A stretch of DNA of 64,000 nt from Sulfuricurvum sp. (lineage in GTDB: Bacteria; Campylobacterota; Campylobacteria; Campylobacterales; Sulfurimonadaceae). Of this stretch, positions 1 through 64,000 are shown in pieces. Under the pieces are notes generated by a model. It did not search any database and had not been told where the DNA came from. It saw only the letters and a list, made by a program, of their open reading frames with translations. The translations under genes were made by a program, and so were the position numbers. Location of the stretch: positions 1 to 64,000 of the forward strand of contig JAQTLL010000002.1 of NCBI GenBank assembly GCA_028714915.1, given 5' to 3'. Every line of letters starts with the position of its first letter. The stretch's first letter is position 1.

Positions 1-447
1 ATGATGTACGGTACGGTAGAAACCGATGAAGAGATTATCGAGCATTGGAATCTCATTCGTGACCTCCAAGATGAGACAGGCGGTTTTAGAGCTTTTATCA
101 TGTGGTCGTTTCAGGGGATGAATACACAGCTTATGGAAGAGCATCCGGAAATTGAAAAACAGTCCTCCAATCGTTATTTGCGACTGCTTGCAGTATCACG
201 ATTATTTTTAGATAATTTTGAGAATATCCAAAGCTCATGGGTAACCCAAGGACCGTATATCGGTCAAATGGCACTGCTGTATGGAGCGAACGATTTGGGT
301 TCCACGATGATGGAAGAGAACGTCGTCAGAAGTGCTGGGGCAGGATTTCGGATGGCGAAGGATGAGATGGTTCGTCTTATTCATGACATCGGGGAAATAC
401 CTGCAATTCGTAACACGGCTTATGAGATTTTAGAAAAATTTGCATGA
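1..447 (+). CDS. mqnC: Dehypoxanthine futalosine cyclase, C-terminal part (cut by window edge)
   Basis: C-terminal 148 residues of a radical-SAM enzyme of the futalosine menaquinone pathway, which converts dehypoxanthine futalosine to the cyclic intermediate. The catalytic CxxxCxxC N-terminus lies upstream of the window. What is visible is the conserved tail: the segment around GANDLGSTMMEENVV (about residues 95-109) is typical of MqnC/MqnE proteins and precedes the final helix that ends with the INTAYEIL-like stretch. Position 1 is not a real start; the frame is open from the edge. The stop overlaps the next start (ATGA, 444-447), so the two genes are translationally coupled. MqnE is the nearest alternative, but the tail fits MqnC better. 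Confidence 0.85.
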   Translation: MMYGTVETDEEIIEHWNLIRDLQDETGGFRAFIMWSFQGMNTQLMEEHPEIEKQSSNRYLRLLAVSRLFLDNFENIQSSWVTQGPYIGQMALLYGANDLGSTMMEENVVRSAGAGFRMAKDEMVRLIHDIGEIPAIRNTAYEILEKFA

Positions 448-1730
448 AATATTTAGCGGTTATTATTTTATTTTTAGGGCATACACTTATGGCAAGCACA
501 TTGGAATTCATAGAGGTAAAAGGGGTAAAAGTTCCCTTTATTTACGAAGAGGATAAACGTCTCCCCATAGTCTCTATGCAAGTCGTATTTACAGGCAGTG
601 GAAGCATTGACGAGGGGAACAATGGAGGTCTTGCACGTCTTAGTGCCAAGATGATGAATGAGGGGACGATTAAACGCGGTGCCGTTGGATTTGCCGATGC
701 CCTCGATGCACACGCGATTCAACTCAGTACCAATGCAGGTTCTGAGACGCTTGTGATGGAACTTGGTACTCTTCGTGATGAGTTTGATGCGGGACTTTCG
801 CTGATGAGTGAACTGTTGCGTTCTCCCAATCTTACCAAAGAGACATTGGAAAAAGTAAAAACCATTACCCTAAGTGATATTGCCCGCAAAGAGGCCGATT
901 TTGATACCGTAGCCTCCGATGCGCTCAAAGCAATTTTGTTTGAGGGAACTCCGATTGCCATCCCCAATATCGGGACAAAAGACTCCATCGAAAAAATCAA
1001 GCTCAAAAATGTTGAAACCTTTTTAGAGGATAAAATGGTTCTTTCCAATATCCTTGTGGTTATCGGAGGGGATTTAAATCTCTCCGAAGCGCAGCAAAAG
1101 GTAACAGAACTTCTTTCCTCTTTAGCAACAGGTAAAGCTTCACCAGCACGCCATTATGAGACCCGAAAAATTCCTAAAGAGACGATTCTAAAGAGCCCAA
1201 GTACGCAGCAGGCTTACCTTTATTTTGGTGCCCCATTTGTGATGAACGAGGGTGATCCTGAGTTTTATAAAGCGCGTGTTGCAATGTTTGTTCTGGGTTC
1301 CAGCGGTTTTGGCAGTCGGTTGATGGAAGAGATACGGGTAAAGCGCGGATTGGCATACTCGGCATATTCACGCTTAGGAGTTGCGAAAACCAATACCTAT
1401 TTTAGCGGCTACCTCCAAACAAAACTTGAGTCACAAGATGAAGCAAAAAAAAGTGTAATTGAAGTTATTGATACCTTTGTAAAAACCGGAGTGACTCAAA
1501 GCGAGCTTGATCAAGCACGTAAATTTCTCCTTGGTTCTGAACCGTTACGCGTTGAAACCCTCTCTCAGCGATTAGGACGAACGTTTACTGAATATTATCA
1601 AGGACAAGAACTGGGTCATTCACTTAAAGAACTGGAGATGATTCGACACTTGAGTCTTGATGATGTGAATGAGTTTATCAAACGTCATAACGAGATTACG
1701 CAACTAAGCTATGCCATTGTTACCAAATAA
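444..1730 (+). CDS. Exported M16 (insulinase-like) peptidase homologue, probably inactive
   Basis: A 428-residue protein with an N-terminal signal peptide (hydrophobic residues about 4-17, then an Ala-Ser cleavage region), so periplasmic. It has the two-lobe layout of M16 peptidases: the N-lobe with GSIDEG and NNGGLARLSAKMMNEGT, and the C-lobe with the GFGSRLMEEIRVKRGLAYS signature near residue 285. In active M16 proteins the N-lobe carries HxxEH just before the M-x-GT segment; here that position reads GLARL, so both zinc histidines and the glutamate are missing. M16 proteins often act as active/inactive pairs; no partner is visible within the window. It overlaps mqnC by 4 nt and recG by 20 nt and looks co-transcribed with both. 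Confidence 0.85.
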   Translation: MKYLAVIILFLGHTLMASTLEFIEVKGVKVPFIYEEDKRLPIVSMQVVFTGSGSIDEGNNGGLARLSAKMMNEGTIKRGAVGFADALDAHAIQLSTNAGSETLVMELGTLRDEFDAGLSLMSELLRSPNLTKETLEKVKTITLSDIARKEADFDTVASDALKAILFEGTPIAIPNIGTKDSIEKIKLKNVETFLEDKMVLSNILVVIGGDLNLSEAQQKVTELLSSLATGKASPARHYETRKIPKETILKSPSTQQAYLYFGAPFVMNEGDPEFYKARVAMFVLGSSGFGSRLMEEIRVKRGLAYSAYSRLGVAKTNTYFSGYLQTKLESQDEAKKSVIEVIDTFVKTGVTQSELDQARKFLLGSEPLRVETLSQRLGRTFTEYYQGQELGHSLKELEMIRHLSLDDVNEFIKRHNEITQLSYAIVTK

Positions 1731-3525
1731 TGATGATGCCGAAAAATTTCATCGTCTAGGAGCAGGGAGTGTTGTTACAGCCCTCTCCCTTATTGCCCCC
1801 GCCTCTTTTGAAGATCGCCGTCTAAGCTCCCACCTCACCCACAATGCCTCATGTGTACTCGATGCAACCGTTGAAAGTGTCGTACGTACCTCAAAAACCC
1901 TCAAAATCACTTTTTTTGCCCATAACCTAGATGAGAGAATCGAAGGAGTAATTTTTCACCCGCAACCGTATATGATTCACCAGTTTCCCACACATCAAAG
2001 AGCTTTTTTCAGCGCAAAGGCAATGTTGGAGCAAGGACGGTGGCAAATCATCCATCCGGTAAAAATCCCTGCCGTAGGGTCATTAGTTCCCGTCTATAAA
2101 ACTACTTTACGGGTAGATGTGATGCGCCGTCTTATTGAAAAACACATTACCATTGAGGCTCTCATTGCTGATGGTCTGCCTCAAAATATTGCACAAGTTC
2201 TCCACGATATTCATTTTCCAAAAAGTCCGATGCCCCTTAGTGAATATCAGCTGCACGCGCTGAAGTTTGCCGAACTTTTTGACTATATGCGCCGTCTCAG
2301 GCTCAAACGCCGTTTTCATCCTACTCACTATAAAGGCAGTGGAGAGATTGAAGCGTGGAGTAAAACCCTCCCCTTTACCCTCACAGACGATCAAAAAAAA
2401 GCGATTGAGGAGATAAAAGCCGATTTATCAGGTGAGGTCGCGGCACGACGGATGATTGTGGGGGATGTCGGATCGGGTAAAACGATGGTGATTTTGGCAT
2501 CCGTTGTCCTTATGCGACCGTATCGCTCACTTCTTATGGCACCTACGACGATACTTGCGGCACAGCTGTACGAGGAGGCGCAAAAATTTCTCCCTGATTT
2601 ACGCATTGCCTTGGTGACCAATGCGACGAAAAAAGGGTCATTGGAAGAGTTTGATTTCATCATCGGAACCCACGCACTTCTTCACCGCGATCTCCCGAGT
2701 GCTGGATTGGTGATGGTGGATGAACAGCACCGCTTTGGCACCGCGCAACGTCATGCCCTCTCAAAACTCACCGAAAACAATTCCGCCCCCCATTTTCTCC
2801 AATTCTCCGCCACGCCGATTCCTCGAACGTTAGCAATGATTGAATCGGCGCACATCGATGTAAGTCTTATTGTTCAAACCCCCTTCACCAAAAATATTGC
2901 GACAAAAATCATCCATAAAACTGATTTTTCTGTATTACTTGAACATATTCGTTCAGAAATAGCACAAAATCATCAAGTATTACTCGTCTACCCACTCGTA
3001 GAACAAAGTGAAAGTATTAACTATCAAAGTATCGATGAAGCAAGAGGATTTTGGGAAAAGAAGTTTGAAAATGTCTACGTTACCCACGGAAAAGACAAAG
3101 AAAAAGAGGCAGTTTTACGAGAGTTCCGAGACAATGGCTCGATTTTGATTGCCACCACCGTCGTAGAAGTAGGTATCTCCCTCCCACGCCTCACTACGGT
3201 CATCATAGTAGGAGCCGAACGATTGGGTCTCTCCACCCTCCATCAGCTACGAGGACGTGTGAGCCGTACAGGGCTTCAGGGCTATTGCTATCTCTATACC
3301 AACACATCTGGTAAAAATGAACGGCTAGAGTCGTTTAGCAGGTGTATGAGCGGTTTTGAGATAGCGGCATTGGATTTAAAATTTCGTTCATCGGGTGATT
3401 TGCTGGAGGGAAGCATCCAAAGCGGTAAAAAATTTCGTTGGGCGGATATAGGGGAGGATGAAGAGATTGTTAAAGAAGTGAAAATGTGGTTAGATTCTCC
3501 GTCATTATCGGACTTGATCCGATAA
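1711..3525 (+). CDS. recG: ATP-dependent DNA helicase RecG
   Basis: Superfamily 2 branch-migrating helicase that remodels stalled forks and Holliday junctions. An OB-fold-like wedge region fills the first 150 residues. The helicase core shows Walker A GDVGSGKT (251-258), the RecG signature DEQHRFG (from 337), FSATPIPRTLA, and the late motifs VVEVGISLP and LRGRVSRTG. At 604 residues it is shorter than the roughly 690 of E. coli RecG, mainly at the N-terminus; shorter forms are normal in Campylobacterota. The ATG at 1711 lies inside the upstream gene and has no strong ribosome site, so coupling is likely. The last residues (SLSDLIR) and the stop are encoded by a dispersed palindromic repeat, so the native C-terminus may have been replaced. 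Confidence 0.95.
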   Translation: MPLLPNNDDAEKFHRLGAGSVVTALSLIAPASFEDRRLSSHLTHNASCVLDATVESVVRTSKTLKITFFAHNLDERIEGVIFHPQPYMIHQFPTHQRAFFSAKAMLEQGRWQIIHPVKIPAVGSLVPVYKTTLRVDVMRRLIEKHITIEALIADGLPQNIAQVLHDIHFPKSPMPLSEYQLHALKFAELFDYMRRLRLKRRFHPTHYKGSGEIEAWSKTLPFTLTDDQKKAIEEIKADLSGEVAARRMIVGDVGSGKTMVILASVVLMRPYRSLLMAPTTILAAQLYEEAQKFLPDLRIALVTNATKKGSLEEFDFIIGTHALLHRDLPSAGLVMVDEQHRFGTAQRHALSKLTENNSAPHFLQFSATPIPRTLAMIESAHIDVSLIVQTPFTKNIATKIIHKTDFSVLLEHIRSEIAQNHQVLLVYPLVEQSESINYQSIDEARGFWEKKFENVYVTHGKDKEKEAVLREFRDNGSILIATTVVEVGISLPRLTTVIIVGAERLGLSTLHQLRGRVSRTGLQGYCYLYTNTSGKNERLESFSRCMSGFEIAALDLKFRSSGDLLEGSIQSGKKFRWADIGEDEEIVKEVKMWLDSPSLSDLIR

Positions 3526-3572
3526 TCCAGCTCTTCTTTTAAGATGGATCCCCGATCAAGTCGGGGATGACG
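3501..3572. repeat. Composite palindromic repeat, two facing hairpins
   Basis: Left unit GTCATTATCGGACTTGATCC... folds as ATCGGA/TCCGAT and ends in ATCCAG. The right unit begins GGATCCCCG and ends CGGGGATGACG. The two units face each other, so the whole element is a long imperfect inverted repeat with a spacer of about 15 nt. Matching elements occur at 23681-23755 and 38204-38259, and single units at 4972-5000 and 10632-10659. The general form (GTCATTCCC...GGGAATCC) resembles small palindromic elements known from many proteobacteria. The recG stop codon (3523-3525) lies inside the left unit. Confidence 0.85.
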
Positions 3573-3590
3573 AAATACATAAACAGAAAA

Positions 3591-4127
3591 TCAATACAAC
3601 CCAAACTTCCCATCATTACGCTTAAAGAGTACCCGCATTTTTCCCTCTATATCGTAAAAGACATCAAACTGCTTCCCGCCATCTTTGAGGTTTTCGAGCA
3701 CGTCAGCTACCTCTTGCGGTTTATAAAGCTTTAATTCCATAGGGACAATCTCATCCTCCATCGCTTCTCCGATAGCATGAAGATCAACAGTATGGGCAGC
3801 GGCATTTTTTGCCTCATTCAGTCCTTCATTTTTATGATCATTCAGACGCTCATGCAGACGGCGAAGTGCTTTTTGGGCACGGTCAATTGCAATATCAATC
3901 GCGGCATAAAGATCATTGTCACGCTGGGTGATAACGATGGTATTGTTACCGGCAACATTGATCGTAAATTCGATTGTCACCCCTTTTTTACGCTCATTCA
4001 TGCTCGCAATAGCATTAACACTGATGAGATCGAGGTGAAATTTGGTGAGAGTATCGATGGAGTGCATTAGATGATCTTTGATTGCATCGCTAAGCTCGAT
4101 GTGGCGTCCGACGAGAGAGATATTCAT
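3591..4127 (-). CDS. hpf: Ribosome hibernation promoting factor, long form
   Basis: A 178-residue protein that binds the small ribosomal subunit and, in its long form, pairs two 70S ribosomes into 100S dimers in starved cells. The N-terminal beta-alpha fold begins MNISLVGRHIELSDAIKDH and contains the charged second helix DRAQKALRRLHERLNDHK (about residues 80-97). The C-terminal dimerisation domain (about 125-178) has KPQEVADVLENL and FDVFYDIEGKMRVLFKRNDGKFGLY, diagnostic of the long form. The gene stands alone, facing recG, with its own extended -10 promoter upstream. Length and both domains are complete. Confidence 0.93.
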   Translation of the reverse strand: MNISLVGRHIELSDAIKDHLMHSIDTLTKFHLDLISVNAIASMNERKKGVTIEFTINVAGNNTIVITQRDNDLYAAIDIAIDRAQKALRRLHERLNDHKNEGLNEAKNAAAHTVDLHAIGEAMEDEIVPMELKLYKPQEVADVLENLKDGGKQFDVFYDIEGKMRVLFKRNDGKFGLY

Positions 4128-4164
4128 GGGGTACTGCCTTAGTATAAATTTTGAAGTGAAGCCG

Positions 4165-4173
4165 ATTATAACA
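4165..4173 (-). promoter_or_regulatory. Predicted extended -10 promoter of hpf
   Basis: On the minus strand this reads TGTTATAAT, an extended -10 with a perfect TATAAT. It would start transcription near 4158 and give an hpf leader of about 30 nt. No convincing -35 is visible, as usual for the main sigma factor of Campylobacterota. Confidence 0.6.
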
Positions 4174-4420
4174 CAGAAAAATCAATGATTCAACAGGTGT
4201 GATCAGTAAATTTCTAAGAATAAGAATATCTAATAACATGATTTAATTGCACTTTAATATTAGGTGGAATACACTTTGTAGAATGGCGTTTTCTCCTTTT
4301 TTAGGGGAGTAGTGATAGAGTTCAGAAATTAGTCTATTCTGTCGATAATGTAGTATTAAATAGGGTTCTGAGATATAGATTAGTACCGAGCTCGAATGGT
4401 GTGTGTCTTAAAAATAGAGT
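4174..4420. other. Gene-free stretch between hpf and the toxin-antitoxin pair
   Basis: About 250 AT-rich bases without a credible gene on either strand. It must hold the promoter of the toxin-antitoxin pair; weak -10 candidates are GATAAT near 4345 and TAGTAT near 4351, neither decisive. Bases 4383-4397 read GTACCGAGCTCGAAT, identical over 15 nt to the KpnI-SacI part of common cloning polylinkers; this may be chance. Confidence 0.5.
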
Positions 4421-4430
4421 GGAGGATGAA

Positions 4431-4661
4431 ATGAAAACAGTTACGTTAGAAATAGAAGACAGTAAGTTTGATCAGTTTATGACGATGATAAACTTGTTAC
4501 GGAGTGATGTGGTAAAAAAATTTGAAGTAAAGAAAAAAGAAGACGATGAGGCAATCGATGAGCAGAATTGTTTGGAAGTCTTGGATAGGATTAACCGGAA
4601 AGATTATTCTGGTATGAAAAAAGTTTCATCGGATGAACTTTTTAAAGAGTTGGGACTCTGA
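4431..4661 (+). CDS. Antitoxin of a RelE-type toxin-antitoxin pair
   Basis: A 76-residue acidic protein, the likely antitoxin of the downstream RelE-like toxin. The start chosen is the ATG at 4431, preceded by GGAGGA with about 5 nt spacing; a GTG at 4401 would add ten residues without a ribosome site. The N-terminal strand MKTVTLEIEDSKFDQFM fits a short beta-strand-helix dimerisation unit, and the C-terminal tail (RKDYSGMKKVSSDELFKELGL) looks like the extended segment that wraps around a RelE/YafQ-type toxin. I cannot assign a named antitoxin family. The stop is 2 nt before the toxin start. Confidence 0.7.
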   Translation: MKTVTLEIEDSKFDQFMTMINLLRSDVVKKFEVKKKEDDEAIDEQNCLEVLDRINRKDYSGMKKVSSDELFKELGL

Positions 4662-4663
4662 AA

Positions 4664-4936
4664 ATGTTTGAGATTATCAGGGATGACAAGTTTATAAAAA
4701 CAGCTAAAAAGTTTTTGAAAAAGCATCCAGATTTGGCAAATAAATTCAAATATATGGTTCAAAAGCTTGAGAATGATCCGTTTGAATCTTCATTGAAATT
4801 GCACAAACTTCAAGGTAATTTAGAGAAGTTTCACGCGGTTCGTTTAACATACGAATACCGAATAGTATTGATTTTGCAGATAGTTGATGAACAAATTGTT
4901 TTGATCGATATTGGCACGCACGATGATGTGTATTAA
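4664..4936 (+). CDS. RelE/YafQ-type toxin (mRNA interferase family)
   Basis: A 90-residue basic protein with the compact RelE/ParE fold: a two-helix start (DDKFIKTAKKFLKKHPDLANKFKYMVQKLENDPF), a middle segment with LHKLQGNLEKFHAVRLTYEYRIVL, and the closing strand VLIDIGTHDDVY. The motif R-x-x-Y-R-I-V-L followed by IGTHDDVY is typical of YafQ/RelE-like toxins, which cut mRNA on the ribosome. Its position directly behind an acidic partner gene, with 2 nt between them, supports a type II system. A ParE-like gyrase inhibitor is the alternative within the same fold. Confidence 0.85.
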   Translation: MFEIIRDDKFIKTAKKFLKKHPDLANKFKYMVQKLENDPFESSLKLHKLQGNLEKFHAVRLTYEYRIVLILQIVDEQIVLIDIGTHDDVY

Positions 4937-4957
4937 AATAGTCCCAAGGAGGATGAA

Positions 4958-7900
4958 ATGAAAACCTTAACGTCATTCCGTGCCACGACACGGAATCCAG
5001 CTTTTAAACTATTGTCACGGTTGATGGTCATTTTTGGACTGGCGATGATGTTGGCGGTGTCGGGATGGGGGACAACACATGTCGATTTAAGTCTTACAAA
5101 GAGCGCTCCGGCGAGTGTATCTGCGGGAACTTCCTTGACGTATACGTTAACTGCTAGCAATGTGAGCACTACTGCTGCTCCAAATGTTAGGGTTGTAGAT
5201 ACTCTGCCGACAGGTGTGACATACGTAAGTGGTGATGGAGCGGGATGGACGTGCGGTGCGAGTGGACAGACAGTGACATGTAATATGGGAAGTTTGGCAG
5301 CAAATCCCCCTGCTCCGGATATTACCATCCGTACAGCAGTGGCATCGACGACAACAGGGTCGATTACGAATAACGCAACGGTAAGTGTGACAACGTCAGG
5401 TTATGATGATAATCATGCTGGAAATGATACGGCAACAGCCGTCACAGCCGTGCAGACTCCAACCGCAGCGACAACTCAGGATTTGTGTTATGATCCCGAG
5501 ACGGTAACTGGTTTTATGTTGTTTAGCAGCGTTGCAACACCGATTCGAGATGTCAGCGGTGGTGCGCTCTCGGATGTCACGGTGGTTAAATCGTTCAATG
5601 GCATTACGTTCGGCATAGGTGAGCAGATTGGAATAGATGTAGCGAATAACAAAACAATAGCTTTAGATAAAGACGAAGCCGAAGTCAATTCAGCGCTCTC
5701 TTTTGGCGGGATTACAATGAGCGGGATGTTTGGCAAAGGGATTGTTTATCGGGTAGGCAGCTACACCGCCAATCAAAGTCATACCATATACGACTATACT
5801 ATGTTTTCGTTTAACTGGGCAAATATTGCACTTAATGCCATTTATAACAAAGGCGGTACTTATTACAGTGCTCGTATCAATGCGTGTCCGACACCGACAC
5901 TTTCTATTGGCAATTCAACATTTTCGCCCGAAGGAAACACTACAACGACGGCGATGAGTTTCCCGATTATGCTCAATACTGCTTTGACGAGTGCGACGAC
6001 AGTAAGGTACCGGTTTAACGATATCGATACCAACAGCAGTGATACGAATGTGACCAATAACTCAACGTATACGTTTACCCTTCCTATCAATTCATCAGGG
6101 ACGATACAGGTTCCATTGGTAGGGATTGTCGGCGATACTGTTATTGAAAACAATGAAACTTTTTCGATAACGCTTCTAAGTGCAACGAATGGTGTAACAA
6201 TCGATATGGCACACAATATAGGAATTGGAACAATTATCGATGACGACAATACGAGCGGAGGGGGGGTAACGCCTCCCATTTCATCAGCCTATGCCAATGT
6301 TGATGTTGTCAATGGCTACAGTGGTTTTGGTGGCACATATCACTCATGGATTACGACGAAAGTGTCAGCTCAACCACTGGTCACGCTCAATGCCGTTTAT
6401 CTAGGGTATGATTCTGCCAATCCGGTACCTCAACCCTATGCGCCCGCTGGCAATCTAAGTCAGGCTGCTTCTTTAACAATTATCTATAAATTGGCTGATA
6501 TGTCGGGTGGGGTGACCTGTGCGAATGCACCGACGGTGGATCTGTATCAAACGGATAATAGTGGAAATATTGTGTATTCAAGCGGTAAGCCGGTTCCTGC
6601 GGCTGCCGTTATTGCTCCGACTTCCAGCGCTTCTCCTAGTATTGCTACCAGTACACCCTTCACAATGCAATACCTTCCGGCAGGTTTGACGGCTCCGTTG
6701 GCGAAAAGAGATGTCAGAATTAAATACAAATCGGTTGATTTCAATACTTTAATCAATACTTCAGGTGTTCAATGTGCTAATAAGAGTTCGACTGGAGGGG
6801 TAGTGGAGGGCATACCTGCATGTTTGATTACCAATGCACCGGATACATCCCAAGCAGGTGCAAACTATAAAACAGTATTTGGTAATACGGCGTTTCAAAA
6901 TTGTTATCATGCCAACGGACAACCATGTTACTCATCTAATGGAGGAGTAGGGCTTCCACCTTATGACTCAATATACGGATGTTTTGAATGCAGTATCGGA
7001 AATATGCCTTATACGTGTTCCAACGATAATTTTGCTATCCGTCCCAACTATTTTAATATTGGTTCGACACAAAGCGCTTTCCCGAATCTTCTTCGTTCAG
7101 GCGAAGACTATAACTTGTCTGTTTTTGCCTATGACTATGGAGTGACGAGCGGTACGAACGGGAGTGATGGTTATACTATTACCGGTGCGACATCGATGTA
7201 TGAACTGAATACAACTAAATATTATATCAATGGAACGCCCGCCAGCAATACCCAAATGTGGGGGACTCCGCATTGGAGTGCGTACGATTTTAATATAACG
7301 GACGGCGTATCGTGGTCGAGTGCATCGGTTGGAAGCGAAGTGGCAGGGGTACAGTTCGATGATGTCGGCAAGGTCAATCTTCAGGTGAGAGATAAAGTAT
7401 GGGCTGCAGTGGATATAAATAATGGATATGATACGACACCGCGTGATTGTTCAGCAAATGGTGCATGGATTTGTGGCGATAAAAATGTTACATATATTCC
7501 CTATAATTTCGATTTTCAGGATCTCAACATCACGAATAACAACGGCAATCCGGGATCGTTTACCTACATCGCGAACGAAGTTGGACAGATGGCGGGACGC
7601 ATCCATACGAAAATGAGAGCGTTAAATAAAGCGGGAGCGGTGACTCAAAATTTTGCCCTCAACCCTCTGTGGGAAAATAATGTGACAGTTGTACCGGTAG
7701 TGACAAAATCAACGTATCTTTATCCTGATGCCAATGAAACCAATATTATGAATCTCGCTATCGGATTTGGAACCGGTACCGATGCCAATGGAACAAAAAC
7801 AATTGTATGGAATGAAAGCAATGCTTCCAAGTATCTGCGGTTCAATTTTCGGCGCGATATTAATCAGACAGCAAATCCGTTTGATACGAATGGAACCGAT

Positions 7901-8584
7901 TTGAATATTTCTATAATTTCTCATTATATTGATACCACGAATGGACACTTTGCAGATATTAACGGATCACGTTTGGGTACAGGTATAAATAATCTTCCAT
8001 ATACAGTTGTTTCTCCCGCTCTTGGTAGCTCGAAATTTGTTTACGGTCGTATCATTCCACGCGACATTCGTGTTTTTGGTGCAGCTACACCGTTTACGGC
8101 AAACGGATGGTATGAAGTCTATAATGTACCTGTTATTAATGCAATATCGTTACCTTCGAGTCGAAATGATGCATTATGGTATGTCAATGTTCCTCATTCA
8201 GATACGGTCAATGGGGATGGAGATGCCAATGTAACCGTCGTCATTACAGGTGCGAATCCTACTAATGCAACTGCTATTGGCGGTGTTGAAACCTATAGTT
8301 TTAACGGCGGGTTGGCGTTGGGCGGGTATAAAGCCCATATCTTGACAGCTCCATGGCTGTGGTATGGAGTCAATGCATTGCCGTATCTCGATCCAAACGG
8401 TCCTGCTCAGGCTGGGACAGATAATCTGGATTGTTTGACCCATCCATGTTTTAATATCAATGTAGTTCCTCCTGTAGGGGCAACAGGCAGTGCAAAAAGT
8501 GGTGCAGAAGGGCGTAAAGCGAGTAAAAAATCTGATAGTAGCGGATGGAGAAGTACCACCGACTATGCTCCGGCAATTCGATGA
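4958..8584 (+). CDS. Large MshQ-like surface protein (DUF11, Calx-beta, DUF6701-type)
   Basis: A 1208-residue exported protein. A hydrophobic segment (about residues 22-36) ending in SGWG looks like a signal peptide with an unusually long N-region. Residues 45-160 form a DUF11-type repeat (LTKSAPASVSAGTSLTYTLT... DTLPTGVTYV). Residues about 310-425 resemble a Calx-beta domain, with FSPEGNTTT and the closing IIDDD. The second half includes the DNFAIRP motif (about residue 688) characteristic of MshQ/DUF6701 proteins and many cysteines. Pseudopilin genes follow with an ATGA overlap, as mshQ lies beside mshO/mshP in MSHA pilus loci, so a tip or adhesin role on a pilus-like fibre is inferred. Residues 5-15 are encoded by a dispersed palindromic repeat. 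The start at 4958 has GGAGGA. Confidence 0.8.
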   Translation: MKTLTSFRATTRNPAFKLLSRLMVIFGLAMMLAVSGWGTTHVDLSLTKSAPASVSAGTSLTYTLTASNVSTTAAPNVRVVDTLPTGVTYVSGDGAGWTCGASGQTVTCNMGSLAANPPAPDITIRTAVASTTTGSITNNATVSVTTSGYDDNHAGNDTATAVTAVQTPTAATTQDLCYDPETVTGFMLFSSVATPIRDVSGGALSDVTVVKSFNGITFGIGEQIGIDVANNKTIALDKDEAEVNSALSFGGITMSGMFGKGIVYRVGSYTANQSHTIYDYTMFSFNWANIALNAIYNKGGTYYSARINACPTPTLSIGNSTFSPEGNTTTTAMSFPIMLNTALTSATTVRYRFNDIDTNSSDTNVTNNSTYTFTLPINSSGTIQVPLVGIVGDTVIENNETFSITLLSATNGVTIDMAHNIGIGTIIDDDNTSGGGVTPPISSAYANVDVVNGYSGFGGTYHSWITTKVSAQPLVTLNAVYLGYDSANPVPQPYAPAGNLSQAASLTIIYKLADMSGGVTCANAPTVDLYQTDNSGNIVYSSGKPVPAAAVIAPTSSASPSIATSTPFTMQYLPAGLTAPLAKRDVRIKYKSVDFNTLINTSGVQCANKSSTGGVVEGIPACLITNAPDTSQAGANYKTVFGNTAFQNCYHANGQPCYSSNGGVGLPPYDSIYGCFECSIGNMPYTCSNDNFAIRPNYFNIGSTQSAFPNLLRSGEDYNLSVFAYDYGVTSGTNGSDGYTITGATSMYELNTTKYYINGTPASNTQMWGTPHWSAYDFNITDGVSWSSASVGSEVAGVQFDDVGKVNLQVRDKVWAAVDINNGYDTTPRDCSANGAWICGDKNVTYIPYNFDFQDLNITNNNGNPGSFTYIANEVGQMAGRIHTKMRALNKAGAVTQNFALNPLWENNVTVVPVVTKSTYLYPDANETNIMNLAIGFGTGTDANGTKTIVWNESNASKYLRFNFRRDINQTANPFDTNGTDLNISIISHYIDTTNGHFADINGSRLGTGINNLPYTVVSPALGSSKFVYGRIIPRDIRVFGAATPFTANGWYEVYNVPVINAISLPSSRNDALWYVNVPHSDTVNGDGDANVTVVITGANPTNATAIGGVETYSFNGGLALGGYKAHILTAPWLWYGVNALPYLDPNGPAQAGTDNLDCLTHPCFNINVVPPVGATGSAKSGAEGRKASKKSDSSGWRSTTDYAPAIR
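4972..5000. repeat. Single palindromic repeat unit inside a signal peptide
   Basis: GTCATTCCGTG...CACGGAATCCAG, a left unit of the dispersed palindromic repeat, lies between codons 5 and 15 of the large surface protein. It is read in frame and adds an Arg/Thr/Asn-rich stretch to the N-region of the signal peptide. Confidence 0.85.
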
Positions 8585-9255
8585 TAAGGGGTCATACTGT
8601 GCGCCCTGCAATGGCGATGATTGAGCTGATCTTTGCGATTGTCATTATCGCCATTAGTGTGATGACGATCCCCTCGATGATGGCGGTTGCCGATAAAGCA
8701 TCTAAGGGAATTGCCATTGATGAAGATATAATGTCGCGTTTGTCGGGATGGACCATCGATAAATTTCAGGCACGTTGGGATGGTAATTACAGTGCATCTG
8801 GTTCAGGACCTCTTAATATTGTCAGTATGGATGATTTAAACTGTTCACGAAGTGGAGGGTATCGTATCGGTTCAGATGAAAATGTCTCCTCGATGCAATG
8901 CAATATGGCGACATGGGATGATGCTATCCCGTCTTCGGGAAGTGGTGTTCTTGCGAATGGTATCGAACAGCTCAATGGGGGGAGTGAGCCGATTACGATT
9001 ACTCCAATAGGTGATGGAACAAGCTACAATGTAACTGCAACGTACAGTGTGGCATATGTTGATTCCACGGTAACCCCTTTAACTGGGAGTAATACTCAAA
9101 CGGCAATATGGACGCTTGGCTCATCCAATAATATGATGCCCGATGGATCGTTGAATAATCCAACCCATCTTAAGCGTGTTGTAACACGATTTAATGATGC
9201 TACACTGGGTGTGGATACTACTTTGACATTTTTTAAATCCAACAAAGGGAACTAG
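8581..9255 (+). CDS. Type IV pilin-like protein (pseudopilin)
   Basis: A 224-residue protein with a short basic leader (MIRGHTVRPA) and a class-III signal: cleavage after Ala10 would leave Met-Ala-Met-Ile-Glu, with the conserved Glu at +5, followed by the hydrophobic helix LIFAIVIIAISVMTI. The prepilin peptidase consensus usually has Gly at -1; Ala is tolerated. The rest is a glycine/serine-rich globular part with two cysteines (about 80 and 99), resembling MshD-type minor pilins. The start at 8581 overlaps the stop of the upstream gene as ATGA, which favours it over an ATG at 8545 that would replace the normal short leader. It ends directly before the next pseudopilin. Confidence 0.85.
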   Translation: MIRGHTVRPAMAMIELIFAIVIIAISVMTIPSMMAVADKASKGIAIDEDIMSRLSGWTIDKFQARWDGNYSASGSGPLNIVSMDDLNCSRSGGYRIGSDENVSSMQCNMATWDDAIPSSGSGVLANGIEQLNGGSEPITITPIGDGTSYNVTATYSVAYVDSTVTPLTGSNTQTAIWTLGSSNNMMPDGSLNNPTHLKRVVTRFNDATLGVDTTLTFFKSNKGN

Positions 9256-10185
9256 ATGAGATTTCAACATTACCGTCGCGGTTTTACATTTATCGAACTC
9301 CTCTTTGTTATTGTTATATTGGGGATAGTAGGGGGGATTGCCCTTGAAGCGGTACGCCAATACTATGAGGGGATATACCGTACCCAAGAGTACAGCAAAA
9401 GAGTAGCCGAAGCTGATCATATACTCGAGCAGCTTTCTAAATATTTTGAAAATGCAATCAGTAGTTCGATTGTCAATTTAGACATAGATCCAACGGTTTC
9501 AGCATGTTATGGTCCACCAGAGCTTAATACTGCAACAGATTTTACGGTGGCATTTATTGGGGTGGATAATGACAGTATGTATGGGATCAGCGGAAATGTT
9601 CCTGGATGGAGCGAAGAAACTTCTTTGGGGACAGGAAACGTCATTACAGCTTTGGATGCGAACTATACGATGGCTGATAGTATCATTGCGGCACTTGGAT
9701 CAACATTGGCAAATTCTGCCATCTATGATGCGGATAGTGTTGATGTCAATGCGTGTACTCGTTTTGGTTTAGATGGTGGTGTAACAGGAAGTGCAGGGTA
9801 TCATAGAATCACAGGTTCTACAGAAACGACACTTTCATTGCATACTGAGAATAACGCAACTGATGGTCATCGTAAATATTTGCTTCGAACAGGTTATGCG
9901 TTTAGAGTGGATGATGATGGAAACTTTACAATGTATACCAATTTTCGACCGTGGGAAGGAGCATATTATACAGCAGCAACGAAACAAAATATTTTAGGTC
10001 GGAATGTTGCCCATTTTTATGCTGATTACAATGCAACCGATTTTGTGACGGATTCGAATGTTAGTGATCGTGGATTGGTATGGAGGCTTAAGGTGTGTAT
10101 GCGAGGGGTGGATGCCAACCTCAGTACAAGCGATGCGGAGAGTCAAGCAATTTGTCGTGAAAGGAGAGTTCATGTACGCTACTAA
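9256..10185 (+). CDS. Type IV pilin-like protein, PilW/MshO-like
   Basis: A 309-residue pseudopilin. The leader MRFQHYRRG is followed by a textbook cleavage site G|FTFIELLFVIVILGIVGGIAL with Glu at +5. Length and the long globular domain with EAVRQYYEGIYRTQEY match MshO/PilW-like minor pilins. The start codon follows the previous stop directly (TAG ATG), and the 3' end overlaps the next gene by 14 nt. Four genes (surface protein plus three pilin-like genes) therefore form one tightly coupled unit. No assembly ATPase or secretin is present here, so the machinery must be encoded elsewhere. Confidence 0.88.
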   Translation: MRFQHYRRGFTFIELLFVIVILGIVGGIALEAVRQYYEGIYRTQEYSKRVAEADHILEQLSKYFENAISSSIVNLDIDPTVSACYGPPELNTATDFTVAFIGVDNDSMYGISGNVPGWSEETSLGTGNVITALDANYTMADSIIAALGSTLANSAIYDADSVDVNACTRFGLDGGVTGSAGYHRITGSTETTLSLHTENNATDGHRKYLLRTGYAFRVDDDGNFTMYTNFRPWEGAYYTAATKQNILGRNVAHFYADYNATDFVTDSNVSDRGLVWRLKVCMRGVDANLSTSDAESQAICRERRVHVRY

Positions 10186-10618
10186 ACGATCTGGATTTGC
10201 GATGATCTTGGCGATTTTTGTAGTACTTCTTGTAGCGCTTGGAGGGGTACTATTACTCAGTAATGCGACTACAGGAGCTAAATCTATAGGTGATAATTAT
10301 CTTTATGCTCAAGCTGAGTTACTCGCAGACAGTGCTACAGAGTTTGCCGTTATGCGAGCGCAGGGGTTTGATCATACAGGGGGAACATGTCTTAATCAGC
10401 TTAATATTACAGTAAATGGATCAGATGGAGCAACACATATGTTTGATGCGAATGTATCGTTAGCCTATTCGTTTCGTGGAGCAGCTATTGCAGGATGCAC
10501 AACATTGAACTCTACTACAAATAAAGATACTATGATATTGATGGATGTGACAGTCGAGGATCATAATCTCAGTACAGAACCGATACGAGTTCATAAACGG
10601 TCGTGGCAGAAGTTGTAG
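10172..10618 (+). CDS. Pilus-assembly-like membrane protein, PilX/MshP-like
   Basis: A 148-residue protein starting at the ATG at 10172, preceded by AAGGAGAG. The leader MYATKRSG is followed by FAMILAIFVVLLVALGGVLLL: Gly at the cleavage position and a single N-terminal hydrophobic helix, but no Glu at +5. This is the pattern of PilX/MshP-type minor pilins. The rest (LLADSATEFAVMRAQGFDHTGGTC and a later Cys) fits the small PilX_N-type domain. It is the last gene of the pseudopilin unit, the position mshP has in MSHA loci. Confidence 0.8.
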   Translation: MYATKRSGFAMILAIFVVLLVALGGVLLLSNATTGAKSIGDNYLYAQAELLADSATEFAVMRAQGFDHTGGTCLNQLNITVNGSDGATHMFDANVSLAYSFRGAAIAGCTTLNSTTNKDTMILMDVTVEDHNLSTEPIRVHKRSWQKL

Positions 10619-10631
10619 CAGGTTAAATGAG

Positions 10632-10659
10632 TGGATCCCGTATCAAGTACGGGATGACG
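10632..10659. repeat. Single palindromic repeat unit behind the pseudopilin operon
   Basis: TGGATCCCGTATC...GTACGGGATGACG is a right unit of the dispersed palindromic repeat. It lies 13 nt after the last pseudopilin stop, where it could form a 3'-end hairpin, but no U-tract follows directly. Confidence 0.85.
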
Positions 10660-10689
10660 AGAAAAAGTGCGGTTTACTGTACGTTAGCC

Positions 10690-10706
10690 TTCACCGCTGA
10701 GGTGAA
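10690..10706. other. Short perfect hairpin between convergent genes
   Basis: TTCACC-GCTGA-GGTGAA forms a 6-bp stem with a 5-nt loop in the gap between the pseudopilin operon and the receiver gene, which converge here. There is no T-run on either side, so it is not a standard intrinsic terminator; a role in protecting 3' ends is possible. Confidence 0.45.
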
Positions 10707-10750
10707 ACATAGCGTTAGCGTAGCCAAAGTGACTTTATTGCTTTGACAGA

Positions 10751-11128
10751 TTAAATCGTAAGCTGAGCTATTTTAGAAAGGACATCTTTTTCACGGATAG
10801 GTTTCATTAGAAACCCGTTTGCACCGCATTCCAATGCTTCAGTTTTTTTAGTCTCATCTGTTGTTAATATGATGACGGGAAGTTGACGAAGTGAGTCATC
10901 TGCCCGAATGACTTTTAGCATTTCGATACCGCCCATTACCGGCATAATAATATCAAGCAAGATAATGTCAATATCATCTTGTGATTTAAGAACACCAATG
11001 GCATCCGCACCATTCTTTGCTTCAATGACTTGCGCAACATTGGGAGCTTTCATCAGCATTGATTTTAACAATTTTAAGTTGATTAAATCATCGTCAACTG
11101 CGAGAACTTTGAGTTTTTTTTCATCCAT
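10751..11128 (-). CDS. Stand-alone response regulator receiver (CheY-like)
   Basis: A 125-residue single-domain receiver without an output domain. The acidic pair is in VLAVDDD (about residues 9-15), the phospho-acceptor Asp is in DIILLDIIMPVMGG (about residue 58), the switch Thr is in VIILTTDE, and the conserved Lys is in FLMKPI. It would carry phosphate from the adjacent hybrid kinase or pass it to a partner such as the flagellar switch. It sits 15 nt downstream of the kinase gene on the same strand, so it is the last gene of that signalling unit. Confidence 0.92.
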   Translation of the reverse strand: MDEKKLKVLAVDDDLINLKLLKSMLMKAPNVAQVIEAKNGADAIGVLKSQDDIDIILLDIIMPVMGGIEMLKVIRADDSLRQLPVIILTTDETKKTEALECGANGFLMKPIREKDVLSKIAQLTI

Positions 11129-11143
11129 TAATTGGTTCCTGCT

Positions 11144-14100
11144 TTAGATAAATTTTTCAAACACAAGACGTAACAAGTCTTTATTAACAATATTTTTAAT
11201 CATCTCATGAACATACAGTGTATCGTTTTGATCATAATCCATGGAGGGGTCGACCAGCATAATCAACGAAATATCGCTGTTATTTTCACGAATTATATCA
11301 GAGAGTTCTTTTAGATTAAGATTTGCCAACCCTTTATCAAACAATGCCACTTTGTAGCGTTTTTCTTTGATATGGGTATACAGCTCATCGCTATTGTTGA
11401 TACTCACATAAGTGTACCCTAAATCATCAAGAATACGTGTAAAAAGCTTCCTTTCGAGTGTATTTTGCTTAGCAAGTAAAATATCAGCCTCGTATACAGA
11501 TTTTTCTACATGGCTGTTTTCACTAGGGGTTAGCGTTTCTGTAATTGCTTCATCCTCTATGTGCTCTTCTTTACTCTCAAGCTCATCAAGGGGAAGTTTT
11601 TCATCCTTTTGTATATTAAGGATGAGCTCTTCACTCTTGTTTTCATCTGCTGCTTCAGGAATATCAATAAGCTCTTGCTTCACTAATGGAATTGTTTGGA
11701 TCATTTCTTTTTGATTGGCTGTCTCACTGCTTTCATCATAACCAAGAAGCTCATTGGCTGATTTTGGGATAATGTTTAAATCAATAATTTTATGCGAGAG
11801 AAAATTATTGAGCAAAGAGATAATATCACTGCGAACGAGTGGTTTGGTTGTGTACTCATCCATCCCTACTGCCATAAAGCGTTCACGATCACCTTTGAGG
11901 GCATTGGCGGTAAGGGCGATGATGGGGACATGGTGCTGATCGTAATCTTCCTCAAAATCCAAAATTTCCTGAGTCGCCTCCATACCATCCAGAACAGGCA
12001 TCTGAATATCCATGAAAATAAGATCAAATTCTCCATTTTTACGTTTTTCAAACGCTTCCAAACCATTGTTTGCAACGGTTACCGTAAGTCCTAAGTCTTC
12101 TAAGGTGCGACGGATAAGTTTTTGGTTAATTACATTGTCTTCGGCTACAAGAACGTTGGCTGCAAAACGGGAGTTTTTCTCATCAAATCTTTTGCGACGC
12201 GATGTTTTTTGTTTACGGGTATTGAATGCTTCAGCATCATACGCTTCTAAGACGGAACGTATTTTTGAACCGTTAAGGGGTTCATAAAGTACTTTGAATA
12301 AATCAAGACCCATAGAATCGATTTTCTTCATGTAATACGATTTGGTAATAAGAATAGTCTGCTCGCTTGCCGAAGCGTATGCTATAAGACCATCATCATT
12401 GGTATAATCGTTGTCAACAAAAAGAAGGTCATAGTTGACTTGGCGCTCTAGTATTTTTAACTCTTCAAGCTCAGTAAACGTGGTATAGCTTACTCCAAGA
12501 TAATCAAGATACTCTTTTAGATAGGTACTTTGTACTTTTTTCTTCGTTATGCTCTCATGAATAACGGCATTGATATTAGAGAAAGAACCTTTTAGCGGTT
12601 CGTTGAGAGTTTCAATTTCATCAAATGATAAGGTAAAGAAGAACATAGTTCCATCACCCGGTTGACTCTCAAGATCAAGTTTACCGCCCATAAGCTCAAC
12701 AAAACGGCTGGAAATGGTTAGACCCAAACCTGTACCGCCATATTTACGGGTAATGGAGGTGTCTGCTTGACCAAAAGCTTCAAAAATACGAGATTTTTGT
12801 TCACTGGTGACACCAATACCGCTGTCTTTGACTTGGAAGCGAATACGCGCACGATGAGGCTCATCAGATTCGATACGGCGAACATCAACATTGACTGAAC
12901 CGCCGCTGTTGGTAAATTTAACAGCATTGCTAAGAAGATTGATAATAACTTCTTTGATCTTGGTCGGATCCCCTTTGAGCGGTCGCTCAAGACTTGGATC
13001 GATAAAACACCCAAGGTCAATATGTTTTTCAGAAGCACGAACAGCGTACACTTCAACAGCGCTTTCAAACTCATCCATTGGGTTGAAGGCAATGTCTTCG
13101 ATTTCAAGTTTATTGCTCTCAATTTTAGAGAGGTCAAGAATGTTATTGATAATTTCAAGAAGATTTTCAGAACTTTTCTCGATAATATCAATAAATTCTC
13201 GCTGTTCATCGTGAAGTTCAGTATCTTTTAGAAGTTCAGTAAATCCAACAATACCGTTGAGCGGTGTACGGATTTCATGGGACATATTTGCCAAGAACAT
13301 TGATTTTGCTTCACTGGCTTCTTGAGCAAACTGCTTATCACCAAGCGTTTGCTCAATGATACGTTCCAAGAGAGTATAGGCTTGCGCGGTACCCTCTGCC
13401 GTATCAAGGTTGATCGATCTGCTCAGAGCATCGGCTTCGTTATCATGTGTATCTTCAGCTACCCGCTTGAGAACCGATTCAAGGTTTTTGATATTTTTTG
13501 CGATTTCATTGGAGAGCAGGTATCCCAAAGTACCGAGCAAGACCGATACCAACCATACGGTAATAGTACTAATAAGGAGTTGTACTGCTTGGGTTTTGAT
13601 GATACTTGCCCGTGCATCCATACTATCGAGCAGAATTTTTTCAGTTTCACTGATAGCGTTGATTTTCTCAGAGAGCATCGCAAACCAGATTCCTGATTTC
13701 GTTTCAAATACGGTATCATTTTTTGTGCGTAAAATAACACTGCGCTCAGAGGTAATGTCTTGAAACAATTCGATATTGTCATCACTAAAGAGAGAGGAAT
13801 TAAGAGAATCTTTTAGAGGTTTGTTGAGAATAGTATCAAAATTCAGAGCATCAGCTTTTGCAATAAAACTAAGCCATCGGTTAATTTCTTTATCTTCCAG
13901 CGTAATTCCGCGTGAGATAATATAGGTGATATAGTCACGCTCCAAGCTGGTGTGTTCATTGGCACGGACAAGAGAGAGATAGCTATTTTCCATGGCAGAG
14001 ACCTGGTCATCAACCTGAAGGGTAGCAAGAGCGGAAAGTTCACTGATTAAAGCTGTTTGTGATTTTCCATAAACATTGTCAAAGACTTCATTAAAATCAG

Positions 14101-14476
14101 CAGTTTGATTATCAACGGAAGGTTTTGATTGGTGCCGTGCTTTTTCCAGTGTCGCAATCATTGCTGTAATTTTGGCAGAGGTGTAACTTGTGTCAAATGC
14201 TTTGATCTTTTGATCAACAATACTGCGCTGAGCTTTTAGTGATTTGAGTGTTGTATCGGAAGCATTACCCAAATACATCACCGTCATCCCGCGTTCGCGA
14301 GAAATATTATTGATGAGGTCATTAAGCTGTTTATTTTCTTCAAGTCTTGCTTGCAGTGTTTTTGCCGACTGAAAACTTACATACGATGTATAAACATAAT
14401 AACTGGCGAGTGAAAACAAAATCAGAATCGGTAAGAGACTGATGAGTCGGAGTCGATTTTTAAGTCCTAAATGCAT
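11144..14476 (-). CDS. Hybrid sensor histidine kinase with NIT sensor domain
   Basis: An 1110-residue inner-membrane kinase. TM1 (9-31) and TM2 (298-322) enclose a periplasmic helical NIT-type domain; its signature RERGMTVMYLG (61-71) is typical of nitrate/nitrite-sensing NIT proteins. The kinase core has the H-box MSHEIRTPLNG with His400, the N-box around Asn513 (LLSNAVKF), DSGIGV (551) and YGGTGLGL (579-586). A degenerate receiver covers about 635-750, and a canonical receiver about 772-890 with acceptor Asp823 in FMDIQMPVLDG and Lys in TTKP. A third receiver-like segment closes the protein (about 1000-1110). AAGAGGAA precedes the ATG. Nitrate or nitrite as ligand is inference from the domain family. 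The Hpt partner gene is immediately upstream. Confidence 0.92.
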   Translation of the reverse strand: MHLGLKNRLRLISLLPILILFSLASYYVYTSYVSFQSAKTLQARLEENKQLNDLINNISRERGMTVMYLGNASDTTLKSLKAQRSIVDQKIKAFDTSYTSAKITAMIATLEKARHQSKPSVDNQTADFNEVFDNVYGKSQTALISELSALATLQVDDQVSAMENSYLSLVRANEHTSLERDYITYIISRGITLEDKEINRWLSFIAKADALNFDTILNKPLKDSLNSSLFSDDNIELFQDITSERSVILRTKNDTVFETKSGIWFAMLSEKINAISETEKILLDSMDARASIIKTQAVQLLISTITVWLVSVLLGTLGYLLSNEIAKNIKNLESVLKRVAEDTHDNEADALSRSINLDTAEGTAQAYTLLERIIEQTLGDKQFAQEASEAKSMFLANMSHEIRTPLNGIVGFTELLKDTELHDEQREFIDIIEKSSENLLEIINNILDLSKIESNKLEIEDIAFNPMDEFESAVEVYAVRASEKHIDLGCFIDPSLERPLKGDPTKIKEVIINLLSNAVKFTNSGGSVNVDVRRIESDEPHRARIRFQVKDSGIGVTSEQKSRIFEAFGQADTSITRKYGGTGLGLTISSRFVELMGGKLDLESQPGDGTMFFFTLSFDEIETLNEPLKGSFSNINAVIHESITKKKVQSTYLKEYLDYLGVSYTTFTELEELKILERQVNYDLLFVDNDYTNDDGLIAYASASEQTILITKSYYMKKIDSMGLDLFKVLYEPLNGSKIRSVLEAYDAEAFNTRKQKTSRRKRFDEKNSRFAANVLVAEDNVINQKLIRRTLEDLGLTVTVANNGLEAFEKRKNGEFDLIFMDIQMPVLDGMEATQEILDFEEDYDQHHVPIIALTANALKGDRERFMAVGMDEYTTKPLVRSDIISLLNNFLSHKIIDLNIIPKSANELLGYDESSETANQKEMIQTIPLVKQELIDIPEAADENKSEELILNIQKDEKLPLDELESKEEHIEDEAITETLTPSENSHVEKSVYEADILLAKQNTLERKLFTRILDDLGYTYVSINNSDELYTHIKEKRYKVALFDKGLANLNLKELSDIIRENNSDISLIMLVDPSMDYDQNDTLYVHEMIKNIVNKDLLRLVFEKFI

Positions 14477-14487
14477 GGTTATTCCTC

Positions 14488-16134
14488 TTAAAGTTGATCG
14501 AGATAGTTATTAAGCCGTACCGAGGCTTTTTTGGCTTCTTGAGCATCATTTGTTTTTGATAAGATTGCAAGTTCTTCAGAAATTTCACTCAATCTGAGGT
14601 TATCGCTGATTCCTTTGAGTTTAGCCGCACTCTCTCGCCATGTATGGGTATCGAAAGCAATAATAGCTTGAGTGATTTGATTGCTAATAACCCTTGCATC
14701 ATTCTTGTAATCAAAAAGCAACTCATCAAAAAAGCTTTTTTCCATTCCCAATTCTCTGGCTACACTTTGGGAATCATAATGAAACACGGGTAATTTTATA
14801 ACAATATTTTCACGAATCGCTTCTTTGGGAATTACTGCTTTTTTTTCAGTTTCAATTGTAGCATTATCCAGATCAAGAAACTCTTTTTTAAATATACTTT
14901 CTTTGGGTAATAATGATTCGTGAACTTCTTCTGATGAGGCCATTTCCTCTTCATGTACCAAAAGAGGTTCGTCATCATATTGTTTAAGCCCAAAAGGATA
15001 GATATTTTGAAGTGTTTTATCGGTGATGGCGGCAGCAGGTTCTTCTGAAGAAATGGATACAACGGTATTGCTTGTCTGAGTATCCGGCACTTCTTGGGTC
15101 ATATCTTCTTGTACACTTTCTTCTCCGGAAAGTTTTGAAATAATCTCAAAATAATATTTCAGATTGGCTTCGATTTCTGAAAGATCGCTTGAAGCATTGA
15201 TAATACTAAGTGTTTCAAATGCATCATCAATCCGAAGATTGGCAGCTACCCCCTTAAGTTTATGGGACAAAATATGGAGATTATTGAAATCACTCTTCAT
15301 AGCCGATCCAAAAAGATCTTCTTTAAACTCAAGCGATTGTTGAATAAAGTCACCGATAAATTCTTCGATAAGGTCAACAGGAAGCCCTAATTCGCTTGCC
15401 GCCACATGAGGATTATAGATATAGCTATTCTCTACTTTGTGATGAGAAAGGAACTCTTTTTCATGGGCACTATAGCGCATACTTTTTTGTATTAAAGAGG
15501 TGACCGGTATCGCTTTGACTGGGCTATCAATAGATTCTTTAAGCGAGAGTTTTTGAAGAGTCTCTTCAGCAGACGGCTTTTCAGCTGCCGTGTTTAGATT
15601 AGGATAAATATCCTCTATTTCATCAAAAGGGGAGAATGCAATATCCGGAATATCCAAAACACCTGGCGCATTGAGTTGTGTAGGAGTGATATGAGAGTAA
15701 TCAGGCAGAGGTGATGGTTTACTAATGTATGTTGATTCAGCTTGAGGCGCACTAACCTCATGCTTTTGAGTTTTTGGGGGAATGGTGTGCGGCTTGATGT
15801 CCTCCCCGCTAATCGACTTAATGTGGGACATCTCAATGCTATAGCCATTTTGGAGAGGATTTTCACAAAGATACATTTTGCTAACGCTGAGCCGACAACT
15901 AAATACCCGTCCATTAGCGTGAACAATAGCGCTGGAAGTATCCGAATCTGAGTGAAGAAGAAAGTTAATCCACCCAAAATTTTTGAAATTATGAATGTAT
16001 CCCGGTTCATTGGCAAACAAATCAGCAACATCTGAACAAACATTTAGAAGTTCATCAAGAGAGGAATAGTTAAGGAGACGTAACCCTTCCTCATCAATAC
16101 CGATAAACTCTTGTTTATGATTGTATAGTAACAC
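14488..16134 (-). CDS. Histidine phosphotransfer (Hpt) protein with one active and one dead Hpt domain
   Basis: A 548-residue protein. The first 100 residues look like a PAS-type sensor fold (GIDEEGLRLLNYSSLDELL). A long low-complexity linker follows. A canonical Hpt domain covers about 245-340 with His291 in SHKLKGVAANLRI. A second copy (about 465-548) repeats the whole layout, including the leading A-x-ELG helix and the KLKGISDNLRL segment, but the histidine position is Ala504, so it cannot carry phosphate. The dead domain may only dock a receiver. The gene lies 11 nt upstream of the hybrid kinase and clearly belongs to the same phosphorelay. Confidence 0.82.
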   Translation of the reverse strand: MLLYNHKQEFIGIDEEGLRLLNYSSLDELLNVCSDVADLFANEPGYIHNFKNFGWINFLLHSDSDTSSAIVHANGRVFSCRLSVSKMYLCENPLQNGYSIEMSHIKSISGEDIKPHTIPPKTQKHEVSAPQAESTYISKPSPLPDYSHITPTQLNAPGVLDIPDIAFSPFDEIEDIYPNLNTAAEKPSAEETLQKLSLKESIDSPVKAIPVTSLIQKSMRYSAHEKEFLSHHKVENSYIYNPHVAASELGLPVDLIEEFIGDFIQQSLEFKEDLFGSAMKSDFNNLHILSHKLKGVAANLRIDDAFETLSIINASSDLSEIEANLKYYFEIISKLSGEESVQEDMTQEVPDTQTSNTVVSISSEEPAAAITDKTLQNIYPFGLKQYDDEPLLVHEEEMASSEEVHESLLPKESIFKKEFLDLDNATIETEKKAVIPKEAIRENIVIKLPVFHYDSQSVARELGMEKSFFDELLFDYKNDARVISNQITQAIIAFDTHTWRESAAKLKGISDNLRLSEISEELAILSKTNDAQEAKKASVRLNNYLDQL

Positions 16135-16145
16135 GTTCTCTCCCT

Positions 16146-16559
16146 TTAGCTTTCTTGCTCAATCATTTTTTTATAAACTGCTGCTGTTTCTTCAATATTT
16201 TTACGAGATGCAGGTTTTCGAGCGGCCATATACCCTTTCATAATACCGTTGTTGTCATAAATGGGAGATACTTCTGTATCTACCCAATAAAATTTACCGT
16301 CTTTGCGTAAATTTTTTACCAACCCGTGCCAGATGGTTCCAGATTGAATCGTTTTCCAAACCTGAGCAAAAGCTGCCTTGGGCATATCGGGATGGCGGAT
16401 GATATTGTGGGGTTGCCCAACGAGCTCATTTAGAGCATAACCTGAAATTTCACAAAAGCGTCGATTGGCAAAGGTAATTACCCCCTCTAAGTCCGTTTCA
16501 CTGACAATAGCGCGCCCTTCAAAAAAATACTCTTCATCGACTGCAGCAGGTCTTTCCAT
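16146..16559 (-). CDS. Single PAS-domain protein, Aer-like
   Basis: A 137-residue cytoplasmic protein that is essentially one PAS domain: SETDLEGVITFANRRFCEISGY, then NIIRHPDMPKAAF and KDGKFYWVDTEVSPIYD. This NxxRHPDMP pattern is shared with the FAD-binding PAS of the aerotaxis receptor Aer, so redox or energy sensing is plausible. There is no output domain; it probably acts through the phosphorelay encoded downstream, from which it is separated by only 11 nt. AAGGAG precedes the start. It is the first gene of the four-gene signalling unit. Confidence 0.85.
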   Translation of the reverse strand: MERPAAVDEEYFFEGRAIVSETDLEGVITFANRRFCEISGYALNELVGQPHNIIRHPDMPKAAFAQVWKTIQSGTIWHGLVKNLRKDGKFYWVDTEVSPIYDNNGIMKGYMAARKPASRKNIEETAAVYKKMIEQES

Positions 16560-16634
16560 ACTCCAACTCCTTAGCTAAAAAAATACTGATAAATATAATT
16601 TAAAGAATATGGCATAAACAAGGTAAAAGAATTC

Positions 16635-18440
16635 TTAGTTTGTCGATAACTGTGATAAATTATGGATAACTTTAGCGTCTTTTGTTCCAATTAGTTCAAT
16701 AAGAGTCTCAAGTGTTGCTTTTTGTATTTCTTCAAAGGTACCGTAATATTCTAATAATTTATAAATCTTAGGGAGAGTTATCCCTTTTTGTGAGAGAAAT
16801 TTTGATTCTTGATCCCGTTTTAATTTGATTTTTTTATGAAAAGTGATGGCGCTTCGATGGGCTTCATCACGTAAAAGTTGTATAAATTGAAGCCGTTTAT
16901 CGTAAGATTCTAGGGAATATGTCCCGTCTTGTGTATGGAGACTATCCCGAGCAGATCCTTTTGCCCGATGTGCTTTGGCATCCAATTTCTCTTTGCTGAT
17001 AGCGATGACATCGAGAGTCGTTCCGTACGATTGCAATAACTCTATGGCAAGCGTACGTAAGGTTGCACCACCGTCAAGTACCCACAAATCAGGCGGAGAG
17101 TTGGTGGGAAAGCTCTCAATACGACGCTTGAGCATTTCACGCATTTGTCCATATTCATCTCGTTCATGCAAATGGTATTGACGGTAAGAACTTTTTTCAA
17201 ACGCACTATCTGTGTAGACAACCATTGCTCCCACGGTTGCAACACCTCCTAGATGGGAGTTATCAAAGATTTCGATTCGATTGGGAAGGTTTTGGAGAGA
17301 AAAGAGCTCTTTGAGTAATGCTAATAAATCGGAATTGTTGGGTTTATGTGTTTTAAGAAGCTCTTGGGCATTGGTGAGGGCAAGGGTGACAAGCTGTTTT
17401 TTGATCCCTTTTTGGGGAGCTTCCAAGAGTGCTTTTTTTTCAAATAGGATACTGAGATGTTCTTGAATCCACCCCTTTTCTTCAAATGAATGGGCAGTTA
17501 AGATAGGGACAATAATCGGAGGTTTGATTGCTCCATAGTAGTTTACCAAGGCACGTTCATACCCCTCATCCAGTGAAAAATCCTCGTGCGCCGTGAAAAA
17601 ATCGTGTGAACTGGAGGCTACTTTTCCATCACGTATAAACATCCGTACGATACATCCGCGTTCTTTGAGAGTAGCAATGGCAAAAATATCGTACGCTACA
17701 TTTCGGGCGAGATCGATGCTGGAGGTGACACAGCTTTTTTCGATACGTTCTCTCCTGTCACGCAGTTGCATTGCCTCTTCAAAACGCAGTTCCTCAGAAT
17801 AAAATTCCATTCTTTCGGTGAGTTTTGGGAGGAGAAGATTTTTGTTTTGAATCCATGATATTGCGGTATCCGTCAGGCTTCGATAATGTGCCACGTCAAC
17901 GGGAAATTCACAGGGTCCCAGGCATTGGTGCATTTGATAAAAGAGACACGCTTTTTTCCCTTTTAGACAGTTTTTTTTCTGTACCAACGGGAGTATTTCA
18001 TACAGTGAATCGAGAATATCGCGAGCCCCGGTGGAAAAAGGACCGAAATAGCGGACATTTTTACCGGTGATAATTTTGCGGGTAATGTCAAAACGGGGAT
18101 AGGGTTCGTTTAAATCAATATAAATATACGGATAGGTTTTATCGTCGCGTAAAAGGACATTGTACCGTGGGGCAAGCTGTTTGATAAGAGAATTCTCTAG
18201 GATAAGGGCATCGTGCTCATTTTCAACGACAATATAGTGCAGAGATACGGTTTCGGAGAGCATTTTTTGGATGCGCAGCGACAGGGTTGATTTGGGGGAG
18301 AGGATAGGGGTAAGGTTAAAATAGCTTTTGACCCTTTTGGAGAGATCTTTGGCTTTTCCGATGTAGAGAATCCGTCCTTTTGGATCAAGGTATTGGTAAA
18401 TACCGGCATTGTGGGGAAGGGCACGTATTGTATCGATCAT
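16635..18440 (-). CDS. uvrC: Excinuclease ABC subunit C
   Basis: The 601-residue nuclease of nucleotide excision repair that makes both incisions around a lesion. The N-terminal GIY-YIG domain shows NAGIYQYLDPKGRILYIGKA (about 11-30). A UVR motif for UvrB binding lies near residue 200 (LRFEEAMQLRDRRERIEK). The C-terminal RNase H-like nuclease has IEIFDNSHLGG and WVLDGG. The last 50 residues form the helix-hairpin-helix region (LLEYYGTFEEIQKATLETL). Length is normal for the family. It has its own promoter upstream and is transcribed toward the PAS gene. Confidence 0.96.
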   Translation of the reverse strand: MIDTIRALPHNAGIYQYLDPKGRILYIGKAKDLSKRVKSYFNLTPILSPKSTLSLRIQKMLSETVSLHYIVVENEHDALILENSLIKQLAPRYNVLLRDDKTYPYIYIDLNEPYPRFDITRKIITGKNVRYFGPFSTGARDILDSLYEILPLVQKKNCLKGKKACLFYQMHQCLGPCEFPVDVAHYRSLTDTAISWIQNKNLLLPKLTERMEFYSEELRFEEAMQLRDRRERIEKSCVTSSIDLARNVAYDIFAIATLKERGCIVRMFIRDGKVASSSHDFFTAHEDFSLDEGYERALVNYYGAIKPPIIVPILTAHSFEEKGWIQEHLSILFEKKALLEAPQKGIKKQLVTLALTNAQELLKTHKPNNSDLLALLKELFSLQNLPNRIEIFDNSHLGGVATVGAMVVYTDSAFEKSSYRQYHLHERDEYGQMREMLKRRIESFPTNSPPDLWVLDGGATLRTLAIELLQSYGTTLDVIAISKEKLDAKAHRAKGSARDSLHTQDGTYSLESYDKRLQFIQLLRDEAHRSAITFHKKIKLKRDQESKFLSQKGITLPKIYKLLEYYGTFEEIQKATLETLIELIGTKDAKVIHNLSQLSTN

Positions 18441-18472
18441 TCAAACCACTTAATCAATAATTTATAGTAGCT

Positions 18473-18481
18473 ATTATAACA
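18473..18481 (-). promoter_or_regulatory. Predicted extended -10 promoter of uvrC
   Basis: On the minus strand this reads TGTTATAAT, a perfect extended -10 that would give a uvrC leader of about 26 nt. The region is shared with the divergent lptM-nadB unit, whose own -10 must overlap it (TATTAT on the plus strand at 18472-18477). Confidence 0.6.
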
Positions 18482-18514
18482 TCCCTCTATCTGTTTTAGT
18501 GTCGTAGGAATCAA

Positions 18515-18625
18515 ATGAAAACCATACTATTTTTTTTAGTTATACTTATTTTTAGCGGATGCGGATACAAAGCACCGCCGTATTATGAAAAACCGTCTAG
18601 GGAGGAAAAAAGCGTTGCGTTATGA
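18515..18625 (+). CDS. lptM: Very small lipoprotein, LptM (YifL)-like
   Basis: A 36-residue ORF: start MKTILFFLVILIFSGCGYKAP, stop at 18623-18625. It has a hydrophobic signal, a lipobox ending at Cys16 (FSGC), and then GYKAPPYYEKP, which matches the LptM/YifL pattern CG-x-K-x-P-x-Y. In E. coli LptM helps the LPS translocon protein LptD form its native disulfides. AGGA with 6-nt spacing precedes the start. Its coding end overlaps the start of nadB. The gene is short enough to be missed by automatic calling; the lipobox plus the conserved post-cysteine motif make it believable. Its likely client LptD is encoded 7 kb downstream. Confidence 0.75.
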   Translation: MKTILFFLVILIFSGCGYKAPPYYEKPSREEKSVAL

Positions 18626-20057
18626 TGTTGTCATCATTGGAGCCGGTGTTGCCGGACTGTATGCAGCAATAGGATTACCGAAGCATTTAAAAGTTTTGGT
18701 TATCAGTAAATCGCATCCGTGGGAGTGCAATACCTATTATGCCCAAGGGGGTGTAACGACGGCGTATAATGATGCAGATATACCTCTTCATGTTGCGGAT
18801 ACGCTCGAAGCAGGGGCAGGAATGTGTGACCCCAGTGCAGTACAACTCATGAGTGAGTCATCTCAAGTGGTGATTACAGATTTGATGCAGCGTGGGTTTA
18901 TATTTGACACTGATGAGGTTGGCAATCTCCTTTATACCAAAGAAGCCGCTCATTCTCGTAACCGAATTTTACACGCGGGGGGAGATGCGACAGGTCGCTA
19001 TTTACATCTGTTTTTGCTCCAGCAAAATCCCCATCCGATGCTAAGCAATGCTACGGTAGTTGATTTGTTGATGGAGAATAAAAAATGTTGCGGAGTGGAG
19101 GTGCTTAGTGAAGGAGCACGAAAGCTTATTTATGCAAATAACGTGATTATTGCCAGCGGTGGTGTAGGATCATTGTATGAATATCACACCAATTCACATG
19201 CTATCAGTGCAGACATTCACGGTATTTGTCTCGAAAAAGGGATTGAGCTGGAAAGTATGGAGATGATGCAGTTTCATCCGACCGTATTTGTATCAGGCTC
19301 AGGTGCTCGAAAACTTTTGCTGACCGAAGCGCTTCGGGGTGAGGGGGCATGGATTGTCGATGAGAATGGGTATCGCTTTTTGTTTGAGTACGATGAGCGC
19401 GGGGAGATGGCACCAAGAGACATTGTAAGTCGGGCAATATTTGATTACAAACAGCGTACTTCCGGTCAAGTTTATATTTCCTGTGCTCATTTCGACAAAG
19501 AATATTTTCAAGGGCGTTTCCCTAATATTTATAAAGCATTACGAGATTTGGGGTATAACCTTCCTCATGATAGAGTCCCTATTTCTCCAGCCTTTCATTA
19601 TGCTATTGGGGGAATAAAAAGTGATTTGGAAGGGAAAGTACCCAATACGCAAGGATTATATGTTATCGGTGAAGCGGCGTGTACTGGGGTTCACGGAGCT
19701 AATCGTCTTGCGAGTAATTCACTGTTGGAAGGACTCGTATTTGGTAAGCGTGCCGCAGAGTCAATTTTACATAATATTTCAAAAAATTGTATTCAAAAGT
19801 TTGAAATTTCCACGATTACCCTCGAAATGGAGGGCGACAAAGAGAAAAAAGATCTCTTGCGCCATATCATGTGGGATAAGGTGTCCATTGTTCGCACACC
19901 TGAAGGTCTGCATTATGCGTTGGATGAAATTGAGCAGATGTTGAACTCTGGGGTGGGAAGATTGCTACGCCTTAGGCTGTTGAGTGCACGCGCTATCGTA
20001 GCTTCTGCATTAAAGCGTACTGAATCGATAGGAGTCCATTACATTACTTCTATCTGA
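18615..20057 (+). CDS. nadB: L-aspartate oxidase
   Basis: FAD enzyme that oxidises L-aspartate to iminoaspartate, the first step of de novo NAD synthesis. The FAD-binding VVIIGAGVAGLYAA is at the N-terminus; HSRNRILHAGGDATG and the succinate-dehydrogenase-like segments GEGAWIVDENGYRFL and PTVFVSG follow, and GVHGANRLASNSLLEGLVFG closes the FAD domain. I choose a TTG start at 18615: GGGAGG ends 9 nt before it and the protein then begins MRYDVVIIGAG, as NadB usually does. An ATG at 18585 would add ten basic residues and has no ribosome site. It overlaps the LptM-like lipoprotein gene by 11 nt and converges with the antiporter gene, sharing 19 nt. Confidence 0.92.
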   Translation: MRYDVVIIGAGVAGLYAAIGLPKHLKVLVISKSHPWECNTYYAQGGVTTAYNDADIPLHVADTLEAGAGMCDPSAVQLMSESSQVVITDLMQRGFIFDTDEVGNLLYTKEAAHSRNRILHAGGDATGRYLHLFLLQQNPHPMLSNATVVDLLMENKKCCGVEVLSEGARKLIYANNVIIASGGVGSLYEYHTNSHAISADIHGICLEKGIELESMEMMQFHPTVFVSGSGARKLLLTEALRGEGAWIVDENGYRFLFEYDERGEMAPRDIVSRAIFDYKQRTSGQVYISCAHFDKEYFQGRFPNIYKALRDLGYNLPHDRVPISPAFHYAIGGIKSDLEGKVPNTQGLYVIGEAACTGVHGANRLASNSLLEGLVFGKRAAESILHNISKNCIQKFEISTITLEMEGDKEKKDLLRHIMWDKVSIVRTPEGLHYALDEIEQMLNSGVGRLLRLRLLSARAIVASALKRTESIGVHYITSI

Positions 20058-21358
20058 TCGTGTTTTTCATGATGATGTGCCGCTATTTTTAGCAAAAATG
20101 GGACGCTCAAGTTCAAAATAAAAGCACTCACTGAAATCAAGAGTAAATCCGCACTGGTGATAAGATGCATGGAGAGTGCCGCCATTGCAACCAAAAAAGT
20201 AACTTCTGCTCGTCCTTGCATGGCAATTCCTATTAATACAGACGAGCGCCAAGGAAGAGTATTTATATATCGAGCGGTGAAAGAAGCGGCGATAAATTGG
20301 GCGATAAATACGACTCCTGAGAGAAAAAATGCTTGAGCAAGAATAGCACCAAGAGCGTTGAGGCTTTGGATTTCCATGTGTAAACCGATGCTGATAAAGA
20401 AAATAGGAGCGAAAAAATAGAGAGTCAAAAAACGAAGCTTTTCCATTATGCCGTGAAACACTTCATCACTGTTTGGATGCTCAGTCCCAAAGTGGTCTTT
20501 ATTGATAATCAAACCCATAAAATAAGCACCCAAGGCAATACTGGTTTCGAAAAATTCTGCAATAAAAGAGCCTAGAAATGCCAAAAATATCATGATAACA
20601 ATAGCGACATTTTGCTCTTGTTTTCCCAGAAATTTTCCGGCTCCGGCATGAGAATAGATGGATGCTTTGGTTTTGGCAAAGATGGTGAGGAGAATACTCT
20701 CTTTTTTGAGAGAGGTTGTCGGATGAAACAAAAAGAACAAATAGGCGATAAGAGCCATAGCCAAACTAAAAAAGAGAAAATTTGAAATAGGTTTTAGTGC
20801 AAGGGATGTGACACTTTGCAGTGAAATTTCATCGGATGATGCCCCTAATGAGACGAGAATACCCCCTAGTACCCCCCATAAAATTAAAGAAATAACGTCA
20901 TCTGTTAGGGCTGCAGCTACGATAATGGGTTGAAGACGGCTTTTTGCACTAAAGTTGAGGGTATTGAGGGTTAAAAAAGCGATACCGATGGAGGTGGGAG
21001 CAAACGCCATCGCAAAAACAATCGATTTGATAGTATCATGGGATAGAGAGAGTTCGGTGAAATACAGTGCTGTGAAGGGCAAAATAACACCGGCAATCGC
21101 AATTTTCCACCCATTTTTAATCCCCTCTGCAAAGCTTTTGAGATTTTCCTCCAATCCGAGGTAAAAAAATAAAAATATGGTTCCAATAAAAGCGAAAACT
21201 TCGATGGTAGCGGATGTAGGGGAGAGAAGATGGAGATTAACCGCTGCCAGTCCCCCTACGAGATAAAAGAGAACATCGGCAATCCCCGTTTTTTTGGATG
21301 CCCATAACGATGCAATAATGATGATCAGTAGGTAAAGTAAAATTAAAGTTGTTATCAT
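20039..21358 (-). CDS. Cation/proton antiporter, CPA2 family (NapA/KefB-like)
   Basis: A 439-residue inner-membrane protein with about 12 hydrophobic segments. Features of CPA2 exchangers include the paired-acid-type segment AAALTDDVISLILWGVLGG and the first-half motif GLEENLKSFAEGIKNGWK. The C-terminal nucleotide-binding KTN domain of KefB is absent, so it resembles Na+/H+ antiporters more than K+ efflux systems. The ATG at 21358 (MITTLILLYLL) is preferred over an upstream frame opening at 21430, because a -10 box (TACAAT) lies between them at 21389-21394. The substrate ion cannot be told from sequence. Confidence 0.87.
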   Translation of the reverse strand: MITTLILLYLLIIIIASLWASKKTGIADVLFYLVGGLAAVNLHLLSPTSATIEVFAFIGTIFLFFYLGLEENLKSFAEGIKNGWKIAIAGVILPFTALYFTELSLSHDTIKSIVFAMAFAPTSIGIAFLTLNTLNFSAKSRLQPIIVAAALTDDVISLILWGVLGGILVSLGASSDEISLQSVTSLALKPISNFLFFSLAMALIAYLFFLFHPTTSLKKESILLTIFAKTKASIYSHAGAGKFLGKQEQNVAIVIMIFLAFLGSFIAEFFETSIALGAYFMGLIINKDHFGTEHPNSDEVFHGIMEKLRFLTLYFFAPIFFISIGLHMEIQSLNALGAILAQAFFLSGVVFIAQFIAASFTARYINTLPWRSSVLIGIAMQGRAEVTFLVAMAALSMHLITSADLLLISVSAFILNLSVPFLLKIAAHHHEKHDQIEVM

Positions 21359-21388
21359 TTCCACGCGCTTGAGCCTCTTTTTTATGTG

Positions 21389-21394
21389 ATTGTA
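21389..21394 (-). promoter_or_regulatory. Predicted -10 box of the antiporter gene
   Basis: TACAAT on the minus strand, within GATACAATCAC. It places transcription start near 21382, downstream of the longer possible reading frame, and so supports the shorter protein. Confidence 0.45.
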
Positions 21395-21466
21395 TCTAAT
21401 CTTAAACAAGTTTAGAATACTATTACACACTTAAATTTATCCAATCTTGCACCCAAAGGCTCACCC

Positions 21467-23011
21467 GTGAAAGATGTCAATATTATCGTCCTCGATTTTG
21501 GTTCCCAGTACACTCAGCTCATTGCTCGCCGTTTGCGCGAAGATAAAATCTATTGCGAAGTCCTCCCGTATCACACTAAAATCGATGCAATCAAAGCAAA
21601 AAATCCTAAAGGTATCATCCTCAGCGGTGGTCCTTCATCGGTCTATAACAAAGATGCCTATACGGTGGATCAGGGGGTATATGCTCTTGGTATCCCTGTG
21701 CTTGGCATTTGTTATGGAATGCAGCGTATTGCAGTTGATTTTGGCGGTTCGGTAGTTCGAAGCGATCATCATGAATACGGTAAAGCAGAGCTTACGATCG
21801 ACATGACACAACAGTCACCATTATTTGCAAATTGTGAAGATGAGCGTACTGTCTGGATGAGCCACTCGGATAAGGTCGATGTCTTACCAGAAGGGTTTGT
21901 CCCCATCGCCTATTCACCGAACTCTCCGTATGCGGCAATTGCCGATGAAGCACGACAAGTGTATGCAATGCAATATCACCCTGAAGTGAATCACTCCGAA
22001 GAGGGGTATTTAATGCTCCGTAACTTTGCGCGCACCATCTGTGGTATCACGGATAAATGGGATATGGGACATTTTCTTAAAGAGCAAATCGTAAAAATTC
22101 GCGCTCAAGTGGGTGAGGGAAAAGTACTTTGTGCCCTTAGTGGCGGGGTTGATTCCTCTGTTGTTGCGGCACTTTTGTACGAAGCAATCGGTAATCAGTT
22201 GATTCCTGTATTTGTTGATAATGGTCTTTTGCGTAAAGGTGAACGTGAATCGGTCGAAAACATCTTTAAAGTTCATCTAAAAGTTCCTCTTGTTGTTGCT
22301 GATGCATCGGAGAGTTTCCTTGGAAAACTTGCAGGGGTTACTGATCCTGAGACGAAGCGTAAGATTATCGGACATACGTTTATTGAAGTATTTGAACAAG
22401 AAGCGAAAAAACACGATGGGATTAAATTTTTGGCACAAGGAACATTGTATCCTGACGTTATTGAATCAGTATCGGTAAACGGTCCATCTGTGACGATTAA
22501 ATCGCATCATAATGTCGGCGGACTCCCTGACTGGATGGATTTTGAGCTTATTGAGCCATTGCGTGATTTGTTTAAAGATGAAGTGCGTAAACTTGGATTA
22601 GAACTTGGACTTCCGGATTCACTCGTTAATCGCCATCCGTTCCCAGGACCGGGCTTGGGAATTCGTATTATGGGTGAAGTCAATAAGGACGATTTATTTA
22701 TCCTTCGTGAAGCCGATGCAATTTTGCTTGATGAGCTCAAAGCAAGCGGATATTATTCGAAAACATGGCAGGCATTTGCGGTATTGCTCAATGTCAAAAG
22801 TGTTGGGGTAATGGGAGACAATCGTACGTATGACAATACCGTATGTGTTCGTGTTGTCGAAGCCGTTGATGGGATGACAGCAACATTTGCACATCTTCCA
22901 CACACATTATTAGAGCGCATCAGCCGTCGTATTATCAATGAAGTGGACGGGATCAATCGTGTCGTTTATGACATCAGTTCCAAGCCTCCTGCTACTATCG
23001 AGTGGGAATAA
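21467..23011 (+). CDS. guaA: GMP synthase (glutamine-hydrolysing)
   Basis: The 514-residue enzyme that aminates XMP to GMP using glutamine. The N-terminal class I glutaminase has [12 protein letters not shown], the nucleophile in LGICYGMQ, and the His/Glu dyad in [15 protein letters not shown]. The ATP pyrophosphatase domain has the P-loop [14 protein letters not shown]. The C-terminal dimerisation domain has [12 protein letters not shown] and ends KPPATIEWE, the family's invariant tail. The start is GTG at 21467. It overlaps the start of hemD if the longer hemD start is used. Confidence 0.97.
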
Positions 23012-23696
23012 AAGGGTACTGCTTTTGCGTCCCATCTATCTCGTCTCTAAAACTTCCCACCATGAAACAGTGGGTGTTGTTCATATTCCCATACTCTCCA
23101 TCCATTTTTTGACGCCTGATATTGATTTTAATCTCTATGAGGGGATTGTTGTCACCTCTAAACAAGGAGTACTTGCTCTTAATCACTATGCAATTAAGTG
23201 GGAGAAACTTCACATCATCTGTGTGGGTCAATCTACTGCGCAAGAAGTCAAGAAACAAGGCGGTATTCATATTGAAATTGCGCAAGGGTACGGTGAGAGT
23301 ATTTTTGATGCATTACGTCAATATCGAGGAAAATGGCTCTATTTGCGTCCCAAAATGATTGCGTCCTCATGGCCCGCGCGCGCACGAGAAGCGGGAATGA
23401 TCCTCGATGAGGTAATTATTTACGAGACAACGTGTAATGAAGCGATGGAAAAACTAGAAATTGCAGACGATGGTGTGCTTATTTTTACGTCACCTTCGAG
23501 TATTGAGTGTTTTCTTCAAAAATATTCGCTTAGGAGTACGCATGATATTGTGGTGATCGGAAAAACGACTCAAAATGCTTTGCCCTTGGGAATTAAGTCA
23601 ACCCTTAGTGAGACAACGAGTGTTGAATCGTGCATAGAAAAAGCGCAAAAATTAGTTTTTTATGGCAAATTTAACAGCTCGTCATTCCCAACTTGA
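22968..23696 (+). CDS. hemD: Uroporphyrinogen-III synthase
   Basis: The enzyme that closes hydroxymethylbilane to uroporphyrinogen III in heme and siroheme synthesis. HemD sequences are weakly conserved. The support is the two-lobe layout with [12 protein letters not shown] (about 60), [35 protein letters not shown] and [13 protein letters not shown] near the C-terminus, in the right order and spacing. The start is uncertain: ATG 22968 overlaps guaA by 44 nt, while TTG 23025, with AAAGGG upstream, would start at RPIYLVSKT, which looks more like other short HemD N-termini. The last residues (SSSFPT) and the stop codon come from a dispersed palindromic repeat, so the native end was probably altered. 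Confidence 0.85.
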
Positions 23697-23755
23697 TTGG
23701 GAATCCAGTGCTCTTAAATACCAAAGATGGATCCCCGATCGAGCCGGGAATGACG
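23681..23755. repeat. Composite palindromic repeat, two facing hairpins
   Basis: Left unit GTCATTCCCAAC...GATTGGGAATCCAG and right unit TGGATCCCCGATC...CGGGAATGACG, separated by about 20 nt. It is the same composite as at 3501-3572. The hemD stop codon (23694-23696) falls in the loop of the left unit. Confidence 0.88.
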
Positions 23756-23777
23756 GTTGGATTAAGCTTTTTGAGGT

Positions 23778-23783
23778 TATAAT
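23778..23783 (+). promoter_or_regulatory. Predicted -10 box of the 6S RNA gene
   Basis: A perfect TATAAT seven bases before the conserved 5' end of the predicted 6S RNA at about 23790. Confidence 0.6.
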
Positions 23784-23789
23784 TATCTT

Positions 23790-23984
23790 TACCTGGGCGC
23801 AGCGAGTAACCGCAATATGAGGGTTCTACATATACAACTAGTCACATCCGTAGACGTTTCGGTGTGTCGGTGGTCTTGTTTGAGCGTGTAAACGTGAGAG
23901 ATTGCCGCCGGAAGAGACGCTCGATGTGGCGCAATTACAGCTTTGAAGAACCAAAGCTACTGCGAAACGCCCGCCTGGGCTTTT
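23790..23984 (+). ncRNA. ssrS: Probable 6S RNA
   Basis: A gene-free stretch of about 195 nt that folds in the 6S plan. The ends pair through GGGCG (from about 23795) and CGCCC (23968-23972). Inside the large central bubble, ATATG/CATAT forms a small hairpin on the 5' side, and AGCTTTG-AAGAAC-CAAAGCT (23939-23958) a perfect 7-bp hairpin on the 3' side. The apical arm starts with GTCACATC (23841-23848) pairing with GATGTGGC (23923-23930) and continues with GAGCGT/ACGCTC. A TATAAT box precedes the 5' end by 7 nt, and GCCC-GCCT-GGGC plus TTTTGTTTT forms the terminator. 6S RNA mimics an open promoter and sequesters RNA polymerase. Identification rests on size, fold and signals, not on a database match. 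Confidence 0.72.
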
Positions 23985-24047
23985 GTTTTATTTGAGAATC
24001 AATTTTGGTTTTTAGATAAGACAAGTAATTTTTTACCAAGGTAACGC

Positions 24048-25316
24048 ATGAACATAATGATAATCGGTAGCGGTGGACGAGAATTCTCGATCGGGAGAGT
24101 TTTAAAACAAGACCCTGAGGTTACCAAACTCTATTTTGCTCCCGGTAATGGCGCAACCACAATGCTGGGTGAAAATGTTGCACTCAAAGATTACGAAGAA
24201 TTGGCACAATTTGCAGTCAATAATGCGATTGATTTAACCATCGTAGGTCCTGAAGGTCCTTTAACGGATGGCGTTGTCGATATTTTCAAAGCGCGTGGAT
24301 TGGTCATTTTTGGTCCATCCAAAGCTGCTGCACAGCTTGAGGGTTCGAAAGTGTATATGAAAAACTTTTTGGCTAAATACAATATCCCAACCGCACGCTA
24401 TATCGAAACAGCTCATATCGGTGATGCGTTTAAATTTATCGAGAGTCTGAGTGCCCCAATCGTTGTTAAAGCGGATGGATTGTGTGCGGGCAAGGGCGTT
24501 ATTATCGCAATGAGTCATGATGAAGCCAAAGTAGCCGTTTCGGAAATGCTCAGCGGAAAATCGTTCGGAGATGCGGGATTGCGCGTTATCATTGAAGAGT
24601 TTTTGGATGGTTACGAACTCTCAATGTTTGCCCTTTGCGATGGAAAAGATTTTATCCTCCTCCCTGCGGCACAAGATCACAAACGACTTTTGGATAATGA
24701 TGAAGGTCCAAACACCGGAGGAATGGGGGCGTATGCACCGACACCTTTGGTCGACGATGTGATTTATGAAAAAGTCAAAGAGCGGGTAATTCGCCCGACA
24801 TTGTTGGGAATGCAAGAAGAGGGAGCACCTTTCGAGGGAGTTCTTTTTATCGGAATTATGGTGGTGAACGGTGAGCCCATTACGCTTGAATTTAACGTCC
24901 GTTTCGGTGATCCGGAGTGTGAAATTTTGATGCCACTGCTCAAAACCCCTGCACGTGAATTGTTTTACAAAGCTGCTACAAAGCAACTTGATACTTTAAA
25001 TGTGGAATTTCACGACCAATATGCCGTCGGAGTGGTGATGGCAAGTAAAAATTATCCTTATGACAACTCCGTTCCTGCAGAGATTGTGGTCGATGAGATT
25101 CATCATGATGAGATTGCTCAAAATACCCATATTGCGTATGCGGGTGTGATCGAAGAAGATGGGAAACTTTACGCCAACGGCGGACGAGTGCTCGTATGTG
25201 TCGGTGTGGGCGAGAGCATTAAGCAAGCACGGGATCGTGCTTATATGCTGTGTGGGCAAGTTCATTTTGCCGGCAAAAAACTTCGCACCGATATTGCGTA
25301 TCAAGCATTGCGTTAA
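24048..25316 (+). CDS. purD: Phosphoribosylamine-glycine ligase
   Basis: The 422-residue ATP-grasp enzyme that makes glycinamide ribonucleotide in purine synthesis. It starts [15 protein letters not shown], the N-domain glycine-rich loop of GARS. The ATP-grasp part shows [57 protein letters not shown] and [17 protein letters not shown]. All domains and the normal length are present. AAGG lies 7 nt before the ATG. The stop overlaps the next start by one base (TAATG), opening a run of five co-directional genes to pnp. Confidence 0.97.
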
Positions 25317-25765
25317 TGAATAACGAAATCGAAACCCTTATTTCACGAGAAAAGCTGCACCTTGCAAGTGTGCGCTCTCGTGTGGCAGCATTTGGAATCG
25401 ATGAGGTACTGTTATCGATGATACTGCTTGCTATTTTATGGGATTCGATTTCAACGGCTGCCAGCGTGGAGGCGATGATTTTAATCATAAATACGTTTAT
25501 TTTGGAATACATGGCGATTAAAATACTCTATCAAACCTTTTTTACAATGCAATACGGCGCAACATTGGGAAAAATCGTTATGAAAATACGGGTTATTGAA
25601 ATCAAGACTCTCTCTAATCCAGGTTTTTTGAGTGCTTTTAATCGATCGGTGTTTCGAGTGGTGAGCGAAATTCTTTTTTATCTAGGATTTGCTTGGGCTT
25701 TTTTTGATCCTTATCGACGTAGTTGGCATGATCTTAGTGCACGAACTTTGGTTATTGATGCGTAA
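25316..25765 (+). CDS. RDD-family membrane protein
   Basis: A 149-residue inner-membrane protein. The RDD signature is present as SVRSRVAAFGIDEVLLS (Arg, then Asp) near residue 20, followed by three hydrophobic segments and the typical GATLGKIVMKIRVIE and FNRSVFRVVSE. RDD proteins are mostly uncharacterised; some take part in ion or metabolite transport. It starts at the ATG that overlaps the purD stop and itself overlaps lptD by 8 nt. Its place directly before lptD is a hint, not proof, of an envelope role. Confidence 0.85.
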   Translation: MNNEIETLISREKLHLASVRSRVAAFGIDEVLLSMILLAILWDSISTAASVEAMILIINTFILEYMAIKILYQTFFTMQYGATLGKIVMKIRVIEIKTLSNPGFLSAFNRSVFRVVSEILFYLGFAWAFFDPYRRSWHDLSARTLVIDA

Positions 25766-27893
25766 AATTTTACTGCTTAGCATGGTGAGTGCAAGCATAC
25801 TGCTTGGTGGTGAGCGAGTCGAAATTATTGGTACTCAAGTTGATGCCAATGGTTCTCTTGTCCGTGCAGCTTCCTATCCTACACTTGTCTACCAAGATCA
25901 AATCGTAAGCGCCGAAAAGCTGACATACGATCGTAATACCAGTATCGTTGAGGCTTTTGGTCATGTTAATACTTTTAAATCAGGACAATACCACTCGATT
26001 AGTGAGTATTCACGATTAAACCTTGAGGAAGAGACTCGTTATTCAAAACCCTATTACGTGATTGATACCAATAGCAGTGCTTGGATGAGTACAGATGAGG
26101 CAAGTGGATGTCAAAATAAAATTGACTTTGCCAGTGGAGCGTTATCGGGATGTAATTCTACAGATCCTCTTTGGAAGATGCGTTTTACGAGTGCAGATTA
26201 TAATACTGAAACGCAATGGGTCAATATGTATAATGCACGATTATTTATTGAAGATGTTCCGGTGATGTATTTTCCTTATTTTGGGTATTCGACCGACAAC
26301 ACACGTCGAAGCGGATTATTGATGCCCTTTTTTGGAATATCGAATGCGGAGGGTTTTTATTATCAACAGCCGATATATTTTGCACCGCAAAACTGGTGGG
26401 ATTTGGAACTTACTCCTCAGATTCGTACCTCCAGAGGAGAGGGTATCTATGGAAATTTTCGATTTGTTGACAGCCTCCATTCAAAAGGTTCTATACGCGC
26501 AGGATACTTCAAAGAGCAAAGCGGTTATATAGCCCAATACAATTTAGCACATAAGACACATTACGGCTATAATGCCGATTATCGCCATGATGCTTTTTTA
26601 AAAGAGTGGTTTGGTCTTGATTTGGAAGGTACGTCAGGATTGTATGTACGTGCAAGCAGAATGAGTGATGTCGAGTATTTAAATCTTCAGCACACCAACC
26701 AAATTTATAATGTTACGGCAAATCAAGTTATTTCACGCATGAATAGCTATTACAGCAGTGAAGACAACTATTTTGGTGCCTATATCAAATATTATCAATA
26801 CCTTAACCAAAGTTCGAACAGCCAAACCATTCAAGTACTGCCGTCGTTTCAGTATCATCGTTATTTAAAAACTTTTTTTGGGGATCATCTCCTTGTAAAC
26901 GGAGATGCTACGGTTAATAACTTTTATCGCAGCGAAGGGAAAGCAGCAGTTCAAGGAGATGTCAATATACCTCTAACGCTGCAAACCTCTCTTTTTGATG
27001 ATTATTTAGATGCGAGTTATGTGGCAAATAGTTCTATGAGAATAATTAAATTTTATGGAAATGAACTTCCGGGTGAGACAGGAAGCCGCTATGATCAAGG
27101 GACATACGCGCAGGTAGACCATATTTTTAAAATTGGCTCAACATTAATTCATCCGTATGAAACATTGACGCATGTGATGAATCCGGAAGTGAGTTATTCG
27201 TATGCAGGAAGCCGTCTGTATAATGGCTATTATAAAACCTATCACGATTCCTGTACCGTGGGAAGTACCGATCCTGCATGCAATTTTTATACGTTAAATG
27301 AGCCTAAAGACAATTTAGCATTGGCGCTTAATAATTATCTGTTTGAAGGGGGAAAACAGCTTTTTGTCGATCGATTATCCCAAAATTTTGCGCATGACAA
27401 ACAGGGGAGTTCTTATGGAGAACTTCAAAATGAATTAGAATGGCAGGTCTCAAGTGCACTTTCATTTTACAATCAAACGGCATACAATCATGATCGTAAT
27501 GTAATTTCAAAAGAACAAAATACAGTTCGCTATAATAGTGGAAGTATAAGGGGAAGTATCAGCCATTATTACACGGACACATTGCTCAATAATCTTCCGG
27601 TTTATGCATCGTACTTGACAGCTGATACATCTTACCAATACAATCGTTATTATCGGTTTTTTGGTCAAATAGCCTATGATTATCATGCAGAGGTACTGAA
27701 GCGGGGTGAGATAGGGTTTTTATACACTCAACGGTGTTTCGATTTCGGTTTGAGATTTGTCCAAAATTTACGCCCGATTGTAACCAATGATCCGCTGCAT
27801 AATTCGTTGAATGATTCATATGTTTTTATTACCGTTAACTTAAAGCCGCTTGGCGGATCTGAATTCAATTATAAACTTACTAATGATCGATGA
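25758..27893 (+). CDS. lptD: LPS-assembly outer-membrane protein LptD
   Basis: A 711-residue outer-membrane barrel that inserts lipopolysaccharide at the cell surface. A signal peptide (MRKILLLSMVSASILLGG) leads into the OstA-type jellyroll: YQDQIVSAEKLTYDRNTSIVEAFGHV. The signature PVMYFPYFGYSTDNTRRSGLLMPFFG marks the plug/barrel junction, and alternating aromatic strands fill the remainder. Two cysteines lie near residues 120-132 and two near 500-507, so an inter-domain disulfide as in E. coli LptD is possible. The ATG at 25758 overlaps the RDD gene. An LptM-like lipoprotein gene lies 7 kb upstream. Confidence 0.94.
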   Translation: MRKILLLSMVSASILLGGERVEIIGTQVDANGSLVRAASYPTLVYQDQIVSAEKLTYDRNTSIVEAFGHVNTFKSGQYHSISEYSRLNLEEETRYSKPYYVIDTNSSAWMSTDEASGCQNKIDFASGALSGCNSTDPLWKMRFTSADYNTETQWVNMYNARLFIEDVPVMYFPYFGYSTDNTRRSGLLMPFFGISNAEGFYYQQPIYFAPQNWWDLELTPQIRTSRGEGIYGNFRFVDSLHSKGSIRAGYFKEQSGYIAQYNLAHKTHYGYNADYRHDAFLKEWFGLDLEGTSGLYVRASRMSDVEYLNLQHTNQIYNVTANQVISRMNSYYSSEDNYFGAYIKYYQYLNQSSNSQTIQVLPSFQYHRYLKTFFGDHLLVNGDATVNNFYRSEGKAAVQGDVNIPLTLQTSLFDDYLDASYVANSSMRIIKFYGNELPGETGSRYDQGTYAQVDHIFKIGSTLIHPYETLTHVMNPEVSYSYAGSRLYNGYYKTYHDSCTVGSTDPACNFYTLNEPKDNLALALNNYLFEGGKQLFVDRLSQNFAHDKQGSSYGELQNELEWQVSSALSFYNQTAYNHDRNVISKEQNTVRYNSGSIRGSISHYYTDTLLNNLPVYASYLTADTSYQYNRYYRFFGQIAYDYHAEVLKRGEIGFLYTQRCFDFGLRFVQNLRPIVTNDPLHNSLNDSYVFITVNLKPLGGSEFNYKLTNDR

Positions 27894-27900
27894 GGGGAAA

Positions 27901-29301
27901 ATGAAACTAGAAGCAAAAATCGGATTATTTGTTGCAATAGCTCTTATGGCACTTTTGTTTCTCTCAACACAGGTGACATCGCTTGGAAAATGGGGTCAAA
28001 AGGGGTATGCGGTTGAAGCGTATGTAGAGGATGCTTCAGGGATAGAGAAGCGAACGCACGTTGCAATGAATGGTGTTGTGATTGGTGAAGTACAGAATAT
28101 TACAATCGATGGGAAGCATGTACGACTAACCTTATTAATCAATGATGGTGTGAAGATTCCGGATGATTCATCGGTGATAGTAGCGCAAGAGTCTCTGTTG
28201 GGATCGAAGGTTTTGAATATCGTAGTTGGTGATTCTTCTTCAAATCTTCATACCGGCGGTATTTTAGCACAATCTAAAAAGTATGCTTCGTTCGATCAAA
28301 CCAGCGATTCGGTGAATGCTGCCGCCAAAGAGCTTGAATTATTGATGCATGATTTTCGCTCAACTCTCGATAAAGAACATCGTAAAGCGATTCAAGATGC
28401 GATCATCGCGTTTAGGGATGTCGGGGTTAATCTTAATGGAGTGGTTGTTGATAATCGTGAGGAATTGCATGCAGCCATTGCTAATTTTAGAGCCATGAGC
28501 GCAGGATTTTCTCAAACTGCCGATACGGTGAACAAAGATCTGCCAGCAATAATGGGGCGTATAGATTCATTGGCAGCTCGAATGGATAATATCAGCGGTG
28601 CCTTGGAACATACACTTCCTGAAGCGGTTACCAAATTTGTCGGTATCGAAGACAATGTTAGTACTATTTTGGTTGAAAATCGTACAGGATTAAAGACTAC
28701 CATAGATTCAGCAGGTACTTTCTTCAAAAGTGCTGAAAATGCTTTTGATAAAGTGGATTCGCTTCTCTCCAATTTTACCACCAGTGAATTGCAAGTGGCA
28801 ATGCATACCGATTATATGATGCGTGATGGATACGGAAAAATTTATCTAGGGGCTATATACTTGCCTAATCCGGAAACCTATTATATGCTTGATTTGGTCA
28901 GTGCGGATGATTATTCTATTGATGCTATTAAATCTCCGGGAGCACACGTAAAAGGAAGACATTTTATTTCGGCACAGTATGGAAAACGATTTGATAATAC
29001 TTTATTGCGCTTTGGTGGAATTGAATCTACCGGAGGGCTTGGTATTGATTATTTTATGAATCATGACAAGCTGAAATTTTCGGCAGAAGCATTTGATTTT
29101 AATGCCATTAATGATGTACGAGGGACTAACCCTCATCTTAAGGCACAACTGCGGTATCAAATGCTCAAGCATTTGGAATTGTACGGCGGATGGGATAATT
29201 TTCTTAATCCTCAATCGCAAAATATCTTTTTTGGTTTAGGGCTTCGCTTTATTGATAACAATCTTAAATATCTATCCGGTGCAACTTCGTTAGCGCGTTA
29301 A
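27901..29301 (+). CDS. MCE-domain (MlaD-like) protein
   Basis: A 466-residue protein anchored by one N-terminal helix (LEAKIGLFVAIALMALLFLST) with a single MCE domain (about 35-115: VEAYVEDASGIEKRTHVAMNGVVIGEV and SLLGSKVLNIVVG). MCE proteins bind lipids and bridge the envelope. A helical region follows, and the C-terminal 160 residues are rich in alternating aromatic strands (YMLDLVSADDYSID... KHLELYGGWDNFL), like a small outer-membrane barrel. MlaE and MlaF partners are not adjacent. GAGGGGA precedes the ATG, 8 nt after lptD, so the two are surely co-transcribed. Confidence 0.85.
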   Translation: MKLEAKIGLFVAIALMALLFLSTQVTSLGKWGQKGYAVEAYVEDASGIEKRTHVAMNGVVIGEVQNITIDGKHVRLTLLINDGVKIPDDSSVIVAQESLLGSKVLNIVVGDSSSNLHTGGILAQSKKYASFDQTSDSVNAAAKELELLMHDFRSTLDKEHRKAIQDAIIAFRDVGVNLNGVVVDNREELHAAIANFRAMSAGFSQTADTVNKDLPAIMGRIDSLAARMDNISGALEHTLPEAVTKFVGIEDNVSTILVENRTGLKTTIDSAGTFFKSAENAFDKVDSLLSNFTTSELQVAMHTDYMMRDGYGKIYLGAIYLPNPETYYMLDLVSADDYSIDAIKSPGAHVKGRHFISAQYGKRFDNTLLRFGGIESTGGLGIDYFMNHDKLKFSAEAFDFNAINDVRGTNPHLKAQLRYQMLKHLELYGGWDNFLNPQSQNIFFGLGLRFIDNNLKYLSGATSLAR

Positions 29302-29324
29302 AAAACTAAATTTTAGGGAAAAAA

Positions 29325-31499
29325 ATGAAATATACCATTGAACTGGCTTTAAATAATAAAAATGAGGCGTATGCGCTTAATCAAGTAGCGGCGCAAGCTA
29401 ATGGTGCGGTATGGCTCAAATCTGGTAATACGGTTATTTTGGCAACAGTGGTTGTTGATGAGACCGACTTTGTCGATGAGGATTTTTTACCGTTGACGGT
29501 TCAATATATCGAAAAAAGTTACGCAGCAGGTAAGTTCCCGGGCGGATTTATTAAACGTGAAACCAAACCAAGTGATTTTGAAGCATTGACGTCACGTATT
29601 GTTGATCGCTCATTGCGTCCGCTTTTTCCCAAAGGATTTGCAAATCCGATTCAAATCTCAATATTGGTTCTCAGCAGTGATAACGAATCAGACTTACAGG
29701 TATTAGCCCTTAATGCAGCATCTGCGGCACTGTATCTTTCTGATATTGATATTTTTACCTCAGTGAGCGGGGTTCGTATCGCAAAAATTGATGGAAATAT
29801 CGTCGTGAATCCTACCCTTTCACAGTTGAAAAAAAGTACTCTTGATTTGTATCTGGCAGGAAGTCGTGAAGATATGCTGATGATTGAGATGCAAGCCAAC
29901 GGAAGCGATGAAGCCGTCATCGTCGATATGGGAATAGAGCCTTTTATTGATCCCGTTCTTTCCAATCAAACACTTCTACAGCGCCAAAGCAATGCCATCG
30001 GTGAAAATGAGCTTATTGAAATTTTAGCATTGGCACAAAATGAGCTAAAAAGTGCTAATACTGCGTATGAAAATGCATTTAAGCCTTACGCCAAATCTCC
30101 GTTTGAGCTGAAGTGTGTTGTCAGTGAAATCGATACTGAGATGATTGAGTACGTTCGTACGCACCATACCGATGATTTGAAACGCGGTATTAATCAAATG
30201 GCAAAAACAGAACGATCCACTGCACTTCGCACCATTCGTAAAACGATTATGGGTGAAATGCCGCAGTGGAATGAACATGAGTTGAAAAAAGCGATTGAGC
30301 AGGTGAAACGCTCAATGGTGCGTACTCAAATTCTTGATGAAAATATTCGAGCCGATGGACGTGCACTTAACGAAGTGCGTCCGATTACGATTGAAACAAA
30401 TGTATTGCCAAGTGCACATGCCTCGGCATTGTTTACTCGCGGACAAACGCAAGCTTTGGTTATTTTGACCCTTGGCGGAGCTAAAGATGCTCAGATGTAC
30501 GAAGGATTGACCGATAGCGGTACCCAAAACGAAGCCTTTATGGTTCATTACAACTTTCCGGGATTTAGTGTCGGAGAACCATCTCTTATCGGTGCACCGC
30601 GTCGTCGTGAGTTGGGTCACGGAAATCTAGCCAAACGAGCACTAGAGGGTGCAACCGTGCGTAACGGTCAAACGATTCGTCTTGTATCGGAAATCCTAGA
30701 GTCAAATGGTTCATCCTCTATGGCAACCGTGTGCGGTGGCTACATGGCATTACGTGCAGGAGACATTGAAGTGTGTGAGCCCATCGCAGGGGTAGCGATG
30801 GGGATGGTTCAAGAGGGAGATCGTCATGCCATCTTGAGTGATATTATGGGATTGGAAGATCATGACGGTGATTTGGATTTTAAAGTAGCCGGTACCAAAG
30901 AGGGTATTACCGCGATGCAAATGGACATCAAGCTTGGCGGTATCCATTTGGATATTCTAAAAGAAGCACTGTATCAAGCTGCCCAAGCGCGCGCTCATAT
31001 TATCGATATTATGATCGCCTCAGAAGAGAGTATTGAGCTCAATGAAGGGACATTGCCAAGCACCGAGCTGTTTCATGTAGATCCAAGTTTTATCGGCGAT
31101 ATTATCGGACAAGCGGGTAAAACAATTCGTGAAATCATTGAAAAATTTGACGTAGCAATCGACATTGACAAGAAAAAAGGGTCGGTGAAACTTACAGGCA
31201 AAAATCGTGACGGGATCAAAGGGGCGCGCGATCACATCGAAGGGATTGTAAGCGGTGTGGAATCAACCCCTAAGGTTGAATACAAAGTGGGCGATGTTGT
31301 TAATGGAAAAGTGAAAAAAATCGTTGATTTTGGAGCGTTTATCGAGCTTCCGGGTGGCATTGATGGACTTATCCATATCTCAAAACTCTCCGATGGGCAT
31401 ATTACCCGTGTGAGTGATGTGGTAAGCGAAGGGGATGAATTGATGGTAGAAATCGTCGAATTCAAAGGAAATAAAATCGGATTGGCACGAGCTAAGTAA
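29325..31499 (+). CDS. pnp: Polyribonucleotide nucleotidyltransferase (PNPase)
   Basis: A 724-residue phosphorolytic 3'-5' exoribonuclease and RNA-degradosome component. Two RNase PH domains (about 1-220 and 310-540) are seen, with FPGGFIKRETKPSD in the first and FTRGQTQALVILTLG, GEPSLIGAPRRRELGHG and the metal-binding DIMGLEDHDGDLDFKVAG in the second. A KH domain follows (PSFIGDIIGQAGKTIREII, GxxG loop), and an S1 domain closes the protein (GKVKKIVDFGAFIELPGG ... HISKL). Length and order match the family. AGGGA precedes the start. It ends the five-gene purD-pnp run. Confidence 0.97.
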   Translation: MKYTIELALNNKNEAYALNQVAAQANGAVWLKSGNTVILATVVVDETDFVDEDFLPLTVQYIEKSYAAGKFPGGFIKRETKPSDFEALTSRIVDRSLRPLFPKGFANPIQISILVLSSDNESDLQVLALNAASAALYLSDIDIFTSVSGVRIAKIDGNIVVNPTLSQLKKSTLDLYLAGSREDMLMIEMQANGSDEAVIVDMGIEPFIDPVLSNQTLLQRQSNAIGENELIEILALAQNELKSANTAYENAFKPYAKSPFELKCVVSEIDTEMIEYVRTHHTDDLKRGINQMAKTERSTALRTIRKTIMGEMPQWNEHELKKAIEQVKRSMVRTQILDENIRADGRALNEVRPITIETNVLPSAHASALFTRGQTQALVILTLGGAKDAQMYEGLTDSGTQNEAFMVHYNFPGFSVGEPSLIGAPRRRELGHGNLAKRALEGATVRNGQTIRLVSEILESNGSSSMATVCGGYMALRAGDIEVCEPIAGVAMGMVQEGDRHAILSDIMGLEDHDGDLDFKVAGTKEGITAMQMDIKLGGIHLDILKEALYQAAQARAHIIDIMIASEESIELNEGTLPSTELFHVDPSFIGDIIGQAGKTIREIIEKFDVAIDIDKKKGSVKLTGKNRDGIKGARDHIEGIVSGVESTPKVEYKVGDVVNGKVKKIVDFGAFIELPGGIDGLIHISKLSDGHITRVSDVVSEGDELMVEIVEFKGNKIGLARAK

Positions 31500-31593
31500 G
31501 TTTTTAGCTCTTGGGTTTTATAATGCCGTCCACAAAGTGATAAGTAGGGACACTATCCGAACAGACTTTGATAATTAATTATGGAGACAACCT

Positions 31594-31971
31594 ATGAAAA
31601 AAGTTCTTTTTCTTATGATCGCTTTTGTTGCTGCAGCATTCGGTGCTGACGAAGCAGTAGCAGTTGTTGAAGCAGCTGTTGATGCTGCACCTGCTGTTGC
31701 AGCTGCAACAGGAGACGTTGCTAACCAAACATTGAAAGCGTATTCTATGATCGCTGCTGGTGTTGGTCTTGGTTTGGCTGCACTTGGTGGAGCTATCGGT
31801 ATGGGTAGCACTGCTGCTGCAACTATTGCAGGTACTGCACGTAACCCAGGTCTTGGCGGAAAATTGATGACAACTATGTTCATCGCTCTTGCTATGATCG
31901 AAGCTCAAGTTATTTATACTCTTGTAATCGCTCTTATCGCACTTTACGCAAACCCTTATTTAGTAGCGTAA
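31594..31971 (+). CDS. atpE: ATP synthase F0 subunit c
   Basis: A 125-residue proteolipid that forms the rotor ring of ATP synthase. Two long hydrophobic helices flank the polar loop ARNPGLGG (82-89), and the proton-carrying carboxylate is Glu103 in ALAMIEAQ. An N-terminal signal peptide (MKKVLFLMIAFVAAAFGA) and an Ala/Val-rich stretch of about 25 residues make it longer than the usual 80; signal-bearing c subunits in a gene apart from the atp operon are known in Campylobacterota. GGAGA lies 9 nt before the ATG, and a clear terminator follows. Confidence 0.94.
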   Translation: MKKVLFLMIAFVAAAFGADEAVAVVEAAVDAAPAVAAATGDVANQTLKAYSMIAAGVGLGLAALGGAIGMGSTAAATIAGTARNPGLGGKLMTTMFIALAMIEAQVIYTLVIALIALYANPYLVA

Positions 31972-31989
31972 GTTATTCAATAAACCTCA

Positions 31990-32017
31990 GATTAGCTTCG
32001 GCTAATCAACCTTTTTT
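31990..32017 (+). terminator. Intrinsic terminator of atpE
   Basis: GATTAGC-TTCG-GCTAATC: a perfect 7-bp stem with a UUCG tetraloop, followed by AACCTTTTTT. It separates atpE from the tRNA-Leu gene, which begins three bases later. Confidence 0.85.
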
Positions 32018-32019
32018 AT

Positions 32020-32103
32020 GCGGTCGTGGTGGAATGGTAGACACGCTACCTTGAGGTGGTAGTGCCAACAGGTGTGGGGGTTCAAATCCCCCCGACCGCA
32101 CCA
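32020..32103 (+). tRNA. tRNA-Leu (anticodon GAG)
   Basis: The 84-nt class II tRNA has an acceptor stem GCGGTCG/CGACCGC, D-loop GGAATGGTAGAC, anticodon stem CTACC/GGTAG with loop TTGAGGT (anticodon GAG), variable arm TGCCAACAGGTG, T-arm with GTTCAAAT, discriminator A and an encoded CCA. It lies right behind the atpE terminator and ahead of a c-di-GMP gene. Confidence 0.95.
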
Positions 32104-32229
32104 ACTCTATTTTAACGCCTATTTCAGGTACTTATTCAAGCAACTTCTTTCATTGTTACCAAAGCTCTTCCTTTCTTCTATTTTTTATTTCAACTATACT
32201 TTTCAATTCAATTGATACCGATAATAATG

Positions 32230-32235
32230 TATAAT
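32230..32235 (+). promoter_or_regulatory. Predicted -10 box of the CBS-PAS-GGDEF-EAL gene
   Basis: TATAAT preceded by AATG, giving a transcription start near 32242 and a leader of about 19 nt before the ATG at 32261. Confidence 0.5.
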
Positions 32236-32260
32236 TTAGCACTTTAGTTGAGGATTTTTT

Positions 32261-35128
32261 ATGTTATTGAGTGATCTTGTTGCTTATAAAAATGATTGTT
32301 TATGTATTGAAGCAACATTAAGCGATGCGATTGAGCGAATGGAGTATGAACAAGAGAGTCATATTTTATTGTTAGACGGTTCCATCGTTAAGGGAATTTT
32401 GACTCTTAAAAATATTATAGAACTATATGCATCAGGGGTTCAGCGAGAGTCTCAGGCAATTGAGTTTGCTACGTATCCTATTGTATCGATTCATAATAAT
32501 CGTCCTATTGATATGGCAGTAGAGATGATGATTGACTATGAGATACGTCGCATTGTACTGATTGATGAAAATGAACATTATGTGGGTACTCTTACTCATG
32601 GGGATGTGCTGCGTTACTACGAAAGTTATATCCATACCAGTAATGAAATTTTTCAGTGTCTCCATAGGCGTAATCGCGCTATAACTGTGGAATATACTGC
32701 AACAGTAGAGAAAGCAATTCGTCTAATGCAGTATGAGCATCGTGATGTATTGATAGTAATGAGAGACAATAAAGCTGTTGGAGTTATCACCGAAAAAGAT
32801 ATTTTGGAATTGGTCTATCAAAAAATTCCAAGCAGTGAGTTGATTTCAACCTGCATATATGCTCCGATTGTTAGTATTGGGATGGATAAGAAAATTTACG
32901 ATGCCGTTGAGTTGATGCGAGAAAAAAATATTCATCATCTGCTTGTTTGTGGGGAGGATGACCTTTATCTTCTAAATGAAAAAGATTTGGTTTTGAGCTA
33001 CAATACGGCGCTTGAGGTGAAGCTTGAAGCAAAGCTTCGTGATGCTCGGGCAACGTACAATCTTTTGGGTCTTTCCTTTTGTGAGATTATTGATTTGGAT
33101 GATACACAAATTATCAAATGGCTCAACGCTGAAGCGATGTTAACATTTCAGGTCAAAATAGATGATTGTGTATCACAAATGCTCGGATCAGAAAATTGGG
33201 ATCACATAATGGAAGCATTTAGAGTGCATCGAGGGGTTGAGCACGAACAAATTGAGATAAACGGACGAATTTATGAAGTGACGCTTATGGAGGCAGAGGT
33301 TAATAATCAGTCTATTTTGAAACTTTTTTTGAATGATGTAAGCGATTTGGTACGGTTGAGCGAAGAACTTTCTCTTTCATTAAACCATACGATAGAGCTG
33401 GAAAAGGAAAAAAGCAAACTCTACTTGGATGTTGCATCGGTGATGTTTTTGGTATTGGATCGGGAGGGAAAAGTGGTTCTTCTAAATCCCAAAGGGTGTG
33501 AAATACTTGGGGTAACCAAAGAGGAAGCCATCGGGAAGGATTGGTTCAATACCTTTGTGGTAAAAGAGCAAGCCTCACCATCAAAAGAGCTTTTTATCGC
33601 TATCATCGATGGGCAGCAAGAGATGGTAGAGTATTATGAAAATATCGTACGGACCAAGAGCGGTGAAGAGCGGATTATTGCATGGCATAACGCATTGTTG
33701 AGAGATCAAAACGGAGTAATAACGGGAACTTTTTCATCGGGGGATGATATTACGAGAATTCAAGAGTCAGAAAAAGAGCTTGAACGTATGGCCCATTATG
33801 ATACTTTAACCAATCTGCCCAATCGTCTGTTGTTGAGTGCTAGACTCGAACATTCTCTTCAGCGAGCCCAGCGTGAAAAAACAAAGATTGTTGTGTTGTA
33901 TGTAGATATTGATAATTTTAAAGATATTAATGAATCGTATGGATATGGCGTAGGGGATGTAATCATTACGCAAGTAGCTTCCAAGATGGGAGCATTGATC
34001 CGCCATGAAGATACTATCAGCCGAATTGGCGGTGATGAGTTTGTTATTCTTCTCGAAGAGATTCAGGCGGTTAGTGAATGTGAACGTACTTTACAGCAGA
34101 TTATGGAACTTTTTAATACGCTCATTGAGACACCTGCCGGGGCTTTGAAGCTAAGTGTCAGTATTGGAATCTCTCTTTATCCTGACGATGGTGAGAACGG
34201 CGAAACACTGTTAAAGCATGCAGATATTGCGCTGCGCAGAGCAAAAGAGGTGGGAGAGAGTAATTATTGTTTTTTTACGCAGGAGATGAGCGTACGGTTG
34301 CTGGAACGGGTATTGATGGAGAGAGAGCTTCGTCGTGCGATTGAGGAGAAAGAATTTGTTGTCTATTATCAGCCTCAAGTTGATCTTTTAACCGGTGCCG
34401 TTATCGGAGCAGAAGCGTTGGTGCGATGGCAGCATCCCACATTGGGGATCGTCCGTCCGGATGTGTTTATTCCTCTTGCAGAGAGTAATAATCTTATTAT
34501 TCCCATAGGTGAAGAGGTATTGGCGCAGTCGTGCCAGACAGTAAAGAGATGGAAAGAGTCGGGTCTGTTTCCGGGGAGAATATCGGTAAACGTATCAGGA
34601 AAACAGTTTGAGCGTCCGGATGCAGTAGAGACGTTGTATCAAATTATCATTGAGAGTACGTTGGAGCCTGAATTTGTAGAGCTTGAGATTACAGAAAGTG
34701 TTTTGATGAGTAATCCAAAAGTATTAGGAGAGAAGCTGATTGCCTTGAAAAATTTAGGAATTGAGATAGCAATTGATGATTTTGGTACTGGGTATTCGAG
34801 TTTGAGTTATCTCAAAGCTTTTCCTATCGATAAGCTCAAAATCGACCAATCTTTCGTTTGTGAGCTTCCGCATAGTGATCGGGACGGTGCCATTGTCAAA
34901 GCTATTATTGCTATGGCGGATGCTCTTGGGTTTAAAACTATAGCCGAGGGGATTGAAGAAGAGGTTCAAGCTAAATTTTTAAAAGAGGCTGGATGTCTGC
35001 AAGGACAAGGGTACTTGTATTCACGTCCCTTGGATGAAAAGGCGTTTGAAGCGTTTTTAATTATGGAACACCAACGAAGCAAAGTCCTGCTTGGTTACAC
35101 TAGCCTCTATGAAGGGAGAAATTTATAG
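32261..35128 (+). CDS. CBS-PAS-GGDEF-EAL signalling protein
   Basis: A 955-residue soluble protein. The N-terminal 250 residues hold four CBS motifs (two Bateman pairs: PIVSIHNNRPIDMAVEMM and PIVSIGMDKKIYDAVELM, among others), which usually bind adenosyl nucleotides. A PAS domain follows at about 385-505 (SVMFLVLDREGKVVLLNPKGCEILG). The GGDEF domain (about 515-675) has the intact motif RIGGDEFVILLEE near 589, and the EAL domain (about 690-940) has EALVRWQHP near 718 and DDFGTGYSSLSYLK, so both cyclase and phosphodiesterase could be active. No TM segment is visible. It converges with the RND permease gene, sharing 6 nt at the stops. Confidence 0.94.
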   Translation: MLLSDLVAYKNDCLCIEATLSDAIERMEYEQESHILLLDGSIVKGILTLKNIIELYASGVQRESQAIEFATYPIVSIHNNRPIDMAVEMMIDYEIRRIVLIDENEHYVGTLTHGDVLRYYESYIHTSNEIFQCLHRRNRAITVEYTATVEKAIRLMQYEHRDVLIVMRDNKAVGVITEKDILELVYQKIPSSELISTCIYAPIVSIGMDKKIYDAVELMREKNIHHLLVCGEDDLYLLNEKDLVLSYNTALEVKLEAKLRDARATYNLLGLSFCEIIDLDDTQIIKWLNAEAMLTFQVKIDDCVSQMLGSENWDHIMEAFRVHRGVEHEQIEINGRIYEVTLMEAEVNNQSILKLFLNDVSDLVRLSEELSLSLNHTIELEKEKSKLYLDVASVMFLVLDREGKVVLLNPKGCEILGVTKEEAIGKDWFNTFVVKEQASPSKELFIAIIDGQQEMVEYYENIVRTKSGEERIIAWHNALLRDQNGVITGTFSSGDDITRIQESEKELERMAHYDTLTNLPNRLLLSARLEHSLQRAQREKTKIVVLYVDIDNFKDINESYGYGVGDVIITQVASKMGALIRHEDTISRIGGDEFVILLEEIQAVSECERTLQQIMELFNTLIETPAGALKLSVSIGISLYPDDGENGETLLKHADIALRRAKEVGESNYCFFTQEMSVRLLERVLMERELRRAIEEKEFVVYYQPQVDLLTGAVIGAEALVRWQHPTLGIVRPDVFIPLAESNNLIIPIGEEVLAQSCQTVKRWKESGLFPGRISVNVSGKQFERPDAVETLYQIIIESTLEPEFVELEITESVLMSNPKVLGEKLIALKNLGIEIAIDDFGTGYSSLSYLKAFPIDKLKIDQSFVCELPHSDRDGAIVKAIIAMADALGFKTIAEGIEEEVQAKFLKEAGCLQGQGYLYSRPLDEKAFEAFLIMEHQRSKVLLGYTSLYEGRNL

Positions 35129-38100
35129 CATTTCTTTCTCATAATGGCGTCGTAACCACGCATCCAGCGGGTACATGATGCGATAGAGTATCGGAACGAT
35201 AAACAGTGCTAATAGGGTAGAACTGATAAGTCCTCCGATGATGGCAATTGCCATAGGGGCATTGCTTTCATGGCCTGCTCCAGCTCCAAGAGCGAGTGGC
35301 AGCATGGCAAAGATCATGGCAAATGTGGTCATGAGAATAGGGCGGAGGCGCTTTTCCCCTGCTTCCAAAAGCGCTTCATTGACCGGTTTCCCATTTTTGA
35401 TGGCGGCATTGGCAAAATCGACGACCAAAACGGCATTTTTTCCTACCATCCCCAGCAGTAAAATAATCCCAATCATAACAAAGATACTAAAGGGGTTTCC
35501 GCTGATGTACAAAGCAAGAATAACCCCCGTAAAACTCAGCGGCATTGCCACCATGATGATGAGAGGCTGAATGAGCGATTCATAGAGTGCGGCGAGGATA
35601 AGATAGATTAAAATGACCGCCAAACCTACCGTAAATCCAAACGCCTCAATCGTCTCTTGCATCCGTTCAATATCTCCAGTATAGCGATAGTGATATCCCT
35701 CGCTCAGCAGGGCAGGGAGTTTTGAATCGATCAATGTGACGATAGAATCCAATGGTGCTCCGTCAAGATTGGAGGTAACCAAAATCTTGCGTTCACGATC
35801 AAAGCGGTTGATGGATGCGGTTCCTTTTGTCTCTTCCAAATTAACCAGTCCATCCAGAGAGATTAATTCTCCTGAAGCACTTGGAATTTGTATTTTTTTG
35901 AGATCATCGACAGTTTTGCGGTATTGATCCCCATTGCGCAGGGTTATGTCAAATTGGCGACCTTCCTGCTCGAAATTTGAGATAGCGCTGTCACTGGAAT
36001 AAGAGGCATTAATGGTATTGGAAATCGCTTTTGCATTAATGCCAAGCCGTTGGGCACTCTGGCGATTAATAGTGATGCGAATTTCAGGTTTTCCCGGTTC
36101 AAAATCGCTGTCATTGTCGGTCGTCCCATGGCTGTCTTTGAGCAATTGCATCAAGGCAGCTGATTTGGTTTCCAGTACTTTGAGATCCGCTCCCGTGAGG
36201 ACAACTTGAATAGGGGCATTGCTCTCACCCGTATCGATGGGGGGGACATCTTCAACGCTGATGACCAGATGGGAATAGGCTTTGAATTTGTCGCGATAAA
36301 GCGCAATCATAGCTTCAAGCCCCGGACGTTGTTCGACGGGGAGCAGTTTGGCGTAAATCATTGCTTTATGAGCTTCTTGTGCCGGATTGTAGCCGATGGT
36401 GAGGACAACGGTTTCGATTCGTTTGTCTTTTTGCAGGGCACTTACCAGCGGGTGCATCTCTCTTTTCATCGCTTCGAGTGATATTCCTACGGGAGCTTTG
36501 ATCATGACACGCATTTCAGACATATCTTCCATGGGGACAAACGTCCCTCCGACTTTTCCGGCAAGAGAAAAGGAAAAAATAAGGAGAGCGATGACAACGA
36601 TGAAGGTAGTCATTTTGAAACGGAGTAAAAAGGCTAAAAGTTTTCGGTAAGCGTAATCAAGCTTTTGGAACATCGGTTCGGTTTTTTCCCAAAAAGCACT
36701 TTCACTGCCGCTGAGAAGCCGTGCGCCTATGGTCGGGATAAACATGATGGCGACAAAATAGGAGATAAGAACACCAGAAGCTACCGTCATGGCAAATGAG
36801 TTGAAAAACTTTCCGACAATTCCACCCATGAAAGCGACGGGGACAAAAACGGCAAGAAGCATCGCTGAAATGGCCAAAACGGAAAAAGCGACCTCTTTTA
36901 CCCCTTCAAAGGATGCGCGAAACGGCTCCATTCCCGACTCCATTTTTTTAGAAATGTTTTCGATGATGACAATGGCATCGTCGATAAAAATCCCGATGGC
37001 GAGGGTCAAACCAATGAGTGTAAGGCGGTTGAGGTCATAACCGAGGGCATCGATCAGGGCAAAGGTTCCGATGATGGAAGTCGGAATGGCAAGGGCGGAG
37101 ATAAGGGTTGCTGTGAGGTTGCGCAAAAAGAAAAAGACGATTAGAACAGCCAAGAGTGCGCCGAAGAGCAGATCGAATTTTACATTGTCGATGTTGATGA
37201 GAATTTTATCGGATTGATCTTCGACGAGTTGCAGTGCGTAGTTGTCGGATGCCAATGTACGAAGGGAAGGGAGCACTTTTTTGACCCCTTTGATAACTTC
37301 TAAATCATTGGCACCTGATATTTTTTGCACCTCCAGCAGTACCCCTTCGTGCCCGTTGAACTGCGAGTAGCTTTTTGCATCTTTGAGACCGTCTTCGACG
37401 CGGGCAATCTCTCCCAGACGCAGTCCCGGACGAATAAGCAGTTTTTTCAAATCATCAATGCTCATTGCATCACTGCGGGTTTTAAGCACCAGTTCATTTT
37501 GTGCAGAGATGAGTTTCCCCCCTCCTGAACGGACATTTTCGCGTGCAATCAGATTTTGAAGCTCATCGGAGGAGATACCATATTTGTTGAGTAAAAACGG
37601 GTCGGTAAAGATGCGGATTTCCCGCTCCCGATACCCTACGATTTTAACATTGGCAACCCCTTGGATTCGTTGGAGTTTCGGTTTTATTTTTTCATCGGCA
37701 AAACGCATTAGAGAGATAGGATTACCCGATTTTGTGCTGACGAAAAGCTTGACAGAGGCAGCTCCCGAGACACTTACTTTTTGGACAACGGGTGATTTTA
37801 TATCGTTATCAAGATGGATAGTCCCCACTTTGTCTCGAATATCATTTGCCGCTTCTTCAATGTCTTTGGTAAGTTTAAACTGTACCGTAACGACACTAAG
37901 CCCTTCGTAGCTGGTCGAGATAAGCTTGTCGATTCCGTCGATTCCGGATACGGCTTCTTCTATTTTATCGGTGACTTTGGATTCTACGGTTTCGGGATCG
38001 GCACCTGGATAGGAGGTTTGTATCGTAACAATCGGAAAGTCGATATTTGGGAAGAGGGCAACGGGCATAGCACGAAAAGAGAGAAGCCCAAAAACGATAA

Positions 38101-38155
38101 ACGTCATGACGAGCATTAACGTCGTTATCGGACGATTTATAGCAAATTTATACAT
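35123..38155 (-). CDS. RND efflux permease, AcrB/MdtB type (HAE-1)
   Basis: A 1010-residue inner-membrane pump driven by protons. It starts MYKFAINRPITTLMLVMTF and has two repeats, each of one TM helix, a large periplasmic loop and a TM bundle. Motifs include FPNIDFPIVTIQTSYPGADPETVE, the TM4 acids in GLTLAIGIFIDDAIVIIENI, and MGGIVGKFFNSFAMTV; the second half has GIILLLGMVGKNAVLVVDFAN and RLRPILMTTFAMIFAMLPLALG. The substrate cannot be told; the set resembles solvent or drug exporters. It is the third gene of an operon after the outer-membrane and adaptor genes, but a 140-bp gap holding a palindromic repeat separates it from them. It converges with the CBS-GGDEF-EAL gene. Confidence 0.95.
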   Translation of the reverse strand: MYKFAINRPITTLMLVMTFIVFGLLSFRAMPVALFPNIDFPIVTIQTSYPGADPETVESKVTDKIEEAVSGIDGIDKLISTSYEGLSVVTVQFKLTKDIEEAANDIRDKVGTIHLDNDIKSPVVQKVSVSGAASVKLFVSTKSGNPISLMRFADEKIKPKLQRIQGVANVKIVGYREREIRIFTDPFLLNKYGISSDELQNLIARENVRSGGGKLISAQNELVLKTRSDAMSIDDLKKLLIRPGLRLGEIARVEDGLKDAKSYSQFNGHEGVLLEVQKISGANDLEVIKGVKKVLPSLRTLASDNYALQLVEDQSDKILINIDNVKFDLLFGALLAVLIVFFFLRNLTATLISALAIPTSIIGTFALIDALGYDLNRLTLIGLTLAIGIFIDDAIVIIENISKKMESGMEPFRASFEGVKEVAFSVLAISAMLLAVFVPVAFMGGIVGKFFNSFAMTVASGVLISYFVAIMFIPTIGARLLSGSESAFWEKTEPMFQKLDYAYRKLLAFLLRFKMTTFIVVIALLIFSFSLAGKVGGTFVPMEDMSEMRVMIKAPVGISLEAMKREMHPLVSALQKDKRIETVVLTIGYNPAQEAHKAMIYAKLLPVEQRPGLEAMIALYRDKFKAYSHLVISVEDVPPIDTGESNAPIQVVLTGADLKVLETKSAALMQLLKDSHGTTDNDSDFEPGKPEIRITINRQSAQRLGINAKAISNTINASYSSDSAISNFEQEGRQFDITLRNGDQYRKTVDDLKKIQIPSASGELISLDGLVNLEETKGTASINRFDRERKILVTSNLDGAPLDSIVTLIDSKLPALLSEGYHYRYTGDIERMQETIEAFGFTVGLAVILIYLILAALYESLIQPLIIMVAMPLSFTGVILALYISGNPFSIFVMIGIILLLGMVGKNAVLVVDFANAAIKNGKPVNEALLEAGEKRLRPILMTTFAMIFAMLPLALGAGAGHESNAPMAIAIIGGLISSTLLALFIVPILYRIMYPLDAWLRRHYEKEML

Positions 38156-38203
38156 TTTGATTCCTTGCTGATTTCTAATAATACTGTAATAGAAGATACT
38201 TTT

Positions 38204-38259
38204 GTTATTCCCGTGAAGACGGGAATCCAGCTGGATACCCCGCCTACGCGGGTATGACG
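38204..38259. repeat. Composite palindromic repeat inside the efflux operon
   Basis: Left unit GTTATTCCCGTGAAGACGGGAATCCAG and right unit CTGGATACCCCGCC...GCGGGTATGACG in the gap between adaptor and permease genes. The CCAG/CTGG joint makes the two units nearly contiguous. Its place within one operon suggests insertion after the operon formed; as two strong hairpins, it may shift the relative expression of permease and adaptor. Confidence 0.88.
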
Positions 38260-38295
38260 GGAATACGTTATTATTAAAAGTAGATGCTATTAGAG

Positions 38296-39033
38296 CTATT
38301 TTCCAATTATATACGCCTCACCAAAAAGCCCTGGCGCAATTTTTGAAACCATTACTTCTGCCGTTGCTTTTCGGTTTTTAGGATTGATTGTAGGATAGAG
38401 TTTGGTGATACGTCCGTTACGCCATTGGCTCTCTCCGTCAATACGATAGCGAATCGCAGACCCTTTTTTTACACGTGAAAGATATTTTTCATCGAATAAA
38501 ATCAAGAGTTTGACATCGGGGGAGCTGATGAGTTTAAACAGAGGCATTGAACCTCCGCCGACTCCATCACCCAGTTCAATATTGCGCTCAGAAATGACAC
38601 CGTTAAAGGGGGCACGAAGACGTGTTTTTTCAACAAGGGTGCTTTGGTAGCGCAGTTGTGCCTTAGCTTCTGCTAGTGCTGCGGAGGACTTCTGATACGT
38701 CAGAGTATTTTGATCCATGAGTTCGGCATCGATGACGCTTTCGACTTTTTTGTACCGATCATAGGTCTGTTTTGCAAACTGCTCTTCGATTTGCGCTTTT
38801 TTAAGACTCTCTTTGGCTAAATCGACTCCGGCCGTGAGATTGTCATTGTCAATTTCTAGGAGAATATCCCCTTTTTTGACATGGCTTCCGACATCAACCC
38901 GCAGTGTTTTGACAACGCCTGATGTTGTAAGGGCTAAATTTGCCTCTTTCGCGGCAATAACATCGAACGTTGCATAAATATCTTCACCCAGCAAAGAAGT
39001 GATAAGGAAGAAAAAAGAGAGCAGATATTTCAT
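38296..39033 (-). CDS. RND periplasmic adaptor (membrane fusion protein), short form
   Basis: A 245-residue exported adaptor (signal MKYLLSFFFLITSLLG). It has the lipoyl half-motifs SGVVKTLRVDVGSHVKKGDILLEIDNDNL and RLRAPFNGVISERNIELGDGV flanking a coiled-coil hairpin (about 75-125), then a beta-barrel part with RITKLYPTINPKNRKATAEV. At about 245 residues it is much shorter than typical adaptors (350-400): the membrane-proximal domain is reduced. It overlaps the outer-membrane gene by 4 nt and links that protein to the permease. Confidence 0.92.
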   Translation of the reverse strand: MKYLLSFFFLITSLLGEDIYATFDVIAAKEANLALTTSGVVKTLRVDVGSHVKKGDILLEIDNDNLTAGVDLAKESLKKAQIEEQFAKQTYDRYKKVESVIDAELMDQNTLTYQKSSAALAEAKAQLRYQSTLVEKTRLRAPFNGVISERNIELGDGVGGGSMPLFKLISSPDVKLLILFDEKYLSRVKKGSAIRYRIDGESQWRNGRITKLYPTINPKNRKATAEVMVSKIAPGLFGEAYIIGK

Positions 39034-40253
39034 TGTACAAACTCCTTGGGGTCTAATCCCGCATAATAGTAATAGGCCGAATAGGCATAGTGAAGGGAGC
39101 GCTTGGCACGGCTGAGCTGATTGGTAGTATCGGTAAGGGAGTGGAGCGCATCCAGATAGGTGACGTAGTCAACGATTCGGGCTTCGTATTTTTGTTTGAC
39201 GGCAGCAAATGTTTTTTGGGATGCGTTAAACGCACTTTGTGCCGCATCGATCAGAATACGGGAACGTTCCATGTATCGCACGGCCATGAGCACATTGTTT
39301 TGAGCTTCTTTGGATGCATACGCCAATTCGCTTGTTTTTGCTTGTGCCTGTGCGGCTAAAGACTGTTTGGCAGTCGATGCGGATGAAAAATCGGTCAGGT
39401 TCATCGTGAGGGATGCCGTCAATTTGTTTTGGGTATTGACACGCATGGCGGCAATGGGATCATTGTAGTAATCATAATAGCTGTATTGATCTTCGATTTT
39501 AAGAGTCGGCAAATATCCCGCATCGGTTTTTTGGGCTTCAAACTGCTTGGCATCACGTGAATATCGCAGAGCCTTGAGAGTATCGAGCTCTTCGGTTTTG
39601 GTCAGTGCCGGCTCGATTACGAGGGAGGGTTTAAGCTCGGTTATTTTTTGGTTGGAGATGATTTCCAAATCCCCTTTTTGCCGATCGGCTTGGTATTTTA
39701 AGTCTTCCAGCAGATACTGGGCATTGGAGAGTTCAGAACGCATCCTCATCAGAGTATCCTCACTTGCAAGTCCTGCACTTCGGAATTTTTCAAGCCGACC
39801 AAGCTGTGCGTTTAGCTGATCGTGTATCAGAATATGGGTGTCAATCGCATCAAGAGTATTTTGCAATTCAAAATAGCGCTGTATCACTTCGAGGGTTAAT
39901 GCTTTTTTTCCGGCAGAGAGATCATAGCGGGCGGCATTTTTAAAAGCATCGCTTTGGTTGATCGTATTTTCACGTTTAAAACCGTCAAAAAGGATCATTT
40001 CTGCTTTGAGACCTGCGGCACTGCTGCGCTTGGCATCAAACCCTCCCATACGATCGACAACAAAGCCGTTTGCAAAAGCATCAACTCGTGGAAGATAGGA
40101 GTTCTTGGTGGCTTGATAGTTTAACCCTGCGGCAAGGGAACGCTGTTCTAAAGAGGTTATTTTTTCATTGTGCTGTGCCGATTCGATGAGGGAAGGGAGG
40201 GATGTATCTGCGTAAAGTGCAAGTGATACCAGTAAAAGCAAGGGTAATTTCAT
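39030..40253 (-). CDS. TolC-family outer-membrane efflux protein
   Basis: A 407-residue exported protein with signal MKLPLLLLVSLALYA. It has the duplicated long-helix pattern of TolC proteins: SLPSLIESAQHNEKI at the start, AEMILFDGFKRENTINQ in the first repeat, and ASLTMNLTDFSSASTAKQSLAAQAQAK in the second, each ending in heptad-rich helices. It forms the exit duct of the efflux system. It is first in the operon, divergent from the small acidic protein gene; the two share the 50-nt gap. Confidence 0.92.
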   Translation of the reverse strand: MKLPLLLLVSLALYADTSLPSLIESAQHNEKITSLEQRSLAAGLNYQATKNSYLPRVDAFANGFVVDRMGGFDAKRSSAAGLKAEMILFDGFKRENTINQSDAFKNAARYDLSAGKKALTLEVIQRYFELQNTLDAIDTHILIHDQLNAQLGRLEKFRSAGLASEDTLMRMRSELSNAQYLLEDLKYQADRQKGDLEIISNQKITELKPSLVIEPALTKTEELDTLKALRYSRDAKQFEAQKTDAGYLPTLKIEDQYSYYDYYNDPIAAMRVNTQNKLTASLTMNLTDFSSASTAKQSLAAQAQAKTSELAYASKEAQNNVLMAVRYMERSRILIDAAQSAFNASQKTFAAVKQKYEARIVDYVTYLDALHSLTDTTNQLSRAKRSLHYAYSAYYYYAGLDPKEFVQ

Positions 40254-40270
40254 TTATTTTTCTTTTCTTT

Positions 40271-40279
40271 TGCTACAAT
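40271..40279 (+). promoter_or_regulatory. Predicted extended -10 promoter of the acidic-protein gene
   Basis: TGCTACAAT, an extended -10, leading to a start near 40286 and a leader of about 20 nt with AAGGA before the ATG at 40307. Confidence 0.55.
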
Positions 40280-40306
40280 TGTGACATTATACTACAAGGA
40301 AATATC

Positions 40307-40660
40307 ATGGCTTATATTACACAACTAAAACATTTGATTCAAACCGAACTCATACCTGATGTCGAAGATCACATTGACGAATTGTTTGAGGGAATTGCAT
40401 CGGCCAAAGATGCAACGCCACAAGAGCGCGCGGAGCTTGAAGACATGCAAGCGCTTCGTGATGAATACAAAGAGTTGCTCAAAGAGCTTGAAAGCGGTGA
40501 GATCGACGAAGAAGAAGCTGAACAACTCTATACCGAACTTACGGCTATGCGTGAGGGTGGAGACGAAGATGAGGATGACCTTGGATACGACGAAGAAGAG
40601 GAAGAGGACGAAGACGATTACGATGAGTTTGATATTGACAAAGAAGATGACCAGTATTAA
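40307..40660 (+). CDS. Small, very acidic conserved protein of unknown function
   Basis: A 117-residue protein; I do not recognise a family. The first 75 residues look helical and partly heptad-like (ITQLKHLIQTELIPDVEDHIDELF, ELEDMQALRDEYKELLKELESGEID). The last 40 are almost only Asp and Glu, with a run of acidic residues ending DDQY. The ATG at 40307 has AAGGA 6 nt upstream; longer forms would overlap the divergent efflux gene. Its stop overlaps the exonuclease start (TAATG), so the two are translationally coupled. The acidic tail suggests binding to a basic partner or mimicry of nucleic acid, which is inference. Confidence 0.7.
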   Translation: MAYITQLKHLIQTELIPDVEDHIDELFEGIASAKDATPQERAELEDMQALRDEYKELLKELESGEIDEEEAEQLYTELTAMREGGDEDEDDLGYDEEEEEDEDDYDEFDIDKEDDQY

Positions 40661-41400
40661 TGGCTAAATATGTCATTTTAGACACCGAAACAACGGGTGC
40701 AGGAGAAAACGATCGTGTGATACAGCTTGGATTTATGGTTCTGGATGGCAAAAATGTTCAGGTTCATAATGATTTGTGTTCCAGTATTGTTCCCATCGGA
40801 TACGGTGCGATGGAAGTCCACGGTATTACACCTGACCAAATCGAAGGGAAGCCTTCTTGCGTTGAAACCTCCGCATTTAAGGCGTTGGAAGTGTTAAATA
40901 CTCCCGATAACGTGATGATTATTCATAATGCCCCGTTTGATTTGGGGATGTTGCAGAAAGAAAACTTTACCTCAAAAATGCGTCTGATTGATACCCTGCG
41001 ATGTGCAAAACACCTTTTTGATGAAGAGGAAGCGCATCGGTTGCAGTTTTTTCGGTATCGATTGGGACTGTACAAACTCGAGCAAGCGGAAGCAGAGGCA
41101 TTGGGAATTGTCGTCAAAGCGCACGATGCCATCGGCGATGTGTTGGTATTGAAGCTTTTTCTCACGGAACTTCGTAAAAAACTCACCGAACGTTTCGGAA
41201 ACGTCAATCCCATCGATAAGATGGTGGAACTGACTCAAACCCCTGTTTTGATTACGAAGCCTTTGAAGTTTGGTAAACATAAGGGCAAAACACTCAGTGA
41301 GATTGTGATGACGGATAAAGGGTATCTTTCATGGATGCTCGCCAATATGGAAAATCTTGACGAAGATATGAAATACAGTATTGCTAAGGTTTTGGAATAA
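40660..41400 (+). CDS. DEDDh 3'-5' exonuclease with C-terminal DUF3820 domain
   Basis: A 246-residue DnaQ-like exonuclease. ExoI is VILDTETTG (Asp8, Glu10), ExoII HNAPFDLGML (near 87-96) and ExoIII HDAIGDVLVL (near 149-158), giving the DEDDh set. The C-terminal 45 residues (PLKFGKHKGKTLSEIVMTDKGYLSWML) match DUF3820, a small domain found in exonucleases and a quorum-regulated protein. It could edit or trim DNA or RNA; it differs from the polymerase-bound epsilon subunit by this added domain. It is coupled to the acidic protein gene. Confidence 0.9.
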   Translation: MAKYVILDTETTGAGENDRVIQLGFMVLDGKNVQVHNDLCSSIVPIGYGAMEVHGITPDQIEGKPSCVETSAFKALEVLNTPDNVMIIHNAPFDLGMLQKENFTSKMRLIDTLRCAKHLFDEEEAHRLQFFRYRLGLYKLEQAEAEALGIVVKAHDAIGDVLVLKLFLTELRKKLTERFGNVNPIDKMVELTQTPVLITKPLKFGKHKGKTLSEIVMTDKGYLSWMLANMENLDEDMKYSIAKVLE

Positions 41401-41403
41401 ACT

Positions 41404-42093
41404 TTAACGCAATACGTAGCTTAACGGAACGCTGATCCGAACCGATTTGGAAGGTTTCGGAAAGCGAGACGCGGTTTTTTCAATCAGCGTTCGCGCATCC
41501 TCATCCAATAAATCAAATCCTGAACTCTCGATGATTTTAATATCCTCAACACTGCCATCGCTACCCAGTGAAAACGCAATCCGAACTTCTCCCTGCATTT
41601 TTAACTTTTGTGCCATTTTTGGGTATTTCAAATTTTGGAGTAATAATCCTCGAATTTCCCCTAAATGTTCATTTATAAACTCTTTTTCGACATTTATGGG
41701 TGGAGCTGGCGGTAGTTGAGGGGTTGGAACAACCGTTTTAGGTGGAGCAACGGGTGTGGGAGCGGAGACGACGGTGGGCAAGGGTTGCGGAATCGTTTGC
41801 GTTATTGGTGTTGGCGGTGTCGGGCGAGCAGCAATGGGTGGCGATGGTTTAGCCGGAGTGCTGACAATAGACGATGCCGGGATATTTTTTGGGATAGGGA
41901 GTGGGGCTTGTTGTTTTGGTGGCAGCGGAGGCTGGATACTTTGATGTACGGGTGTTGCAAATGAAGAGAGATGAATTTTTAGGGGTTCGTCTTGTTTTTT
42001 TTGGACAGCGCTCAAGAGCCCAAAAAGAAAAAGTCCAAGCACTAAGGCATGAAGTAAAAGGGATATTCCAAGCGGACGGTTGTGTAAAATCAT
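41404..42093 (-). CDS. TonB-family energy transducer
   Basis: A 229-residue protein with an N-terminal anchor (LLLHALVLGLFLFGLL), a proline-rich spacer (about 50-135, many PxP repeats) that spans the periplasm, and a TonB C-terminal domain with LKYPKMAQKLKMQGEVRIAFSLGSDGSVEDIKIIESSGFDLLDEDA. It passes proton-motive energy from ExbB/ExbD to outer-membrane receptors; neither exbBD nor a receptor lies nearby. There is no ribosome-binding site; a TATAAT box ends 6 nt before the ATG, so the mRNA is probably leaderless. Confidence 0.92.
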   Translation of the reverse strand: MILHNRPLGISLLLHALVLGLFLFGLLSAVQKKQDEPLKIHLSSFATPVHQSIQPPLPPKQQAPLPIPKNIPASSIVSTPAKPSPPIAARPTPPTPITQTIPQPLPTVVSAPTPVAPPKTVVPTPQLPPAPPINVEKEFINEHLGEIRGLLLQNLKYPKMAQKLKMQGEVRIAFSLGSDGSVEDIKIIESSGFDLLDEDARTLIEKTASRFPKPSKSVRISVPLSYVLR

Positions 42094-42099
42094 AGAGGA

Positions 42100-42105
42100 A
42101 TTATA
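42100..42105 (-). promoter_or_regulatory. Predicted -10 box of tonB, leaderless start
   Basis: TATAAT on the minus strand, then six bases (TCCTCT), then the ATG. Transcription would start at the A of the ATG. Confidence 0.55.
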
Positions 42106-42141
42106 CCGCTTGGCACTTTTGGATACCTTGAGAGGGTTCTG

Positions 42142-42405
42142 CTAAAACGTTGTTTTAGTAGAAGTGGTAATTTCGCTGAGACGGTATGCCGCATCGACGT
42201 GCCCGCTTCGCATTGCTTTTTTCCACCATGCCATTGCAGCTTCTACGTTTTTTTCAACCCCTTCACCGTAAAAATAGATCATTCCTAGGTAAAACTGTGC
42301 CTCTGCATCACGGCTATAGGCTCCAAGGGGATAAAGGAGAGTATAGGCTTTCTCATAATCTTCGGTATCATATGCGGCAATTCCATCGGCGAGGGGGTCT
42401 GTCAT
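42142..42405 (-). CDS. Small Sel1/TPR-like repeat protein
   Basis: An 87-residue protein with one TPR-like and one Sel1-like repeat: ADGIAAYDTEDYEKAYTLLYPLG, then AEAQFYLGMIYFYGEGVEKNVEAAMAWWKKAMRSGHVDAAYRL. There is no signal peptide. Sel1 repeats mediate protein contacts; a single short array gives no specific function. It has AAGGA before the ATG and its own extended -10 upstream, divergent from the repeat-protein gene. Confidence 0.85.
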   Translation of the reverse strand: MTDPLADGIAAYDTEDYEKAYTLLYPLGAYSRDAEAQFYLGMIYFYGEGVEKNVEAAMAWWKKAMRSGHVDAAYRLSEITTSTKTTF

Positions 42406-42430
42406 TGATAATCCTTTAAAGTATGGTGTT

Positions 42431-42439
42431 ATTATAGCA
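42431..42439 (-). promoter_or_regulatory. Predicted extended -10 promoter of the Sel1-like gene
   Basis: TGCTATAAT on the minus strand, placing the start near 42424 with a leader of about 20 nt that contains AAGGA. Confidence 0.6.
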
Positions 42440-42467
42440 ATCCCCCCTATTTTTTACTCTGATGGAT

Positions 42468-42473
42468 TATAAT
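42468..42473 (+). promoter_or_regulatory. Predicted -10 box of the repeat-protein gene, leaderless start
   Basis: TATAAT followed by six bases (ACGCGA) and then ATG at 42480. The box lies downstream of an earlier in-frame ATG (42462), which argues for the later start. Confidence 0.5.
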
Positions 42474-42479
42474 ACGCGA

Positions 42480-43724
42480 ATGAACTATGAAGAGTACGCA
42501 GGAAAATCGGTATTGCTGTTGGGTAAAACCCGCTCGCTTAATGGGGTGGAATTTGAAGTGCTGTTGAAACTGCATTCTATGAGTGTTGTTAAGCAGTTTG
42601 ACGAGACGGTTGCCCTTATCATCGAGGGAAAGATGATGAACCCCCTTGAGCTTCAAGAGAGCGAACGGATTTATGAGTCACATACTGTTCCCATTGTAGA
42701 CATTGGTGCGATTGAGAAATGGCTGTGCGGTTCTATTGAACCTAATCGTTTGCTTATGAGTTTGAAACTTTCACGCGACCAAGATCGTCTGGTCAATTTT
42801 CTCCAAAATCCTTACATCACCGATGAACTTTTTTTTAAACTTCTGAAGCTGTACGATTGGCAGGGGGAAGGGTTGTTTGATAACGATACAAACCGTGACG
42901 TAACGGCAGCGATTATCGGACGATTTTATATCGATTTGGAGCGTAATCATAATGTTCAATACGCGATGAGCGGTTTGGCCCATTTGGTTGAGAAATATGG
43001 AAATTCCCAATTAATTATGGCTATTTCTGAGCTTTCTCCGATTGCGAAAGAGTTAAAAAATTCAAATGACAGGTCACTTTCTGGAGTGCTTGATGCAATG
43101 GCACTGCACAGCGATACTCCTAAATCTCTTTTACAATTATTGCTTAAAGAGCGAGCTTATTTATTGGCACACCGAGAACCGTTGGTGTTGGAAAAAGAGC
43201 TTCTTGCGTTGGAGGATGAGACTATCTTGCGGAGTTTGGCGCACAATGTTACATTGTCGCAAGAAGGGGCAGATAGTTTGGAGCAACAATATCCTGAGCT
43301 GATTGCCTCATTTTATCCTTTGGATGAGATACGTTTTGAGCGGTTGATGGGAGAATCCATCGCCCTTGCTTCAAATCCATCCCTCACACCTTCGATGCAA
43401 GAGAGATTGATGGAGATGAACAAGGAGGCTGTTTTTTCAGCCCTTGCTCAAAATACGGCACTTAGACCAGAGCATTTAGAAACGCTTTTTGTGCTGAATC
43501 AATACGGTGAGCAATTGGCTTCCAATGCCTCTTTATTTCCGGAATATTTGGAACGCTTGTATCAAAATGCTTCTCCAAATATTTTGAGGGCATTAGCCTC
43601 CAACACCTCTACACCCGTAGAGATACTCTATCAACTCTCCCTCGACCAACGCACTGAGAGAGCGGTAAAAACCAACCCCGCTTTTGGCAAACACATACAA
43701 ACCTATAATTTAGGATGGAACTAA
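42480..43724 (+). CDS. LRV-like repeat protein linked to a MoxR-VWA pair
   Basis: A 414-residue protein I cannot assign to a named family. Residues 1-85 resemble a BRCT-like alpha/beta fold (GKSVLLLGKTRSLNGVEFEVLLK ... VPIVDIGAIEKWL). The second half (about 240-405) holds five or more repeats of about 22-26 residues with the pattern LAxNxxLxPexLexL (for example ALASNPSLTPSMQERL, ALAQNTALRPEHLETL, QLASNASLFPEYLERL, ALASNTSTPVEILYQL), close to leucine-rich-repeat variants, giving a curved helical scaffold. The start at 42480 is chosen because a TATAAT box overlaps the earlier ATG. Its stop overlaps the MoxR start (TAATG). It is probably a scaffold or substrate adaptor for the downstream ATPase and VWA protein. 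Confidence 0.65.
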   Translation: MNYEEYAGKSVLLLGKTRSLNGVEFEVLLKLHSMSVVKQFDETVALIIEGKMMNPLELQESERIYESHTVPIVDIGAIEKWLCGSIEPNRLLMSLKLSRDQDRLVNFLQNPYITDELFFKLLKLYDWQGEGLFDNDTNRDVTAAIIGRFYIDLERNHNVQYAMSGLAHLVEKYGNSQLIMAISELSPIAKELKNSNDRSLSGVLDAMALHSDTPKSLLQLLLKERAYLLAHREPLVLEKELLALEDETILRSLAHNVTLSQEGADSLEQQYPELIASFYPLDEIRFERLMGESIALASNPSLTPSMQERLMEMNKEAVFSALAQNTALRPEHLETLFVLNQYGEQLASNASLFPEYLERLYQNASPNILRALASNTSTPVEILYQLSLDQRTERAVKTNPAFGKHIQTYNLGWN

Positions 43725-44719
43725 TGCGTGTCAGAGAAACAATAGCAACAATGAGTTCAATGATTGACTCAAAAATACCGACATTTTTATGGGGTCCTCC
43801 GGGAATCGGAAAGTCGTCGATTATCAAACAAATTGCACAAGACAGTGGTGTGGAATGCATCGATTTGCGCCTCTCTTTGATGGACCCGACTGATCTCAAA
43901 GGGATTCCATTTTATGAGAAAGAGTCTCACACTGCTTTATGGGCTCCACCGTCGTTCTTGCCTCGTGAAGGTCGGGGGATACTTTTTCTCGATGAGCTTA
44001 ACTCTGCCGCCCCTGCTGTGCAAGCCTCTGCCTATCAGCTGATTTTGGATCGTCGTGTGGGCGAATACGTTCTTCCTGATGGGTGGGCGATTGTTGCGGC
44101 GGGAAACCGTGAGGGGGATCGCGGGGTTGTGTATCGTCTCCCCTCGCCGTTAGCAAACCGTTTTGTCCATATTGAAATGGAAGTTAATGTGGCAGATTGG
44201 CGTGAGTGGGCGATGAAGCGTAGGGTGGATGGACGTATTGTGGCGTACATCGGATTTAAAAACGGCGCGCTTTTTACGTTTGATCCTACTGCTAATGAGC
44301 GAAGTTTTGCGACACCTCGAAGCTGGGAAGCGGTGCATAATGTTTTGCAAAGCACGTTGCCACAGCCGTTACTCCTCGAAGCAATCAGTGGTGCGGTAGG
44401 AAAAGCCAATGCAGTGGATTTTTTGGGATTTTGTAAAGTGATGACCCTTTTGCCCGATATGGATGCGATTTTGAGCGGTGAAAGCAGTGACCACCCAACA
44501 GATATTTCGGCACTGTATGCTCTCTCGTCAGCTCTCGTCGGACGGATTTTAAGTGATCCTGATGAGAAGAAAATCGACCATCTCCTTCGTTATACATTGA
44601 AACTACAAAGCGAGTTTGCGGTGATGATTGTCCAAGACATTCAACGTCAGGGAATCGTGATGGATCATATTCAAAGTTACGGCGATTGGGTCAATGCGTA
44701 CGCCTATTTGCTATGCTAG
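43724..44719 (+). CDS. MoxR-family AAA+ ATPase
   Basis: A 331-residue AAA+ protein of the MoxR group, which remodels or inserts cofactors into partner proteins together with VWA proteins. Walker A GPPGIGKS (24-31), Walker B ILFLDELNSA (86-95), sensor 1 AAGNREGDRG and arginine finger PLANRF are intact. The start at 43724 has AGGA about 8 nt upstream and overlaps the previous stop by one base; an ATG at 43715 is possible. The 3' end overlaps the VWA gene by 7 nt. All three genes are thus coupled. Confidence 0.9.
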   Translation: MRVRETIATMSSMIDSKIPTFLWGPPGIGKSSIIKQIAQDSGVECIDLRLSLMDPTDLKGIPFYEKESHTALWAPPSFLPREGRGILFLDELNSAAPAVQASAYQLILDRRVGEYVLPDGWAIVAAGNREGDRGVVYRLPSPLANRFVHIEMEVNVADWREWAMKRRVDGRIVAYIGFKNGALFTFDPTANERSFATPRSWEAVHNVLQSTLPQPLLLEAISGAVGKANAVDFLGFCKVMTLLPDMDAILSGESSDHPTDISALYALSSALVGRILSDPDEKKIDHLLRYTLKLQSEFAVMIVQDIQRQGIVMDHIQSYGDWVNAYAYLLC

Positions 44720-45801
44720 ATTTTAGCCGAGTCAAATCGAAGCTTCTCGTCGAGCATCCCTATTTTGGCACTCTTTCGAGCGGTTTGGAAATTGTGGTCA
44801 ATGATAATATCGAGAGCTTTATCCTGCACGGCAATTGTTTTGAGTATAGAGAAGATTTTTTTAACACTCTTAGCGATGAGCAGGTGGCGTTTTCCCTCTC
44901 TAATGCGGCACTGCACACTGTCCTCTCTCATCCCTTACGTATTGGCAATCGTAGTCCATGGCTATGGTATACGGCATGTGATCATGCGATTAACAATATG
45001 CTCATCGACAATGATTTTGTCCCCCCCAGTAAAATCACCTATGATCCGCGCTTTCGAGGTCAATACGCCGAAGAGATTTATGAAGAGCTTTTAGACACTA
45101 TCACCCGTGAAGATTTGAACGATAAAGATAATGATTTACGGCGAAATAATGAAATACCTCCAGATAAACTTGAAGCTGCACAAACCGAGATACTCTCCCA
45201 AAATGCGCTTCAAAAAGGCTCAGAGATGGGAAGTTTGCCGGAAGGATTGGAGCGATTAATACCCATATCTCTTAAAGGGTTGATTGATTGGCGTAGCGTT
45301 TTGCGAGATGCTATCGGCGGATACTACGTCAGCGATTACGCCATGATGCCCCCTTCCAAAAAGCTCCTCTATGCCGGTATCTATCTCCCCAGCGCCACAT
45401 CACGTCATTTGGAACTTGTCATTGGGATTGACAGTTCAGGTTCGGTGGATGAGGTGGTATTGGCGCAGTTTATCGCTGAGGTTGAATCGATAACGGAGCT
45501 TTTTGGCTCGTACAGTATTGAGTTACTGGTGTGTGATGATCGTGTTCGCAGTCATCAGCGTTTTACCAACGGAGAGAATATAGAGTACACTCTTGAAGGG
45601 GGAGGGGGAACTGATTTTACCCCTGTTTTTGAGTTCATTGATAGACAATTAACCCCTCCGAAGATGCTCCTTTATTTTACCGATTTGGACGGCAAATTTC
45701 CGATGAGAGAGCCTCATTATGAGACGGTGTGGATTACACCTGTGATGAGAGACGTACCGTTTGGGAGAGTGATAGAAATCAAGGATAAAAGTGTGCTATA
45801 A
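44713..45801 (+). CDS. VWA-like protein with degenerate metallopeptidase region (DUF2201-type)
   Basis: A 362-residue protein pairing with the upstream MoxR ATPase. The C-terminal VWA-like domain has a full MIDAS: DSSGS (240-244), Thr300-Asp301 in GGGTDF, and Asp324. The N-terminal half follows the DUF2201 metallopeptidase layout, with WYTACDHAINNML and DPRFRGQYAEEIYEELL, but where that family has HExLHxxxxH this protein reads NAALHTVLSH (64-73), so the first His and the catalytic Glu are gone. A binding role is therefore more likely than proteolysis. The ATG at 44713 lies inside the MoxR gene end. The 3' end holds the promoter of the next toxin-antitoxin pair. Confidence 0.85.
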   Translation: MLDFSRVKSKLLVEHPYFGTLSSGLEIVVNDNIESFILHGNCFEYREDFFNTLSDEQVAFSLSNAALHTVLSHPLRIGNRSPWLWYTACDHAINNMLIDNDFVPPSKITYDPRFRGQYAEEIYEELLDTITREDLNDKDNDLRRNNEIPPDKLEAAQTEILSQNALQKGSEMGSLPEGLERLIPISLKGLIDWRSVLRDAIGGYYVSDYAMMPPSKKLLYAGIYLPSATSRHLELVIGIDSSGSVDEVVLAQFIAEVESITELFGSYSIELLVCDDRVRSHQRFTNGENIEYTLEGGGGTDFTPVFEFIDRQLTPPKMLLYFTDLDGKFPMREPHYETVWITPVMRDVPFGRVIEIKDKSVL

Positions 45802-45802
45802 T
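45794..45802 (+). promoter_or_regulatory. Predicted extended -10 promoter of the PIN-type toxin-antitoxin pair
   Basis: TGCTATAAT, overlapping the last codons and stop of the VWA gene. Start near 45809, then AAGGAG and the ATG at 45832. Confidence 0.6.
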
Positions 45803-45831
45803 ACTATCAAAGGTAAGTATAAGGAGATGCA

Positions 45832-46152
45832 ATGCAAACGATAGGTATTAAAGATTTACAACTTAACCCAGCCATACTCACAAACTCTTTACAAAATGAT
45901 GAGTACACTATGATAACAAAACACTCGAAGCCCATCGGAATGGCAGTATCCTTTAACGATGCTATCATATCTGATGGTCTGAAAACAGCCTTGATGGTTG
46001 ATGCGTACAAAAAAGGGTACATCAGCTTGGGACAACTGGGAAAATCACTCGATATATCGCACAAAAAAGCGATGAAAATGCTCTCTTTGATGCACATTGA
46101 TGTTGTTGATTACGATTTCAAAGATGATGTGAAATTTTTGGATAGCTTTTAA
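45832..46152 (+). CDS. Antitoxin, Phd-like N-terminus with UPF0175-like C-terminus
   Basis: A 106-residue protein. The first 50 residues (MQTIGIKDLQLNPAILTNSLQNDEYTMITKHSKPIGMAVSF) follow the Phd/YefM pattern of DNA-binding antitoxins. The C-terminal part (DAYKKGYISLGQLGKSLDISHKKAMKMLSLMHIDVVDYD) is a helix-turn-helix-like UPF0175 segment, typically paired with DUF3368 PIN toxins, which is what follows. AAGGAG is at good distance from the ATG. It overlaps the toxin start by one base (TAATG). Confidence 0.82.
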   Translation: MQTIGIKDLQLNPAILTNSLQNDEYTMITKHSKPIGMAVSFNDAIISDGLKTALMVDAYKKGYISLGQLGKSLDISHKKAMKMLSLMHIDVVDYDFKDDVKFLDSF

Positions 46153-46613
46153 TGATTATCAGCGATAGCACGACACTTATTGTCTTGTTTGACTTGGATA
46201 GAACCGATTTGCTCTCAAATCTTTTTTCCACTATTATTATACCAACCTCGGTTTATAAAGAAATTTCTACGAAAAACGAGCTTGTTTTGCCCAACTTTAT
46301 GAGTGTTATAGAAGTTCAAAACAGCGAACTGCTCGAAAGTCTCAAAATGATTTTAGATGATGGAGAAAGTGAAGCAATTGCTTTGGCGGTGGAAAGAAAA
46401 AGTAAGTTGATTATTGATGAAAAAAAGGGACGTAAAATAGCCATTAATCAAGGACTAAAAATTATCGGGCTGCTTGGTATTGTCTATCTTAATGTCAAAA
46501 GAGAATTTTTAATTAAACAGCAAGCCATAAAACTGTTAGAAGATATTCAAGCCCACGGATACAGAATCAATCAACGTATTATCGATGATATGCTTAAGAT
46601 GCTAGATACCTAA
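46152..46613 (+). CDS. DUF3368 / PIN-like toxin
   Basis: A 153-residue PIN-fold protein: MIISDSTTLIVLFDLDRTDLL with the first acid Asp5, IIPTSVYKEI, DDGESEAIALAVE with the second acidic cluster, and LIIDEKKGRKIA with the third. This order is that of DUF3368 proteins, presumed ribonuclease toxins. It is translationally coupled to the UPF0175-like antitoxin. The active-site acids are all present. The RNA target is unknown. Confidence 0.85.
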   Translation: MIISDSTTLIVLFDLDRTDLLSNLFSTIIIPTSVYKEISTKNELVLPNFMSVIEVQNSELLESLKMILDDGESEAIALAVERKSKLIIDEKKGRKIAINQGLKIIGLLGIVYLNVKREFLIKQQAIKLLEDIQAHGYRINQRIIDDMLKMLDT

Positions 46614-46631
46614 GAGATTAAGAAGAATAAA

Positions 46632-47870
46632 ATGATTGAAAATGCCTTAAAAATCTTAGAAACCTCTAACCTCTTTATCACCGGCGGTGCAGGTTCGGGA
46701 AAAACGACACTGACGCGTACCATCATTGAGGATATTAAAAAAAGAGGGCTGAAAGTAGCCTGTTTAGCCTCTACGGGAATGGCGGCGACGTTGATTGAAG
46801 GGCAGACGCTTCACAGCTTTTTTGATTTGGGGATTTCGAACTCCCAAGAGGAACTGGAGCGTAACGGCAAACTCGATGCGGCGAAAAAAATTATCAAACT
46901 TGCGGGGAGTATGGACGTTATTATCATCGATGAAATTTCAATGGTTGGAGCTGCGTTGCTGGACATGATACGGCTTCGTTTGTTGCAATGCGATTTTAAA
47001 GGCAAGCTCATTGTGGTGGGGGATTTTTTACAGCTTCCTCCTGTCGTACGGGGGAATGAGCCGATATATTTTGCGTTTGAATCTCCTAGCTGGGAGCGGT
47101 TTGCGTTTGAAACGCTTCATTTGGAAGGATCATATCGAACCTGTGAATCGGAGTTTTTGACGTTGCTGGAGAGTGTCCGTCATGCCTCAATTGATGAGGA
47201 GTCGATGTGTGCATTGGATGCGTTGGTGAAGCCGTTAAACGAGGATAAAAGTACCATCACATTACTGTACGGCAAAAACATCAGTGCCCAAAATCATAAC
47301 CGTGCACAACTGGAACATCTAAACGGAGAAGCCATAGCGTTGTCTACTTACGTCACGATTCATGACAAAAAAATGCAAGAGCGTGATGTAGAGCGGTTTA
47401 TGAGTGAAAGCCGTCTGGAGAGGGTTATGGTTCTTAAACTCGGTGCCCCCATCCTCTTTACCCGCAACTCATGGAACTACTACAATGGGGAACGGGGAAG
47501 AATCCTCTCTATTGAAGAAGAGTGTGTTTGGGTCAAAAAAGAGGACGGAAAGAGCGTTAAAGTGGAGCGGGTAGAGACGATAAAGTCACGATGGAGTGAG
47601 AAAGGAAAATCACTTAATGAGGAGAAGCTCATTACCCTGAGCCAATTTCCCATCACCCTCGCGTTTGCGATCACCATCCATAAATCACAAGGGATGTCTT
47701 TGGCGGATTACGTCATCGACACCAACGAGATTTTTGCCCCATCGCAGTTTTATGTGGCACTTTCACGTTCGGTATCAGCGCATCGGGTGACGCTGACGAA
47801 ACCCAATCGCTCATGGGAGAAACTATGCTTTGTACATCCGAAAGCGCAGAGATTTTTTTACTCAAAATGA
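46632..47870 (+). CDS. PIF1-like / RecD-like DNA helicase
   Basis: A 412-residue superfamily 1B helicase. Walker A GGAGSGKTTLT (18-28), motif Ia CLASTGMAATLIEGQTLHSFF, Walker B VIIIDEISMVG, motif III VVGDFLQLPPV, and the C-terminal UvrD-like signature FAITIHKSQGMSL followed by YVALSRSVSAHRVTL are all present. PIF1-family helicases unwind duplexes and G-quadruplexes. It follows the toxin-antitoxin pair by 18 nt and may be read from the same promoter, though it is a conserved single gene in many relatives. Confidence 0.92.
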   Translation: MIENALKILETSNLFITGGAGSGKTTLTRTIIEDIKKRGLKVACLASTGMAATLIEGQTLHSFFDLGISNSQEELERNGKLDAAKKIIKLAGSMDVIIIDEISMVGAALLDMIRLRLLQCDFKGKLIVVGDFLQLPPVVRGNEPIYFAFESPSWERFAFETLHLEGSYRTCESEFLTLLESVRHASIDEESMCALDALVKPLNEDKSTITLLYGKNISAQNHNRAQLEHLNGEAIALSTYVTIHDKKMQERDVERFMSESRLERVMVLKLGAPILFTRNSWNYYNGERGRILSIEEECVWVKKEDGKSVKVERVETIKSRWSEKGKSLNEEKLITLSQFPITLAFAITIHKSQGMSLADYVIDTNEIFAPSQFYVALSRSVSAHRVTLTKPNRSWEKLCFVHPKAQRFFYSK

Positions 47871-47874
47871 GCTT

Positions 47875-48597
47875 CTAATCTTTTATCATATCCATGAGCA
47901 AGGTACCACTTTCATCTCGGATTTCCCATTTCTCGCCATTGCGTTTGAATGTTGACGCTCTTGAAAGAGTAGTAATAAATTGCTGCTCTTGTTCCATCAG
48001 CTCTGGTGGGCAGATTTTGCGGGTTATTGCAGGGAAACCGATGGTGATTTGTTCCCCTTTGAGGGTATAGGAGGTAGTGTACTGATTGCACCCTGTATCT
48101 CCTTCCATTTTTCCATCCGGTCCAATTTTGAGGCTGATGGGACTTTTGAGCGTGAGAACGGCTTGTTTGCTATTATTGATATGTTTAATCTCATAAAACC
48201 CTTCTTCGAGTGTGTTGGAGAGCATTTTAAACTCAATCAACGGTTCTCCTTTCCCCCCCATCAAGAGAAGTGTTTTGCCATCATTCTCATAAAATTTAGT
48301 GTTCATTAAAGCATTTTTAAATGCAGTGGCATTTTTATTAGAACATGCCATCATAGTAGACATCATTTTATCTGATATGCTGAGGCTGTTTTCCTCAGTA
48401 GCGTAGCTCCCAATAAATTGGTTGCATCCATCATTACCACTAATTGTCCCTTTGTCAAAACGGACAGTTGCATTAGAAATTATCGATTTCCATTCGCCAT
48501 CCAAAGAAGTTTTAGGGACTTTGGTCACATATTCAGGTGTTGCACATCCGCTTAGAAGCAGGATGATTGTTAGGATGGAATAAAACAGTATTTTCAT
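47875..48597 (-). CDS. Lipoprotein with two META (HslJ-like) domains
   Basis: A 240-residue lipoprotein: start MKILFYSILTIILLLSGC with the lipobox at LLSGC. Two META domains follow: GEWKSIISNATVRFDKGTISGNDGCNQFIGSY (about 30-130) and a second with MEGDTGCNQYTTSYTLKGEQITIGFPAITRKICPPELMEQEQQFITTL. The N-G-x-x-G-CNQ motif is typical of HslJ, linked to outer-membrane stress and novobiocin resistance in E. coli. The ATG at 48597 is the lipoprotein start; longer frames lack a signal. Its stop lies 4 nt from that of the convergent helicase gene. Confidence 0.9.
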   Translation of the reverse strand: MKILFYSILTIILLLSGCATPEYVTKVPKTSLDGEWKSIISNATVRFDKGTISGNDGCNQFIGSYATEENSLSISDKMMSTMMACSNKNATAFKNALMNTKFYENDGKTLLLMGGKGEPLIEFKMLSNTLEEGFYEIKHINNSKQAVLTLKSPISLKIGPDGKMEGDTGCNQYTTSYTLKGEQITIGFPAITRKICPPELMEQEQQFITTLSRASTFKRNGEKWEIRDESGTLLMDMIKD

Positions 48598-48713
48598 CAG
48601 AACCCTTGTTTGGTTAGTTTTATTGTATGATTTTATCATAACGCAGTCAATGAGGTGCTCCTTAAGAAACCTTTGGTTACTATTTGTCAAACTACATGTT
48701 TTTGGAGTATGCA

Positions 48714-49112
48714 ATGAACGGTGAATGGTTGACTATTTTTGTGGGAATTATTGCCATTTGTATGGTTTTTATAACAATGGTTATTGTCTTTATTGGACTG
48801 CAAACACTTCAAACGATGAAGCGTGTACATGAATTTATAGGGCAAGCCCAAAGCGAAATCAGTTTTCTCTCGACCAAAGTTGCATTGACACTGCATGAAA
48901 TTAATGAGCTCATTGCTCATTTCAAAGAAGAGAGCCGTGCGCTCAGTGATAAATCAAAACTCTCACTGCACGAATTGCATGATTTAATCTCGTATGTACA
49001 TGATGAAACCAAAAACCTCGCCCTTAAAGCCTCTAACGGTATTGCAAAAGTGACACTTGGCTCACTTGCAATTGGGGCGTTGTCTCAAATTTTAAAAAAG
49101 AAATCCAACTAA
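48714..49112 (+). CDS. Small membrane-anchored helical protein (DUF948-like)
   Basis: A 132-residue protein with one N-terminal TM helix (WLTIFVGIIAICMVFITMVIVFIGL) and long coiled-coil-prone helices (TMKRVHEFIGQAQSEISFLSTKVALTLHEINELIAHF), ending in a small hydrophobic helix and KKKSN. It resembles DUF948-type general stress proteins of other bacteria. GGAG lies 6 nt before the ATG. The next gene, a YtxH-like protein, follows after 16 nt, so the two probably act together at the envelope; function unknown. Confidence 0.78.
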   Translation: MNGEWLTIFVGIIAICMVFITMVIVFIGLQTLQTMKRVHEFIGQAQSEISFLSTKVALTLHEINELIAHFKEESRALSDKSKLSLHELHDLISYVHDETKNLALKASNGIAKVTLGSLAIGALSQILKKKSN

Positions 49113-49128
49113 ACCCAAGGAGCAGATA

Positions 49129-49437
49129 ATGAATTCAAACAATGGCATTAGTTTTTTACTCGGAGCCGCACTCGGAGGGGTAGCAATCTATTTTGCACTC
49201 AAGCATCAAGACGAGATTATCGATAAGATTCATGAACTCGAAGAGAATTTGAATATCGATCATAATGGATTGATTGACAACGCAAAAGGGAAACTCGATC
49301 AGTTGACCAGCAGTTTACAATCTACGATCGGGCGTTATACTCACAGTGATGATACAGCTGAAAAAGCAGATGAAATCGCTGCCATCACTGAGGAGTTAAA
49401 TCGTCTCCGTGCTGAAGTTCAAGCTTTAAAGGCTTAA
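49129..49437 (+). CDS. Small YtxH-like membrane protein
   Basis: A 102-residue protein: a short TM segment (ISFLLGAALGGVAIYFAL) at the N-terminus followed by amphipathic helices (DEIIDKIHELEENLN, AAITEELNRLRAEVQAL). The glycine-rich first helix followed by a coiled coil is the YtxH pattern, seen in stress-response operons. AAGGAG precedes the ATG. It is co-transcribed with the DUF948-like gene and converges with the AI-2E-family gene, sharing 4 nt (TTAA) at the stops. Confidence 0.75.
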   Translation: MNSNNGISFLLGAALGGVAIYFALKHQDEIIDKIHELEENLNIDHNGLIDNAKGKLDQLTSSLQSTIGRYTHSDDTAEKADEIAAITEELNRLRAEVQALKA

Positions 49438-50495
49438 TGCACTGCATGATTACGTCGTAACATTCGTAAGAGTGTTACAGCAAATGCTACAATCGCAGGT
49501 CCTAAAATAAATCCCCAAAATCCAAATGTCGTAAGTCCCGCCAAAATCGCAAAGAAAATCAAAAAATCATTGATGGCTTTACGACCGTGGCTCAAAAGAT
49601 GGTTGAGCTGTTGTAAGATAATAAGCCGTACGATGTTATCGATGAAAAATGAGAGCATTGCCCATGAATAGATAAAAATAATTAAGGCATTAACGCTGTG
49701 TCCGCCAAAAAATTCATTGAGTGTAATAGGTATCCATATCAAGGCCGTTCCGACAATAGGGATGACTGAGGTTACTGCGATCATGAGTCCCAAAAGAAGA
49801 GGATCATATCCATCGAAGAAACTGATAAAAATTCCAAATGCCAATCCTTGCGCAATTGCAACGCCGATAAGGGAATAAAATCCTGTTGATGTTGTCGCAA
49901 TCATATCCAATATGAATTCTGAACGAATGGAGCGTTTAATGGGGATGATAGGGGTAATGGCAAGGGTAAGATCACGTCGGTACCATGAGAGAAAAAAGAA
50001 GAAAATCACAATCATAACCATATCGCCTAATGCACTCATAATGCTAAGAACGCCATTCCCTAATCCCGCAACAGCAGTTGAAATAATTTTTTCTTGGTTT
50101 TCAACTACTTTTTCGCTGAGCATGGCAAGAGGCTTTTTAAGCCAGCTTACCGAATCGGGTGCGAGAGAGAGGAGATGAATCCCCTGCGTATAGAAGGTCT
50201 CTCCCATAGCATAAAGCTCCGATGGATGGGCAATAATGTAGTAGACAAAAAAGAGAATAGGGACGAAGAGAACGGTGATTAAAAACAATGTCATAGCACT
50301 GGCAGTGAGGATGGAGGCTAGCGTAGATATTTTTGGATATTTTTTGAGTTTTGTTTCAAACAGCACATGCAATGGGGTAAAGGCAGTGACGAGGAGTAAA
50401 GCCACAAAAAAACTTTTTAAAAAAGGGAAAAAAAGCCAAATAAACAACCCAATCGCAATAAATATCATTGTTTTTACAAAACTGTTGCGCTGCAT
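49434..50495 (-). CDS. AI-2E transporter family membrane protein (PerM-like)
   Basis: A 353-residue inner-membrane protein with the UPF0118/AI-2E layout: two TM helices at the start (FLFIWLFFPFLKSFFVALLLVTAFTPL), a helical periplasmic-side region, a re-entrant part with FFFFLSWYRRDL, and the conserved C-terminal block SVIPIVGTALIWIPI followed by ILAGLTTFGFWGFILGPAIVAF. Family members include AI-2 exporters and Na+/H+ antiporters, so the substrate is open. AGGAAG precedes the ATG and an extended -10 (TGGTAAAAT on the minus strand, 50523-50531) is suitably placed. Confidence 0.9.
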   Translation of the reverse strand: MQRNSFVKTMIFIAIGLFIWLFFPFLKSFFVALLLVTAFTPLHVLFETKLKKYPKISTLASILTASAMTLFLITVLFVPILFFVYYIIAHPSELYAMGETFYTQGIHLLSLAPDSVSWLKKPLAMLSEKVVENQEKIISTAVAGLGNGVLSIMSALGDMVMIVIFFFFLSWYRRDLTLAITPIIPIKRSIRSEFILDMIATTSTGFYSLIGVAIAQGLAFGIFISFFDGYDPLLLGLMIAVTSVIPIVGTALIWIPITLNEFFGGHSVNALIIFIYSWAMLSFFIDNIVRLIILQQLNHLLSHGRKAINDFLIFFAILAGLTTFGFWGFILGPAIVAFAVTLLRMLRRNHAVH

Positions 50496-50621
50496 GGCTA
50501 CTTCCTGATCTTGAGTGCTCTTATTTTACCATTTAATGGTGATGATTGCGACCAATTGTTTTACACACCAATTTAAAGAATTACACATTACAATAAAGCA
50601 ATCAGAAAAAAAGAACCATAA

Positions 50622-53117
50622 ATGAGCGAAAAACCCAATATCAGCGGATTAAAAACTGCCCAAGCGCAAGAGAGACTGATTCACTACGGGCGCAATGCCC
50701 TCCCCGGCAGTGAACCAAAAACCGTGATAGCGCTTATTGTCAAAGTTGTCCGTGAGCCTATGTTTTTGATGCTGCTCATAGCGGGACTTATCTATTTGGC
50801 TCTTGGTGATCGTGCTGAAGCCGGATTTTTACTGGCCTTTGTCTTTGTGGTTATCGGTATCACGTTGGCGCAGGAGCACAAAACGCAACGGGCACTGGAG
50901 TCATTACGCGATCTTTCTGCACCCAGAGCATTGGTAATACGGGATAACAAAGAGATCCGTATATCCAGCCAAGAGGTCGTTCCCGGTGATGTGATGGTAT
51001 TGCATGAGGGGGACCGTATTGCGGCGGATGCACAACTCGTGCAAGGACAGTTATCGGTGGATGAGTCATTACTGACCGGTGAATCGGTCAGTGTGGATAA
51101 ATCAGCAGGTTTAACGGATGCCTGTTCTTTGTTTGCAAGCACGGTGGTGACTAAGGGTGTTGGACTGGCTATCGTGCAAACGACGGGAATCGCAACGGCT
51201 GTAGGACATATAGGACAATCATTGGCCCTCACGGATGAAACCCCCTCTGGACTTCAATACTCTTCCCGTACTTTTATCCGGTCGTTAACGATACTTGCGA
51301 TTGGTTTGGCTTCGGTGCTTGTGTTGGTGAATTGGGTATGGAACAATCATTCTATTTTGAAAAGTCTCCTCTCGGGGATTGCCCTTTCGATGGCGATTTT
51401 GCCTGAAGAAATCCCCGTTATTCTCACCGTATTTTTAGCCCTTGGTGCTTGGAGAATCAGTAAAATAAAAGTACTCACACGCAACATTACGGCTGTTGAG
51501 GCACTGGGGGCTATTACTATACTGGCCGTTGACAAAACAGGGACGTTGACACAAAACTGTATGGAAGTCGCTGAACTCTCTGCCGACAACGTCACCTATA
51601 GTGTGAGGGAAGAGAGCGAATTGCCTGAGACATTTCATACTCTGGTCGAATTTGCGATGTTGGCCACCCCAGTGGATCCTTTTGATCCTATGGAAAAAGC
51701 GATCCATTTGTTTGGTTATACCCGCTTAAGCGGTACTGAACACATGCATGATGACCGCACCCTAAAGTTTCAATATGAGCTTTCACCCGATATTCTGGCT
51801 ATGACCCATGTCTATTGTGATGAAAAACCATCATTGTATCTGCTGGCGACCAAGGGGGCACCTGAAGCGGTTGCTGATTTGTGTCATCTCAGTGTCTCAC
51901 AGCTTCACAGTATTGAGATTCAAGTGGAGCAGATGGCTAAGCGGGGTCTACGGGTATTGGGTGTTGCCAGAGGTATGTGGCAAGCACCGCAGAATGATTG
52001 TGCTTGGCCTGCAAGCCAGCATGATTTTGATTTCACCTTTTTGGGTCTTGTAGGCTTTATGGATCCCCCGCGACCTGATGTTTCTGCCGCAATTGCCCAA
52101 TGTCGCAGTGCCGGTATTCGTCTCCTTATGATTACGGGCGATCATCCCCAAACAGCCCGCTCAATTGCACAACAAGTAGGTTTGTCTGAAAATGCTGAAG
52201 TAATGTTGGGTGATGAGATTAGCACCCTTAATGATGACGATTTGCTTCGTCGCCTCGAGACAAGCGATGTTTGCGCCCGTATGAAGCCTGAACAAAAATT
52301 GCGTCTTGTCCGTGTGTTGCAAGAGGGCGGGAATATTGTGGCTATGACGGGTGATGGGGTGAATGATGCTCCGGCACTTAAAGCTGCGGATGTCGGTATT
52401 GCGATGGGGGAGCGTGGGACGGATGTTGCCAGAGAATCGGCAGCTCTTGTACTGTTGGATGACAGTTTTGAGAGCATTGTAGCGGCTATCTCGCAAGGAA
52501 GACGTATTTATGACAATATTATTAAAGCCACACGGTTTACTTTTGCAGTTCACGTCCCCATTATTGCTTTGATGCTTGTCCCCGCATTGATGCAGTGGCC
52601 GGATATATTGCAACCGGTGCACATCGTTTTATTTGAGCTTTTAATCGATCCCACCTGCGCGATTGTCTTTGAAGCTGAAGCTGCGGCACTCAATGTAATG
52701 AATCGTCCGCCACGCAGTGCTTCATTAAGCCCTTTTTCGGTCAAAAATGTGAGTTATGGCTCAATACAAGGGATAGGAGTCGCATTGATACTGCTTGTGG
52801 GATATGCATTGCTTCGACATAACGGCTGGGATGAAAGAGATCTTCGACTCAGTGTCTTTACGGCATTAATTTTTACCCTGTTTTTTTTGGTCTTGGTAAA
52901 TCGTGATTCAAGATTTATTTTTAAAGGCAACCCATGGATAGTAACCATGTTTGGGGGAGTGAGTCTGATTCTTATGGCGGTTTTGTTTGTCCCATTTTTA
53001 CGCGAGATGCTGAAATTTACACCCATCACCCTTCCGTCCTTTTTTGCAGCGGCAACGATGGTGATTATAAGCGGAATATGGCTGAAAGTTTTACAAAGTA
53101 TTCATCAAAAAGTTTAG
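50622..53117 (+). CDS. P-type cation-transporting ATPase, P2-like
   Basis: An 831-residue ATPase. The actuator loop has TGES (152-155), the TM4 ion site reads PEEIPV (261-266) where Ca2+ pumps have PEGLPA, the phosphorylated residue is Asp304 in DKTGTLT, and the hinge is MTGDGVNDAPALKAADVGIAMG. There are no N-terminal heavy-metal-binding motifs and no CPC, so it is not a P1B metal pump. A Ca2+, Mn2+ or H+ substrate is possible. The gene holds six GGCC sites in 2.5 kb whereas the whole window has about twenty, so it may be a recent arrival. A TACAAT box near 50589-50594 could be its promoter. It shares 4 nt with the convergent ABC gene at the stops. Confidence 0.92.
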   Translation: MSEKPNISGLKTAQAQERLIHYGRNALPGSEPKTVIALIVKVVREPMFLMLLIAGLIYLALGDRAEAGFLLAFVFVVIGITLAQEHKTQRALESLRDLSAPRALVIRDNKEIRISSQEVVPGDVMVLHEGDRIAADAQLVQGQLSVDESLLTGESVSVDKSAGLTDACSLFASTVVTKGVGLAIVQTTGIATAVGHIGQSLALTDETPSGLQYSSRTFIRSLTILAIGLASVLVLVNWVWNNHSILKSLLSGIALSMAILPEEIPVILTVFLALGAWRISKIKVLTRNITAVEALGAITILAVDKTGTLTQNCMEVAELSADNVTYSVREESELPETFHTLVEFAMLATPVDPFDPMEKAIHLFGYTRLSGTEHMHDDRTLKFQYELSPDILAMTHVYCDEKPSLYLLATKGAPEAVADLCHLSVSQLHSIEIQVEQMAKRGLRVLGVARGMWQAPQNDCAWPASQHDFDFTFLGLVGFMDPPRPDVSAAIAQCRSAGIRLLMITGDHPQTARSIAQQVGLSENAEVMLGDEISTLNDDDLLRRLETSDVCARMKPEQKLRLVRVLQEGGNIVAMTGDGVNDAPALKAADVGIAMGERGTDVARESAALVLLDDSFESIVAAISQGRRIYDNIIKATRFTFAVHVPIIALMLVPALMQWPDILQPVHIVLFELLIDPTCAIVFEAEAAALNVMNRPPRSASLSPFSVKNVSYGSIQGIGVALILLVGYALLRHNGWDERDLRLSVFTALIFTLFFLVLVNRDSRFIFKGNPWIVTMFGGVSLILMAVLFVPFLREMLKFTPITLPSFFAAATMVIISGIWLKVLQSIHQKV

Positions 53118-54880
53118 ATCCCTTGATGCTTGACAAAATGGCGAAAGCTTCCGTCCTCTTTTTCTAAATTCGCGCGCGTCCCCTCTTCGAGAATCGTCCC
53201 ATTTTCAAGTACGTAGATATAATCGGCTCTTGTCACGGTGCTAAGACGGTGTGCAATGATAATAACCGTCTTTTCTCTTAAAAATTCTTGCAATGCTTCA
53301 AACAGTGCACTCTCTGTATGGACATCCAGCGCCGAGGTAGACTCATCGAAGATAACGACTTTGGGATTGGCTAACACCATCCGTGCGATGGAGAGACGCT
53401 GACGCTGACCCCCTGAGAGACGGATACCGAATTTTCCGACTTGTGTTTCCAATCCTTGAGGTAAATCATGGACAAATGAGGAGAGCTGCGCGATGGAGAG
53501 AGCCTTGTAAATCTCTTCATCTTCTATCGCATCCCCCATCGTGAGATTAAAGCGCAGTGTCTCATTAAACATCAACGGCTGTTGAAGCACCACAAAGACT
53601 TCATCACGAATAGCGGGAAAACCGATTTTTTCTACCTCAATATCATTGTACAAAATGGTTCCCGATGTCGGTGGATAAAAACCGACTAATAGCTGTGAAA
53701 GGGTACTTTTTCCGCTTCCGCTTGCACCGATGATAGCGACTTTTGAGCCTGCTTGTATATGAAGATTGAGCCCTTTGAGTACCGGTTCGTTTTCATCGTA
53801 TCCAAAGACCAAATCACGTGTTTGAATCGACAATGCTTTTGAATTTTCAAGGGTAGTTTTGAGATGATGAGATACGGGTTCTGTGGGAAGAGACAACAGT
53901 TCGTTGAGGCGCAAGAGGGCATTTTTGGCATTGGCATACGCGTATTGAAGCGAGAGAAGCTCTTGGACGGGGGTCATCATAAACCATAAATAGCCGAAAA
54001 TTCCGAACATTAATCCGATCGAAAGGTCGGAATACAGAACCATCACCAGCCCCATAGCACGGAAAATCTCAAATCCGCTCAAAAAGAGAGTATACGAATA
54101 TTTTTCCCCAAACAGTGCTTTGATCCCATACTCACTGGCGCTTTGTTTGAGATGCTTGGACTGCTCAATCGCACTTGCGACAAAACGCTCCTCTTTGTTA
54201 CTGGCGCGGATTTGCCCGAAGAGGTCACACATTTGGGTCAGGGTATCGGAGAGTTCACCGATGGTACGATTTTGCTCTTTTTTGAGCTTTCCGACGGAGG
54301 TGGAAATTTTACGGGTTACAATCATCACCATCGGCTGAAAGATCAAAATCAAAATGCCGAAAAAGGGGTTAATCCAGATAAGAACGACCGCTACACCTAT
54401 GAGCGTTGTCACCGAAACGATCAGTTTGGAGAGGGCATTGCCCAAAAAATATTCAATGGTATCGATGTCGGTGATAAGGTGAGTGATGACTTTACCGCTT
54501 CCAAGGCGTTCGTAGGCACTCATCGAAACGTGCTTGAGATGTTCCAATGCCTGGACGCGAATAGCGAAGCTCAACTCCTGAGAGAGGATAATAAAAAAGC
54601 GTTGAGAGACTACGCTTAAGAGAAAAAAGAGAAAGCGTAATCCGATAGTCACCGCTAAAACGATACCGATATAGAGCAATGGCTCGTGCAGAGAGGTAAA
54701 TAGATCGATGGCTTCAGTGATGAGCCCCCCCTTTTTGAGGAGCACTTCATCAACCATTAAAGGGATAAGCAACGGGATGGGAATAGAGATCAAGGTTGCG
54801 AGTATGGCAATAATATTTCCCCATACCAACTGGCGCTTGTAGCGTAACATCATTTCAAAAAGGGTTTTAAAAGTAAGCAT
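53114..54880 (-). CDS. ABC exporter, fused membrane and ATPase domains (MsbA/MDR type)
   Basis: A 588-residue half-transporter that works as a dimer. Six TM helices in the first 310 residues (including LISIPIPLLIPLMVDEVLL and IGLRFLFFLLSVVSQRFF) are followed by an ATPase domain with Walker A GASGSGKST, Q-loop VLQQPLMFNE, signature LSGGQRQRLSIARM, Walker B VVIFDESTSALD and switch His in IIAHRLST. Lipid A flippase (MsbA) or drug export cannot be separated on sequence. No ribosome-binding site is seen; a TATAAT box ends 6 nt before the ATG, so a leaderless mRNA is predicted. Confidence 0.93.
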   Translation of the reverse strand: MLTFKTLFEMMLRYKRQLVWGNIIAILATLISIPIPLLIPLMVDEVLLKKGGLITEAIDLFTSLHEPLLYIGIVLAVTIGLRFLFFLLSVVSQRFFIILSQELSFAIRVQALEHLKHVSMSAYERLGSGKVITHLITDIDTIEYFLGNALSKLIVSVTTLIGVAVVLIWINPFFGILILIFQPMVMIVTRKISTSVGKLKKEQNRTIGELSDTLTQMCDLFGQIRASNKEERFVASAIEQSKHLKQSASEYGIKALFGEKYSYTLFLSGFEIFRAMGLVMVLYSDLSIGLMFGIFGYLWFMMTPVQELLSLQYAYANAKNALLRLNELLSLPTEPVSHHLKTTLENSKALSIQTRDLVFGYDENEPVLKGLNLHIQAGSKVAIIGASGSGKSTLSQLLVGFYPPTSGTILYNDIEVEKIGFPAIRDEVFVVLQQPLMFNETLRFNLTMGDAIEDEEIYKALSIAQLSSFVHDLPQGLETQVGKFGIRLSGGQRQRLSIARMVLANPKVVIFDESTSALDVHTESALFEALQEFLREKTVIIIAHRLSTVTRADYIYVLENGTILEEGTRANLEKEDGSFRHFVKHQGI

Positions 54881-54886
54881 AGTGGG

Positions 54887-54892
54887 ATTATA
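54887..54892 (-). promoter_or_regulatory. Predicted -10 box of the ABC exporter gene, leaderless start
   Basis: TATAAT on the minus strand, then CCCACT, then the ATG at 54880, the same spacing as at tonB and the repeat-protein gene. Confidence 0.5.
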
Positions 54893-54951
54893 TCGATTTT
54901 TAGGGAAGAAATTTACTAAAATATAAAGAGATTGGAATAAGAGGTTTTGAT

Positions 54952-55028
<77 letters not shown>

Positions 55029-55037
55029 GTAAAAAAG

Positions 55038-55112
55038 TGGATGGGGTGGAAGGACTCGAACCTTCAATCTACAGTACCAAAAACTGTTGGCATACCATTT
55101 GCCTACACCCCA
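55038..55112 (-). tRNA. tRNA-Gln (anticodon TTG)
   Basis: Minus-strand 75-nt tRNA: acceptor TGGGGTG/CACCCCA, anticodon stem ACAGT/ACTGT with loop TTTTGGT (anticodon TTG), T-arm with GTTCGAGTC, encoded CCA. The base before CCA reads T rather than the G common in tRNA-Gln. It lies 9 nt from tRNA-fMet and is probably co-transcribed with it. Confidence 0.93.
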
Positions 55113-55190
55113 ATATTCTTGTTACTAGGTGGAATTATAGCTTGTTCTCCTTTAATTTGTCCATGCTATTAAAGGATATTAATTTTCGTA

Positions 55191-56252
55191 TTACGAGACA
55201 CTACGTTCACATTGCGAATTGTTAGTGTGACTATTTAAATTATCCGTATTAATAGCACCCGACGAGAGTGCAATTAATAGGCTTTCCTGTATTTTTTTGG
55301 CTAAACGATACGCTAGATTTGGAGGAACAGCATTGCCTACCATTTTATAACCAGCAGTTAAATTATCATAATAAAATTTATGATTATCAGGAAAAGTTTG
55401 AATACGTGCACATTCTCTAATGCTGAGTCGTCGGTATAAATGTTCATGTGCTGGAACAAATATTCTTATGTTTGGTTCTACAAATTCCATTTTTGGTGCA
55501 GATGGATGGAGCGGGGCATGTCTTCCACCTGCTTGAATGGTAAAGGAGGGTTCATCCCAATTGCGCACTCTATTTCTTGACATGTACATGGTTGAAAAAC
55601 CACCAATCATATATTCATGATTATCAATAGCACAATTCTCACCATTGGTGTAATTTTTTTCTTTTGCAGCTAAAACATTATCTTTTAAATCCCAAATGAC
55701 ATCTTTTAAAAATCTTTTTTTTGGAAATTCTTTTGGAAACTCAAAGGAGATATTTAAATCTTTTCTAAAGCCCACAAAAAAGAGTCTCTTTCTATCCTGA
55801 GGCACTTGATAATCATGTGCATTTAGAAGTTTAAATGAAAGATCATAGCCACTATCAATAAAATGATTTTTTATATTATCAAGGGCTTCACTGTGCCGCC
55901 CAGCCAACATACCTGAAACATTTTCAGCCAAAAAGAAAAGGGGTTTTTTGTCTCTTAAAACGCGAATAAATTCAAAAAACAATTGCCCTCTGTGATCCTC
56001 TATTCCTCTTGACTTCCCTGCTTCACTCCAGCTTTGACACGGAGGTCCGCCAATTAATCCTATTGCTTCAGGAATATCAATAGAGGGGACATTTGCGATG
56101 CTTCGTCTGTCTAGTGTTGTTTTTGGAAAGTTTTTTTCAAATGTTTCCCAAATTTCATTATCGTATTCATTTGCCCAAATAGTTTTAAAACCTGCTTTTT
56201 CAAAACCTAAATCCAATCCGCCAGCACCTGAAAATAAGGATAAAATATTCAT
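55191..56252 (-). CDS. DNA cytosine-5 methyltransferase, NgoPII type
   Basis: A 353-residue methylase. Motif I LSLFSGAGGLDLGF (4-17), motif IV GGPPCQSW with catalytic Cys72, motif VI AENVSGM, motif VIII VPQDRKRLFFVGF and motif X MVGNAVPPNLAYRLAKKI are all present in order, with a target-recognition region between about 190 and 260. The overall sequence and the adjacent NgoPII-like nuclease suggest GGCC as target. It starts 3 nt after the nuclease gene stop. The A+T-rich codon use of the pair differs from neighbours, suggesting transfer. Confidence 0.93.
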   Translation of the reverse strand: MNILSLFSGAGGLDLGFEKAGFKTIWANEYDNEIWETFEKNFPKTTLDRRSIANVPSIDIPEAIGLIGGPPCQSWSEAGKSRGIEDHRGQLFFEFIRVLRDKKPLFFLAENVSGMLAGRHSEALDNIKNHFIDSGYDLSFKLLNAHDYQVPQDRKRLFFVGFRKDLNISFEFPKEFPKKRFLKDVIWDLKDNVLAAKEKNYTNGENCAIDNHEYMIGGFSTMYMSRNRVRNWDEPSFTIQAGGRHAPLHPSAPKMEFVEPNIRIFVPAHEHLYRRLSIRECARIQTFPDNHKFYYDNLTAGYKMVGNAVPPNLAYRLAKKIQESLLIALSSGAINTDNLNSHTNNSQCERSVS

Positions 56253-56255
56253 GAT

Positions 56256-57098
56256 TTAAACCTTAAAAACTAAAAGTTTTGCATCGAGTAAATTAGCAGG
56301 ATTATTAGGATTTTTTATCCTTACGTCTTGTATTAAGATTTTGCCGTTTTTACTTAATGTCTCTAAATCTTCAGTTGGAAAAGAATCATATTTGGATTTT
56401 TTCATAAGACACACTAATTGAAAGGAGGCATTTTTATCGTATTGGTAAATATAGTTATAGACTTTATTTGGATTTTCAATTATCCACATCCCTCTTATTC
56501 TAAGATAGGTGATATTTAAGGGATCAACATTTCTGATACCACTCAACTCATTGGTATCATGATTGATTTCTAAGTCATCTAAACTATCAATTAAAGTAGT
56601 TATGCTTTCTTCTACTTTTTGATAGGTTTCAAAATCAGCAGCATAGCAATCTCCATAAACCATCCATAGAGATTGTAGTTTTTTATTTTCAACATAACCA
56701 ATTGAATATATTAAATCTTTTTCATTCCACTTTTCACATTCTCTGCATGTTTTATTAATCTTGCTATTTCTTGCCAATAATTTAGATTTAGGGTGAGAAC
56801 TATTAAGTTGCAAGCTAGTGTTTGCGGACTCAATTTTTTTAACTTCAATAGCATCCCCATTCCATAACATCATGTCGGGAGGATTTGTTTTATTTCCAGT
56901 ATAGGAGAACGTCTTGCTTATTTTTTCTAATTTTATCTGTTCATCTATCTCATTGATAGTGTCAGCAAAAGCATTTTTTATATACGCTTCTAAGCCTTCA
57001 CCCATATTGGTTGCACGGTTATTGCCATTAGTAATGTGTTCAACTCCTAACTGGGTATTGTTGGTAATATTAAGAATGGCTTTGATTAGGTTTGACAT
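56256..57098 (-). CDS. Type II restriction endonuclease, NgoPII family (GGCC)
   Basis: A 280-residue nuclease of the NgoPII family. The PD-(D/E)xK site is NPPDMML with Asp75 and IEVKK with Glu85 and Lys87. The family pattern GEGLEAYIKNAFA, FSYTGNKTNPPD, LNSSHPKSKLLARN, CRECEKWNEKDLIYSIGYV and WMVYGDCYAAD is seen throughout. NgoPII cuts GGCC. It is first in the operon, before the methylase; there is no separate controller gene. Base composition is clearly more A+T-rich than the flanking genes. It appears intact. Confidence 0.9.
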   Translation of the reverse strand: MSNLIKAILNITNNTQLGVEHITNGNNRATNMGEGLEAYIKNAFADTINEIDEQIKLEKISKTFSYTGNKTNPPDMMLWNGDAIEVKKIESANTSLQLNSSHPKSKLLARNSKINKTCRECEKWNEKDLIYSIGYVENKKLQSLWMVYGDCYAADFETYQKVEESITTLIDSLDDLEINHDTNELSGIRNVDPLNITYLRIRGMWIIENPNKVYNYIYQYDKNASFQLVCLMKKSKYDSFPTEDLETLSKNGKILIQDVRIKNPNNPANLLDAKLLVFKV

Positions 57099-57234
57099 AA
57101 TAATCCCTAAATAAAATATGTTGAAACTTTACTCTACATTCTTACGACTAAACAATTTTATTACATTTTGTCATAAAAGGAGTCATTTTGAGTCCAAAGA
57201 AAATAAGTGAGATTATAGTATAAATCACATACGA

Positions 57235-57522
57235 TTAGTAGCTTAACCAGTCTTCATGAGTATGACGAACACGAATAATAAAAATATCATTTTTTTCAGT
57301 CAGGGTATATAAAATGATATGCGAACCAAATGGATGTACTCGGATGGAAGGGGTTAACTCTTCACGTATTCGTGCTGCTTTCGGATGTGTCGATAAAAAA
57401 TGAAATATTTTTTCCAATTCATTATGATAGTGTTCTGCTTGTGCTAATCCAAATTGTTCAGCACCCGCAATAAAAATATCAATTACATCCTCTTCGGCTT
57501 CGATGCTTAAGATATATGCCAC
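57235..57522 (-). CDS. ParE/RelE-type toxin
   Basis: A 95-residue protein of the ParE branch: SIEAEEDVIDIFIAGAEQFGLAQAEHYHNELEKIFHFLSTHP, with the helical hairpin, then RVHPFGSHIILYTLTEKNDIFIIRVRHTHEDW closing the sheet. ParE toxins poison DNA gyrase. The final HTHEDW segment is typical of the ParE group. It shares one base with the antitoxin stop and is expressed from the antitoxin promoter. Confidence 0.87.
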   Translation of the reverse strand: MAYILSIEAEEDVIDIFIAGAEQFGLAQAEHYHNELEKIFHFLSTHPKAARIREELTPSIRVHPFGSHIILYTLTEKNDIFIIRVRHTHEDWLSY

Positions 57523-57764
57523 TACTTTGTACTGGCAGTAAGCCGATTTTTGGCGATGTTTTTGAGCTCGCTCATTGTGCGATTACCCGCACCGCTTTCT
57601 ATCCCTTCATCAATAAGGCTTTGCATATGCACAACCTTGCTCTCTTTTTGTGATTCATCCATCATGAGCACAACGTGTAAAGACTTAGAGGCAAACTCCC
57701 GATACAGTGGAGGGATTTCGATAATACCATTTTTAGAGACTGCTTCAAATTCAACTGCATACAT
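57522..57764 (-). CDS. Antitoxin of the ParE-type pair
   Basis: An 80-residue protein: MYAVEFEAVSKNGIIEIPPLYREFASKSLHVVLMMDESQKE, a swapped-hairpin-like N-terminus with the pattern of short antitoxins that bind DNA as strand pairs, then a helical tail (HMQSLIDEGIESGAGNRTMSELKNIAK) to cover the toxin. The ATG at 57764 is preferred, with GGTGG about 5 nt upstream; a GTG at 57779 would add five residues. I assign no named family. Confidence 0.78.
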   Translation of the reverse strand: MYAVEFEAVSKNGIIEIPPLYREFASKSLHVVLMMDESQKESKVVHMQSLIDEGIESGAGNRTMSELKNIAKNRLTASTK

Positions 57765-57788
57765 AAAAACCACCTTCACTTTTTTCTA

Positions 57789-57797
57789 ATTATACCA
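57789..57797 (-). promoter_or_regulatory. Predicted extended -10 promoter of the ParE-type pair
   Basis: TGGTATAAT on the minus strand, with a start near 57782 and a short leader before the ATG at 57764. Confidence 0.6.
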
Positions 57798-57824
57798 TTG
57801 AAACTTAACTAACAAAGATTCATG

Positions 57825-57830
57825 TATAAT
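57825..57830 (+). promoter_or_regulatory. Predicted -10 box ahead of the Cys-rich ORF and metE
   Basis: TATAAT within CATGTATAATTCC, divergent from the ParE-type promoter. Start near 57837; AGAGGAA and the ATG at 57861 follow. Confidence 0.5.
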
Positions 57831-57860
57831 TCCGCCACAAAAAGTTTATCAGAGGAAAAT

Positions 57861-58205
57861 ATGGCAAAAGGGTTTGGGGGGCGTTATTTTTCGCTTCAAG
57901 CGATTACCGCCACTGTCAATGCAGTCACCTTGCATCGCAATGGCGTGCGCACTCGCAACTGCCATACCCGCCGTTTTTCGTGTGCCGATGATGCTATCGA
58001 TGAGTCTCCTCCGGATGAACTTGATTTTCTCCTAGAAGCGATTGAACCCTTTACCCCCAGGGTTTCCCGTTGTCAGTGCCACTGTAACTGTTTTTTTCGC
58101 CGCCGTACGGCTCGTGCTCTCCATCTTTCTACATTACTCCCCAAGCTCCGTTTTTTATTTCGCTATTTTCATACAGACTCTTCACCCCCTTTTTATTTAT
58201 CCTAA
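57861..58205 (+). CDS. Small Cys/Arg-rich protein of unknown function upstream of metE
   Basis: A 114-residue ORF with a good ribosome site (AGAGGAA) before ATG 57861 and a -10 box at a fitting distance. I recognise no family. The N-terminus MAKGFGGRYFSLQAITATVNAVTLHRNGVRTRNCHTRRFSCADD looks protein-like; the second half has a striking CQCHCNCFFRRR segment and a basic C-terminus. The cysteine cluster could bind metal. The latter half might be out of frame, since another frame there encodes a hydrophobic stretch. It ends 44 nt before metE and may be co-transcribed with it. Confidence 0.45.
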   Translation: MAKGFGGRYFSLQAITATVNAVTLHRNGVRTRNCHTRRFSCADDAIDESPPDELDFLLEAIEPFTPRVSRCQCHCNCFFRRRTARALHLSTLLPKLRFLFRYFHTDSSPPFYLS

Positions 58206-58249
58206 TTCAACTTTCATCATTTATAAAACAAAATTTAAAGGTAATAAAA

Positions 58250-60481
58250 ATGACAAACAAAACAGCAGTGCTCGGATTTCCCCGAATTGGTGAAAAAAGA
58301 GAGTTAAAATCAGTCCTAGAAAACTATTGGAAAGGGAGTATTCCCCTAAATGAATTGGAGAGCGTTGCCTCAGAACTTCGTTTAAAACATTGGACCCTCC
58401 AACGAAATGCAGGCATTGATAAGGTTGCCGTCAATGATTTTAGTTTCTATGACAACACTTTGGATTTGATGGTTGCATTGGGTGCCCAACCTGAACGATT
58501 TCGTGATATTACGGATGCGACACAGCGTTATTTTACGATGGCACGAGGCGATGAAACGCATACCGCAATGGAGATGACCAAATGGTTTAATACCAACTAC
58601 CATTACATCGTCCCTGAATTGGGGATAAATTTTGCCTTTGACACTGTCCGAGCAGATAAAATTTTGGGTGAGTACCGTGAAGCAAAAGCAAACGGGTTTA
58701 AGGGTGCCATTCATTTGATTGGACCCATCACTTTTTTGGGTCTTTCAAAATGTTCCGATGATGTTGCCCTTGCCCTTTTTGACAGGCTGTTGGGGCAATA
58801 TTCAAAGCTGTTGGATGAAATCATTGCTTTGGATGACAATATTGAAATTGTGATGCACGAACCATTTTTGAGTACGGGTGCAGATGCAGGGCAACTCTCC
58901 TTACTCAAAATTGCGTACAAGCGTTTGGGTACTCTCTCACAAAACTTAAGTGTTGCGACCTATTTTGAGCACTCCACAGAAGCTACTGCGGTTCTTGTTC
59001 ATACCTCTATTAAAGGGTTGTCTCTCGATTTTGTTCACGGAGTCAAAAACAGCGAGTCTCTTGAATTGCTAGGAAAAAGCGATAAGCACGTGACCGTTGG
59101 AATTATTGACGGGCGCAATGTGTGGAAAAATAACCTTCAACTCTCCCTCAAAACACTGGAGCATATCGAGACATATATTCCCAAAGAGAGATTGAGTATT
59201 GGGACATCGTGTTCACTGCTTCATGTCCCTTATACCCTAAAATATGAAGAAAATCTGGATGCCAATGTAAAAGAGCTGTTGGCATTTGCAGAAGAAAAAT
59301 TGGATGAACTCTCATTGCTTGCTAAGGCGTTTTTTTCTCATGAAAAAATTACGTTTCCTTCTCATGAAAAAGCCGTAGCGGATGAAGCGGTTCAAAATCG
59401 CTTACGTACTCTAAGACCTAATGACTTCAAGCGCTCTCACCCTTTTGCCGTGCGTCAAATGTCCGCACGAGACTATTTTGATCTTCCACTATTGCCGACA
59501 ACGACGATTGGTTCATTTCCCCAAACCGCAGAGGTTCGTAAAGTGCGTCAAGAATTTAAAAAAGGGCTTATATCCAAAGAAACGTATAATGAGACAATGA
59601 AGAATATGATTGCGTCGTGTGTGGCATTTCAAGAGTCTATTGATTTGGATGTTTTGGTTCATGGCGAGTTTGAGCGTAACGATATGGTGGAGTATTTCGG
59701 CGAACAGTTGAGCGGTTTTGCGTTTAGCCAAAACGGTTGGGTTCAAAGCTACGGCAGCCGATGCGTCAAACCGCCGCTTCTCTACGGTGACGTGAGCCGT
59801 CCACATCCTATGACGCTGGAATGGAGTCTCTATGCCCAAAGCCTTACAACGCGTCCTATGAAGGGGATGCTAACAGGTCCAGTGACGATTTTAAACTGGA
59901 GTTTCGTCCGTGATGATCAGCCTCGCGCACTTACAGCCATACAAATCGCTCTGGCTATTCGTGATGAGGTGGATGATTTACAGCGTGGAGGAATCGCAAT
60001 GATCCAAGTGGACGAAGCGGCGTTCAAAGAGGGGTATCCTTTGCGGCGTGAAAATCGAAGCGCGTATGAAAAATGGGCGCTGGAGAGTTTTTTGCTCAGT
60101 ACCGCAGTAGCAGACAAAGAGACCCAAATCCATACCCACATGTGTTACAGTGAATTTACCGACATTATCAAAACCATTGAAGAGATGGATGCCGATGTCA
60201 TCTCCATCGAAACCTCTCGCAGCGGTAATCGGTTATTACGGATTTTTAAAGAGTCTGGCTATACGCAAGAGGTTGGACCGGGAGTGTATGACATCCACTC
60301 TCCTCGTATTCCCAGTGTAGAGGAGATGAAATCTCAAATTTATGCGCTGCTTGAAGTGCTTCCTGCATCACAGCTGTGGATTAATCCTGATTGCGGTCTC
60401 AAAACCCGCGGATGGAGTGAAACTGAAGAGGCTTTGAGAAATATGGTGGAGGCGACGAAGGCGGTGAGAGAAACTTTGTAA
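58250..60481 (+). CDS. metE: Cobalamin-independent methionine synthase
   Basis: The 743-residue zinc enzyme that moves the methyl group of 5-methyltetrahydropteroyl-triglutamate to homocysteine. The N-terminal half has GFPRIGEKRELKSVLENYWKG at the start. The catalytic C-terminal barrel has TTIGSFPQTAEVRKVR, LVHGEFERNDMVEYF, the zinc-ligand segments THMCYSEF and NPDCGLKTRGW, and IQVDEAAFKEG. Length is normal. AGGTAA precedes the ATG. It is upstream of, but with 120 nt of gap from, the peroxiredoxin gene. Confidence 0.96.
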   Translation: MTNKTAVLGFPRIGEKRELKSVLENYWKGSIPLNELESVASELRLKHWTLQRNAGIDKVAVNDFSFYDNTLDLMVALGAQPERFRDITDATQRYFTMARGDETHTAMEMTKWFNTNYHYIVPELGINFAFDTVRADKILGEYREAKANGFKGAIHLIGPITFLGLSKCSDDVALALFDRLLGQYSKLLDEIIALDDNIEIVMHEPFLSTGADAGQLSLLKIAYKRLGTLSQNLSVATYFEHSTEATAVLVHTSIKGLSLDFVHGVKNSESLELLGKSDKHVTVGIIDGRNVWKNNLQLSLKTLEHIETYIPKERLSIGTSCSLLHVPYTLKYEENLDANVKELLAFAEEKLDELSLLAKAFFSHEKITFPSHEKAVADEAVQNRLRTLRPNDFKRSHPFAVRQMSARDYFDLPLLPTTTIGSFPQTAEVRKVRQEFKKGLISKETYNETMKNMIASCVAFQESIDLDVLVHGEFERNDMVEYFGEQLSGFAFSQNGWVQSYGSRCVKPPLLYGDVSRPHPMTLEWSLYAQSLTTRPMKGMLTGPVTILNWSFVRDDQPRALTAIQIALAIRDEVDDLQRGGIAMIQVDEAAFKEGYPLRRENRSAYEKWALESFLLSTAVADKETQIHTHMCYSEFTDIIKTIEEMDADVISIETSRSGNRLLRIFKESGYTQEVGPGVYDIHSPRIPSVEEMKSQIYALLEVLPASQLWINPDCGLKTRGWSETEEALRNMVEATKAVRETL

Positions 60482-60560
60482 AGGTTCATTATAGATAATA
60501 AAAATTATCCTTTAGAGTTTCGGGTTAACTTCCCGATGCTCATTTACATTAATCTTCGTG

Positions 60561-60569
60561 TGTTACAAT
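60561..60569 (+). promoter_or_regulatory. Predicted extended -10 promoter of the peroxiredoxin gene
   Basis: TGTTACAAT, with a start near 60576 and a short leader containing AAGGAAA before the ATG at 60603. Confidence 0.55.
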
Positions 60570-60602
60570 TTCTCTACATTAAAAACCACATAAGGAAATA
60601 CT

Positions 60603-61199
60603 ATGCTCGTAACCAAACAAGCTCCAGATTTTTCGGCAACAGCAGTTTTAGCAGATGGCACCATCGTTGATGGATTCAAATTATCCGAGAATTTCGGGAA
60701 AAAAGGGACGGTTTTGTTCTTTTATCCATTGGATTTTACGTTCGTCTGTCCATCAGAAATTATCGCGTTCTCTCACCGTATTGAAGATTTTGAAAGCCGT
60801 GGCGTAAACGTTATCGGGGTTTCTGTTGACAGCCAATTTTCACACTTTGCATGGAGAGAAACTCCGGTAGAAAAAGGGGGGATCGGTCGCGTTAAATTTC
60901 CTCTTGTAGCAGATTTGAGCAAACAAATTTCAAAAGATTACGATGTCCTTTTCGGTGAATCGGTAGCTCTTCGTGGTTCATTCTTGATCGATGCAAAAGG
61001 TATTATTCGTCATGCAGTTATCAACGATCTTCCATTGGGGCGTAACATCGATGAGATGATTCGTATGGTCGATACGATGCAATTTACCGATGAGCACGGC
61101 GAAGTGTGTCCTGCTGGCTGGGTAAAAGGTGATGCGGGTATGAAAGCAAGCACTGCGGGTGTTGCTGAATATCTTGCACAGCATGCTGCGGCACTTTAA
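60603..61199 (+). CDS. Typical 2-Cys peroxiredoxin (AhpC/TSA)
   Basis: The 198-residue enzyme reduces H2O2, organic peroxides and peroxynitrite. The peroxidatic Cys49 is in FYPLDFTFVCPSE, and the resolving Cys169 is in the EVCPAGW segment near the C-terminus, so the dimeric 2-Cys mechanism is complete. In Campylobacterota this Prx is a main H2O2 scavenger, usually reduced by thioredoxin. Its own promoter precedes it, and a terminator that also serves the convergent small genes follows. Confidence 0.96.
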   Translation: MLVTKQAPDFSATAVLADGTIVDGFKLSENFGKKGTVLFFYPLDFTFVCPSEIIAFSHRIEDFESRGVNVIGVSVDSQFSHFAWRETPVEKGGIGRVKFPLVADLSKQISKDYDVLFGESVALRGSFLIDAKGIIRHAVINDLPLGRNIDEMIRMVDTMQFTDEHGEVCPAGWVKGDAGMKASTAGVAEYLAQHAAAL

Positions 61200-61208
61200 T
61201 TTCTTCTC

Positions 61209-61225
61209 TTCCCCTTTTTGGGGAA
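61209..61225. terminator. Bidirectional terminator between the peroxiredoxin and DUF2442 genes
   Basis: TTCCCC-TTTTT-GGGGAA: a 6-bp stem with flanking A/T tracts on both strands, in the 35-nt gap between two convergent genes. Confidence 0.65.
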
Positions 61226-61234
61226 AATATTTTC

Positions 61235-61492
61235 TTATGCAGAAGCTCTATCTAACGAAATCCCCTGTAAAAATCCACGTACACTTAAATCTTCATCAAG
61301 TTCTTCCCAATAAATCCCTTCACCATCTCCTAAAATCTCAAAATTATTTCGCAGTTGCTGTGGGGCATGATTGAGTTTTGGAAACCACGAAAGAGGTAGC
61401 TGCAATACACGACCGTCTTTGAGAGTTACAATCAATTCATTATTCGTGCATTGCACATCTGATGCCAATGGATTAACGGTTAAAGTATTCAT
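61235..61492 (-). CDS. DUF2442 protein, partner of the upstream DUF4160 protein
   Basis: An 85-residue protein with the DUF2442 pattern: VNPLASDVQCTNNELIVTLKDGRVLQLPLSWFPKL, then NFEILGDGEGIYWEELDEDLSVRGFLQG. This small all-beta domain is found in many bacteria next to DUF4160 genes, and the pair behaves like a toxin-antitoxin-type unit in distribution; activity is not shown. The ATG at 61492 (MNTLTV) is preferred; it overlaps the upstream DUF4160 gene by 20 nt. Confidence 0.85.
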   Translation of the reverse strand: MNTLTVNPLASDVQCTNNELIVTLKDGRVLQLPLSWFPKLNHAPQQLRNNFEILGDGEGIYWEELDEDLSVRGFLQGISLDRASA

Positions 61493-61709
61493 TCCATTCC
61501 TTTTCAAAAAGTTCTTTGTTTAAAGTTACAAGCTTTTCAAGCTCATTGAGTTCATGTGCTCTAAAATTACTTGAGCTAGCAATTACTATCGGATTAAGCC
61601 AAAATTTGGCTAACTTTTTTCCTTCTTGAATATGAATATGAGGAGGCTCACCCCATTCATTACTAAAAAAGAAAAACCGATAACTGCCGATGCGTAAAAC
61701 TGTTGGCAC
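61473..61709 (-). CDS. DUF4160 protein
   Basis: A 78-residue protein: MPTVLRIGSYRFFFFSNEWGEPPHIHIQEGKKLAKFWLNPI and a helical tail (SNFRAHELNELEKLVTLNKELFEKEWNEYFNR). The FFSNEWGEPPHIHI segment is the DUF4160 signature. The start codon is GTG at 61709, with GAGGG upstream and a TACAAT box at 61732-61737 (minus strand). It overlaps the DUF2442 gene and is translated with it. Function unknown. Confidence 0.87.
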   Translation of the reverse strand: MPTVLRIGSYRFFFFSNEWGEPPHIHIQEGKKLAKFWLNPIVIASSSNFRAHELNELEKLVTLNKELFEKEWNEYFNR

Positions 61710-61918
61710 AAATACCCTCTAATTTTTCTCAATTGTATCGAATTTTCGTAAAATACAATGATAATTTAGCAATTTGCCCCGTATAATAGCAACTATGTAA
61801 TACTCTTTCCTAGCCTCCTGCGCTCTTAACATCTTTGCCCTAAAAAATAGACACTTACTTCCTCTGTTTTGATAATAGAGACGTTTAGTATCATAAGTTT
61901 TTACTCTTTGAGGATAAG

Positions 61919-61927
61919 TGCTATAAT
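61919..61927 (+). promoter_or_regulatory. Predicted extended -10 promoter of the FIST-GGDEF-EAL gene
   Basis: TGCTATAAT, with a start near 61934 and a leader of about 24 nt holding GGAG before the ATG at 61958. Confidence 0.6.
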
Positions 61928-61957
61928 AGATAAAATATAACATGAGTGTGGAGTCGT

Positions 61958-64000
61958 ATGCAACTGATTAATCATCGATACAAAAGTCATGAAGAGCTAA
62001 AAGTATTTTTAGAGACTCTCTTGTCCACGCCTTGCAAATCCATCTTAATCCAACTCTTTAGCGGAGTGATGGACAAACCGCTCATCCAATCCATACTTGA
62101 CGTTCTTATTGTAAATCTTCCTACTGCTACTCTCATTGGCGCTACGACTGCGGGTGAGATTATGGATGGGGTTATGAGTTCATCTGAAATTATCCTCTCC
62201 TTTTCGTTGTTTGATGCGACCGATGTGTCAACCTATTATTTTCCACAATCCGATTTTGAGAACGGTGTTCGTGCGGCGCAGGAGATACTTACCGATCGGA
62301 CAAAAGTGTGTATCGCTTTTAGTGAAGGGCTGACAAGTGATTCGGAGTCATTTTTAGATGGATTTACATCGATTCGAAGTGATGTCATGGTTGCGGGGGG
62401 AAATGCGGGTGATGATTTGAGTTTTACGCGCACCTACGTGATGCAAGGTTCTCATCTCTATGATGCGGGGATTGTTATTGCAGTATTGGACAGTGATTTC
62501 TTAGTCGCCAACAATGCTTATTCTCTTTCATGGACTCCCGTAGGTAAGTTAATGACGATTACTAAGGTAGAAAAAAATGTTATCTATGAGATAGATAATC
62601 ATCCAGTGCGAGAGCTTTATACCCACTATTTGGGTGCCGAAACGGTTGAACATATTCCTGCGAGTGCGATTGAATTTCCACTAATAAAAATCGAAGATGA
62701 TGTCCCCATCGCACGATCAATGATTGCCCAAAGCGAGGATGGCGGTTTTGTTTATGCGGGACATTTTCACAATGGAGATCAGGTTCGTTTTGCGATTGGA
62801 AATGTCGAAGAGGTTCTCAACTATGCGACGGATATTCAAGCGACTATTACATCCTTTCCTGTGGAAGCGACTTATATCTATTCGTGCTCAGTTCGGAAAC
62901 TTTTTTTACAAGAACAGCTCAACTATGAGTTTGGACTTATCAATGATATTGCGTCGACAGCGGGATTTTTTACCTACGGTGAGTTTTTTCACTCTCATAT
63001 GGATAATCAACTGCTCAACATCACTACGACAACCCTCTCTTTGAGTGAATCCGAACGTATTCATAAACCCGTTCAGCCAATGAGTGTGCATAATACGTAT
63101 CAGTATTCAATGCTAAAATCACTCACCCATCTGGTCAATGTTACGCAAGAGGAATTGGATGAGAATATTCGAAAACTGATGTCTAAAGAGCGGACAATTG
63201 AGCGTCAGCTTCGGGATGAGCTTACGGGTGTAAAAAACCGTACGGCACTTTTTAGTGATATGGAAGCAACGGATGGGGCTATGATATTAGTGGTGCTCAA
63301 TATTGATCTTTTTTCCAATATAAATGATTATTACGGATATGAAATCGGGGATCAGCTTTTGGGTATATTTGCCAAAAAGCTCAGAGAGATTGTCGGGCAT
63401 GATAGTATTTATCGTATTAGCGGTGATGAATTTGCTGTGATTTGTACCAAAGCCATTTTGGATGAAGAGTGCAGAGAACGGATTTTGGATATGGTAAAAG
63501 CCTTGGAAAATTACCGATTCTTGGTTGTTGGTCATGGGATTTCTCTGGATATTTCAGCGGGTGTTGCTAGTGCAGAACATTTAAATGTCTACAATCTGGC
63601 ACATATCGCCCTCAAAGAGGCGAAAGAACGGCGAGTAAAAGTAATCTTTTTTGATGATTATAAAACATTGGAGACAAAAACACGTAACAATATTGTTATG
63701 GTCAATACTATCAAATCTGCTATTGAGAATAATCGGATTATCCCTTATTTTCAGGGTATTGTTGATAATCAAACGAGACGTATTGTCAAATACGAAGCAT
63801 TAATCCGTTTGATTGATGAGGACGGTCATGTGTTGAGTCCTTACGTCTTTTTGGAACATGCCAAAAAATCAAAACTCTATGACACGCTTACGCAAATTAT
63901 GGTTGCCAAAACCTTTGAAGTGTTTGAGCCATTAGAGATTGAATTTTCGATTAATCTCACACTTCAAGATATACAATGCGAAGAGACACGATTGTTTTTA
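61958..64000 (+). CDS. FIST-GGDEF-EAL signalling protein (3' end beyond window)
   Basis: 681 codons are open to the window edge. The start MQLINHRYKSHEELK at 61958 has GGAG 4 nt upstream. A FIST_N domain (LIGATTAGEIMDG and VMVAGGNAGDD, to about residue 200) and FIST_C (about 205-345, YEIDNHPVRELYTHYLGAE) sense small ligands, perhaps amino acids. The GGDEF domain (about 410-570) has the motif as SGDEF near 487, so cyclase activity may be reduced. The EAL domain starts near 590 with KYEALIRL and is cut by the window. Together with the CBS-PAS-GGDEF-EAL gene, it is the second c-di-GMP protein of this window. Confidence 0.9.
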   Translation, partial: MQLINHRYKSHEELKVFLETLLSTPCKSILIQLFSGVMDKPLIQSILDVLIVNLPTATLIGATTAGEIMDGVMSSSEIILSFSLFDATDVSTYYFPQSDFENGVRAAQEILTDRTKVCIAFSEGLTSDSESFLDGFTSIRSDVMVAGGNAGDDLSFTRTYVMQGSHLYDAGIVIAVLDSDFLVANNAYSLSWTPVGKLMTITKVEKNVIYEIDNHPVRELYTHYLGAETVEHIPASAIEFPLIKIEDDVPIARSMIAQSEDGGFVYAGHFHNGDQVRFAIGNVEEVLNYATDIQATITSFPVEATYIYSCSVRKLFLQEQLNYEFGLINDIASTAGFFTYGEFFHSHMDNQLLNITTTTLSLSESERIHKPVQPMSVHNTYQYSMLKSLTHLVNVTQEELDENIRKLMSKERTIERQLRDELTGVKNRTALFSDMEATDGAMILVVLNIDLFSNINDYYGYEIGDQLLGIFAKKLREIVGHDSIYRISGDEFAVICTKAILDEECRERILDMVKALENYRFLVVGHGISLDISAGVASAEHLNVYNLAHIALKEAKERRVKVIFFDDYKTLETKTRNNIVMVNTIKSAIENNRIIPYFQGIVDNQTRRIVKYEALIRLIDEDGHVLSPYVFLEHAKKSKLYDTLTQIMVAKTFEVFEPLEIEFSINLTLQDIQCEETRLFL

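Follow-up and report, generated by a model that had tools for sequence, protein, structure and literature searches.

The window analysed here is the whole stretch of 64,000 nucleotides at positions 1 to 64,000 of contig JAQTLL010000002.1 (Sulfuricurvum sp., assembly GCA_028714915.1). It carries three genes on the same strand, encoding a BRCT-LRV protein (gene 1), a MoxR-type AAA+ ATPase and a VWA protein. As the first-pass annotation had stated, the three overlap end to end by their coordinates. The gene 1/MoxR junction is a TAATG with a 1-nt overlap (MoxR start at 43724), and the MoxR and VWA genes overlap by 7 nt (VWA start at 44713). The features of the locus and of its flanks are as follows.

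40660..41400, + strand: DnaQ/ExoX-like exonuclease, the upstream co-directional neighbour in Sulfurimonadaceae
42480..43724, + strand: gene 1 (P0001), BRCT-LRV protein, 414 aa (AlphaFold2 model and family-level LRV/LRV_2 matches)
42483..42737, + strand: BRCT-fold domain of gene 1, residues 2-86, β-α-β-β-α-β-α (model, fold comparison and family alignment)
42741..42974, + strand: middle block of gene 1, residues 88-165, a candidate docking surface (family conservation)
43215..43676, + strand: LRV-type repeats of gene 1, Asn ladder N256/N299/N325/N349/N375/N399
43724..44719, + strand: MoxR-type AAA+ ATPase (P0002), 331 aa
43793..43819, + strand: MoxR Walker A, GPPGIGKSS (alignment, n = 18)
43976..43996, + strand: MoxR Walker B, GILFLDE (alignment, n = 18)
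44713..45801, + strand: DUF2201_N + DUF2201 VWA protein (P0003), 362 aa
44902..44916, + strand: NAALH replacing HExxH, residues 64-68 of the VWA protein
45430..45444, + strand: MIDAS motif DSSGS of the VWA protein, with T300 at 45610-45612 and D324 at 45682-45684
45832..46613, + strand: UPF0175-like and PIN/DUF3368-like gene pair between the VWA gene and the helicase, outside the conserved unit
46632..47870, + strand: Pif1/RecD-like SF1 helicase, in Sulfuricurvum normally immediately 3′ of the VWA gene

The gene 1 protein was modelled with AlphaFold2 at a pLDDT of 92.4. In the model, an N-terminal BRCT domain is followed by a strongly conserved middle block and then by a helical solenoid of LRV type. 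The topology of the first domain is that of BRCT domains, and fold comparison with the BRCT domain of a bacterial DNA ligase gave a Z-score of 8.7 (2.2 Å over 77 residues). Other fold matches were the BRCT domains of RFC1, XRCC1, LIG3, LIG4 and PARP. The Pfam BRCT profile had no match in the window protein or in 58 family members at E 0.01. In the family alignment, Gly15 and Lys/Arg16 of this domain are invariant, and Leu, Phe or Val occupies the position of the phosphate-pocket Ser/Thr before the conserved Gly (β1-α1 loop) in 57/58 members. The highest conservation in the protein is found in residues 88-165, where R103, N138, R139 and R148 are invariant. The solenoid contains six LAxN-type repeats, with Asn at 256, 299, 325, 349, 375 and 399. 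Thus, the BRCT-like start and the five or more repeats read from the sequence at first pass were both recovered.

The protein had been left without a name at first pass. It can now probably be placed in the LRV/LRV_2 repeat family, since 27 of the 58 family members match LRV_2 (best E 6e-14) and 10 of the 58 match LRV (best E 1e-12), the profiles used being PF01816 / PF25591. The window protein itself reached E 0.0023 and 18.3 bits with LRV_2, below the cut-off of 27. Superposition of the model on 1LRV gave a Z-score of 7.4 with an rmsd of 10 Å. In a viral library, the top matches were proteins annotated 'leucine rich repeat variant' and BRCT/DNA-ligase proteins. A known enzyme fold for gene 1 would have spoken against the first-pass reading; the model shows BRCT and LRV parts and no enzyme. 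At the thresholds used, a sequence search of solved structures returned nothing for gene 1 or for the VWA protein, and a literature search combining MoxR with LRV or BRCT found no paper in the collection searched.

The other two proteins form the MoxR and DUF2201-type VWA pairing that had been proposed. The MoxR protein matches Pfam AAA (E 2e-8), AAA_3 and AAA_5 above cut-off, and has the Walker A, Walker B, sensor 1 Asn and Arg finger of an AAA+ core; the motifs GxxG(I/V)GKSS, FLDE, AAGN and ANRF are kept across 18 aligned sequences. MoxR-VWA chaperone pairs are split counterparts of Midasin, and Midasin is the solved AAA protein nearest to the window MoxR by sequence profile. The VWA protein matches DUF2201_N (E 2e-22, 80.3 bits) and DUF2201 (E 8e-27, 94.3 bits), both above cut-off. 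Its model is only moderate (pLDDT 78, pTM 0.47), with a VWA fold at Z 13.3 (2.9 Å over 131 residues); the list of fold matches, inspected also for a zincin fold of the N-terminal domain, is filled by VWA domains.

The earlier observation that this protein has lost its metallopeptidase signature and kept a complete MIDAS also holds, with NAALH at residues 64-68 and D240-S242-S244/T300/D324 in place. The MIDAS residues (DxSxS, T, D) are invariant in all 18 aligned VWA proteins. In contrast to most non-Campylobacterota DUF2201 VWA examples read, which keep HExxH, every Campylobacterota copy of types a and b that was read has N[A/G/S/C]xxH or similar, and the nif-linked c paralogues have H[TV]LLH. 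Because HExxH is replaced in every Campylobacterota relative checked, the loss is ancient and does not reflect decay. From its sequence, the N-terminal peptidase-like domain would be catalytically dead.

The distribution of gene 1 was then compared with that of its two neighbours. Gene 1 is present in 69 of 397 Campylobacterota genomes; outside the phylum it was found in none of the collections searched, plasmids and viral contigs included. The triplet recurs in these genomes: a matching MoxR accompanies gene 1 in 69/69 cases and a matching VWA in 68/69, the only genome without VWA being one where a contig ends. In G222 the MoxR is present only as a fragment. Gene 1 homologues standing mostly without MoxR-VWA would have counted against the first-pass reading; no genome was found in which gene 1 stands without MoxR. 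MoxR lies immediately 3′ of gene 1 on the same strand in 63/69 genomes and not so in 6, and the VWA gene can be relocated yet retained in complete or near-complete genomes (e.g. G249, G264, G307). An apparent gene 1-MoxR fusion in L108 was ruled out, as a run of N bridges both genes. Overall, gene 1, MoxR and VWA are one jointly inherited unit of sulfur-oxidising Campylobacterota, whose association is far beyond chance and whose inheritance tracks genera.

Gene 1 could in principle be a mere syntenic neighbour with a separate function, held near MoxR-VWA by linkage. Such an explanation would fit the gaps between gene 1 and MoxR, which grow larger in distant genera and reach about 63 kb in G042. 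However, joint presence persists despite this separation, and loss is joint as well, none of the 16 Sulfurimonadaceae genomes without gene 1 having a MoxR of matching type. We therefore regard simple linkage as most improbable.

In addition to the triplet, its surroundings were inspected. The first-pass annotation had given the unit no other members, which has to be corrected. A Pif1-like helicase gene normally flanks the triplet, and in Sulfurimonadaceae the triplet is preceded by a DnaQ/ExoX-like exonuclease gene and followed by the helicase gene, both invariably in its own orientation. The start of the SF1/Pif1-like helicase gene and the stop of the VWA gene often overlap, and such an overlap is seen in most Sulfuricurvum; in the window genome the PIN pair separates the two. 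The exonuclease and the helicase were rejected as obligate partners, as both also occur in genomes without gene 1. Beyond Sulfurimonadaceae this linkage is lost and no neighbour is kept except the three genes themselves, so that synteny points to no client. Some genomes have restriction-modification and PIN genes within the unit or next to it. The idea that the MoxR-VWA interval is a defence-island hot spot was considered and rejected, since a Type III R-M set occurs at only two related loci; the remaining inserts or rearrangements there involve TerC, TonB-receptor and lgt/clpB regions.

Because of the BRCT domain and the co-directional exonuclease and helicase genes, a DNA-maintenance complex is a leading client candidate. 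The BRCT domain would target DNA ends or a repair or replication protein, and MoxR-VWA would dismantle or rearrange a nucleoprotein complex together with the exonuclease and the Pif1-like helicase. The nearest folds, from DNA ligase, RFC1, XRCC1 and PARP, agree with this. In E. coli, yehF (WGR domain) and yehI adjoin the MoxR gene yehL and the VWA gene yehP, which may represent a comparable DNA-break-domain theme. However, the missing phosphate-pocket Ser/Thr, the occurrence of exonuclease and helicase apart from gene 1 and the loss of their linkage in other families argue against such a role, as does the position of the DinB polymerase near Hydrogenimonas loci, which is encoded on the opposite strand. 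We consider this DNA-maintenance role unlikely, though a serious candidate. Its more specific form, a bacterial machine resembling Midasin, in which gene 1 as a BRCT adaptor recognises a DNA end or a repair factor through its BRCT domain and LRV solenoid, and the MoxR ring and its VWA pseudo-peptidase arm dismantle a complex or load a partner alongside the two enzymes, is improbable.

Paralogues of the MoxR-VWA pair were also compared. One MoxR-VWA duplicate that lacks gene 1 falls in a clade of its own (100/100). Both the closest paralogue pair (b) and a more distant one (c) are confined to nif-bearing genomes: nif is present in 32/32 genomes with b or c pairs versus 15/47 others (Fisher p 8e-11). 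In Sulfuricurvum these pairs adjoin FeMo-cofactor and ferredoxin genes. Thus, the MoxR-VWA core is seen without gene 1, and the reverse was never seen. Since the motor occurs without gene 1 in nif regions, it can be separated from gene 1, which has the appearance of an adaptor for a client.

Metalloenzyme maturation is the other candidate, on account of these nif-linked paralogues. Known MoxR-VWA pairs (NorQD, CoxDE) open metalloenzymes for cofactor insertion (PMC13036017, PMC3893208), and the triplet could act likewise on a respiratory or other metalloenzyme recognised by gene 1, whose carriers belong mostly to chemolithotrophic lineages. On the other hand, no metalloenzyme gene is conserved beside the gene 1 triplet, BRCT domains are not typical of such a function, and nifD is absent from the window genome, so that nitrogenase cannot be the client of its triplet. 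Metalloenzyme maturation is a possibility to be held tentatively.

Overall, joint inheritance of the BRCT-LRV gene, MoxR and the peptidase-dead VWA gene suggests that the triplet is probably an ATP-driven protein-remodelling, chaperone-like machine with gene 1 as its client-bringing third subunit, in line with the first-pass proposal that the set may remodel proteins and gene 1 may pick the client. By analogy with NorQD (PMC13036017), MoxR would form an AAA+ ring into which the DUF2201 VWA protein would dock as a co-chaperone, gripping the client via its MIDAS, with the dead peptidase-like domain serving as a binding or lever module. The BRCT domain and LRV solenoid of gene 1 would bind the client or the client's partner, and its conserved middle block would dock on the MoxR-VWA motor. 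A third subunit co-inherited with the motor, built of BRCT and LRV parts suited to client recognition and dropped in the nitrogenase-linked duplicate, offers a direct handle on client choice. So far, clients are known for only a minority of MoxR-VWA machines. The VWA protein also appears to document an ancient pseudo-peptidase: phylum-wide, its metallopeptidase-like arm lost the catalytic residues and the MIDAS was retained.

The MoxR-vWA ternary conflict systems (Kaur et al. 2020, PMC7159879) likewise have, as their hallmark, a further component joined to MoxR and vWA (VMAP, iSTAND, FtsH, β-propeller). The unit could accordingly be an anti-phage or cell-death system with gene 1 as sensor, and the restriction-modification and PIN genes in or beside some units would suit such a function. 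However, profile searches found no VMAP, iSTAND, FtsH or propeller component and the VWA protein has no effector domain; the bpMoxR profile match stayed below cut-off, and PADLOC gave no strong match. Inheritance is vertical rather than mobile, gene 1 occurring in no plasmid or viral contig searched. A conflict system is therefore very unlikely.

Related pairs of DUF2201 VWA and MoxR genes occur on plasmids and in jumbo phages, where vWA is fused to a metallopeptidase domain (PMC7824862). They share the DUF2201_N-DUF2201 architecture and the MoxR neighbour, but mostly keep HExxH in the examples read and mostly have no LRV partner. Among the plasmids sampled outside the phylum, the combination of LRV, MoxR and VWA recurs on two from Thermaceae, Thermus oshimai pTHEOS01 and Allomeiothermus silvanus pMESIL01, where an LRV-repeat gene adjoins the MoxR and DUF2201 VWA genes as here. 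In contrast to gene 1, no BRCT domain was identified in their LRV proteins; the HExxH of the Thermus VWA protein is intact, and the gene order on pMESIL01 is LRV-VWA-MoxR. MoxR proteins have been classified into seven subfamilies, PA2707 and others (PMC3893208). The E. coli cluster yehF-yehI-yehL-yehM-yehP-yehQ, of the YehL MoxR subfamily, also groups MoxR and VWA with a DNA-type (WGR) domain protein. However, its VWA is of CoxE type, and it has no LRV, BRCT or DUF2201_N. The NorQ-NorD, RavA-ViaA and CoxD-CoxE pairs likewise combine a VWA gene that bears a MIDAS with an adjacent gene for an AAA+ MoxR that has Walker A/B, sensor 1 and an Arg finger. They differ from the present unit, in which the VWA protein is of DUF2201 type with a seemingly dead peptidase-like N-terminal domain and a BRCT-LRV gene is an obligate third member. 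The unit therefore belongs to the already known MoxR-VWA chaperone kind, with the BRCT-LRV third gene as its new element.

The triplet and the gene pair that follows it occupy these positions of the window:

42480-43724, + strand, gene 1 (BRCT-LRV protein), overlapping the MoxR gene
43724-44719, + strand, MoxR AAA+ ATPase gene, overlapping gene 1 and the VWA gene
44713-45801, + strand, DUF2201 VWA protein gene, overlapping the MoxR gene
45832-46613, pair of UPF0175-like and PIN/DUF3368-like genes, separating the VWA gene from a Pif1-like helicase gene

On rechecking, the coordinates, the overlaps, the NAALH motif and the MIDAS described in the first-pass annotation were all correct. Pfam recognized DUF2201 (E 8e-27), DUF2201_N (E 2e-22) and AAA (E 2e-8) in the triplet, while gene 1 of the window gave an LRV_2 match alone, below threshold. 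The genome is of Sulfuricurvum type, and the nearest named loci belong to Sulfuricurvum MAGs, with approximately 83% identity in gene 1.

The AlphaFold2 model of gene 1 (mean pLDDT 92.4) contains a b-a-b-b-a-b-a domain at residues 2-86, followed by a helical solenoid. The N-terminal domain is best superposed on the BRCT of bacterial NAD-dependent DNA ligase (Z 8.7, 2.2 A, 77 residues), and next on the BRCTs of RFC1, DNA ligases III and IV, XRCC1, Dbf4, Rev1 and PARP. The A. vinelandii LRV protein 1LRV aligned over 189 residues (Z 7.4), but with an rmsd of 10 A; HEAT proteins also align with the solenoid. In a viral structure library, the top match was a protein annotated as leucine rich repeat variant, and several ligase/BRCT proteins matched the N-terminal domain. 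Among 58 aligned homologues, sequence profiles detected LRV_2 in 27 and LRV in 10, and BRCT in none. Gly15, the conserved BRCT glycine, is invariant. However, where canonical BRCTs have a phosphate-binding Ser/Thr before this glycine, 57/58 members have Leu, Phe or Val, so that phosphate reading by this domain is unsupported. Conservation peaks at residues 88-165, between the BRCT and the repeats (0.70 vs 0.52 and 0.47), and this segment may be a docking surface.

In the partner proteins, all MoxR catalytic motifs are kept across 18 diverse sequences. The VWA protein has a complete MIDAS and a VWA domain that can be superposed on integrin-type I domains (Z 13.3). In place of HExxH, the DUF2201_N domain has N[A/G/S/C]xxH or similar in all gene-1-linked Campylobacterota copies and in the closest paralogues; in the nif-linked paralogues, which are more distant, this position reads H[T/V]LLH. 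In contrast, HExxH is retained in relatives from Burkholderia, Thermus, Synechocystis, Pontibacillus, Streptomyces, Azospirillum and Sphaerotilus. Therefore, the loss is old and fixed rather than a decay.

A scan of genome contigs gave 67 gene 1 loci, all from Campylobacterota or from MAG records grouping among them; none was found on plasmids or viral contigs. Full-length gene 1 occurs in 69/397 Campylobacterota genomes. A matching MoxR accompanies it in all 69 (a fragment only in genome G222), directly downstream in 63, and a matching VWA protein in 68, the single exception stopping at a contig edge; these genome counts ignore shared descent. No MoxR of the triplet type was found in 16 gene-1-less genomes of the same family, and a VWA gene was retained in two of them, once as a contig-edge fragment. 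In several gene 1 genomes, the VWA gene is relocated yet retained. The co-occurrence case thus draws its weight from repeated joint loss and from the keeping of genes that have become separated rather than from genome counts, and the p-value computed from such counts is not taken to gauge its strength. Because the MoxR and gene 1 trees both track genera, inheritance appears mainly vertical.

Gene 1 was not found without MoxR-VWA. The converse exists: a gene-1-less MoxR-VWA pair forms its own clade (support 100/100) beside the Hydrogenimonas gene-1 clade. This pair and a third, more distant one occur only in nif-bearing genomes; nif was detected in 32/32 genomes with extra pairs (G408 by a partial match only) as compared to 15/47 without. 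The putative motor can therefore leave gene 1 behind. In Sulfuricurvum, the extra pairs adjoin FeMo-cofactor and ferredoxin genes. These paralogues, pairs b and c (loci L152:6409-19138, L158:7545-9748 and L156:8993-11859; nif-bearing Campylobacterota only), are candidate nitrogenase maturation factors, and helical proteins are possible partners of pair c.

Beyond the three genes, no conserved neighbour was found outside Sulfurimonadaceae. Within this family, a DnaQ/ExoX-like exonuclease gene lies upstream and a Pif1-like helicase gene downstream, both in the orientation of the triplet at all such loci; the start of the helicase gene frequently overlaps the VWA stop. Since gene-1-less genomes also carry both, they are neighbours, and their role as obligate partners is ruled out. 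The UPF0175/PIN pair of the window, missing at this site in other Sulfuricurvum, is a toxin-antitoxin-like insertion. Type III restriction-modification genes (mod, res) separate MoxR from VWA in two related genomes (L052:2016-8212 and L059:10284-15906), with extra genes, AAA/OLD-like and Fic-like by eye. At L040:8070-8663, an opposite-strand 197-aa ORF, ADP-ribosyltransferase-like by eye and with no Pfam match, lies between gene 1 and MoxR. At Hydrogenimonas-type loci L105, L109, L111 and L039, an opposite-strand DinB/Pol IV-like polymerase gene adjoins the triplet.

Outside this phylum, an LRV protein adjoins MoxR and a DUF2201 VWA protein on two Thermaceae plasmids, whereas most sampled plasmid pairs have a third gene of another kind or none. 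A repeat protein as third partner is therefore a recurring arrangement, though not a universal one. On Synechocystis plasmid NC_020287.1 (18509-26231, partly covered by L166), a DUF262 gene lies in the interval between an LRV-like gene and a MoxR-VWA pair about 4.5 kb away. At locus L159:4714-6711, the gene for a small LRV protein (198 aa) is followed by genes for a protein of 123 aa and for an Fe-S carrier ATPase of the Mrp/ApbC type; many Campylobacterota genomes encode small LRV proteins like this one. PA5oct-group jumbo phages of Pseudomonas (L170:3968-5083) encode a MoxR 47% identical to that of the window over 267 residues.

The literature searched, with incomplete coverage, gave no description of MoxR with LRV or BRCT partners. 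In NorQD, the VWA protein docks into the ring and twists the target open (PMC13036017). By analogy, MoxR would form a ring and act as the motor, and the VWA protein would dock as a MIDAS-bearing arm, its dead peptidase-like domain serving as lever or binding module. Gene 1 would be the adaptor choosing the client, for which a DNA-maintenance complex or a metalloenzyme are candidates. Overall, we consider the triplet to be a variant of the known MoxR-VWA chaperones, with a BRCT-LRV third subunit and a pseudo-peptidase VWA protein.
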